DNA from: a virus
DNA length: 33,701 bases
IMG/VR virus record: IMGVR_UViG_3300025168_000319
Location: 1-33,701 of that record
Direction: 5' to 3' (one strand)
Below, piece by piece: positions 1-33,701 of this stretch (position 1 is its first letter; every line of letters begins with the position of its first letter). The notes under the pieces were generated by a model. It was not told the DNA's origin and did not search any database. It saw only the letters and a program-made list of their open reading frames with translations. A program made the translations under genes and the position numbers.

Positions 1-2
1 CG

Positions 3-3000
3 GCGGCGGCTAATGGTGCTGGAATTAAAGTAGATGGTGCTGATGCTATTCTATCTTATGATGCAACGAATGACCGATTTACAATGAATAAATCACTGGC
101 ATCAAATTTAGTTGGTAATGTAACAGGTAATACATCAGGAACAGCTGCTACAGTGACAGGTGCGGCTCAGACTAATATAACATCAGTTGGAACATTAACG
201 GCTCTTACAGTCGATACTATGACTTTAGATGCGGCTACCCTAACAGCTACAGGTAATTTTACACTAGATTCATCTGGCGACATTACTCTTGACGCTGATG
301 GTGCTGACATAAGATTTAAAGACGCTGGAAATACTTTTGGAGTTCTTTCTTCTAATGGTTCAGACGAGTTTGTTATACAAGCAGGAACGCCTGATAAAGA
401 CATAATCTTTAAAGGTACTGATGATAGTTCAATAATAACTGCCCTCACGCTAGATATGTCAGAGGGAGGTATAGCTTCATTTAACGCTCAAGTACGTGCG
501 CCCTCGCAATCAACATCAGCACCTTCCTTCTCGTTTACTAATGATACAGATACAGGAATTAGTAGACCTACTACAAATGCTTTAAATCTTATTACTGGCG
601 GCACAGAACGTATGCGTATCGACAGCTCGGGGTCTTTATTGTTTAACGGCAATGGTGTAGTCAGTGTCCAGAGCAATTCAAGTAACTTCTACTTAGGTGG
701 TGGCAGTTATTCTCCTTCTGAGCTACACCTTGAGAGCGGCTCGTTTACAGCTTTTAAAGTCAACGGCTCAGAACGTATTCGTATTACAAGTGCCGGCAAC
801 GTGGGAATTGGTAATACTAGTCCTCAAGGTCGCTTACATATTAATGACTCTGGTACTACTATACCTACATCGGGCTATGGCACAGGGTTGATGGTTTCAC
901 GCACAGACGGTTTGATAGGTACGATGTTTGGTTTTTTAAATAGTCCACAATCTGGATATTTACAGGCGGCAAATTTTACCAACACAAATACCCACCCCTT
1001 TCTTATAAATCCTCGTGGTGGCAACGTGGGAATTGGAACTGCAAGTCCTAGTGCAAACACTGAAATTAGAGGGTCGTCTTCAAATGGGCAAATTAGGTTG
1101 GGCGGCTCAACTGCTGGAACATACGCAAGTTTTTACAGTGACAATGATGGCGTTTTAGTTTTGGGAGCTGATGCTGGAAACAATGCATCTAATTCATATT
1201 TTGGAGTTGAGGTTGACGGCTCAGAACGTATGCGTATTGACAGCTCAGGCAACGTGGGAATTGGAAATAACAATCCTGCTTATGATATTGATATTTTAGA
1301 CACAACTACAGCTTCTAATATAGGTGCAGGATTAAGCATATCCCATGCAACACAACCTCAACTTCGATTTGCACAGACCACTGGTAACTATCGTATGTAC
1401 ATTGGAATAAGGACTAATGATTTAGTTATCAGTAATGATAGCGGAGCTGAAAAAGTTAGATTTGAACAAAACGGCAACGTGGGAATTGGGGAAAGCTCCC
1501 CACAGGGTAGACTGCATCTGAAAAAAACTGACACTGGCAACTCTCCTCAAAACGCTGCGGGTAATCAACTTGTTATTGAAAATGGTGACAGCTCTGGTTC
1601 TGCTGATATTCAATTCTTGTCAGCAAGTAATGGTTACAACCACATCTTCTTTGGTGATGCGGCTGATGCTAACGTAGGTGTTTTGCTGTACGCTCACACA
1701 GATAATAGTATGCGGTTTCAAGTTAATGCAACAGAACGTATGCGTATTGACAGCTCAGGCAACGTGGGTATTGGAACTACAAGTCCTAGTGCAATGCTGC
1801 ATCTCTCAGGTACAGATCCAATACTAAAATTTACTGATACATTAGGGGCAGATGATTACGGTCTATTTGTCAATGCAACTGGTTATTTTGGGTTCTATAA
1901 CTTTACAGATAGTCGTGTTGATATGGCGATTGATGGATCAGGCAACGTGGGTATTGGGACTACAAGTCCAACACACAAACTCCATGTGGAAGGAACTGTA
2001 AAAGTTACAGGTCTACAAACTTTCAATGTTGATTCTGGTGGTGGTTCTTACATATCTATAAATCATGCTGGAAACGAAAGTTGGACTTGGGACGCACGAA
2101 GTGGCTCTGGATCTAATGACTACCTAGACGTAGGTATTTCTGGTGGAACACGAGCTATGTCGTGGCACGAAGATGGAAAAGTGGGTATTGGGACTACAAG
2201 TCCTGGGTCTCAATTGCACTTATCAACAAGTACTGCACAAAATGATGCTCATGGTCAGCTAAAAGTAGTACAAACTGATACAAGTGGAGGTGCTTCTACC
2301 AATGCAGGTATAAATTTGATGAATCACTATGGAACATCACAGTTTATGCAATGGGAAGATAATGGTCTAAGGATTGGAAGTAGAATACTTACAAATAGTG
2401 GTAACGGAAATGTAATATTAACAACAGGTGCAGATGCAGAGGCTATGAGACTTCTTGCTAATGGCAACGTGGGAATTGGAACTTCGAGTCCTGACAACAC
2501 ACTTCACGTCCATACAAATAGTGCTGGGAGTGTTACTGCTAATGTTGATTTTGATGACCTTGTTGTAGAAAATAATACTAATATGGGAATGTCATTTTTA
2601 TCACCTAATAATACATTCCAACAGATAGGATTTGGTGATGTAGATGATAATGATATTGGAAAAATTATATATCAACATACCAATGATTCAATGCAATTTG
2701 TTGTAAATGCATCAGAACGTATGCGCATAACGAGTGCTGGGAACGTGGGAATTGGAGAGAATGACCCTGACAGTACCCTTACAGTAAAAGGCGCATCACA
2801 TACAAACTTTCAAGTTAAATCTAACAGTGAAAGCACAAAAGCATTTATACAGACAGTACAAGATAGTGATGTCCGTATAGGTTCAAGCACAAATCACCCC
2901 GTATCATTTTATCAAAATGGCGGAGAAGTTATGCGTATTAGCGCAAATGGCTCAGGTAAAAGATTTACAATGGGTACTACATCACCTTTAAATGGTGGTG

Positions 3001-3512
3001 GGGCAATGGCAAGTTTTGTGTTTTCTGGGGCGCAAGGCGTGTTTATTTCAACTGTTAATCAATCTGGTGGTCAATGTATGGGGTTTGTGCATCAACAAAG
3101 CTCTGTTGTTGGATCTATAAATATAACTAGTTCAGCAACACAATATGCTACATCTTCAGACTATCGCCTAAAAGAAAACGTAGATTATACTTGGGATGCA
3201 ACAACGAGACTCAAGCAACTAAAACCAGCAAGATTTAATTTTATAGCTGACGATACAAATACACTCGTAGATGGTTTCTTAGCGCACGAAGTTTCGTCAG
3301 TAGTTCCTAATGCAGTCGTAGGTACTAAAGATGCTATGAAAGAAGAAGTGCTTTATGTTGAAGATGATGAGTTACCTGATGGAAAAAATGTTGGTGATGT
3401 TAAGGAAGCAGTACGGCCTGACTACCAACACATGGATCACTCAAAACTCGTGCCACTACTCGTCAAAACAATACAAGAACTTGAAGCTCGTATAACCGCT
3501 CTTGAAGCATAA
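3..3512 (+). CDS. Tail fibre with C-terminal S74 self-cleaving chaperone (5' partial)
   Basis: The frame is open to the window edge, so the true start lies upstream; the first ATG at 84 is internal because fibre-like sequence precedes it. The body is a low-complexity beta-rich shaft with nine copies of a G-(N/K)-V-G-I-G-x-x-x-P motif, often preceded by ERMRIDSSG, which is typical of long trimeric fibres. The C-terminal ~120 residues are a peptidase S74 (intramolecular chaperone) domain: SSDYRLKENV gives the Ser-Lys active site, followed by LKPARFNF, DGFLAHEV and a final coiled coil ending in QELEARITALEA. In this family the chaperone trimerises the fibre and then cuts itself off at the Ser (codon at 3156-3158). 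The likely role is host receptor binding at the tail. The repeats are also conserved at DNA level. It holds the only GCTGC sites I found in the window. Confidence 0.93.
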   Translation, partial: AAANGAGIKVDGADAILSYDATNDRFTMNKSLASNLVGNVTGNTSGTAATVTGAAQTNITSVGTLTALTVDTMTLDAATLTATGNFTLDSSGDITLDADGADIRFKDAGNTFGVLSSNGSDEFVIQAGTPDKDIIFKGTDDSSIITALTLDMSEGGIASFNAQVRAPSQSTSAPSFSFTNDTDTGISRPTTNALNLITGGTERMRIDSSGSLLFNGNGVVSVQSNSSNFYLGGGSYSPSELHLESGSFTAFKVNGSERIRITSAGNVGIGNTSPQGRLHINDSGTTIPTSGYGTGLMVSRTDGLIGTMFGFLNSPQSGYLQAANFTNTNTHPFLINPRGGNVGIGTASPSANTEIRGSSSNGQIRLGGSTAGTYASFYSDNDGVLVLGADAGNNASNSYFGVEVDGSERMRIDSSGNVGIGNNNPAYDIDILDTTTASNIGAGLSISHATQPQLRFAQTTGNYRMYIGIRTNDLVISNDSGAEKVRFEQNGNVGIGESSPQGRLHLKKTDTGNSPQNAAGNQLVIENGDSSGSADIQFLSASNGYNHIFFGDAADANVGVLLYAHTDNSMRFQVNATERMRIDSSGNVGIGTTSPSAMLHLSGTDPILKFTDTLGADDYGLFVNATGYFGFYNFTDSRVDMAIDGSGNVGIGTTSPTHKLHVEGTVKVTGLQTFNVDSGGGSYISINHAGNESWTWDARSGSGSNDYLDVGISGGTRAMSWHEDGKVGIGTTSPGSQLHLSTSTAQNDAHGQLKVVQTDTSGGASTNAGINLMNHYGTSQFMQWEDNGLRIGSRILTNSGNGNVILTTGADAEAMRLLANGNVGIGTSSPDNTLHVHTNSAGSVTANVDFDDLVVENNTNMGMSFLSPNNTFQQIGFGDVDDNDIGKIIYQHTNDSMQFVVNASERMRITSAGNVGIGENDPDSTLTVKGASHTNFQVKSNSESTKAFIQTVQDSDVRIGSSTNHPVSFYQNGGEVMRISANGSGKRFTMGTTSPLNGGGAMASFVFSGAQGVFISTVNQSGGQCMGFVHQQSSVVGSINITSSATQYATSSDYRLKENVDYTWDATTRLKQLKPARFNFIADDTNTLVDGFLAHEVSSVVPNAVVGTKDAMKEEVLYVEDDELPDGKNVGDVKEAVRPDYQHMDHSKLVPLLVKTIQELEARITALEA

Positions 3513-3538
3513 CTTTAAATAAAGAAGGAAATAAACAA

Positions 3539-3841
3539 ATGGCAGTAACATACACATGGTCAATCTCACAGGTAGATAGAGCAATATCAACAGGTGGTAT
3601 AAATGCTATACACTGGCGGTGCAATGGAGTTGAGGGTTCCCATAATGCTGGAGCATACGGCTCTACAGGACACAGCCCTGACTCAACTGCTAGTGATTTT
3701 ATTGCGTATGACTCAGTAACAGAGGCGAATTGTATAGCGTGGGCGCAAGCTCAGTTAGACAAGACTGCAATAGAGGCTGGCATTGCCGCGCAAATTGCAG
3801 AACTAAAAACCCCAACTACAGGTACAGGAGTACCTTGGTAA
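3539..3841 (+). CDS. Small fibre-associated protein, DUF7936-like
   Basis: A 100-residue protein starting at ATG 3539 behind the ribosome site AAGAAGGAAA, 26 bases after the fibre gene. The sequence begins MAVTYTWSISQVDRA and has an IHWRCNGVEG stretch near residue 25. This pattern fits a family (DUF7936) that I know from marine phages, where it often follows fibre genes. Function is unknown; a virion or fibre-assembly role is inferred only from position. The C-terminus (AELKTPTTGTGVPW) encodes a loose, single match to the dispersed 21-bp element described elsewhere in this annotation, probably by chance. Confidence 0.75.
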   Translation: MAVTYTWSISQVDRAISTGGINAIHWRCNGVEGSHNAGAYGSTGHSPDSTASDFIAYDSVTEANCIAWAQAQLDKTAIEAGIAAQIAELKTPTTGTGVPW

Positions 3842-3872
3842 TAAATTAACTTAACCAACAAAGGAGATCACA

Positions 3873-4115
3873 ATGACCGAGAAAAAAACACAAGTCATTA
3901 CGATTAACGACAAAGAATATAATGCTGATGATTTAACCAATGACCAAAAGCTAATGGTAAACCACTGCACAGATTTGGATAGAAAAATGGCCTCTGCTCA
4001 GTTCAACTTAGACCAATTGAAAGTAGGAAAAGATGCATTTGTAAATATGCTTACAGCCTCATTGGATGCTACTACTGAAGATGATAATGCTGAAGATGCA
4101 GAGGTTGTAAACTAA
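3873..4115 (+). CDS. Small acidic protein, DUF6447-like
   Basis: An 80-residue protein with a strong ribosome site (AAAGGAG) before ATG 3873. The N-terminal half, ITINDKEYNADDLTNDQKLM, followed by a predicted helix through HCTDLDRKMASAQFNLDQL, matches my memory of the DUF6447 family of marine phages. The C-terminus is strongly acidic (TTEDDNAEDAEVVN). No enzymatic motif is visible. It sits between fibre and tail-tip genes and is probably cotranscribed with them; function unknown. Confidence 0.75.
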   Translation: MTEKKTQVITINDKEYNADDLTNDQKLMVNHCTDLDRKMASAQFNLDQLKVGKDAFVNMLTASLDATTEDDNAEDAEVVN

Positions 4116-4129
4116 ATAAGGAAAAGACC

Positions 4130-4222
4130 ATGTCCAGAGAAAATCAACCAAAAACCCCACTAGCCAGATATGAACCAAAAACCCCTCTAGGCAGATTTAT
4201 GTGGTTTATAAATGAGTCGTGA
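4130..4222 (+). CDS. 30-residue micro-ORF containing the paired repeat
   Basis: A short ORF with a good ribosome site (AAGGA at 4118-4122, seven bases before ATG 4130). It encodes MSRENQPKTPLARY followed by EPKTPLGRF and MWFINES, so the two 21-bp repeat copies at this locus, 27 bp apart, read in frame as a doubled peptide (Q/E)PKTPL(A/G)R(Y/F). Its TGA overlaps the start of the next gene at 4212 by 11 bases, so translation of the two could be coupled. That next gene has no ribosome site of its own, which supports coupling and a leader-peptide role. No known family recognised. The alternative is that only the DNA or RNA repeat matters and the ORF is incidental. Confidence 0.6.
   Translation: MSRENQPKTPLARYEPKTPLGRFMWFINES
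4144..4191 (+). repeat. Paired 21-bp element, locus A
   Basis: Two copies of the consensus TGAACCAAAAACCCCNNTAGG, at 4144-4164 (first G is C, last G is C) and 4171-4191, with a period of 27 bp. The second copy begins 41 bp before the start codon at 4212. The same paired element occurs at 10359, 18895 and 27616. Here it lies inside a translatable micro-ORF. Confidence 0.9.
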
Positions 4223-4844
4223 TCTAGCTACAGATATAATTGACGCGCTTGATGACGATGTTATTTATCCATTCTTTGCAATAGAATTATTATTTGATGG
4301 TGATAATACATTAAGACTTTGGACAGGTCTTGGGACTCTTACTCATAACAGTCAAGAATGGGTGGGGACTGGAACTTTACTTAACATTAGTACAGTTGAA
4401 GAAGCATCTGAAATTGCAGTAAAAGGTGCTACAGTTACATTAAGTGGAATACCTTCATCTGTTATTTCACTAGCACTATCTCAGCCGTATCAAGGCAGAG
4501 TGTGTAATCTCTATTTCGGTATGTTTACAGTAAATAGATTACTTCAACAAAGTAGTGATTTTATTTTGTTACAAAATGGATCAAAAGTTTTACTTGAAAC
4601 AGACCAAACATCTATATCTAATATATTTTCAGGCTATATGGATCAGATGAACATATTAGAAACGCCATCAACATCAACAATAGAGTTAGTGGTTGAGAAT
4701 AGATTAATAGATTTACAACGAGCAAGAATAGCTCGCTTTACATCAGAATATCAGAAATCACTTTACCCAACAGATTTAGGGTTGGATTTCGTAGAAGATT
4801 TGCAAGACAAGGATATTTCATGGGGGAGGAGTAGTGGCTCTTGA
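4212..4844 (+). CDS. Tail/baseplate protein upstream of the tail-tip gene
   Basis: A 210-residue protein beginning MSRDLATDIIDALDDDVIYP. The pattern FFAIELLFD, LRLWTGLGTLTHNSQEWVGTG and ISTVEEASEIAVKGATVTLSGIPSS is shared by a widespread phage tail protein family located just before the J-like gene; I cannot tie it to a Pfam entry with certainty (a DUF2163-type relation is possible). The likely role is part of the tail-tip hub. It has no clear ribosome site and its start is inside the end of the preceding micro-ORF, suggesting translational coupling. Its 3' end overlaps the next gene by 11 bases. Confidence 0.7.
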   Translation: MSRDLATDIIDALDDDVIYPFFAIELLFDGDNTLRLWTGLGTLTHNSQEWVGTGTLLNISTVEEASEIAVKGATVTLSGIPSSVISLALSQPYQGRVCNLYFGMFTVNRLLQQSSDFILLQNGSKVLLETDQTSISNIFSGYMDQMNILETPSTSTIELVVENRLIDLQRARIARFTSEYQKSLYPTDLGLDFVEDLQDKDISWGRSSGS

Positions 4845-5301
4845 GTTTAAACAAGAGTTTATTAATAACGTAAAACCAGAAATAATTAATTTAATTAATT
4901 TGCACTGGGATGAAATAGCATTAAATAAAGATGTTATAAAGTTAAATCCAGATTGGAATACTTATTATGATTTAGAAGACAATAACAAATTAAAAATATT
5001 CACTGCACGCTTTAATAATGCGTTAATTGGATATTTTATTGTTATTATTAGTGTACATTTGCATTATAAGGATCATTTATTTGCTACAAATGATATTTTA
5101 TATATGCATCCAGATCACAGAAAAGGTTTTGCTGGAATTAAATTAATAAAGTATGCTGAACGATGTATAAAAGAAGATGGTATTTCAGTTATGACTATAA
5201 ATGTAAAAGAACATAAATCTTTTGGTGTAATATTAGAAAGATTAGATTATACTCCAGTAGAAACAGTTTATTCTAAAGCATTAATAAAGGAAAATAATTA
5301 A
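4834..5301 (+). CDS. GNAT-family N-acetyltransferase
   Basis: A 155-residue protein starting at GTG 4834, chosen because a strong ribosome site (GGGGGAGGA, 4822-4830) is four bases upstream. The GNAT core is visible: a beta-strand region around LIGYFIVIIS, then YMHPDHRKGFAGIKLIKYAE, where RKGFAG is the acetyl-CoA pyrophosphate-binding loop (Q/R-x-x-G-x-G/A) followed by the alpha helix, and a C-terminal ILERLDYTPVETVYSK strand. Family members move an acetyl group from acetyl-CoA to an amine. The substrate is unknown. It is inserted between two tail genes, is even richer in A+T than its neighbours, and its TAA overlaps the next ATG (TAATG). It may modify a phage or host protein. Confidence 0.85.
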   Translation: MALEFKQEFINNVKPEIINLINLHWDEIALNKDVIKLNPDWNTYYDLEDNNKLKIFTARFNNALIGYFIVIISVHLHYKDHLFATNDILYMHPDHRKGFAGIKLIKYAERCIKEDGISVMTINVKEHKSFGVILERLDYTPVETVYSKALIKENN

Positions 5302-7808
5302 TGGCTGTTAGTATTGGAATAGCGGCATTTTCAGCTGGTGTATCCACAGTAACAATTGGGACTGCATTTCTTGCAACTTTTGCAACTAATCTGGCATTAG
5401 GATTAGCCTTAAGAGCTTTAACGCCAAAACCTCCAAAATCAGGAGCTAATTTAGGTTATCAAATAAATGCAAAAGGGTCTGCTTTAGATCATCAAATTAT
5501 ATATGGAAAGATGAGGGTCGGTGGGGTTATTGTATTTGATGAAGCTACAGGCAATAACAATAAATTCCTTCATAGAATTATTGCCTATGCTGGGCATGAG
5601 ATACAAGAGTTTAATGAAATATATATTAACGATGAAGTAATAACTTTAGATGGGTCGGGTAATGTAACTTCACCATCAAGGTATAACGGCTTTATTAGAA
5701 TCAATAAACATTTAGGAACAAGTGGTCAAGCGGCTGACAGCGACTTAGTAAGTGAGTCGACTAAATGGACATTAGAACATAAACTTAGTGGTTTAGCTTA
5801 TTTATATATTAGATTGAAGTTTGATGCTGATGTATTTCCTAATGGTGTTCCTAATATAACAACTACTATAAAAGGTAAGAAAGTTTATGACCCTAGAGAT
5901 AGCTCAACATCATGGTCGGATAATCCAGCATTATGTATAAGAGATTATTTAACATCCAGCTATGGTCTAGCTGAAAACGTAGCAAATGTCGATGATGCAT
6001 TGGTAATAACAGCGGCTAATATTTGTGATCAAACTAATACATTAGCATCTACTACTCGATATACTTGTAATGGAGCGTTTGTTACTAGTATTACTCCATT
6101 AGATTTCTTAAATGATATAATTACTTCATTTGGTGGTATGCTTTGGTACTCGCAAGGCAAGTGGAGAATGAAACCAGCATATTTTACAAGTGTTCAGTTA
6201 GCTTTAACTGATGATGATTTACGCTCTAATATTAAAATAAGCACAAGACATTCTCGCAGAGACAACTTTAATAAAGTAAAAGGTACATTCAGAGGTGCTG
6301 AAAGTAACTGGCAAGTTACAGATTATCCTGCAATTACAAATACAGCATTTTTATTAGCTGATAATAATCAAGATAGTACAATAGATTTTGATTTACCTTT
6401 CACAGATAATTCTATTGAAGCTAGAAGAATTGCGTTGATAGCATTAGAGAGAAACAGACAACAAATAACTGTAAATGCTAGTTTTGGTATGCGAGCGTTT
6501 AAAGTGCAAGTAGGAGATACGGTTAGTTTAACAAATGCTAGATTTGGCTGGACAGCAAAAACATTTGAAGTTGTTAGTTGGAATTTTGGTTTACGAGATG
6601 AGCTTGATTTACAAATAGAGATTACTCTAAGAGAAATTTCTAGTAGTGTATTTGATGAAATAAGTGATGGCGTGGTTTATGAAAATGATAATACAAATTT
6701 ATTATCTCCATTCGATGTACCTTCTGTTGGTGTTTCTGCTGAAGCGGTTGCGAGAGTATTATCAGAAAAGTTAGTTAATCAATTAGAAGTCACAATTACA
6801 GCAGGGGCGGCAGAAAGAATTGATTTAGTTGAAGTGCAATATAAAGCTGATGCAGATACGATTTACAATTCTATGGGAACTGGAGAACTAGGTAAATTTA
6901 TTGTTGTTGATTTGGCAAGAGGTATTTATGATATAAGAGCAAGAGCTATTAATACTTTTGGTATTAAAGGTGATTTTGAATATTTACCGAATTTTACTGT
7001 TGATGCTTTATCAGCTCCCCCAGCAAATGTTTCAAACTTTATTCATGAATTATCAAGTGGGACGTTGTTTTTATCGTGGACTCCAGTAGCAGATTTAGAT
7101 TTGTCGTATTACAGAATAAGACATTACTCACAAACATCCAGTGGAACGTGGGCAAATTCATCAACAATAATTAATAAAGTTGGAAGACCAGCAACAAATG
7201 CAACTCTTCCAGCAAGATCGGGTATGTATTTTATTAAAGCATTTGATAAAGGTTTAAATGAAAGTGTCACAGCAACAAGTTTAGTAATACAACCTACTGA
7301 ATTGCCACCTGTAGGTACAACAACAACTTTAACAGAAAATCCTAGTTTTGCTGGTAGTAAAACAAATGTTGTTGTTGATACAACACCTAACCCCGATGAG
7401 CTGATAATTAGCAATATTTCTGGTGCAAATCCGTCAGGAACGTATAATTTTGCAAATTATGTAGATACATCTAGCTCTAGAACTGCTAGAATAACTGGAA
7501 TAACAGTTTTTAGTCGGCATCAACCAACTGCTGGAACGTGGGATAATATAGTAGGAGACTGGGATACATGGCCTGATAATTTTGATGGCTGGACTGATGA
7601 GCAAGCCGCATTTAATGATACTAATGTAGAAGTTTATGTTGCGGCAACACCAGACGATCCAGCTTCTAGTCCAACGTATGGAGCATTTACTTTAGCAAAT
7701 GGCTCAGATGTTGTTGGGAGAGCGTTTAAGTTTAAAGCAGAATTAACAAGTACAAATACAAATGTAAGTCCATCAATAAGTTTATTAAAAGCAACAGTGG
7801 AATTCTAA
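5301..7808 (+). CDS. Central tail-tip (host-specificity) protein, lambda J-like
   Basis: An 835-residue protein. The N-terminal ~40 residues are hydrophobic and Gly/Ala-rich (ATFATNLALGLALRALTPKPP), then comes a region typical of phage tail-tip proteins: GYQINAKGSALDHQIIYGKMRVGG, YAGHEIQEFNEIYIND, and around residue 330 the FNKVKGTFRGAESNWQ segment of the Phage-tail_3 type domain. A fibronectin-III-like domain is suggested near residues 570-640 (SGTLFLSWTPVADLDLSYYRI). This protein is expected to close the tail tube at the tip and trigger DNA release on receptor binding. Shorter than lambda J (1132 residues). It follows the GNAT gene with a 1-base overlap and is followed directly by a second fibre gene. 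Confidence 0.9.
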   Translation: MAVSIGIAAFSAGVSTVTIGTAFLATFATNLALGLALRALTPKPPKSGANLGYQINAKGSALDHQIIYGKMRVGGVIVFDEATGNNNKFLHRIIAYAGHEIQEFNEIYINDEVITLDGSGNVTSPSRYNGFIRINKHLGTSGQAADSDLVSESTKWTLEHKLSGLAYLYIRLKFDADVFPNGVPNITTTIKGKKVYDPRDSSTSWSDNPALCIRDYLTSSYGLAENVANVDDALVITAANICDQTNTLASTTRYTCNGAFVTSITPLDFLNDIITSFGGMLWYSQGKWRMKPAYFTSVQLALTDDDLRSNIKISTRHSRRDNFNKVKGTFRGAESNWQVTDYPAITNTAFLLADNNQDSTIDFDLPFTDNSIEARRIALIALERNRQQITVNASFGMRAFKVQVGDTVSLTNARFGWTAKTFEVVSWNFGLRDELDLQIEITLREISSSVFDEISDGVVYENDNTNLLSPFDVPSVGVSAEAVARVLSEKLVNQLEVTITAGAAERIDLVEVQYKADADTIYNSMGTGELGKFIVVDLARGIYDIRARAINTFGIKGDFEYLPNFTVDALSAPPANVSNFIHELSSGTLFLSWTPVADLDLSYYRIRHYSQTSSGTWANSSTIINKVGRPATNATLPARSGMYFIKAFDKGLNESVTATSLVIQPTELPPVGTTTTLTENPSFAGSKTNVVVDTTPNPDELIISNISGANPSGTYNFANYVDTSSSRTARITGITVFSRHQPTAGTWDNIVGDWDTWPDNFDGWTDEQAAFNDTNVEVYVAATPDDPASSPTYGAFTLANGSDVVGRAFKFKAELTSTNTNVSPSISLLKATVEF

Positions 7809-7809
7809 A

Positions 7810-8478
7810 ATGAGTCAAAATGATTACACAATAGCAAATCAATCAGCGTCAAACGCTAGAGCAGACATTAATAATGCATTACAAGCATTAGCAAGTTGTT
7901 CATCTGGATCATCAGCACCAAGCACAACATATGCAAATATGTTATGGTACGATACAAACACAAACATTCTTAAAATGAGGTCAGAAGCGGACGATGCGTG
8001 GATTTCATTAAATTATTTAAATCAATCAGCAAACACAAACAATATTTTGGATAACACTCAAGTAGTTAGTACAGGTGGTACACAAACTGGTTTAATAGGT
8101 GATCAAGCACAAAGTGTTTGGTCTGCTGGATCAGGAACAACAGAAAGTTTAATTTCACCAGCTAAATTAAAAGGTGCAATAGATTCACCAGCAAAAAGTT
8201 TAGCGTCAAATGGGTATCAGAAATTTGCAAGTGGTTTAGTTATGCAATGGGGAAGTGCCACTTGTGGGCGAGATGCAGGCACGACTATTAATTGGCCCAC
8301 TACTTTTCCAACTGCTTGTTTACAAGCAAATGCGACTTATGGAGCGGTAGCCAATACTGGGGCTAGTGATGATGCTATGGTAGCAGTGCATACCCTTACA
8401 ACTACAACAGCAAAAATTCACGTTGGTGCTATTGAAAACAGTACACTGTTAGTTAGATTTATAGCGATTGGACATTAA
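7810..8478 (+). CDS. Short tail fibre / receptor-binding protein, gp53-like C-terminus
   Basis: A 222-residue protein just downstream of the tail-tip gene. The N-terminal half is helical and Ala/Asn-rich (NDYTIANQSASNARADINNALQAL, with MLWYDTNTNILKMR), a common fibre attachment segment. The C-terminal ~85 residues start at NGYQKFASGLVMQWGSA and end VRFIAIGH, the pattern of gp53-like fibre tips and other small distal fibre domains. The likely role is adsorption to the host surface. It probably sits at the tail tip with the J-like protein. Confidence 0.82.
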   Translation: MSQNDYTIANQSASNARADINNALQALASCSSGSSAPSTTYANMLWYDTNTNILKMRSEADDAWISLNYLNQSANTNNILDNTQVVSTGGTQTGLIGDQAQSVWSAGSGTTESLISPAKLKGAIDSPAKSLASNGYQKFASGLVMQWGSATCGRDAGTTINWPTTFPTACLQANATYGAVANTGASDDAMVAVHTLTTTTAKIHVGAIENSTLLVRFIAIGH

Positions 8479-8479
8479 A

Positions 8480-8674
8480 ATGAGCAATGTTAGACTAGAA
8501 AAAATAGAATGGACATTAGAAAGACACGATGTATTGATACAAACCTCAATAAAAAGTCTTGCAAGTATAAACGCAAATTTACAGCAGATGAAATGGTTTG
8601 GTATTGGTGCGGTTGTTGTGGTAGTTGCAAACCAATTTGGATTGTCAACATTTCTAAAATTAATAGGTATTTAA
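8480..8674 (+). CDS. XhlA-like small membrane protein
   Basis: A 64-residue protein. ATG 8480, one base after the previous stop, is preferred over an in-frame TTG at 8468. The N-terminal ~40 residues are amphipathic (RLEKIEWTLERHDVLIQTSI), followed by one membrane segment, WFGIGAVVVVVANQFGLSTF. This architecture resembles hemolysin XhlA-like proteins that assist holins; sequence similarity is not strong enough to be sure. It could take part in lysis or tail attachment to membranes. Confidence 0.6.
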   Translation: MSNVRLEKIEWTLERHDVLIQTSIKSLASINANLQQMKWFGIGAVVVVVANQFGLSTFLKLIGI

Positions 8675-8689
8675 CAAGGAGTAATAAAT

Positions 8690-8842
8690 ATGAGTTGGAT
8701 TATAGATAGATTAAAGGAAAGTTCCACATGGGGTGGAATAGGTATTATATTAATAGGACTTGGTGTACTTTTCTCAGGTGAGCTTATTTTTATAGGTCTT
8801 GGATGTGGTGTGCTTGGAATGATTATAAAAGAAGATAAGTAA
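8690..8842 (+). CDS. 50-residue two-helix membrane protein, holin-like
   Basis: A short ORF with a strong ribosome site (AACAAGGAG) eight bases before ATG 8690. It begins MSWIIDRLKESSTWGGIG and contains two closely spaced hydrophobic stretches (IGIILIGLGVLF and LIFIGLGCGVLGMII) separated by SGE, ending in charged KEDK. Two short membrane helices with a charged tail fit a class II holin-like shape. No firm family match. The endolysin lies 4.7 kb away next to a separate holin, so the role is open. Confidence 0.65.
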   Translation: MSWIIDRLKESSTWGGIGIILIGLGVLFSGELIFIGLGCGVLGMIIKEDK

Positions 8843-8851
8843 TTATGTGTT

Positions 8852-8965
8852 ATGTATAAAAACTATGTTATTTTTCTTATATTGGCAGTGTTTTTATCTG
8901 GCTGTGAGAATTTGAATTGCAAAGTTCTTACTTTAGATAACTTTTGTTCATGGGGAGGAAAATGA
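8852..8965 (+). CDS. Tiny lipoprotein
   Basis: A 37-residue ORF with a clear lipoprotein signal: MYKNYVIFLILAVFLSGC, lipobox L-S-G-C with Cys18. The mature part would be only 20 residues (C-ENLNCKVLTLDNFC-SWGGK), with two more cysteines. The ribosome site is weak, but the signal sequence and the overlap with the next gene (ATGA-type) support it. Small phage lipoproteins act as outer-membrane spanins (Rz1-like) or superinfection-exclusion factors; neither can be chosen from sequence. Confidence 0.6.
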   Translation: MYKNYVIFLILAVFLSGCENLNCKVLTLDNFCSWGGK

Positions 8966-9543
8966 GAGTTAAGAAGAAAACTGCTTTGATCTGTTTTATT
9001 ATAGCCTTTATTATAGTTGGTTACTTGTTTTATGCGTCTATGACGAGTGCAGAGACAATAGTAACAGATAACACAACAGACTCTACAGTAGACTCGACAA
9101 TAAACTCGACTATAAAATCTCCTCCCCCATCTGCTATTTCACCCTCAATTAGTACATCGAATACTGATTTATGTACGGTAGGAGTTGCTGGTGCAGTTCA
9201 AACGCAAATACTAGGTATTAGTGCTGGAAAGACATTTACAGAGCCTAATTGTGTTCTATTAAAAAAGGCCAAAGTAATGTTTGATATGGGGATGAAAGTT
9301 TCAGCCGTCAGCATAATGTGTACCGATAAAACAATCTTTATGAGTATGAAAAATGCAGGAACGCCCTGTCCAATAGATGGTCTTGTTGGTGCGGCGGCAT
9401 TACAAAAATGGGAAGCAACACCAGAGCGATGGCCTGACTATAAAGCAAATGGTAAAAAGAAATGGGATGAAGATGATAAAAATACTGCAAAAGGTGTCAT
9501 TGGCATTGGCGGTTTGCTTATGTCCTTACTCCTCCTTATCTGA
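8962..9543 (+). CDS. Exported/membrane protein of unknown function
   Basis: A 193-residue protein from ATG 8962, chosen because GGGGAGGA lies just upstream; earlier in-frame ATG 8950 lies before that ribosome site. It has an N-terminal membrane anchor or signal (KKTALICFIIAFIIVGYLFY), a Thr/Ser-rich linker (TDSTVDSTINSTIKSPPPS), a conserved core with four cysteines (LCTVGVAGAVQTQILGIS, NCVLLKKAKVMFDMGMKVSA, MCTDKTIF, NAGTPCPIDGLVGAAA) and a C-terminal hydrophobic segment (GVIGIGGLLMSLLLLI). I recall similar cores from marine phage proteins without a function. It begins a run of exported proteins. Confidence 0.75.
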   Translation: MRVKKKTALICFIIAFIIVGYLFYASMTSAETIVTDNTTDSTVDSTINSTIKSPPPSAISPSISTSNTDLCTVGVAGAVQTQILGISAGKTFTEPNCVLLKKAKVMFDMGMKVSAVSIMCTDKTIFMSMKNAGTPCPIDGLVGAAALQKWEATPERWPDYKANGKKKWDEDDKNTAKGVIGIGGLLMSLLLLI

Positions 9544-10357
9544 AGTAATAAACTCTAGCACTAATAATGCGGCTAAAAATGGTTATATTTGGCAGATGTT
9601 AAATCTATTTCCTAGTCAAACAGGTTTAGAAATTAAAGGTGTGTTTCATCAATATACACTAAATAAAGATGAAAGCACTAATGGATCTGTAATCATTAAA
9701 AACAAGAACGCAAATGGCACAGGTAACATTTATAAGAATGTTGATAGCTGGGATGGCATTGCTGGATCAACTAAAATTGGGTATGACCCTGTAACGCCAT
9801 CCTTGTTGCCATTATGGGGAGATGGATCAATAAGTGTTACTGGAAATGGTACTTTAAGCGATGTATCAGTAAATTATCATTACTCATTTGACCCTTGTTT
9901 TATTCCTCTGTCCGACCCTAGTTGCCCAGACTTTCAAGCAAATTTGTATAAATATTTGTTAGATAATAATCTTCTTAATTCTGAGCCTGACATAAATGAT
10001 CCATATTATGATGAATGGTTAAAATTTGAGCTAGAGCGTAAAGCTGAAAAACAAGAAGAGCTTAAACTAAAAAAAGCTAAAGAAGAGGAGGAAAAAAAAG
10101 AGGTTACAATGGAAAAGGTTCTTGCAATCTCAGGTGCAGTAGAGAAAATAGCTGACCCAGCGGAGCAACTAAATATGCTTACAGAAATGGCGGCTGTAGG
10201 GAAAATAAACTCTTATTACGATGTAAAGATTGATGGTGGTATATATAAAGACACAATCCAATTAAATGACAGTAATATTCAAGATAATCGCAAGGCATTG
10301 AGAAATTTACGGAATGATGCTAATCATAGAAAGATAGTTAGGTCTCAATACAAATAA
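9467..10357 (+). CDS. Secreted protein with charged coiled coil, unknown function
   Basis: A 296-residue protein. The start at 9467 (or 9473) is chosen because it creates a classic signal peptide, MIKILQKVSLALAVCLCPYSSLSE; longer in-frame starts would bury it. The first 77 bases overlap the previous gene in another frame. The mature part includes YIWQMLNLFPSQTGLEIKG, GYDPVTPSLLPLWGDGSISV, VNYHYSFDPCFIPLSDPSCP, then a Lys/Glu-rich coiled coil (about residues 175-205) and a C-terminus ending ALRNLRNDANHRKIVRSQYK. I recall relatives in marine phages, uncharacterised. It may be an exported or virion-linked protein. Confidence 0.75.
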   Translation: MKMIKILQKVSLALAVCLCPYSSLSEVINSSTNNAAKNGYIWQMLNLFPSQTGLEIKGVFHQYTLNKDESTNGSVIIKNKNANGTGNIYKNVDSWDGIAGSTKIGYDPVTPSLLPLWGDGSISVTGNGTLSDVSVNYHYSFDPCFIPLSDPSCPDFQANLYKYLLDNNLLNSEPDINDPYYDEWLKFELERKAEKQEELKLKKAKEEEEKKEVTMEKVLAISGAVEKIADPAEQLNMLTEMAAVGKINSYYDVKIDGGIYKDTIQLNDSNIQDNRKALRNLRNDANHRKIVRSQYK

Positions 10358-10358
10358 A

Positions 10359-10406
10359 TGAACCAAAAACCCCACTAGGGAATAATGAACCAAAAACCCC
10401 ACTAGG
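10359..10406 (+). repeat. Paired 21-bp element, locus B
   Basis: Two identical copies of TGAACCAAAAACCCCACTAGG at 10359-10379 and 10386-10406, a period of 27 bp, lying in the 67-bp gap between two exported-protein genes. The second copy begins 39 bp before the start codon at 10425, with the ribosome site AAGAAGGAAA in between. ATG precedes each copy, giving two six-codon ORFs (MNQKPH). The EPKTPLG frame has no start codon here. Confidence 0.92.
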
Positions 10407-10424
10407 CTATAAGAAGGAAATATT

Positions 10425-10925
10425 ATGTTGAACAAATTTATAATTATAAGCTCTTTGATTTTTGCTTCTCCAGCTTTTGCAACAAACAGTCCTATTAGTG
10501 GAAGTGTACAAGCAAAATGTTCTATCTGGACTGAAACTCAAGGTGTTTATGGAAACCCTTTACCAAACAAGCTAGACACATTGCCAGCTTCGGGTGGTAC
10601 TAAGGCATCTATTCGTGTAGATATTGCACAAGCTAACTTTTATAAAACTAGATTTACGCATCCAATTTCTTTTAGTTCTTCTCCGACATTAAGTGATACA
10701 ATTACTTGGACTGGTTCAACAGTTGTCGGTCAAGTTTCTGTTTCAGGGATGAGTGCATATGAAGCGGCAAAAGTAGTTAGTCCATCTAATGTAACTACGT
10801 TTGATATGACTTTAGCTGGATCAACTTGGTTTACTGTTAGCTCAACTGCTTTATATGGATATAACAAATCGTTTCCAGCAGGGTCTTATGTTGCTCAGAT
10901 CGTTGCAGAGTGTATTGCAAAATGA
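10425..10925 (+). CDS. Secreted protein, unknown function
   Basis: A 166-residue protein with a clean signal peptide (MLNKFIIISSLIFASPAFA, cleavage after AFA). The mature part is beta-rich (Thr/Ser/Val) with two cysteines, one near the start (VQAKCSIW) and one at the end (IVAECIAK), suggesting a disulfide that joins the termini as in many periplasmic or pilin-like beta-sandwich proteins. No family identified. It is the first gene after repeat locus B and overlaps the next gene by ATGA, so the exported trio 10425-11688 is probably one translational unit. Confidence 0.72.
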   Translation: MLNKFIIISSLIFASPAFATNSPISGSVQAKCSIWTETQGVYGNPLPNKLDTLPASGGTKASIRVDIAQANFYKTRFTHPISFSSSPTLSDTITWTGSTVVGQVSVSGMSAYEAAKVVSPSNVTTFDMTLAGSTWFTVSSTALYGYNKSFPAGSYVAQIVAECIAK

Positions 10926-11296
10926 GGTTTTTATTAACATTTATTTTTATTTTCTGTTATAATAACAGTTTTGCACATGAGATGACCCCAGCATATCCAA
11001 AGTTTTCTACTTCATATATAAATAATGTTTCTACAACAAAAATGAAATTGTTTAATAAACGAGAAGAAGTTAATTATTATAAAGTTGAGGTGTGGGATAA
11101 CGATTGGAATCCAGTTGCATTTGCTTCTACTAATAAAATTATAAAAATAGGTTACAATAAAACAATGTTGTTTGATGTATATGTGCAAACAAAAGATATT
11201 AAATATGTTGTATACATTTGCACTGTATCAAAGAACTTTAAACAAGAGCAGAAGGTTACTCTTGTTGCGTCAAGAATATGCTCCAAAATAGATTAG
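10922..11296 (+). CDS. Secreted protein, possibly Ig-like
   Basis: A 124-residue protein from ATG 10922, in an ATGA overlap with the previous stop. The signal peptide is MRFLLTFIFIFCYNNSFA. The mature part is beta-rich, MKLFNKREEVNYYKVEVWD, DWNPVAFAS, MLFDVYVQTKDIKYVVYICT and VASRICSKID, with two cysteines. The layout (N-terminal strand run, Asn/Lys-rich turns) recalls the Ig-like N-domain of pilus chaperones, but this is only a structural guess. It is translationally coupled to both neighbours. Confidence 0.7.
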   Translation: MRFLLTFIFIFCYNNSFAHEMTPAYPKFSTSYINNVSTTKMKLFNKREEVNYYKVEVWDNDWNPVAFASTNKIIKIGYNKTMLFDVYVQTKDIKYVVYICTVSKNFKQEQKVTLVASRICSKID

Positions 11297-11688
11297 TTTT
11301 AGCAATATTTTTTATTGTATTTGCTCACATTAGTTACGCAGACTCAACAAGTAATTCATTAAGTTTAAGTTTACCTAATTCTGGTATGAATTATCAAAGC
11401 GATAAGTTTAGAGCTGGTGATTTAGATTGCTCCAATAGTATTGGATCGGCAACAAATATTGAGTTTGGTGTTACTTCTATTATTCAAGGCAGTAATTTAG
11501 CAAATGCTGGTCATCGCACAGGAGACATTGGTGTTTATGCTCAGATAACTATTCCATTAGGTAAACGAAATAAAAATAGGATTGATTGCTCACGTTTATA
11601 TGAGTTAGAATTAACTAAGAAACGATTAGAAGTTATGAGGTTAGAACAGGAAATTAAACAGCTTCGAGCGTTATCGTTTGAAAACTAG
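11278..11688 (+). CDS. Secreted protein with C-terminal coiled coil
   Basis: A 136-residue protein overlapping the previous gene by 19 bases. The signal peptide is MLQNRLVLAIFFIVFAHISYA. A beta-rich middle (FRAGDLDCSNSIGSATNIEF, then GDIGVYAQITIPLG) is followed by DCSRLYELELTKKRLEVMRL, a coiled coil running to the C-terminus, and has two cysteines. The VYAQITIPLG strand followed by a helix resembles the end of small outer-membrane or periplasmic proteins. I recall similar proteins from marine phages without known function. Confidence 0.7.
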   Translation: MLQNRLVLAIFFIVFAHISYADSTSNSLSLSLPNSGMNYQSDKFRAGDLDCSNSIGSATNIEFGVTSIIQGSNLANAGHRTGDIGVYAQITIPLGKRNKNRIDCSRLYELELTKKRLEVMRLEQEIKQLRALSFEN

Positions 11689-11696
11689 GAGGAAGT

Positions 11697-12272
11697 ATGG
11701 CTGAGGTAGAGGTGGGTGGCATTAAGTTTTCGGGTGGCAAGTTTTTTATTGTAATTAGTGTTATTTCAACATTGGCTGGCTCATTATGGGCTGGCTTTGA
11801 GTTTTATGCAGATTACATGGATATGAAAGAAATTGTACAAGAAATAAACATTGATGAGATAAAAGCAGAGAATGAATTGGTAATATCTAAATTAGACTCA
11901 GCTATTGTTTATACAAGAGATATCAAAAACAACTTGCGAGATGATTTAATGAAGCTAGAGGCTTACATTGATAAGTTAGAAGGAAAGATTGATAAGAGTG
12001 ATAAGAAAATAGATACTTCTGGTATAAGTATTAAAGCAACGCAAGCATCAATTGATTTAGTGCTTGAAGGTGTTTTAAACGAAATGAACCAAGTGCAGAA
12101 AGATGTTACAGTTTCTATAAGAGAGGTTGAGGCATTAATCAGGGAGAGTGAGAAGGATGTTCGTAATAATTTACGAGAAACTGAGGATAGACTTGATCGC
12201 TCGATGAAGAAACTAGAAGATAATATAAATCAACGGTTACAAGAATTATTAGATAATCCTTTGTCGAATTAA
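11697..12272 (+). CDS. Membrane-anchored coiled-coil protein
   Basis: A 191-residue protein after ribosome site AGGAGGAAG. One membrane segment (FFIVISVISTLAGSLWAGFE, residues ~17-36) is followed by a long charged coiled coil to the C-terminus, LDNPLSN. The N-terminus (MAEVEVGGIKFSGGK) and the YTRDIKNNLRDDL region match a protein I recall from several marine phages. The shape, an inner-membrane anchor with a periplasmic coil, is like an inner-membrane spanin but longer; a role in lysis or superinfection control is possible. It stands between the exported cassette and the lysis genes. Confidence 0.75.
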   Translation: MAEVEVGGIKFSGGKFFIVISVISTLAGSLWAGFEFYADYMDMKEIVQEINIDEIKAENELVISKLDSAIVYTRDIKNNLRDDLMKLEAYIDKLEGKIDKSDKKIDTSGISIKATQASIDLVLEGVLNEMNQVQKDVTVSIREVEALIRESEKDVRNNLRETEDRLDRSMKKLEDNINQRLQELLDNPLSN

Positions 12273-12318
12273 GTAAATTAGTGTATAGAATAATTATTTA
12301 TTATATATGAGGTTTTAA

Positions 12319-12369
12319 ATGGCTAAAAAAGGTACAAAAAAAGGCGGCAAAAAGAGGATTTATAAATGA
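12319..12369 (+). CDS. 16-residue basic micro-ORF
   Basis: ATG 12319 lies seven bases after GAGG and encodes MAKKGTKKGGKKRIYK, then TGA, which overlaps the next start (ATGA). Very short, Lys-rich peptides like this are common in phages; this one may be a real nucleic-acid-binding peptide or a translational leader for the next gene. Confidence 0.45.
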   Translation: MAKKGTKKGGKKRIYK

Positions 12370-12467
12370 GAAATAAATGGATCTGGATAGGAATAGCATT
12401 GGCAATATTTGTAGTCGTTATTTTTTATGGTGTAGATAAGATGATGTGTGAGCCACCCTGCGTTTAA
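12366..12467 (+). CDS. 33-residue single-span membrane protein
   Basis: Starts in an ATGA overlap with the previous micro-ORF. The sequence MRNKWIWIGIALAIFVVVIF is one membrane helix with a basic N-terminus, followed by YGVDKMMCEPPCV with two cysteines outside. The stop is directly followed by the next ATG (12468), so the genes are tightly packed. Function unknown; the position just before the lysis genes suggests a lysis accessory. Confidence 0.55.
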   Translation: MRNKWIWIGIALAIFVVVIFYGVDKMMCEPPCV

Positions 12468-12770
12468 ATGAGCAAAGAACTTACAGCCCAACAAAAGTCT
12501 ACAATGACTTGGCGGTGGACGGCATTAATACTATACCTTCTTATATGTTTCTATGATTTTATGTTTTGCCCTATATGGTATGGGCTTAATAGACCTGATA
12601 TTTCACAATTTATGTTAATAATTAACTCCACAACAGAGCCGATGGTGCAAATGGAATTGATGAAGAAACTAACAGGTCAACATAATCCTTTTACATTAAT
12701 GGGTGGAGGATTGTTTCATTTAGCTTTTGGGGCTATACTAACAGGATCAGCATTTTCGGGCAAAGGATAA
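12468..12770 (+). CDS. Two- or three-span membrane protein of the lysis cassette
   Basis: A 100-residue protein with membrane stretches WRWTALILYLLICFYDFMFC and, at the C-terminus, GGGLFHLAFGAILTGSAF. The pattern TTEPMVQMELMKKLTGQHNP between them is familiar from marine phage lysis cassettes. It has no ribosome site of its own and begins right after the previous stop, so translation is probably coupled. Likely a holin-like or holin-partner protein; function not shown. Confidence 0.68.
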   Translation: MSKELTAQQKSTMTWRWTALILYLLICFYDFMFCPIWYGLNRPDISQFMLIINSTTEPMVQMELMKKLTGQHNPFTLMGGGLFHLAFGAILTGSAFSGKG

Positions 12771-12773
12771 AAG

Positions 12774-13097
12774 ATGGCAAAGAAGTTACAGAAAGACAGT
12801 AAATACGCGGTAGCTGATTCTGATGGTGATGGCATAATTACAGATCAAGAACTTGATCGCCATGCAATGTGGGTGCGGCTTGAGAACGAAGATAAACAAG
12901 CAGACACTCAACGGTTAATGGCTTTAACTTCTATGATTGTTAGTATTGCAGGAGTGGCTTTGTTGTTACTTCCTATAATTTCATTAGCTAGAATGGAATC
13001 TATATCGCCTGTATTATCAACTTTTTTAATTGCTAATACTGGAATAGTTGCGGCATACATAACAGGATCGGCACTATCTAAAACAAAGATGAAATAG
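12774..13097 (+). CDS. EF-hand membrane protein
   Basis: A 107-residue protein. Residues 15-26 (DSDGDGIITDQE) form a perfect calcium-binding EF-hand loop (D15, D17, D19, E26). Two membrane segments follow: LTSMIVSIAGVALLLLPIIS and VLSTFLIANTGIVAAYITG. The N-terminus with the EF-hand would face one side of the inner membrane. It lies directly before the holin and endolysin, so a calcium-responsive lysis accessory is a reasonable but untested guess. Confidence 0.75.
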   Translation: MAKKLQKDSKYAVADSDGDGIITDQELDRHAMWVRLENEDKQADTQRLMALTSMIVSIAGVALLLLPIISLARMESISPVLSTFLIANTGIVAAYITGSALSKTKMK

Positions 13098-13106
13098 GAG
13101 ACTAAT

Positions 13107-13505
13107 ATGTTTGGAATGTTAAGCTCAATAATAGGGCCTGTTGGCAACTTAGCGTCCTCTTGGATGGATGGAAAAACTGAAGTCCAGAAGGGCAAAACTG
13201 CTATCGCGAAGGCCAAGGCAGAAGCTGAGGCCAAGGTCATGGTAAGTGCCGCTACAAGCACAGCTGAGTGGGAAAAGATAATGGCTAAAGGAAGCCAAGA
13301 CTCATGGAAGGACGAGTGGCTAACAATTTTATTTAGTATTCCACTTTGTCTTGCGTTTTGTGGGGATTTTGGACGGATTATAGTGGCACAAGGTTTTTCA
13401 GCACTTGAGGTAATGCCTAGCTGGTATCAATACACACTGGGCGTTATAGTAAGTGCTAGTTTTGGAGTGCGGTCTGCAACTAAATTCTTCGGAGGCAAAA
13501 AATGA
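13107..13505 (+). CDS. Holin, GTA 3-TM type
   Basis: A 132-residue protein with a ribosome site (ATAGGAG). The N-terminal part is a charged helical stalk (KGKTAIAKAKAEAEAKVMVS), then SQDSWKDEWLTILFSIPLCL, a second hydrophobic stretch around residues 90-118 (YQYTLGVIVSASFGVRSATK) and FFGGKK at the end. This matches the holin family first named from gene transfer agents (PF11351). It forms the inner-membrane lesion that lets the endolysin reach the cell wall. Its stop overlaps the endolysin start. Confidence 0.83.
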   Translation: MFGMLSSIIGPVGNLASSWMDGKTEVQKGKTAIAKAKAEAEAKVMVSAATSTAEWEKIMAKGSQDSWKDEWLTILFSIPLCLAFCGDFGRIIVAQGFSALEVMPSWYQYTLGVIVSASFGVRSATKFFGGKK

Positions 13506-14014
13506 ACAAGAATTATGATAGATGTTTAACAATGTTATTGAAACATGAAGGTGGATATGTTAACGACCCAAACGATGCTGGGGGACGCACTAATCTTGGT
13601 GTTACACAAAAGGTTTATGAAAATTGGGTTGAGCGTGATGTAACAGAGCAAGAAATGCGCGATTTAACTGTAGAAGATGTTGCTCCAATATATAAAAATA
13701 ACTATTGGGACAGAGGAAAGTGTGATGATTTACCTAGTGGTGTAGATTGGTGCATATTTGACTGGGGCGTTAATAGTGGAATGAGTAGATCAGCTAAAGC
13801 ATTACAGCGTATTGTAGGTGTTGAAGCCGATGGTGGAATTGGCCCGATGACTCTACAAGCTGTGAATGACTTTGATCCATTGGAAATTATAACTAAAATG
13901 CATTTATCTCGACAACATTTCTATGAAAGTCTGGATAATTTTGTTAATTTTGGTAGAGGCTGGACAAGACGAAATAACGAGACAAAAGAAACTGCATTAG
14001 AAATGCTTGATTAA
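13502..14014 (+). CDS. Endolysin, GH108 muramidase
   Basis: A 170-residue protein with the GH108 signature HEGGYVNDPNDAGGRTNLGV; Glu16 is the expected catalytic acid. The C-terminal half (ALQRIVGVEADGGIGPMTLQ) is the associated peptidoglycan-binding type 3 region. The enzyme cuts the MurNAc-GlcNAc bond of peptidoglycan to lyse the cell. No signal peptide is seen, in line with release through the upstream holin. Its end overlaps the convergent minus-strand gene by four bases, so no space is left for a long terminator. Confidence 0.93.
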   Translation: MNKNYDRCLTMLLKHEGGYVNDPNDAGGRTNLGVTQKVYENWVERDVTEQEMRDLTVEDVAPIYKNNYWDRGKCDDLPSGVDWCIFDWGVNSGMSRSAKALQRIVGVEADGGIGPMTLQAVNDFDPLEIITKMHLSRQHFYESLDNFVNFGRGWTRRNNETKETALEMLD

Positions 14015-14370
14015 ACAAAGTATTCCCAATATCCACCACTTGATTTTTGTTTGTTTATTATTCCTTCTTCAGTCATTTTGTTTAAGTAAACTTGAGTTAA
14101 ATATTTTGGTTTATTAATTAACTCACTTATTTCACCAGAAGATATCGGTTGAGAGTTTAAACCCATTAAATACTTAAATAGTTCTTTTCTTAATTGGTTT
14201 GGTATTCTTCCAACTGGCGATGCTGGAAAACGGCATTTAACTTCTGGTTTTTCTTTCCCATTCATATATGCTCTTAAATAATCTTGGAATTTACCATCGA
14301 AGGTTTGTGAAACATTATGAGTTTCAAATGCGTGTTTAATAGTAAATAAAACTTGATCTATTTTATTCAT
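14011..14370 (-). CDS. Winged-helix DNA-binding protein
   Basis: A 119-residue protein. ATG 14370 is chosen because AGGAG lies eight bases upstream; a longer frame to 14418 lacks a ribosome site. The C-terminal ~50 residues (ISSGEISELINKPKYLTQVY, then LNKMTEEGIINKQ, then a Gly-Gly-Tyr-Trp wing) form a winged helix-turn-helix. It is the last gene of the minus-strand early operon. Likely a transcriptional regulator; its target is unknown. Confidence 0.65.
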   Translation of the reverse strand: MNKIDQVLFTIKHAFETHNVSQTFDGKFQDYLRAYMNGKEKPEVKCRFPASPVGRIPNQLRKELFKYLMGLNSQPISSGEISELINKPKYLTQVYLNKMTEEGIINKQKSSGGYWEYFV

Positions 14371-14433
14371 TAAACTGCTCCTATTATATAAAAAGCAACA
14401 GGAATAATAAAAATACAAACTGCTCCAATAAAA

Positions 14434-14595
14434 TCATTTATCATCTAATCCATCTCCCTTTAAAACATATAACTGATCTTCAAGTACAACAATTGTTGTA
14501 TCTATATGATCAGAATTATTTTCAGTTATCCTTTTTTTTAATAGCTCTATCTCTTCAGTAAGAAACTTTATTCTCATTGGTTTAGATAAATTCAT
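14434..14595 (-). CDS. Small early protein, unknown
   Basis: A 53-residue protein. ATG 14595 is preferred because GGAGAACAAA precedes it, the same leader type as other genes in this operon; ATG 14607, overlapping the upstream TAA as TAATG, is the alternative (57 residues). The content is helical and charged (KFLTEEIELLKKRITENN). No family recognised. Confidence 0.5.
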   Translation of the reverse strand: MNLSKPMRIKFLTEEIELLKKRITENNSDHIDTTIVVLEDQLYVLKGDGLDDK

Positions 14596-14606
14596 TTTGT
14601 TCTCCA

Positions 14607-14831
14607 TTATGTAGGCACTATTTGAAGGGGAACGTGTAAGCCAGTCCCATGACATTCATAACAATCTTCAGAAACATTATCAAACTTCATTAAACCTTTT
14701 CCCTTACATAATTTACAATGACGATCATCAACCCAAATTAATGTAGTTATTTTTTCTTGTTGCTCTAACAATTTATCTATTTTGGATTTTAACTCTGGTA
14801 CGATGTTCCAAACTTTATCTTTATTGTTCAT
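14607..14831 (-). CDS. Small zinc-finger protein (DnaJ-type CxxCxGxG pair)
   Basis: A 74-residue protein with ribosome site ACGGAG. The C-terminal half has CKLCKGKGL and CYECHGTGL, two CxxCxGxG motifs that form one zinc-binding unit like half of the DnaJ cysteine-rich domain. The N-terminal half is helical. Such short proteins are common in phage early regions; the partner is unknown. Its start overlaps the upstream stop as TAATG. Confidence 0.7.
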   Translation of the reverse strand: MNNKDKVWNIVPELKSKIDKLLEQQEKITTLIWVDDRHCKLCKGKGLMKFDNVSEDCYECHGTGLHVPLQIVPT

Positions 14832-15007
14832 TAAACAAACTCCGTCATAGGATGATCTAGCAATTTTGATATTTTTCGCTGTATCCTAATTTTTTCAGCT
14901 TTGTTTGAATTAGCAGGATCTTGAACATTATCTTTCATCCAAATGCTGTCAAGTGCGTCACTAATAAACATAAGCTCAACATCGTTAAATCTTATTTCTT
15001 TAGTCAT
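14831..15007 (-). CDS. Small early protein, 58 residues
   Basis: ATG 15007 follows the ribosome site AGGAAG and overlaps the upstream stop as TAATG; its own TAA overlaps the next ATG in the same way. It encodes MTKEIRFNDVELMFISDALD, then SIWMKDNVQDPANSNKAEKI and a helical C-terminus with HPMTEFV. No known family. The tight TAATG chaining with both neighbours supports it as a real gene. Confidence 0.6.
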   Translation of the reverse strand: MTKEIRFNDVELMFISDALDSIWMKDNVQDPANSNKAEKIRIQRKISKLLDHPMTEFV

Positions 15008-15153
15008 TATATTTCTTCCTTTCCTGTTTTAATATTTGTAGTATCAATTTTAATGTGCAAATGTCCTGTCTGCATCGACGATATATTTAATTCATAAGGA
15101 CACGTTCGAAGCCATACTAATATGTCCTCTATGTTATCTATTTGTTTTGTCAT
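15007..15153 (-). CDS. Small early protein, 48 residues
   Basis: ATG 15153 follows ACAGGGAG at a good distance. It encodes MTKQIDNIEDILVWLRTCPY and then ELNISSMQTGHLHIKIDTTN, a helix followed by beta strands. The stop overlaps the next start (TAATG). No family recognised; operon position and leader support it. Confidence 0.55.
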   Translation of the reverse strand: MTKQIDNIEDILVWLRTCPYELNISSMQTGHLHIKIDTTNIKTGKEEI

Positions 15154-15519
15154 TTATTTATCTCCCTGTTGTTGTTTTAATATACGTTTAATGAGTGTGT
15201 GAGCATCTTTGTTACGCCCTCTCAATAACATATCATATGCCCAAGCTAAATTACTCCTATCGTTCCTATCTAACTCTCCCTCAATAGTCGTATCTGCTAT
15301 GTTTGTAGCAATAGGTTCTGGGGTTGTTGTGACTTTAAATTTTACAGCCAATTGATTAACCTCATTTTTCAACCCTTTAATTAACTCTTGAGCTTCAAGA
15401 TGTGTGTATTCGTATTGACCTTTTCGGGATAGGTTGCCCAATAGCTTAATTGACTTGTGGGTTTTAGGTAGACGGCTATCAAGCAACCGCCTGAATGTTT
15501 CTCTCTTAGTGTTGTCCAT
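15154..15519 (-). CDS. Early protein of unknown function
   Basis: A 121-residue protein with leader AAAGGGAGAAATATA before ATG 15519. It is mostly helical and basic at the N-terminus (KRETFRRLLDSRLPKTHKSI), with a Thr/Pro-rich hinge and a C-terminal helical part (NLAWAYDMLLRGRNKDAHTL, then IKRILKQQQGDK). No domain recognised. It is placed midway in the small-protein operon. Confidence 0.62.
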   Translation of the reverse strand: MDNTKRETFRRLLDSRLPKTHKSIKLLGNLSRKGQYEYTHLEAQELIKGLKNEVNQLAVKFKVTTTPEPIATNIADTTIEGELDRNDRSNLAWAYDMLLRGRNKDAHTLIKRILKQQQGDK

Positions 15520-15548
15520 TATATTTCTCCCTTTATAATTTGATATAG

Positions 15549-15902
15549 TTAATATGGATATTCGTCATTAAAACAAAATTCATCAGTAGATAACACGGGG
15601 TCTAGATATTCTTCAGAGTCTTTCTCAGCTCTATAATTAACTCCCCATGCTTCCAAAAGTTTACTTAGCCTTGCGCAAATCATATTCTCATTTAAAGTAA
15701 GTTGATTAATTATTTCTCCATAACGATCTTGGTTTGAAAGAATCCTAGCCTCTAAATCTTGAGAATTAAAACTGTTAAGATTTTTTCTATTAATATCGTA
15801 ATCTAATTTTTCAAACGCCTCTAAAGTTTCCATTAAATGTTGGAAGTCTGGGCGGTTTTGTGGCGAGGTATCATTAGTATTTGTGTAAACTGGTGTTTTC
15901 AT
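15549..15902 (-). CDS. Early protein of unknown function
   Basis: A 117-residue, acidic, helical protein (EALEAFEKLDY-like helices after PDFQHLMETL, and LSKLLEAWGVNYRAEKDSEE). The leader AAGGGAGAAATAAA precedes ATG 15902, almost identical to those of the two neighbouring genes. No family recognised. Confidence 0.62.
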   Translation of the reverse strand: MKTPVYTNTNDTSPQNRPDFQHLMETLEAFEKLDYDINRKNLNSFNSQDLEARILSNQDRYGEIINQLTLNENMICARLSKLLEAWGVNYRAEKDSEEYLDPVLSTDEFCFNDEYPY

Positions 15903-15914
15903 TTTATTTCTCCC

Positions 15915-16091
15915 TTATCTTGGTAATGTTATAGTAAATGGCGTATTTTCTATTTCAACTATTTGACTTAACGCGGTGCTTGTTACTTTAGCGTAATAAG
16001 TTGTGTTAGGGTCTAGGTATATGTCACCGTCAGTTGCTTTGTTTAATAGTTCTTTATTTTTGTCTGATACTTTAACTCGTCTATATGTCAT
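15915..16091 (-). CDS. Small early protein, 58 residues
   Basis: ATG 16091 follows ACAGGGAGAAATAAA. The peptide starts MTYRRVKVSDKNKELLNKAT and continues with DGDIYLDPNTTYYAKV and PFTITLPR, a beta-rich small protein. It is the first gene of the operon, about 40 bases from the palindromic promoter at 16131-16144. No family recognised. Confidence 0.6.
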   Translation of the reverse strand: MTYRRVKVSDKNKELLNKATDGDIYLDPNTTYYAKVTSTALSQIVEIENTPFTITLPR

Positions 16092-16130
16092 TTTATTTCT
16101 CCCTGTTATTATAAATTAATATAACCCTAT

Positions 16131-16144
16131 TACATTATAATGTA
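16131..16144. promoter_or_regulatory. Palindromic divergent promoter/operator
   Basis: TACATTATAATGTA is a perfect 14-bp palindrome in the 90-bp gap between divergent genes (15915-16091 minus, 16182-16601 plus). It contains the -10 hexamer TATAAT on both strands (16136-16141 plus, 16134-16139 minus), so one site could serve both directions. The half-site TACATT is shared with the inverted repeat at 18449-18478, suggesting the same regulator binds both. No good -35 is seen for the plus direction. Confidence 0.6.
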
Positions 16145-16181
16145 GTTTGTAAAGAGGTAAAAACAGTTTATTGTAATAAAA

Positions 16182-16601
16182 ATGGAGTTATTTTTTAATA
16201 TAGATGGTAAGCCGATAGGTAAAAGCAGACCTAGATTTACAAAGTTTGGTCGAGCATATACTCCAAAGCAAACAAAAGATTATGAGCTATATATTAAAAC
16301 AATAGCTCAAATGGCTATGAAACGTGCCAATTTGACAATTACTGATAATAAAGTCAGGGTTAGTTTACATATGTTTTACCCAATACCGCTATCATGGTCT
16401 AAGAGGGCAAAACAGGACGCTGTAGAGGGTAAAGTGACACCAAAGGTAAACGACATAGATAACGTGGCTAAAGCCGTTCTGGACGCATTAAATACGGTAG
16501 TTTATAAAGATGATAGACAGGTTTATTATCTCCAAGCTGAAAAGACATATGAAACCCCAGAAAATAAGCCAATGATAAAGGTTTATATTAGCTGGGAATA
16601 A
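16182..16601 (+). CDS. rusA: RusA-family Holliday junction resolvase
   Basis: A 139-residue protein of normal RusA length. The N-terminus has GKPIGKSRPRFT and the core has NDIDNVAKAVLDALN (D91, D93) with VVYKDDRQV, the acidic residues that bind magnesium. RusA cuts Holliday junctions and would resolve recombination or replication intermediates before packaging. It is the only plus-strand gene between two minus-strand blocks, and its end overlaps the convergent HNH gene by 19 bases. No strong ribosome site; AGAGG lies too far upstream (about 25 bases). Confidence 0.92.
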   Translation: MELFFNIDGKPIGKSRPRFTKFGRAYTPKQTKDYELYIKTIAQMAMKRANLTITDNKVRVSLHMFYPIPLSWSKRAKQDAVEGKVTPKVNDIDNVAKAVLDALNTVVYKDDRQVYYLQAEKTYETPENKPMIKVYISWE

Positions 16602-16909
16602 CTTGTGTCTAATCCGTATTCTTCTTCCCATCGTTTAGGTTCTCGATGAATAGCAATTTTAGATGTATCAAAGTTACCTTGATGATGACCTTCGCATAAT
16701 GGTATTGCTTGGCAATCATCACGTTTTCTAAAGCTGTATCTATCGTGAATTGGATGGTGAGCTTGCGTCCTTGAGACTTGATGTAAGCCATAGGTTTTAC
16801 ATATAACACATTCTAACCCTCTAACATAATTCAACCACTTAATATTCTTAGTTGGTTTACCTATCTTTTGGGATACTTTTTGACCTGTTAAATTACTCAA
16901 GTGGATCAA
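16583..16909 (-). CDS. HNH-type nuclease, Ref/DUF968-like
   Basis: A ~108-residue protein with TTG starts at 16909 or 16900 (AGGA lies just upstream; 16900 gives better spacing). It contains WLNYVRGLECVICKTYG, a Cys pair, then AHHPIHDRYSFRKRDDCQAI and PLCEGHHQGNFD: the pattern of small HNH nucleases related to the phage P1 Ref (recombination enhancement) protein. It overlaps the upstream gene and is in the recombination operon with SSB and Erf, which suits a role in recombination. Confidence 0.78.
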   Translation of the reverse strand: MIHLSNLTGQKVSQKIGKPTKNIKWLNYVRGLECVICKTYGLHQVSRTQAHHPIHDRYSFRKRDDCQAIPLCEGHHQGNFDTSKIAIHREPKRWEEEYGLDTSYSQLI

Positions 16910-17294
16910 ATCCTATTGTTTCGGATAATTTTGCCATAGTTGTTTCAAAATAGCTATTAAATTCTTGCTGACTCATTGAAGAAAATGATGTTGAGTCTGC
17001 AATATAAATAACTCCACCAGTAAATTTACTTATGGCAGTTTCGTAATATCCACAGGCCATTTTCAAATCCCTGTGTAAATGCTCAACTGAGGGCCATTTG
17101 CCAGTGGCTTTAACTACTTTGGATAATGTAATCCAATATAAACGGTGATGGGGGTTTGAGCGTTCGGAAATTGGGGTCATATTAAACTGTTGACCATCTT
17201 TAAATTCACTAAACTTTTCAGCATCATATGCTGATATTGGTCGTAGCTGACCGCCTTTTAGATAGACGGTCAACTGAACTTTTACTTTACTCAA
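16893..17294 (-). CDS. DUF1367-like recombination-region protein
   Basis: A 133-residue protein overlapping the SSB gene by four bases. The features NPHHRLYWITLSKVVKATGK and STSFSSMSQQEFNSYFETTM resemble the pattern of DUF1367 phage proteins (an (F/P)HHR motif near the start and a S(I/F)xFxxMxxxEF motif near the end). NinB was considered but fits less well. Function unknown; it sits between SSB and an HNH nuclease in a recombination operon, so DNA processing is a fair inference. Confidence 0.62.
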   Translation of the reverse strand: MSKVKVQLTVYLKGGQLRPISAYDAEKFSEFKDGQQFNMTPISERSNPHHRLYWITLSKVVKATGKWPSVEHLHRDLKMACGYYETAISKFTGGVIYIADSTSFSSMSQQEFNSYFETTMAKLSETIGFDPLE

Positions 17295-17644
17295 AAAGGT
17301 ATCTCATCGTCAATATCATTTATAGCTGGAGTTTGTTTTTGTGCTGTGTTTGAGAAATCACCGCCACCAACTAAATCTATTGATCTAGCTGTAATACCTA
17401 AATAAGTTTTTTCGTTATATTCGCGTTGAGTTAAATCACCAGAAAGACCAACTTTTTGCCCCTTTTTTAAGTAAGGTAAAATGCTATCTTTTCCCCAGTA
17501 ACTAATATCAAAATAAATAACAGACTTATTTTCTCCCCAGCCAGTATTTACAGCTATAGAAAAATTAAGCACTTTAGCACCTGATTGAGTAGTTCTTTGT
17601 TCAGCATCCTTTGTTAGATTGCCGATGGTTGATATGTTTAACAT
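17291..17644 (-). CDS. ssb: Single-stranded DNA-binding protein
   Basis: A 117-residue protein with an OB-fold typical of SSB (MLNISTIGNLTKDAEQRTTQ, FDISYWGKDSILPYLKKGQK, VGLSGDLTQREY) and an acidic C-terminal tail ending in DIDDEIPF, the tip that binds partner proteins. It would protect ssDNA during replication and Erf-mediated annealing. The start overlaps the end of the erf gene by one base, so the two are probably made together. Confidence 0.93.
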   Translation of the reverse strand: MLNISTIGNLTKDAEQRTTQSGAKVLNFSIAVNTGWGENKSVIYFDISYWGKDSILPYLKKGQKVGLSGDLTQREYNEKTYLGITARSIDLVGGGDFSNTAQKQTPAINDIDDEIPF

Positions 17645-18189
17645 TATTTTATCCTCATATTTAATATTGCGTTTAATTCAGTTCCCCATTTAGGATTAAC
17701 ATCATTTAATTCGTTTATAGTATTTTTAATACTATCAATGTTATTCTTTAGTTGCTCTTTTGAGCTATTTTCTAATTTGTTTTTGTATTTAAAATACTTC
17801 TCAACATCTGGATCAAACTGATTAGCATCGTCATCGTTTTGATCATAGCTGGTAATTCCTAACAATTGCATTAAACCAGTTCGCCTAGCATATGTGTTTG
17901 CCGCACCAATGCCTTGCATATTTACCTTCGATCCAAGTTCTAAATATTGTCGACTTGGGATTGCTTCACCTGTACTATGAACTAACATAGTTTCACAAAA
18001 ATGACCAAACTCATCTTTTCCTGATTTTGTAATAATACAGAAACCATTTGTATGAATTGTAGTAGTAACTAAGTTTAATAATTGTTGTAATGAAATGTAT
18101 TTAGATTTCCATGCAGGATTATTACTGTCGTTAATTGCTTTAGGTAATTCAGATTGCAGTTTTAATAGGCTTTCATAAATTTTAGTCAT
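17644..18189 (-). CDS. erf: Erf-family ssDNA annealing recombinase
   Basis: A 181-residue protein. ATG 18189 is chosen because AAGGATG precedes it; longer frames run into the upstream gene. The motifs LLKLQSELPKAINDSNNPAW, YISLQQLL, VHSTGEAI and NMQGIGAANTYARRTGLMQL with LGI and an acidic DDD follow the ERF family (phage P22 Erf). It anneals complementary ssDNA in phage recombination, with SSB and RusA as partners nearby. The C-terminal part is a less conserved helical tail. Confidence 0.88.
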   Translation of the reverse strand: MTKIYESLLKLQSELPKAINDSNNPAWKSKYISLQQLLNLVTTTIHTNGFCIITKSGKDEFGHFCETMLVHSTGEAIPSRQYLELGSKVNMQGIGAANTYARRTGLMQLLGITSYDQNDDDANQFDPDVEKYFKYKNKLENSSKEQLKNNIDSIKNTINELNDVNPKWGTELNAILNMRIK

Positions 18190-18415
18190 TTGTTTCATCC
18201 TTATACGGTGATGCATCATGCCCATGTTTTTTATGTGCAATAACAGTCTCATCTATAATTTCAGCAAATACTTTATAGAATTGACTATAAAAATATGCTT
18301 TTGATCCGTAATCTTTTGTTGGTTCTTTTGAGGTGTTTTGATGCATTGCATGAATTTTGTGCGATGCAAATAACTTTAGTTTTAATGGTGATGGCCATTT
18401 GTCTAAATTTGACAT
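18182..18415 (-). CDS. Small early protein, unknown
   Basis: A 77-residue protein with ribosome site ACAGGGAG before ATG 18415; its end overlaps the erf start by eight bases. It contains WPSPLKLKLFASHKIHAMHQ and YFYSQFYKVFAEIIDETVIA. No family recognised. It is the first gene of the leftward recombination operon that starts at the 18449-18478 control region. Confidence 0.58.
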   Translation of the reverse strand: MSNLDKWPSPLKLKLFASHKIHAMHQNTSKEPTKDYGSKAYFYSQFYKVFAEIIDETVIAHKKHGHDASPYKDETND

Positions 18416-18448
18416 TATATTAGCTCCCTGTTTTATTTATACATAAAC

Positions 18449-18478
18449 ACTTTACATTTAATCGTAACAATGTAAAGT
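18449..18478. promoter_or_regulatory. Operator: 10-bp-arm inverted repeat in the divergent control region
   Basis: ACTTTACATT (18449-18458) and AATGTAAAGT (18469-18478) are perfect inverted repeats around a 10-bp centre, located between divergent genes at 18415 (minus) and 18503 (plus). Each arm holds TTTACA, a possible -35 for either direction. The adjacent plus-strand gene encodes a Cro-like protein, the likely ligand. The half-site TTACATT is related to the palindrome at 16131-16144. Confidence 0.7.
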
Positions 18479-18502
18479 AAAATTATTAATAAGGAGAATA
18501 AA

Positions 18503-18685
18503 ATGGAAGATAAATTATTAAGTCTTAATCAGATTAAAGAGCGTTTAAAGGATCGTAAATTGAATACCATAGCAAAGAAACTTGATATTAATTATTTATC
18601 GGTTGCACAATTTGTTAAAGCAAATCCTAATCCAACTTATAAAATATTACTTTTAATTTCTAATTATTTGGAGGACAACAAATGA
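18503..18685 (+). CDS. Cro-like helix-turn-helix regulator
   Basis: A 60-residue protein with a strong ribosome site (AATAAGGAG). The whole length is a small HTH: LNQIKERLKDRKLNTIAKKL with recognition-helix region DINYLSVAQFVKANPNPTY and ILLLISNYLEDNK. Likely a Cro-type dimeric repressor acting at the inverted repeat just upstream and possibly at the 16131 palindrome. It overlaps the next gene by four bases (ATGA). No matching CI-type repressor was seen. Confidence 0.75.
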   Translation: MEDKLLSLNQIKERLKDRKLNTIAKKLDINYLSVAQFVKANPNPTYKILLLISNYLEDNK

Positions 18686-18894
18686 AACCAAATCAGAAGC
18701 AACTAATTATGGATCATTATTTTAATAAAGGTTTAACAATTAATCCAATTGAGGCAAACAAAAAACCAGTTAATAGCACTAGACTTGCCGCTAGAATTCA
18801 CGAATTGAAAGAGAGTGGTCATAATATTGGTAAAATTATGGTTGTATTGGACAATTGCACAACACCGATTGCTCAATATCATTTAATAAAATAA
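18682..18894 (+). CDS. HTH-domain protein (HTH_55-like)
   Basis: A 70-residue protein with ribosome site GGAGG. NQKQLIMDHYFNKGLTINPIEA, then STRLAARIHELKESGHNIGK, is the pattern of the small helix-turn-helix family often found beside phage replication genes. Likely DNA-binding, with an unknown target. Its TAA runs directly into repeat locus C (TAATG). Confidence 0.78.
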   Translation: MKPNQKQLIMDHYFNKGLTINPIEANKKPVNSTRLAARIHELKESGHNIGKIMVVLDNCTTPIAQYHLIK

Positions 18895-18942
18895 TGAACC
18901 AAAAACCCCTATAGGTAAAAGTGAACCAAAAACCCCTATAGG
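18895..18942 (+). repeat. Paired 21-bp element, locus C
   Basis: Two identical copies of TGAACCAAAAACCCCTATAGG at 18895-18915 and 18922-18942, a period of 27 bp, in the 67-bp gap before the replication initiator. The second copy begins 40 bp before the start codon at 18962. The inner CCTATAGG is a perfect palindrome. Each pair at loci B and C matches itself better than other loci, which suggests the two copies evolve together. Confidence 0.92.
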
Positions 18943-18961
18943 ATTAAAATAGGATTATATT

Positions 18962-19603
18962 ATGAGCCACAAAGCCACTAACTGGGCATTTCAACAGAAA
19001 GGATTATTGCCATCGCAAAAACTATTATTATTGCATTTGGCAGATAGACATAATCCAGACTTTGGATGTTTCCCCAGCATAAAGAAATTGACCATTGATT
19101 GTGAAATATCAAGAGGGTCAGTTATAAAACATTTATCAAATTTAGAGGAGAAAGGACTAATTAAAAAGGAAGAGCGCAAGCGTGATAATGGGTCACAAAC
19201 ATCTAATAACTATATATTGGGTTTTGAATTAGAGGGGGTACAATATTTAGACCCCACCCTATCAGAAGTTAGACCCCCCCAGTATAAAAAACCGTACTCC
19301 CATAACATGGTAACTAAACCAGTAAGTGATATAAGTATTGGTAAACCAAAAAAATCTAGTCAAATACCTATTAATTGGATACCTTCGGATAAAAATATAA
19401 GTGATGCTACAAGTTTAAATCTTTCTTTTACTCAATGTAATACTGAAGCAGAACAATTTAGAGATTATCACATTAGTAAAGGTTCATCATTTAAATGTTG
19501 GGATGCGGCTTGGAGAACATGGTTGAGGAATAGTAAGAAGTTTAGTAAAAATAAACCAAGTAACATAATGAATTTAATGAGCATGGCGGCAAGGGAGCAA
19601 TAA
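18962..19603 (+). CDS. Replication initiator with N-terminal HTH (lambda O-like role)
   Basis: A 213-residue protein with ribosome site TAGGA. The N-terminal ~90 residues are a winged HTH of the HTH_36 type: LPSQKLLLLHLADRHNPDFG, CFPSIKKLTIDCEISRGSVI and KHLSNLEEKGLIKKEE. A linker rich in Pro and Lys follows, then a C-terminal segment (FRDYHISKGSSFKCWDAAWR, TWLRNSKKF) common at the end of phage replication proteins. It should bind the phage origin and recruit the host helicase. C-rich direct repeats inside the gene (19247-19280) may be the origin, as in lambda O. Confidence 0.8.
   Translation: MSHKATNWAFQQKGLLPSQKLLLLHLADRHNPDFGCFPSIKKLTIDCEISRGSVIKHLSNLEEKGLIKKEERKRDNGSQTSNNYILGFELEGVQYLDPTLSEVRPPQYKKPYSHNMVTKPVSDISIGKPKKSSQIPINWIPSDKNISDATSLNLSFTQCNTEAEQFRDYHISKGSSFKCWDAAWRTWLRNSKKFSKNKPSNIMNLMSMAAREQ
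19234..19280. other. C-rich direct repeats in the initiator gene, possible origin
   Basis: TTAGACCCC occurs at 19247-19255 and again at 19269-19277, 22 bp apart, and the second copy extends to seven Cs. GGGGT at 19235-19239 and ACCCC at 19251-19255 can form an inverted repeat. These G/C tracts stand out in an A+T-rich gene and lie between its DNA-binding and C-terminal parts, as iterons do in lambda O. Only two copies, so the call is weak. Confidence 0.3.
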
Positions 19604-19604
19604 A

Positions 19605-20024
19605 ATGTATGAGTTATTAACGCAAAAGTTAGACCCTCAACAAATAGAAAAGCATCGTATGTGGATAGCATTAAAAGCAGAGGCATTATTAAATAATTAT
19701 TTTGTTGCTCCTGTTAGAGATGAAATCAAATATGAAATGATGTTAGGTTGGATGAAGACATTAGAGAATTATAGTAAGAATGAGATTGAGGCGGCTTGTT
19801 GGGAACATTTAATTGAAGAGCCAAGGCGAAAGCCACATGAGGGAATAATAAGAGAGAGAGTAATTAATGCTCGTAGACGTTATATGAAAACAAACACTCT
19901 TAAACATTTAGTTGAGTTAGATAAGGATGTTAAAGAGCCTGTCGAAAATAGTGTTGATATGGAAGAGCGCAGAAAAACAGCGGCTAAGATTATGCAAGAA
20001 GTCTTTGGGTCTAAAAAGATATGA
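19605..20024 (+). CDS. Possible helicase loader or replication accessory
   Basis: A 139-residue helical protein following the initiator by one base. The layout RDEIKYEMMLGWMKTLENYS, then NEIEAACWEHLIEEPRRKPH with EGIIRERVINARRRY, recalls phage helicase-loader proteins (W...L...y...E...A......P....I), but the resemblance is weak. Position directly after the initiator supports a replication role. It overlaps the next gene by four bases. Confidence 0.5.
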   Translation: MYELLTQKLDPQQIEKHRMWIALKAEALLNNYFVAPVRDEIKYEMMLGWMKTLENYSKNEIEAACWEHLIEEPRRKPHEGIIRERVINARRRYMKTNTLKHLVELDKDVKEPVENSVDMEERRKTAAKIMQEVFGSKKI

Positions 20025-20296
20025 AGGACAAAGATATAGTTTTAGCAAAGGAAATATTAAACTCAGCAAGTAAATTAGTAAGTAATGATCGCCGCAAGGA
20101 ATATGGCGACCCAAAAATAAACTTTCAGCGAACTGCTGATATGATTTCTGCTTACAAAGGGATAGAATTTACTTCAGAGGATGTTTGTATGTTTATGGTG
20201 TTTGTAAAGCTGGGAAGAGAAGCACATAAAACAAAAATGGATAATAAACGAGATGCGGCTGGATATTTAGCATTAGCGCATGAAGTAAGTTTGTGA
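20021..20296 (+). CDS. DUF6378-like protein
   Basis: A 91-residue protein in an ATGA overlap with the previous gene. The motifs LVSNDRRKEYGDPKINFQRT, EDVCMFMVFVKLGREAHK and NKRDAAGYLALAHEV match a small family frequent in phages and phage-like regions (DUF6378). Function unknown. It closes the replication operon before a 95-bp gap with a strong hairpin. Confidence 0.75.
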   Translation: MKDKDIVLAKEILNSASKLVSNDRRKEYGDPKINFQRTADMISAYKGIEFTSEDVCMFMVFVKLGREAHKTKMDNKRDAAGYLALAHEVSL

Positions 20297-20333
20297 TACA
20301 GGGGAAAAGAGAGCATTAAAAAATAGCTTTCCT

Positions 20334-20371
20334 GACCAACGGCTTCTGTCCTCCCTTGAAAGTCGTTGGTC
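20334..20371 (+). promoter_or_regulatory. Leader hairpin with anti-ribosome-site loop
   Basis: GACCAACGGCTT (20334-20345) pairs with AAGTCGTTGGTC (20360-20371) over 12 bp with one G-U pair. The 14-base loop CTGTCCTCCCTTGA holds CTCCCT, the exact complement of AGGGAG (20380-20385), the ribosome site of the next gene (ATG 20392). No U-run follows, so it is not a simple terminator. It could mask the ribosome site, or act in trans on the similar ACAGGGAG leaders of the early minus-strand genes. Confidence 0.6.
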
Positions 20372-20391
20372 GGTTATACAGGGAGAAGAAA

Positions 20392-21570
20392 ATGAATAAA
20401 TGGCCTAGTGATAAAATTGAACGTAAATTAACAGATAAATTAATACCATATGCAAGAAATAGTCGGACTCATAGTAAAGAACAAATTGGGCAAATAGCGG
20501 CAAGCATTAAAGAATGGGGTTTTACTACACCAATATTAGTTGATGAAGATAATGAAATAATAGCAGGGCATGGTCGTTTATTAGCGGCTCAAAAGCTAGA
20601 CATAAAAGAAGTCCCTGTAATGGTTGCTGAAGGATGGACGGAAGCACAAAAGAAAGCATACGTTATTGCTGACAATAAATTAGCGTTAAATGCTGGCTGG
20701 GATAATGAAATGTTAAAGGTGGAGATAGATAATCTAAAAGAGTTAGATTTTGATATAAATTTGACTGGTTTTAATTTAGATGAATTGTCAGAGTTATTTC
20801 CCGATGATAAGGTCATAGGTTTAACTGATGAAGACGTTGTTCCTGAAGCACCAATTAATCCTGTAACAATTGAGGGTGATGTTTGGTTACTTAATAATCA
20901 CAGATTAATGTGTGGTGATAGTACAAACATTGATGCGGTTGATAAACTAATGAATGGGCTAAAACCAAATGCAATTTTTACTGATCCACCTTATGGTATC
21001 GGGCTAGACAAAGAAAATCAAAAACTAGGAAAATCTCAATCTTATGACGCGGTTTTAAATGACCATAATTCGGAGGTTGCTAAAGATGTTTTTAACTTAG
21101 CTCTTGGCATGAATATTCCTGAGATATATTTTTGGGGAGCTAATCACTATTCATCGGTGCTACCTGATAGCTCTTGTTGGATAGTGTGGGATAAACAGGG
21201 CGGTAAAAATGTTACTTATGCAGATTGTGAATTGTGTTACACAAATATAAAAAAGCCTGTAAGAATGTTTACGCATATTTGGGACGGTTTTCGCAAAGAT
21301 AGTGAAAAAAGCGAAAAGCGAGTACACCCTACGCAAAAACCCATTAAATTATTTGAGGATATATGGTCTAAATTTAACACAGGTCAAGTTATTTTAGATT
21401 TATTTGGTGGATCAGGCTCAACCTTAATGGCTTGCGAAAAAACAGATAGGCATTGTTTAATGATGGAGCTTTCACCTAAATACTGTGACGTAATCATTAA
21501 ACGTTGGGAAGAATTTACAGGTAAACAAGCAATTCACGCAGAAACAGGAGTTAAATTTAATAATGGCTAA
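20392..21570 (+). CDS. ParB-like domain fused to DNA (N6/N4) methyltransferase
   Basis: A 392-residue protein; ATG 20392 follows ACAGGGAG, and a longer TTG frame at 20356 overlaps the hairpin and lacks a ribosome site. Residues ~1-90 are a ParB/sulfiredoxin-type domain (NSRTHSKEQIGQIAASIKEW, then EIIAGHGRLLAA). The rest is a beta-class amino-methyltransferase: DPPYG at about residue 198 (catalytic motif IV), and DLFGGSGSTLMACEK at about 338 (SAM-binding motif I), with HPTQKPI before it. It would methylate adenine or cytosine in a site not known here, possibly protecting phage DNA from host restriction. Confidence 0.92.
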   Translation: MNKWPSDKIERKLTDKLIPYARNSRTHSKEQIGQIAASIKEWGFTTPILVDEDNEIIAGHGRLLAAQKLDIKEVPVMVAEGWTEAQKKAYVIADNKLALNAGWDNEMLKVEIDNLKELDFDINLTGFNLDELSELFPDDKVIGLTDEDVVPEAPINPVTIEGDVWLLNNHRLMCGDSTNIDAVDKLMNGLKPNAIFTDPPYGIGLDKENQKLGKSQSYDAVLNDHNSEVAKDVFNLALGMNIPEIYFWGANHYSSVLPDSSCWIVWDKQGGKNVTYADCELCYTNIKKPVRMFTHIWDGFRKDSEKSEKRVHPTQKPIKLFEDIWSKFNTGQVILDLFGGSGSTLMACEKTDRHCLMMELSPKYCDVIIKRWEEFTGKQAIHAETGVKFNNG

Positions 21571-21585
21571 TAAAAGGAATATCTA

Positions 21586-21975
21586 ATGGAAGCTGAACGA
21601 CAAGGAATATCTGCGGCTGGTAGACCGCGAATAACTTTAGATGAGCAACAAATTAATGAAGTAGAAACTCTTGCGGCTGTCTTAACAACAGATCAAATTG
21701 CTGACTATTTTGGTATAAGTAGAAAGACTTTTTATAACATTATGGAACGTGATAAAGCTATTTTTACACGCTATAAAAAGGGAAAAGCAAAAGCAATAGG
21801 AAGTATTGCTGGTGGTTTGTTAAATAAGGCAAGAAACGGAGACCTTGGAGCGCAAGTGTTCTTTCTTAAAACTCAAGGTGGTTGGAAAGATACTACTGCT
21901 GTAGAACATACCTCACCAGATGGATCAATGACACCTACAAAGATAGAGCGAATAATTGTCGACCCTACAGATTAA
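21586..21975 (+). CDS. terS: Terminase small subunit
   Basis: A 129-residue protein with ribosome site AAAGGAA. An N-terminal helix-turn-helix (LTTDQIADYFGISRKTFYNI), then YKKGKAKAIGSIAGGLLNKA, a helix used for oligomer formation, and VFFLKTQGGWKD. It should recognise phage DNA and hand it to the large subunit, whose start (21956) lies inside its 3' end. Confidence 0.82.
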   Translation: MEAERQGISAAGRPRITLDEQQINEVETLAAVLTTDQIADYFGISRKTFYNIMERDKAIFTRYKKGKAKAIGSIAGGLLNKARNGDLGAQVFFLKTQGGWKDTTAVEHTSPDGSMTPTKIERIIVDPTD

Positions 21976-23164
21976 AACGCCAAGATGGGTGCTTCCTATC
22001 ATAACAAGTGAGCATCGGTATAAAGGTGCTAAAGGTGGTAGAGCATCTGGTAAATCTCATTTCTTTGCTGAAGCTATTATTGAAAGACATATACAAGATG
22101 CAAATAGTAGAACAGTTTGCATAAGAGAAGTTCAACGGTCGTTAAAGTTTAGTGCAAAGCAATTATTAGAAGATAAGATTAAATCATTAAATGTTGAGCA
22201 TATGTTTGAGGTTATGGGAACAGAAATACATAACAAGCAAGGTAATGGAATAATAATATTTCAAGGGATGCAAGATCACACTGCTGAAAGTATTAAATCA
22301 CTAGAAGGTTTTGATATAGCTTGGTGCGAAGAAGCTCAATCGTTATCAAAGCGATCAATAGAGCTACTAGACCCTACATTAAGAAAAGATGGTAGTGAGT
22401 TATGGTTTAGCTGGAACCCCAGAAATGAAACAGATGCAGTCGAGCAATTGTTTACAAATAATAATCAAGCAAAGGTTGTTCACGTTAATTATTTAGATAA
22501 TCCATTTTGTCCTCAAGCAATGAACATTTTAGCGGATCACGCAAGGGAATTAGATTATGAGCGTTATAATCATGTATGGCTAGGAGATTATGAAAAGTAT
22601 AACGAAGCACAAATATTCTATGATAAGTGGAAAATAGAGGATTTTGTTGTTGGTAAAGATTGGGGAAGTCCTTATTTTGGTGTTGATTTTGGATTTAGAC
22701 CAGATCCATTAGTCGCTGTAAAGTGCTGGGTTTATAATGATAATTTGTATATAGAAAAAGAAGCATATGGAGTTGGAGTAGAAATAGACAAGACAAAAGA
22801 ATTTATTTGTGATATTATGCCTGAGTTTGATAAATATGTTAGTCGTGCAGATTCAGCAGAGCCTAAAACAATTAGTTATTTGCAAAGGAATGGATTACCT
22901 CGTATGGAAGGTGTCAAAAAGTGGCCTAATTCAATTGCTGAAGGTGTGAGGTTTATTCGTGGCTTTAATTCTGTTATTATACATCCACAATGTAAAGGGT
23001 CAGCAGAAGACTTTAGATTATACAGCCACAAGACAGATAAATTAAGTGGAGATATTTTGCCAGATATACAAGATTCAAACAACCACAGTCCAGACGCAGT
23101 GCGATATGCACTTGCTCCATTAATTAAAGCGCAATCATCAGGAAAAATGGTAATTAGGATATGA
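21956..23164 (+). CDS. terL: Terminase large subunit
   Basis: A 402-residue protein starting at TTG 21956, which gives the expected N-terminus for this family before HRYKGAKGG; no strong ribosome site is seen. The ATPase Walker A is GGRASGKS (residues 27-34) and Walker B is FDIAWCEE (about 119-126). The nuclease domain starts near VDFGFRPDPLVAVKC, with acidic residues expected to bind metal, and DSAEPKTISYLQ and PDAVRYALAPL follow. It cuts concatemers and drives DNA into the head. It resembles PBSX-type terminases. Confidence 0.92.
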   Translation: MSTLQIKTPRWVLPIITSEHRYKGAKGGRASGKSHFFAEAIIERHIQDANSRTVCIREVQRSLKFSAKQLLEDKIKSLNVEHMFEVMGTEIHNKQGNGIIIFQGMQDHTAESIKSLEGFDIAWCEEAQSLSKRSIELLDPTLRKDGSELWFSWNPRNETDAVEQLFTNNNQAKVVHVNYLDNPFCPQAMNILADHARELDYERYNHVWLGDYEKYNEAQIFYDKWKIEDFVVGKDWGSPYFGVDFGFRPDPLVAVKCWVYNDNLYIEKEAYGVGVEIDKTKEFICDIMPEFDKYVSRADSAEPKTISYLQRNGLPRMEGVKKWPNSIAEGVRFIRGFNSVIIHPQCKGSAEDFRLYSHKTDKLSGDILPDIQDSNNHSPDAVRYALAPLIKAQSSGKMVIRI

Positions 23165-24567
23165 GCAACTCAGTTAGTAAAGTCAGTAAAGAAGTTAACG
23201 AAATGTTAATGCATAGCGCACCAGTAAGAGATTTAGTCGAAGGTGGTGAGCATATGAGGAGTTTAGGAACTAAATACCTTCCTCAATTTCCACAGGAAAC
23301 AGATGACGATTATCAAGCTAGAGTAAACAGTAGCTGGTTGTTTGATGGAGTAGGTAAAACAATAGAAGATTTAAGCGGCAAGGTTTTTGATCAGCCTGTT
23401 ATGTTGTTAGAAACTAATACTGATTTAGATGTTTGGGCTTTTAATATTGACTTAGAAGCAAGAGATCTTAGTCAATTCTCAAAGGATGTATTCTCAGACG
23501 CTCAACGATCTGGAATATCTTTTATTATGGTTGATGCACCTCCCAGAGCAGAAAACATAACCAAAGCACAGGCTATTAAAGGTAATTTTAGACCTTATTT
23601 TGTACACTTAAAGCTAGAAGATATATTAGGCTGGAAGTGGGAGATAATAAACAACGCCCCTAAATTAACGCAAATAAGAATAATGGAACGTGTATCAACT
23701 GAAAGTGAAGATGAATTTGCTCCTGATAAATCTATACAAATAAGAGTATTAACTTTACCAGTCGAAGAATCAAGAATTATTGGCACAGTAAATGTCCGCA
23801 TTTATTGTCAAGACCAAAAAGACGACTGGTATTTAAGTGAAGAATATGGAACTGGCATGGCCGAAATAATGGTTAAGCCTTGTGATATAGGTCGCAAGAG
23901 TTTTTTTAATGCTGAACCACCTCATAGCAGATTAGCTGAAATTAACTTGGCTCATTGGCGTTCACAATCAGATCAAGCTAATATTATGCATCATGCTCGC
24001 GCACCAATGAAATATTTCCATGGTTATAGTAGGGAAGATTTACAATCATTTACAGAAGGTGCTGGTTATGCTTTTTGGAGTAGTAATGAAAACGCAAAGA
24101 TCGGTGTAGTTGAACATTCTGGTGCGGCAATAGATGCTGGACGCACAGAGCTGAAAGATATGGAGTTTCAGATGCAAGCTATGGGATTACAGCTTATTGT
24201 ATCTCGATCAGGAACAACAACAGCAACTGGTGATATGATTGACGAGAACAAGATTAATAGCCGTCTTGCAATGTGGGCTGATACTTTAAAAGACTCATTA
24301 GAAACTTGCTTTCAGTGGATGGCTGATCTTGCAAATATAAATGCTGATATAGAAATTACTATTAACAAGGATTATTCTGCTACAGCAATGAGTCATATTG
24401 ATATGGATGCACTTAATAAGATGCATTTATCTGGAGTTATTTCTAAGCAAACTTATATTGCAGAAGCTAAACGTCGAGGCATATTAGCAGAAAATGTTAA
24501 TGCTGATGACGAAATAGAAATGGTCGCTGATCAATCAATGGATATGCCAGACAATGTCATTAGCTGA
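23161..24567 (+). CDS. Portal protein, DUF4055 type
   Basis: A 468-residue protein in an ATGA overlap with the terminase stop. VRDLVEGGEHMRSLGTKYLP, QARVNSSWLFDGVGKTIEDL, LEDILGWKWEIINN and HWRSQSDQANIMHHARAPMK fit the DUF4055 portal family used by many phages with P22-type coats. It forms the ring through which DNA passes and to which the tail is joined. C-terminal coiled segment and acidic tail present. Confidence 0.87.
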   Translation: MSNSVSKVSKEVNEMLMHSAPVRDLVEGGEHMRSLGTKYLPQFPQETDDDYQARVNSSWLFDGVGKTIEDLSGKVFDQPVMLLETNTDLDVWAFNIDLEARDLSQFSKDVFSDAQRSGISFIMVDAPPRAENITKAQAIKGNFRPYFVHLKLEDILGWKWEIINNAPKLTQIRIMERVSTESEDEFAPDKSIQIRVLTLPVEESRIIGTVNVRIYCQDQKDDWYLSEEYGTGMAEIMVKPCDIGRKSFFNAEPPHSRLAEINLAHWRSQSDQANIMHHARAPMKYFHGYSREDLQSFTEGAGYAFWSSNENAKIGVVEHSGAAIDAGRTELKDMEFQMQAMGLQLIVSRSGTTTATGDMIDENKINSRLAMWADTLKDSLETCFQWMADLANINADIEITINKDYSATAMSHIDMDALNKMHLSGVISKQTYIAEAKRRGILAENVNADDEIEMVADQSMDMPDNVIS

Positions 24568-25603
24568 TGATATAGCAGACGCAACCATTAGACATCAGAT
24601 ATACTTGCAAAGATATAAATCAGGTGTTGTAAAAGATATACTAAAATTATTAGGTAATGTTGAAGATGACATTATATCTGATTTAGCTAAACGAGACTTA
24701 CAAAAGCTATCACCAAAGCAACTTGGTGGATTATTAAATAACTTAAAACGTAAGATAAAGAATGGCTATAAACCTTTAATTGATAAGTTATCAGAAGAGG
24801 TAAAAGAACTTGGGTCATACGAAAAACAATTTCAGATGAATATGTATGAAAGATTAATACCAATTAATTTAAGTTTAATATCTCCAAGCAATGAACAGAT
24901 TTATGCGGCGGCTGTAGCACGACCGTTTCAAGGATTGTTATTGCGTGAATGGTATAATGGTATGCCAGATGGTACATTTAGACGAGTAAAGACAGCAATT
25001 AGACAAGGTTATGTTGAAGGGCAAACAACCCAGCAAATTGTAAGGCAAATAAGAGGAACAAGATCACAAGCTGGAATTATACAGCAATCGCGTCGAGGAG
25101 CAGAGGCAACTGTAAGAACTGCATTAGCTCATACTGCAAATGTTGCTAGAAATGAAATATACAAACAAAACAATTCTAGGATAAAAGTAATCCAATGGGT
25201 AGCTACATTAGACGGCAGAACAAGTGCTATTTGTAGAGCTTATGATGGTAAAGTATTCCCACCTAAATCTGGGCCGCGTCCACCAATTCATATCAATTGT
25301 AGATCAACTACTATTGCAGTGTTTAAAACTTCTAGGCAATTACAGAAGATGTTAAAGATAAAGAACATACCAATGGGGACTAGATCATCTATGAATGGAC
25401 AGGTAGCAATTGATTTAGATTATAACAAGTGGTTAAAGAAACAACCCAAAGCATTTCAAAATGAAGTGTTAGGGAGGAAAAAAGGTGATTTGTTTAGAGC
25501 TGGTGTCCCAATGGATAGATTTATAGATAAAGCTGGAAACGAATTAACCTTACAAGAACTAAAAGAGCGTGAAAGCTCATCGTGGGCTAAAGCTGGCCTG
25601 TAA
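24554..25603 (+). CDS. Minor head protein, MuF-like
   Basis: A 349-residue protein overlapping the portal gene by 14 bases. The central and C-terminal part holds a Mu gpF/SPP1 gp7 type domain: GAEATVRTALAHTANVARNE, VIQWVATLDGRTSAICRAYD and PPIHINCRSTTIAVF, the usual HxNCR motif. Members are head-portal associated and may be ejected with the DNA. Its position, portal then MuF then scaffold, is standard. Confidence 0.9.
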   Translation: MSLADDIADATIRHQIYLQRYKSGVVKDILKLLGNVEDDIISDLAKRDLQKLSPKQLGGLLNNLKRKIKNGYKPLIDKLSEEVKELGSYEKQFQMNMYERLIPINLSLISPSNEQIYAAAVARPFQGLLLREWYNGMPDGTFRRVKTAIRQGYVEGQTTQQIVRQIRGTRSQAGIIQQSRRGAEATVRTALAHTANVARNEIYKQNNSRIKVIQWVATLDGRTSAICRAYDGKVFPPKSGPRPPIHINCRSTTIAVFKTSRQLQKMLKIKNIPMGTRSSMNGQVAIDLDYNKWLKKQPKAFQNEVLGRKKGDLFRAGVPMDRFIDKAGNELTLQELKERESSSWAKAGL

Positions 25604-25626
25604 CCTAGCGAGAGAAGGAATATAAA

Positions 25627-26364
25627 ATGGCGTTAAAATATACATTAGATAATATGGAAGGGATAGAGGAGAATATTCAGTCCTTATACAAAGAAGAGAA
25701 TGGTTCTTATAGATTACAAGTTTTAGATGTAGTCTCCAAGAGTGACTTTGATTCTGTTAAACAGCAGTTAGTTGATGCAAATGAAGAAGCTGTAAGAAGA
25801 CGTAAAAGCAATGAACGGTGGCAAGAGTTGGGTAAATCACCCGATGTTGTTAAAGAACTATTAAACAGCAAAGCACAACCATCTGAAGACCAAGAAAGAA
25901 TTATATCAGAAGTAAAAGAAGGGTATGAAGCTAAAATAAAAGCGGCAGATGAAAGGGTTAATAACCTTAATAAAAAGCAAGCTGTAAACGAATTAAGGGT
26001 TCAACTTGCGGCTCAAAATGTAATTACTGCTGGAATAGAACCATTAACATTAATGGCAAGAGATCGGATTTCATTTGACGAAGATGGAAATGCGCGTATA
26101 ATGGCCAAAGATAACACTAAACCCCTTGCTGGTTCGGGGGCTAATGGGTATGCAACTATATCTGATTTAGCAAAAGAGTTAGTAGCGTCAGAAACTGGTC
26201 AACATTTTGTAAAAGATGATGGAGTTTCAGGTGGAGGTAAACCACCAGCGTCACAAGGCAGTAAGCCTTTCAATCAATCCGTGAATCGGCAACAATTTGA
26301 CGCAATGTCTCATCGTGAAAGATCACAATTCGCAAAAGATGGTGGCAAAGTCTTTGATACTTAG
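25627..26364 (+). CDS. Scaffolding protein
   Basis: A 245-residue, highly charged helical protein (LVDANEEAVRRRKSNERWQE, VKEGYEAKIKAADERVNNLN) with little predicted tertiary structure and a Gly/Ser-rich tail. It lies directly before the coat gene, the usual place for a scaffold in phages with P22-type coats. It would template procapsid assembly and then leave. No protease motif was seen in it. Confidence 0.8.
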   Translation: MALKYTLDNMEGIEENIQSLYKEENGSYRLQVLDVVSKSDFDSVKQQLVDANEEAVRRRKSNERWQELGKSPDVVKELLNSKAQPSEDQERIISEVKEGYEAKIKAADERVNNLNKKQAVNELRVQLAAQNVITAGIEPLTLMARDRISFDEDGNARIMAKDNTKPLAGSGANGYATISDLAKELVASETGQHFVKDDGVSGGGKPPASQGSKPFNQSVNRQQFDAMSHRERSQFAKDGGKVFDT

Positions 26365-26390
26365 CACCTCAAACATAGGAGCATAAAAAC

Positions 26391-27551
26391 ATGGCAAATG
26401 TTTTAACTGACTTAGCCGCCGATATTTACACAGCGGCTGATATTGTAGGTCGAGAATTAGTCGGCTTTATTCCAGCAAGTACAATTAATGCCAATGGCAT
26501 TGAAGCGGCGGCTGTTGGACAAACTGTGCGATCATTCGCAACAAGACAGGCAACTGCTGTTGATATAGCACCCTCAATGACAATTCCAGAAGGAACTGAT
26601 CAAACTGTTGATAATAAAACTTTAACATTAACAGAGCAAAGAGGTGTTCAAATACCATACACAGGCGAAGATGTTCGCTTTTTAAATGGTGGTGCTGGAT
26701 ACGAAACTGTATATGGCGATCAAATTGCACAAGCAATGAGAACTCTAGTAAACGAAATGGAAGCAGATCTTGCAGGTGAAGCATATAAAAATGCATCGCG
26801 AGCTATAGGAACTGCTGGAACAACTCCATTTGCAAGTAACTTTAATAATGTAGCAGAAGCAAGACAAATTCTTGTTGATAATGGTATGCCAACAAATGAC
26901 AACAGAACATCGTTAGTTATGAATACAGCGGCTTCAACCAAACTAAGAAACTTGGCTCACTTACAACGTGTTGATCAATCTGGTGGAAGTGAATTATTGA
27001 GGCAGGGTGTTTTACTTGATCTTCAAGGTGTTATGATGCGTGAGTCTGCACAAGTTGTTACTCATACAAAAGGTGCTGGAACAGGTTATCTTATAAATGG
27101 TGCAGAAGCCGCTGGTCAAACAACTCTTACACTAGATACAGGTACAGTTAATACGACTGGTATTTTAGCTGGTGATGTTGTTACATTTGCCGCTGACAGT
27201 GTTAATAAATATGTTGTTAATACAGGTTTAGCGGCTGTTGCTGGTGATATTGTTATTGGTGATAATGGTCTTCAATCAGCAATTGCAAACAATAATGCAA
27301 TGACTATTGGTAACACTTTTACAGCTAATATCGTAATGCACCAAAAAGCACTGGAGCTTGCAATGAGAGCGCCAGCAAAACCAATTGGTGGAGATTCGGC
27401 TGTAGATGTATTGATTGTACAAGATCCTAATTCTGGCCTTGTGTTTGAGATTTCTGTTTACAAAGGTTTCAGCAAAGCAATGATCCAAGTCGGATGTGTC
27501 TGGGGTTACAAAGCATGGAATAGCGATGCAATCGCAATCCTTATGGGCTAA
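26391..27551 (+). CDS. Major capsid protein, P22 coat-like
   Basis: A 386-residue protein with ribosome site TAGGAG. DLAADIYTAADIVGRELVGF, VRSFATRQATAVDIAPSMTI, IPYTGEDVRFLNGGAGYETV and the C-terminal VCWGYKAW-like ending (CVWGYKAWNSDAIAILMG) fit the P22 gp5-type coat family. It has an insertion-like beta region at about residues 230-310. This HK97-fold protein builds the head shell. A hairpin terminator follows 12 bases after the stop. Confidence 0.88.
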   Translation: MANVLTDLAADIYTAADIVGRELVGFIPASTINANGIEAAAVGQTVRSFATRQATAVDIAPSMTIPEGTDQTVDNKTLTLTEQRGVQIPYTGEDVRFLNGGAGYETVYGDQIAQAMRTLVNEMEADLAGEAYKNASRAIGTAGTTPFASNFNNVAEARQILVDNGMPTNDNRTSLVMNTAASTKLRNLAHLQRVDQSGGSELLRQGVLLDLQGVMMRESAQVVTHTKGAGTGYLINGAEAAGQTTLTLDTGTVNTTGILAGDVVTFAADSVNKYVVNTGLAAVAGDIVIGDNGLQSAIANNNAMTIGNTFTANIVMHQKALELAMRAPAKPIGGDSAVDVLIVQDPNSGLVFEISVYKGFSKAMIQVGCVWGYKAWNSDAIAILMG

Positions 27552-27561
27552 TTAAGATTAT

Positions 27562-27590
27562 AGTGAGAGGCTGTGATGGCCTCTCATTAA
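27562..27590 (+). terminator. Rho-independent terminator after the coat gene
   Basis: TGAGAGGC (27564-27571) pairs with GCCTCTCA (27579-27586) around a 7-base loop, extended by A/G-T/T pairs, and is followed by TTAATTTAATAATAA. This is a good intrinsic terminator, though the U-tract is interrupted. It would cut the highly expressed coat transcript and implies that the next genes need their own promoter. Confidence 0.75.
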
Positions 27591-27614
27591 TTTAATAATA
27601 AATATAGGAAATAA

Positions 27615-27668
27615 ATGAACCAAAAACCCCACTACAGAAGTGAACCAAAAACCCCTCTAGGCAAATAA
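27615..27668 (+). CDS. 17-residue micro-ORF over repeat locus D
   Basis: ATG 27615 follows AGGA (27606-27609) by five bases and encodes MNQKPHYRSEPKTPLGK, then TAA. Because the two repeat copies here are 25 rather than 27 bp apart, the first copy is read as NQKPHY and the second as EPKTPLG. The micro-ORF at 4130-4222 has the same EPKTPLG core. It may be a real micropeptide or an incidental frame over a DNA/RNA element. Confidence 0.45.
   Translation: MNQKPHYRSEPKTPLGK
27616..27661 (+). repeat. Paired 21-bp element, locus D
   Basis: Copies at 27616-27636 (TGAACCAAAAACCCCACTACA, degenerate end) and 27641-27661 (TGAACCAAAAACCCCTCTAGG), a period of 25 bp. The second begins 40 bp before the start codon at 27681. 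It lies just after the coat terminator, which makes a promoter or similar start signal plausible here. Confidence 0.9.
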
Positions 27669-27680
27669 ATAGGATAAAAC

Positions 27681-28178
27681 ATGGCAATAGTTACAACAAT
27701 CGGAGGAAGTACAACCAATTCGTATATAACTGTCGCTGAATATAGTGCATACGCGGATAATTTTGGGTGGAATATTGGTGGCGATACAAACGCGCATGAA
27801 GATCAATTAAGACGAGCCACTGTTTATATTAACAGAGCTTATAATTTTGTAGGCCAAACACAATACCAAACACAATCAATGTCATGGCCTCGATTAACAA
27901 CTCAATTAGTAGATGGATGGCCTATAAATCCAGATACTGTCCCACAAGATATAAAAGATGCTCAAGCAGAATTAGCTTTCTTAGTTCATGGTGGAACTGA
28001 TTTAATGGCAACTGTAACAGGTGGGTCAACTAGAAGAACAAAGAGCAAAGCTGGTATTGTAGAAACAGAAACTGAATTTGCAAGTTTTAGGGAAACACCT
28101 AGATTTGTAGCAGTAGAGGGATTATTATCTCCTTATGTTGTATTTGGTGGCTCACAAATTAAGGTGATGCGAGGTTGA
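27681..28178 (+). CDS. Head-tail connector, DnaT-like (adaptor)
   Basis: A 165-residue protein with ribosome site TAGGA. TTNSYITVAEYSAYADNFGW, QLRRATVYINRAYNFVGQ, SMSWPRLTTQLVDGWPIN and VPQDIKDAQAELAFLVHGGT are the pattern of the putative DnaT-like family, now understood as an adaptor under the portal. It is the first of the connector genes, after repeat locus D. Confidence 0.82.
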   Translation: MAIVTTIGGSTTNSYITVAEYSAYADNFGWNIGGDTNAHEDQLRRATVYINRAYNFVGQTQYQTQSMSWPRLTTQLVDGWPINPDTVPQDIKDAQAELAFLVHGGTDLMATVTGGSTRRTKSKAGIVETETEFASFRETPRFVAVEGLLSPYVVFGGSQIKVMRG

Positions 28179-28549
28179 CAACAGTTGCACAAATAGCAGA
28201 TGAGGCTTTTGATAATGTAGCTTTAGCAATTACAGATGCAATTAAAACTGCAACTCTTTCTTCTGTAGCAAATGGCTCATATAATTATGATACTGGAGCA
28301 TATTCAACTACAACTACAACTATTTCTGGTCGATGTGTAATAGATAGCCAAACCCCAGCAAGTGATATATTTCCAGATTATGTAATAGGGCCAAATGAAC
28401 AAATGATGATGCTTGAAGGGTTTTCGTCTGTTCCTTATGAGGGATGGACATTAACACTAGGATCAAAAACATACACAGTTAAAAGAGTGCAAGATATAGT
28501 CGGTGCTGGAGCAATACAGATGATAGTTGCTTTGGAGATACCAGCATGA
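28175..28549 (+). CDS. Head closure / neck protein
   Basis: A 124-residue protein starting at TTG 28175 in a TTGA overlap; AAGGTG lies nine bases before. The N-terminus is helical (IADEAFDNVALAITDAIKTA) and the rest is beta-rich (SGRCVIDSQTPASDIFPDYV, LTLGSKTYTVKRVQDIVG), the shape of head-closure proteins. The order adaptor, closure, completion, terminator supports the call; sequence alone is not decisive. Confidence 0.65.
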   Translation: MTTVAQIADEAFDNVALAITDAIKTATLSSVANGSYNYDTGAYSTTTTTISGRCVIDSQTPASDIFPDYVIGPNEQMMMLEGFSSVPYEGWTLTLGSKTYTVKRVQDIVGAGAIQMIVALEIPA

Positions 28550-28944
28550 GTGCAAAAGATTTTAAATTGCAATTAAACGCAGAATATAAAGCTAAAAGTG
28601 AAGAGATATTAGAAGTTTTTGCTCACGTTCAAAACGATGCTTTAATTGGTTTAGTAATGAAAGCTCCTGTTGATACTGGTAGATTTAGAAGCAATATGTC
28701 AGTATCAATAAGCACTCCTGATATAACAACATTACCAAAGACAACTATAAAAGGTGCAAGTCAAGTTATTTCAGAAGGACAAAATAAGATTTATAGTAAT
28801 AAAAGAGCAGTAAAAGTTTATATACAAAATAATTTACCATATGCAATGCGATTAGAAAATGGATGGTCTAAGCAAGCACCACAAGGAATGATTGCAATAA
28901 CCTTAAATGAATTAGAACATAAATATGATGGAATGATAATATGA
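28546..28944 (+). CDS. Tail-completion protein, HK97 gp10-like
   Basis: A 132-residue protein in an ATGA overlap with the previous gene. The MKAPVDTGRFRSNMSVSIS segment followed by a C-terminal YAMRLENGWSKQAPQGMIAI stretch is the mark of the HK97 gp10 family, which joins tail and head. Overlaps the next gene with ATGA. Confidence 0.83.
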   Translation: MSAKDFKLQLNAEYKAKSEEILEVFAHVQNDALIGLVMKAPVDTGRFRSNMSVSISTPDITTLPKTTIKGASQVISEGQNKIYSNKRAVKVYIQNNLPYAMRLENGWSKQAPQGMIAITLNELEHKYDGMII

Positions 28945-29375
28945 CATTTCAACTAGAACGTAAGTCAATTGAGAAATATTTAGTTACGGCATGGGATAAC
29001 GCCACGCCTATTGGTTTAGATGAACATGAGTTTGAACCAATAGCAAATTGCCTTAAACTAAGTATTGTTAATGGGACAACTATGCAAGGCTCTATCGGTA
29101 GAACTGATAATAGAATAGAGCATTTGGGTAATGTGTTTATTAACATATATACGACAGGGGGCGATGGTTCAGCCTCTTGGCGTGGTTATGCGGAAACTTT
29201 AATGGGTCTGTTCTTTAATAAACGATTAGATAATGCTGGCAATATAGCATCGTCAAATGAGTTTATTAGATTCTCCCCTATTAACCAACACCCATATATT
29301 TCTGGGACAATTTCTGATATACCTTTTAACATCGCAACTTTAACCGCGCCATTCGTGCGCTATTCTTACCAATAG
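28941..29375 (+). CDS. Tail terminator protein (DUF4128-like)
   Basis: A 144-residue protein with N-terminal IEKYLVTAWDNATPIGLDEH, then VFINIYTTGGDGSASWRGYA and a C-terminal FIRFSPINQHPYISGTISDI, FNIATLTAPFVRY. These match phage tail-terminator proteins of the DUF4128 type, which stop tail-tube growth at the correct length and attach to the head. Position before the tube gene agrees. Confidence 0.78.
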   Translation: MTFQLERKSIEKYLVTAWDNATPIGLDEHEFEPIANCLKLSIVNGTTMQGSIGRTDNRIEHLGNVFINIYTTGGDGSASWRGYAETLMGLFFNKRLDNAGNIASSNEFIRFSPINQHPYISGTISDIPFNIATLTAPFVRYSYQ

Positions 29376-29384
29376 GAGGCCAAT

Positions 29385-30323
29385 ATGACAGGCTCAGCAT
29401 CAAATCAGCTAAGATCGGCTTATGTGGCCGAATCAACTGCTGGAACTACACCATCATCACCATCGTTTAAAACGACTGATGTTCCAATACTTATGACCGC
29501 AACACCATCAATATATGAAAGCAAGACTTTAATTGCTGGCGGTGCAAGAGGTGGAGTTGGAGTTTCGGGATTAGATGTATCAGGTACATTATCTGGAACA
29601 TTTATTTATGGAAATTATGACTTATGGCTAGAAACTTTGCTTCAAGGAGCGTTTGCAACTAATGTTCTAAAGGATGCAAAAACAATAAAAACACTAACTG
29701 TTGAAAATGCTATACCAGCAGGAGTTGGTGGAACATTAACAATGATGCGTTATCGAGGTGTACAAGCAACTGGTGGATCTCTTACTTTATCTTCAGATGC
29801 TGACGTGCAGTTTTCGTTTGATGTTCAAGGTATTGGCTCAGATGTTGCAACAACTTCAGCAATAGGTAGTTCATCGTATACTAATCCATCAGAGAAAATA
29901 CCATTACAATCAGGAGTTGATGTTGGTACGATTGCATATAATGGATACACATTAAACTGCATGGAAAGCTCAACCATTAACTTTGCTTATGAAAATAGAG
30001 AAAGGCAAACAAAATTATCTAGTCTTGATTTATGTGGTATTACGCGAGGTGCATTTGTTCCAACAATTACTGCAAGAATGTATATAGAAGCAAACTTTCT
30101 TGCTATATATAATGCGGCTAGGGCAAATCACACACCTTTCTCAGTGACTTATCCACTAGGGTCAGTCGGCGGCAAAAAATACACACTTGTGTTTCCAACC
30201 TGTACATTCTCAGGTGGGGATATAGATTTTTCTGGTGCTGATGCAATGCAGGATATTACAATTATGCCGCAATACAGTGCGTCAGATGCTTGTGTATTAA
30301 AACTAACAAGAGCAGTATCTTGA
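29385..30323 (+). CDS. Major tail tube protein
   Basis: A 312-residue, Gly/Ser/Thr-rich beta protein with a strong ribosome site (AGGAGG). RSAYVAESTAGTTPSSPSFK, YGNYDLWLETLLQG, YRGVQATGGSLTLSSDADVQ and FSFDVQGIG are typical of a tail-tube family (Phage_TTP_13). It forms stacked rings around the tape measure. It is followed by two hairpins and the chaperone genes. Confidence 0.85.
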   Translation: MTGSASNQLRSAYVAESTAGTTPSSPSFKTTDVPILMTATPSIYESKTLIAGGARGGVGVSGLDVSGTLSGTFIYGNYDLWLETLLQGAFATNVLKDAKTIKTLTVENAIPAGVGGTLTMMRYRGVQATGGSLTLSSDADVQFSFDVQGIGSDVATTSAIGSSSYTNPSEKIPLQSGVDVGTIAYNGYTLNCMESSTINFAYENRERQTKLSSLDLCGITRGAFVPTITARMYIEANFLAIYNAARANHTPFSVTYPLGSVGGKKYTLVFPTCTFSGGDIDFSGADAMQDITIMPQYSASDACVLKLTRAVS

Positions 30324-30337
30324 TAATAAAAACAGAA

Positions 30338-30382
30338 TAACAGGTGGCCTGTTAGGGGGTGGGGTTAGGTTGCTCCACCTCC
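30338..30382 (+). promoter_or_regulatory. Two adjacent hairpins before the tail-chaperone gene
   Basis: TAACAGG (30338-30344) pairs with CCTGTTA (30348-30354) over 7 bp, directly followed by GGGGGTGGGG (30355-30364) pairing with CTCCACCTCC (30373-30382) over 10 bp with two G-U pairs. No U-run follows. They end nine bases before the ribosome site GAGAGGA of the next gene. They could partly stop transcription after the abundant tube protein, stabilise its mRNA end, or limit chaperone translation. Confidence 0.6.
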
Positions 30383-30403
30383 ACAACCTTGAGAGGACAA
30401 TCA

Positions 30404-30880
30404 ATGCTAAACTTATCTAAACCACGAATGTCAGATATGACATTTAAACGCGAACTACCAAACCATTTGAGCTATTTATCTAAAGGTAAAACATTTATAT
30501 CAATTCGATGCAGAGCTGGAGGTTATATTAATACAGAATGGCAAAAGTTAAACGATGAAATTGATACTCAAAGACAAGTTAAAACAATGGAAGTGAGTGA
30601 CCATTTTAAAGACAAGAAGAAGTATGCTCAAGAAATGTCTAACATGAGTAAAGAATTAGGTGAGATGAGATTACATTCTTTATATGATGCTTGCATAATT
30701 AGCTGGGAGACTAATATTTTAAATAATGGGAAACCAATGCAATGTAACAGAGAAAATTTTATGGAGTTAGCTCAAATCAGGATTGAAGAGTTAGTTAATT
30801 ATTTTATAGATTTTAGTAAATATGTTGAAGAGATTGGCAACTTTATTAATAAAGCAGATGAGGTAACGGAAAAAAACTAA
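30404..30880 (+). CDS. Tail assembly chaperone G
   Basis: A 158-residue protein. ATG 30404 follows GAGAGGA; an in-frame upstream start is inside the hairpins. It begins MLNLSKPRMSDMTFKRELPN and has helical segments (LHSLYDACIISWETNILN, IRIEELVNYFIDFSKYVEEI). Its position between tail tube and tape measure and the slippery site A-AAA-AAC (30871-30877) at its last codons identify it as the lambda-G-type chaperone that coats the tape measure during tail assembly. Confidence 0.85.
   Translation: MLNLSKPRMSDMTFKRELPNHLSYLSKGKTFISIRCRAGGYINTEWQKLNDEIDTQRQVKTMEVSDHFKDKKKYAQEMSNMSKELGEMRLHSLYDACIISWETNILNNGKPMQCNRENFMELAQIRIEELVNYFIDFSKYVEEIGNFINKADEVTEKN
30871..30877 (+). other. Programmed -1 frameshift site
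   Basis: AAAAAAC in the zero frame reads A AAA AAC, followed at once by TAA TAG: a canonical X-XXY-YYZ heptamer. A slip of -1 continues into the open frame that runs to 31179 and gives a G-T fusion of about 258 residues. The second frame has no usable start with a ribosome site (only TTG 30892). The lambda G/GT system works this way. Confidence 0.9.
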
Positions 30881-31179
30881 TAGACGCACTTTTGTATTCT
30901 TTTAAATATAAGCCAAATGATGAAAAGTATTTAATAAGCAAGGGTGCGTTAAAAGCAACAGATAGAATATTACCAGAAAACATTTTTGCATGGGTAGCAT
31001 TTATGAACTTACGAAACTCAAGAATGATAGGAATGGCTGGAGTTTCTCCTATTCCTTTTTCGGAAATTATGTCATACTGTAAACACATTGGAGCAGATTG
31101 CCCTATTCAACGACATAGATTAGTTAGATTTGTTACAGCATTAGACAACGCAGAAAGAAATCATTATGGCAAAGTTTAG
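30877..31179 (+). CDS. T domain of tail chaperone, made as G-T fusion
   Basis: The -1 frame continues as LIDALLYSFKYKPNDEKYLI, then DRILPENIFAWVAFMNLRNS, MIGMAGVSPIPFSEIMSYCK and HIGADCPIQRHRLVRFVTAL. About 100 residues, expected at the C-terminus of a minority of G molecules; in lambda the ratio of G to GT matters for tail length. It overlaps the tape-measure start by 14 bases. Confidence 0.85.
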   Translation, partial: LIDALLYSFKYKPNDEKYLISKGALKATDRILPENIFAWVAFMNLRNSRMIGMAGVSPIPFSEIMSYCKHIGADCPIQRHRLVRFVTALDNAERNHYGKV

Positions 31180-32977
31180 ACTTGAACTTGATCCAGTCCC
31201 ACTAAAAAAAGGTGCAGATGTAGCTGGAAAAGCGTTAGATAATCTTGGTAACAAAGCAAAAAAGACGGAAACTAAAGTTGTAGCATCAGCAACAAAATCA
31301 GGTAATGCTTTTACTAGAATGGGTCAAAAACTAGATGGCCGAACCAGATTTATCTTTAATAATACTGCAAACCAATTAGGAGACATGGCTGTTCAAGGAA
31401 GCATGGGAACAGATATGTTTCGTGTAATGGGTATGCAGTTACCTCAGTTGGCTGGTGGTTTTGCTTTGTTAGGTGGATCATTAGGAATTGTTATGCCTAT
31501 ATTAGGTGTTTTAGCCGCCATTGGTTTTCCAATAGTTGCGGCTTTTCGTGCGGCTAGTGGAGAAGCAAAGAGTTTTGCTGAAAGTTTAGATAATTTACAA
31601 GAACAGACATCAAAAGTTACAAGATTAACAAAAGAGTCGGTCGTTCCATTAGAGACATATGCTCACAGGTTTGATGATATAGCAATCGCAGTAAGAGCCG
31701 CGCATAAAGCGCAATTAGAATTTAATAGAACACTATTATCAATGAACCTTGATTCAAATATGAAACAATTTAGTAGTTATTTTGGCGATGTTTCACAATT
31801 TGGATTATATGAAGGTCTGTTAGGAAAAGGTAATTTCTCAGATTCTAATAACGCAATGGTAGCGTTAGGCACTCAATTAAAAGATATATTAACAGATGTT
31901 AGGTTTGAATATGGGTTAACTGAAGCGCAAGCAAAAAGATATTTAAATGTTTTAGCTGAAGTTGCTAATACACCTGATGACAATAAAAAACGACTATTAG
32001 TAATGCAAAAGATACGTCAAGTTAACACAGATATAATAAATGATTATAGCGGTGATGAAAGACAGAAAAAAGCATTTGTAGGACAAACAGAACAAGCGCA
32101 AAAATTATTTAATGTTTTAAAACAGATAGACAAAAACACAGAGGTTAGAGAGTTAAATGCATTAAAAATTAAAATAGCACGAGAAAGAGCTAGTCTTTTT
32201 AATATATTAGAACCACCAGAACCTTCAAAGGGAATGTTAAGAACTAAAAAAGCACCGCCAACAAAAACCCCATTAGATAAAGAACTACAAGAATTAGAAG
32301 CGTATGTTAAAAGAATAAAACCTGTTATTACATTAACTCAAGATTATGAATTTGCTGTTTCAATGCTAGATAGAGCATTAGAGAGAGAAGTTTTAACTCA
32401 ACAAGAACACGCTGAAAAATTAACAATAATAACAGATAAATATCAAATTGCTACTGGTGCGGCATTAGACTTTAATAAGATAGCAACTTCAGCCTCAAGA
32501 GATTTAGGTAATAGTTTAATGAGTTTAGCTGAAGGAACTACAACAGTAAAAGATGCGTTTAGATCAATGGCGGCTAATATTATAAAAGAGTTATATCGTG
32601 TCATGGTAGTGCAACAGGCTGTTACTGGTATAATGGGAGCGTTCGGCTATTCACAAGCGTCAACAGGTGGTTATATGAAAACTCCTTTACCAAAAGCAGA
32701 GGGTGGTGGCTATACAGGTTCTGGTTCTAGGTCTGGCGGTGTTGATGGTCGAGGTGGTTTCCATGCTATATTACATCCACAAGAAACTGTTATAGATCAT
32801 ACAAAAGGACAAGGTTTAGGTACAACAATCAATCAAACTATTAATGTATCAACAGGAGTTCAGCAAACTGTTAGAACAGAAATTATTCAGCTTATGCCAA
32901 AAATAGCAGAAACAACTAAACTGGCAGTGTTGGATGCAAAAAGAAGGGGCGGCTCATTCTCAGCCGCATTTAACTAA
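31166..32977 (+). CDS. Tape measure protein
   Basis: A 603-residue protein with charged helices at the ends and a central hydrophobic, Gly-rich part (MGMQLPQLAGGFALLGGSLG, IVMPILGVLAAIGFPIVAAF, residues ~90-135), and a C-terminal Gly-rich region (KAEGGGYTGSGSRSGGVDGR) followed by FHAILHPQETVIDHTKGQ, the usual ending of tape measures. At about 0.15 nm per residue the tail would be near 90 nm. It sets tail length and leaves with the DNA. Confidence 0.93.
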   Translation: MAKFRLELDPVPLKKGADVAGKALDNLGNKAKKTETKVVASATKSGNAFTRMGQKLDGRTRFIFNNTANQLGDMAVQGSMGTDMFRVMGMQLPQLAGGFALLGGSLGIVMPILGVLAAIGFPIVAAFRAASGEAKSFAESLDNLQEQTSKVTRLTKESVVPLETYAHRFDDIAIAVRAAHKAQLEFNRTLLSMNLDSNMKQFSSYFGDVSQFGLYEGLLGKGNFSDSNNAMVALGTQLKDILTDVRFEYGLTEAQAKRYLNVLAEVANTPDDNKKRLLVMQKIRQVNTDIINDYSGDERQKKAFVGQTEQAQKLFNVLKQIDKNTEVRELNALKIKIARERASLFNILEPPEPSKGMLRTKKAPPTKTPLDKELQELEAYVKRIKPVITLTQDYEFAVSMLDRALEREVLTQQEHAEKLTIITDKYQIATGAALDFNKIATSASRDLGNSLMSLAEGTTTVKDAFRSMAANIIKELYRVMVVQQAVTGIMGAFGYSQASTGGYMKTPLPKAEGGGYTGSGSRSGGVDGRGGFHAILHPQETVIDHTKGQGLGTTINQTINVSTGVQQTVRTEIIQLMPKIAETTKLAVLDAKRRGGSFSAAFN

Positions 32978-33234
32978 TGGCAACATATAAAGGCAGAACT
33001 GTAAAATTAAATAAACCTAGACGAATATCTAAAGGGGAAACAAGTTTTGGTAGAAAGAAATCTGTTGTTTATGTAAAAAACGGTAATAAAGTTAAACGTG
33101 TAACATTTGGTGATCCAAATTTAAGTATTAAAAAGACACAACCAGCAAGACGTAAGAGTTTCAGAGCAAGGTTTAATTGTGATAATGCTGGTTCAAAACT
33201 AAAGGCAAGATACTGGTCTTGCAAGGCATGGTAA
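32977..33234 (+). CDS. DUF5754-like small basic protein
   Basis: An 85-residue protein overlapping the tape-measure stop by one base (TAATG). MATYKGRTVKLNKPRRISKG, VYVKNGNKVKRVTFGDPN, ARRKSFRARFNCDNAG and KARYWSCKAW match a conserved family (DUF5754) found in many marine phages. The two conserved cysteines (FNCD, WSCKAW) may bind metal. Function unknown. Confidence 0.82.
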   Translation: MATYKGRTVKLNKPRRISKGETSFGRKKSVVYVKNGNKVKRVTFGDPNLSIKKTQPARRKSFRARFNCDNAGSKLKARYWSCKAW

Positions 33235-33238
33235 TAAT

Positions 33239-33701
33239 ATGAGCATATCTTATCCAATAAATATACCAACTCACGTTGATGCAAATGCTATAACATTAAG
33301 AACAGTAAACAGTGTTGCGGCTTCAATGTCTCCTTTTAGTAATAAACAGCAAGTGGTTGCTCATTCTGGGCAACTATGGGAGGCAGAGCTTACATTGCCA
33401 CCAATGGACAGAGCAGACGCAGAGCAGTGGGTTGCTTTTCTTGTTTCTTTGCGAGGAATGTTAGGCACGTTTTTAATGGGTGATCCATCTGGAGTAACAC
33501 CAAGAGGAAGTGCTGGAGGTACTCCAATTGTAAAAGGAGCAAATCAGACAGGAGATGTTTTATTCATAGACGGAGCAACTGCTAGTCAAACAGGTTATTT
33601 AAAAAGTGGCGATTATTTACAAGTAGGAGCTGGTGCAACTGCTAGTTTACACAAAGTTCTTGCTGATGTTAATAGTGATGGTTCTGGCAATGTTAACATT
33701 G
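33239..33701 (+). CDS. Distal tail protein-like (3' partial)
   Basis: ATG 33239 opens a frame with no stop before the window edge (154 codons). It begins MSISYPINIPTHVDANAITL and has SMSPFSNKQQVVAHSGQLWE, AELTLPPMDRADAEQWVAFL, VSLRGMLGTFLMGDPSGVTP. The LPPM-(K/D)RADAEEW and GTFLMGDP motifs occur in a widespread family next to tape-measure genes in marine phages, probably the distal tail (Dit-like) protein. The rest of the gene is missing. Confidence 0.75.
   Translation, partial: MSISYPINIPTHVDANAITLRTVNSVAASMSPFSNKQQVVAHSGQLWEAELTLPPMDRADAEQWVAFLVSLRGMLGTFLMGDPSGVTPRGSAGGTPIVKGANQTGDVLFIDGATASQTGYLKSGDYLQVGAGATASLHKVLADVNSDGSGNVNI

Follow-up and report, generated by a model that had tools for sequence, protein, structure and literature searches.

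RNAIII of Staphylococcus aureus is described as pairing C-rich loops at the tips of its stems with the unpaired Shine-Dalgarno sequences of several messages (PMC2837412), and the c4 antisense RNA of phages P1 and P7 as blocking the ribosome-binding site of the ant gene, with pairing sequences that likely lie in loops (PMC12197685). The RegB protein of phage T4 is reported to be a nuclease that cuts the sequence GGAG in the ribosome sites of early messages (PMC3014915). The locus analysed here belongs to a window of 33,701 nucleotides (the whole stretch of DNA under study, positions 1 to 33,701 of IMG/VR virus record IMGVR_UViG_3300025168_000319) and resembles each of these systems in one respect: as in RNAIII, a C-rich hairpin loop is predicted to be exposed; as in c4, the loop sequence, CUCCCU, is complementary to a ribosome-binding site, AGGGAG; and as in the RegB system as reported, early genes have a ribosome-site motif in common, by which they could be shut off as a class. 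RNAIII in its published description is a separate transcript with several C-rich loops that form longer duplexes, whereas the phage element has one loop with six to eight possible pairs and is known from sequence alone. The described target of c4 is ant; the phage element, located where an early operon ends on its 3′ side, could act on several targets. In the RegB system the sites are read by a protein with nuclease activity, whereas the proposed reader of the phage sites is an RNA loop. An Rfam scan of the window (E up to 5) returned four weak matches, none of them at 20300-20400, and a narrow search of the open-licence literature found no title or abstract start that describes the element.

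The original prediction placed a 12-bp stem (20334-20345 with 20360-20371) and a 14-base loop containing CTCCCT in front of a methyltransferase gene, and took CTCCCT for the complement of the ribosome site of that gene. This hairpin is confirmed: the stem consists of 11 Watson-Crick pairs and one G-U pair, the loop (20346-20359) has the predicted size and content, and its CTCCCT (20351-20356) matches, as an exact complement, the AGGGAG at 20380-20385 that serves the ATG at 20392 as ribosome site. With two further outer pairs, C20332-G20373 and T20333-G20372, the stem reaches 14 bp, two of them G-U, and a small stem (GAGAGC with GCTTTC) that had escaped mention is present on its 5′ side. The parts of the element and the adjoining genes are the following.

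20021-20296, plus strand: DUF6378 gene
20309-20331, plus strand: small stem-loop abutting the main hairpin on its 5′ side, GAGAGC (20309-20314) with GCTTTC (20326-20331), A-rich loop
20332-20345, plus strand: 5′ arm of the main stem, whose 14 bp count U-G as pair 2 and G-U as pair 11
20346-20359, plus strand: apical part, with a 3-bp apical helix, bulged A20359 and the heptaloop UCCUCCC (20349-20355)
20350-20356, plus strand: invariant CCTCCCT, of which the CTCCCT part (20351-20356) complements AGGGAG
20360-20373, plus strand: 3′ arm of the main stem
20380-20385, plus strand: AGGGAG, which in the window is the ribosome site of the methyltransferase gene
20392-21570, plus strand: ParB_N plus N6_N4_Mtase gene, a swappable cargo (in gene-less relatives the DNA match stops at 20390 or 20374 and starts again at 21568 or 21637)

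The hairpin folds with -22.2 kcal/mol (z -2.42; 5 of 200 shuffles equally good) and ranks second in stability among the 46-nt folds of the window, both strands scanned; the longer fold of 20290-20430 is ordinary (z -1.09, 32 of 200 shuffles as good). In the window CCTCCCT has a predicted unpaired probability of at least 0.92, and across the window and four folded relatives the loop is predicted to be mostly unpaired, with its last one or two bases paired in two of the three hairpin versions described below (B and C). The C-rich heptaloop, UCCUCCC or ACCUCCC, is exposed in the predicted structures, and the apical helix (20346-20348 with 20356-20358), interrupted by a U-U mismatch in the window, is complete in the folds of relatives. 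The strongest fold of the window is located at 30337-30382, just before a gene start near 30404 with the site GAGAGGA; it consists of two hairpins that abut each other, the second of which is GC-rich and carries CTCCACCTCC in the 3′ arm, and is kept in relatives G004 and G005 and replaced in G009.

A search with the DUF6378 protein led to ten related viral records. The element is present in 10 of 10, and in 10 of 10 it directly follows the DUF6378 stop codon on the 3′ side. Three versions of the hairpin can be distinguished: version A in the window, G004 and G005; version B in G006; and version C in G001, G002, G003, G007, G008, G009 and G010. Most of the nearby matching DNA of the version C records is about 77-84% identical to the window. 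The stem arms of versions A and C differ at 9 of 28 positions, yet 13 of the 14 pairs stand. The original prediction had proposed to check in related phages whether the stem covaries and whether the CTCCCT loop is conserved, and within this clade both are the case: three base pairs have changed on both sides (the 3-bp apical helix included), a covariation score that was reached by 20 of 500 shuffled controls, and CCTCCCT is identical in all three versions. Both the stem and the loop bases that adjoin CCUCCCU vary around this constant sequence; a drifting stem with a fixed loop is the pattern expected of a functional hairpin loop. Versions A, B and C keep 14, 14 and 13 of the 14 pairs as plus-strand RNA and 12, 11 and 10 as minus-strand RNA, indicating that the plus-strand RNA is the likely actor. 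When the A-to-C substitutions were simulated, at least 13 pairs were retained in 5.5% of trials, and the corresponding figure for Watson-Crick pairs only was 5.6%, so the simulation by itself does not prove an RNA over a DNA function. Because there are only three versions and the simulation gives only 5.5%, the comparison of sequences lends moderate to good, not overwhelming, support to conservation of a functional hairpin. In the small 5′ stem the pairs are invariant in four distinct aligned sequences, and the whole first stem-loop, including its A-rich loop, is invariant except for one indel.

Searches by sequence pattern found no further record with the element beyond the ten. Of 21 pattern matches, six were known records, and among the other 15, which were folded, the element was found only in L214, which is the known record G008; three more pattern matches (L379, L380 and L381) do not fold into the element. 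When a model of the hairpin was run on 82 sources, the matches among 80 listed loci (L126, L133, L149 and L159) were all in records already known, and weak matches of 16-17 bits were located upstream in L221, L223, L224 and L214. The model did not match a distant DUF6378 relative with 34% identity (L392) or six more distant terminase relatives (L367, L373, L374, L376, L377 and L378). Pattern matches in genome contigs (at least 116 stretches, mostly of GC-rich genomes by title) were treated as chance. Among phages, the 20 best terminase matches reach no more than 47% identity and are spread over many genera, so they point to no particular host.

The complement of the loop is not confined to the methyltransferase gene. 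The original prediction had noted ACAGGGAG before the minus-strand starts at 15153, 16091 and 18415, where it is indeed found; AGGGAG also precedes the starts at 15519, 15902 and 19605, which with 20392 makes seven gene starts in total. The six sites other than that of the methyltransferase gene are the following.

15162-15167, minus strand: AGGGAG site of the gene at 15153
15527-15532, minus strand: AGGGAG site of the gene at 15519
15910-15915, minus strand: AGGGAG site of the gene at 15902
16099-16104, minus strand: AGGGAG site of the gene at 16091
18424-18429, minus strand: AGGGAG site of the gene at 18415
19592-19597, plus strand: AGGGAG (in CAAGGGAG) site of the gene at 19605, conserved in the majority of records from both lineages

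Among the ribosome-site hexamers of the window, AGGGAG is the most frequent; it precedes 7 of 19 early genes versus 0 of 33 others (Fisher p 3.8e-4), in a list of 52 genes that was chosen by hand from the orfs and may hold false genes, and with genes at 14011-20392 counted as early and the rest as other, by position and not by expression. By an automatic gene list, AGGGAG precedes 5 of the 54 orfs of the window. AGGGAG sites with a gene behind them are likewise confined to the early region in relatives G004 and G009. Elsewhere, in 77 viral loci, AGGGAG precedes 4 of 656 orfs; this frequency is a rough background, because these loci come from other hosts and many have few classical ribosome sites. 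While the loop complements AGGGAG exactly, it is one base off the ribosome's own anti-Shine-Dalgarno sequence in the 16S tail. For 7 of 7 AGGGAG genes, the calculated duplex with the loop is stronger than that with the 16S tail; the single strongest loop duplex is formed with a non-early gene, at 4834, which has GGGGGAGG.

Comparison of orthologs shows that the members of this clade-specific class change. The gene at 19605 has AGGGAG in both lineages and AGGGAC in G006; the gene at 18415 has AGGGAG in the lineage of the window and AAGGAG in the other; the gene at 18962 has AGGGAG only in the other lineage, not in that of the window; the AGGGAG at 15153 is kept only in the nearest relatives; and the gene at 16091 has no counterpart in the relatives compared. 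Such turnover of targets may be possible for a class label, but it is not the clean co-conservation of a fixed regulon.

Two other features of the window were observed. A tandem unit of 25-27 nt (core AACCAAAAACCCC) occurs as four pairs (4137-4203, 10352-10418, 18888-18954 and 27609-27671), of which each stops a few bases short of a gene start (4212, 10425, 18962 and 27681, respectively); there are eight units in the window and in G004, two in G009 and none in G001, G002, G003, G007 or G008, and they look like shared operators or leader elements. The stretch 15509-15916, which holds an early gene of 117 aa, is 98.8% identical to G009 in surroundings that are about 77% identical, and is probably a recent transfer between phages.

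The early replication operon consists of the replication initiator, a gene of 139 aa and DUF6378. Read on the plus strand, the element would belong to the 3′ untranslated region of this operon, bordering the packaging genes, and our tentative first choice is a conserved boundary hairpin whose free anti-Shine-Dalgarno loop would pair with the ribosome sites of the early class. The hairpin would mark or protect an RNA 3′ end or a processing point, and its exposed C-rich loop would pair with the AGGGAG sites of early messages, including that of the methyltransferase gene where present. Most of this pairing would be intermolecular, and early translation would be lowered once the early operon has been transcribed through. 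Action of the loop in trans, which the original prediction had also proposed, is plausible but unproven, and the hairpin may help to turn the early genes down. Promoter prediction listed no promoter-like site just upstream of the hairpin, so a small RNA would need processing.

A plain 3′-end hairpin that ends the early transcript, protects it or is its cleavage point (as a target of a double-strand RNase or a stop for a 3′ exonuclease), with the match to AGGGAG as a by-product, is nearly as likely, a possibility that we would not call probable. The hairpin lies right where the early genes end and packaging genes or cargo begin, as would be expected of a boundary hairpin, and a second 3′ hairpin in the window shows that such structures recur in the clade: a 12-bp stem without a U-tract at 27561-27589, immediately downstream of the gene for the major head protein (phrog_283). 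Two of its pairs show compensatory changes between lineages, its loop varies, and its score is reached by 55 of 500 shuffles. It is mainly the recurrence of conserved 3′ hairpins without a U-tract that brings the plain boundary function close behind pairing by the loop, and since the hairpin at 27561-27589 has no conserved loop, such 3′ hairpins do not necessarily work by way of a loop. The plain boundary function leaves unexplained why CCUCCCU alone is kept in the loop. Nor could the boundary be a standard intrinsic terminator, a candidate that was rejected: a strong hairpin placed immediately behind the final gene of an operon is terminator-like, but on the plus strand the stem is followed by TTATACAGGGAG, TTATAAGGGAG or TAAAAAAC and not by a U-tract, the loop is invariant, and the element is absent from the list of the terminator scan.

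It is unlikely, but worth weighing, that the two stem-loops and the C-rich loop are read by a phage or host protein in antitermination or translational control. The bulged stem with its heptaloop and the two abutting stem-loops, the first of them invariant apart from one indel, would suit such a site; the put RNA of phage HK022 also has two stem-loops. The position of the element at the end of the early operon and not at its start argues against a protein site, for which no candidate protein can be named.

Control in cis, in which the hairpin would hide or free the AGGGAG site of the methyltransferase gene, is improbable. The hairpin adjoins that gene in the window and in four relatives, and a short fold pairs CUUUCC with GGGAG, but this pairing arises from a fold that lacks the upstream GAGAGC; in longer folds GCUUUCC is held by GAGAGC. 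A pseudoknot between the loop and the site has to span a stem of 14-17 bp, for which the linker offers 6 nt in the window and 5 nt in version C, and is unlikely to form without opening of the lower stem. The assignment of the hairpin to the methyltransferase gene in the original prediction did not hold, as 6 of the 10 hairpin records are without that gene, and its interpretation as a whole is partly supported. G001, G002, G003 and G008 resemble the window in having the methyltransferase gene after the hairpin and AGGGAG as its ribosome site. In G004, G005 and G006 the gene is missing and AGGGAG is kept with no start codon nearby, while G007, G009 and G010 have neither the gene nor AGGGAG, and their sequence diverges right after the stem. 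Conversely, a CTCCCT hairpin with a stem of at least 9 pairs was found at 3 of 80 homologous methyltransferase loci (L012-L014, all of the same clade) and not at the other 77, a count that includes three loci with little or no upstream DNA (L007, L015 and L035). A methyltransferase-specific leader was rejected on these two counts. Because presence of the hairpin and presence of the gene are uncoupled both ways, the element is to be assigned to the end of the early operon, next to which the methyltransferase gene is inserted as cargo. The loss of AGGGAG from G007, G009 and G010 may be recent, because their hairpin does not differ from the one in the other version C records; these three cases therefore do not establish that the loop is conserved without AGGGAG over long times. 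The cargo slot itself (20374-21637, between the hairpin and the small terminase gene) is occupied by the methyltransferase gene in the window and in four relatives and is empty in G004-G006 and G009, and L367 has other DNA before its terminase genes.

Most improbable of all is a DNA-level site that is palindromic by chance (a packaging start, or a replication or recombination site): the element does lie just before the terminase genes and exactly at the border of cargo exchange, and Watson-Crick pairs alone number 12 of 14 in version A and 10 of 14 in version C with equally unlikely retention (5.6%), but G-U is kept as a pair on the plus strand only (14/14/13 versus 12/11/10) and the compensatory changes are typical of RNA.

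A boundary hairpin with a loop that pairs with early ribosome sites, the reading that we tentatively prefer, could be part of a larger scheme, which we consider unlikely as a whole: an early ribosome-site variant private to the phage and a complementary invariant loop would together constitute a class-specific shut-off of early translation based on RNA, the RNA counterpart of RegB of T4. Even as a mere boundary hairpin, the element is a conserved phage RNA element for which the scan found no Rfam family. If the loop does read the AGGGAG class, the phage would label its early genes by a slightly off-consensus ribosome site that serves as their address, and an RNA of its own would switch off the early class while sparing most host messages; the element would then be a short, directly testable example of a phage RNA that times gene expression.
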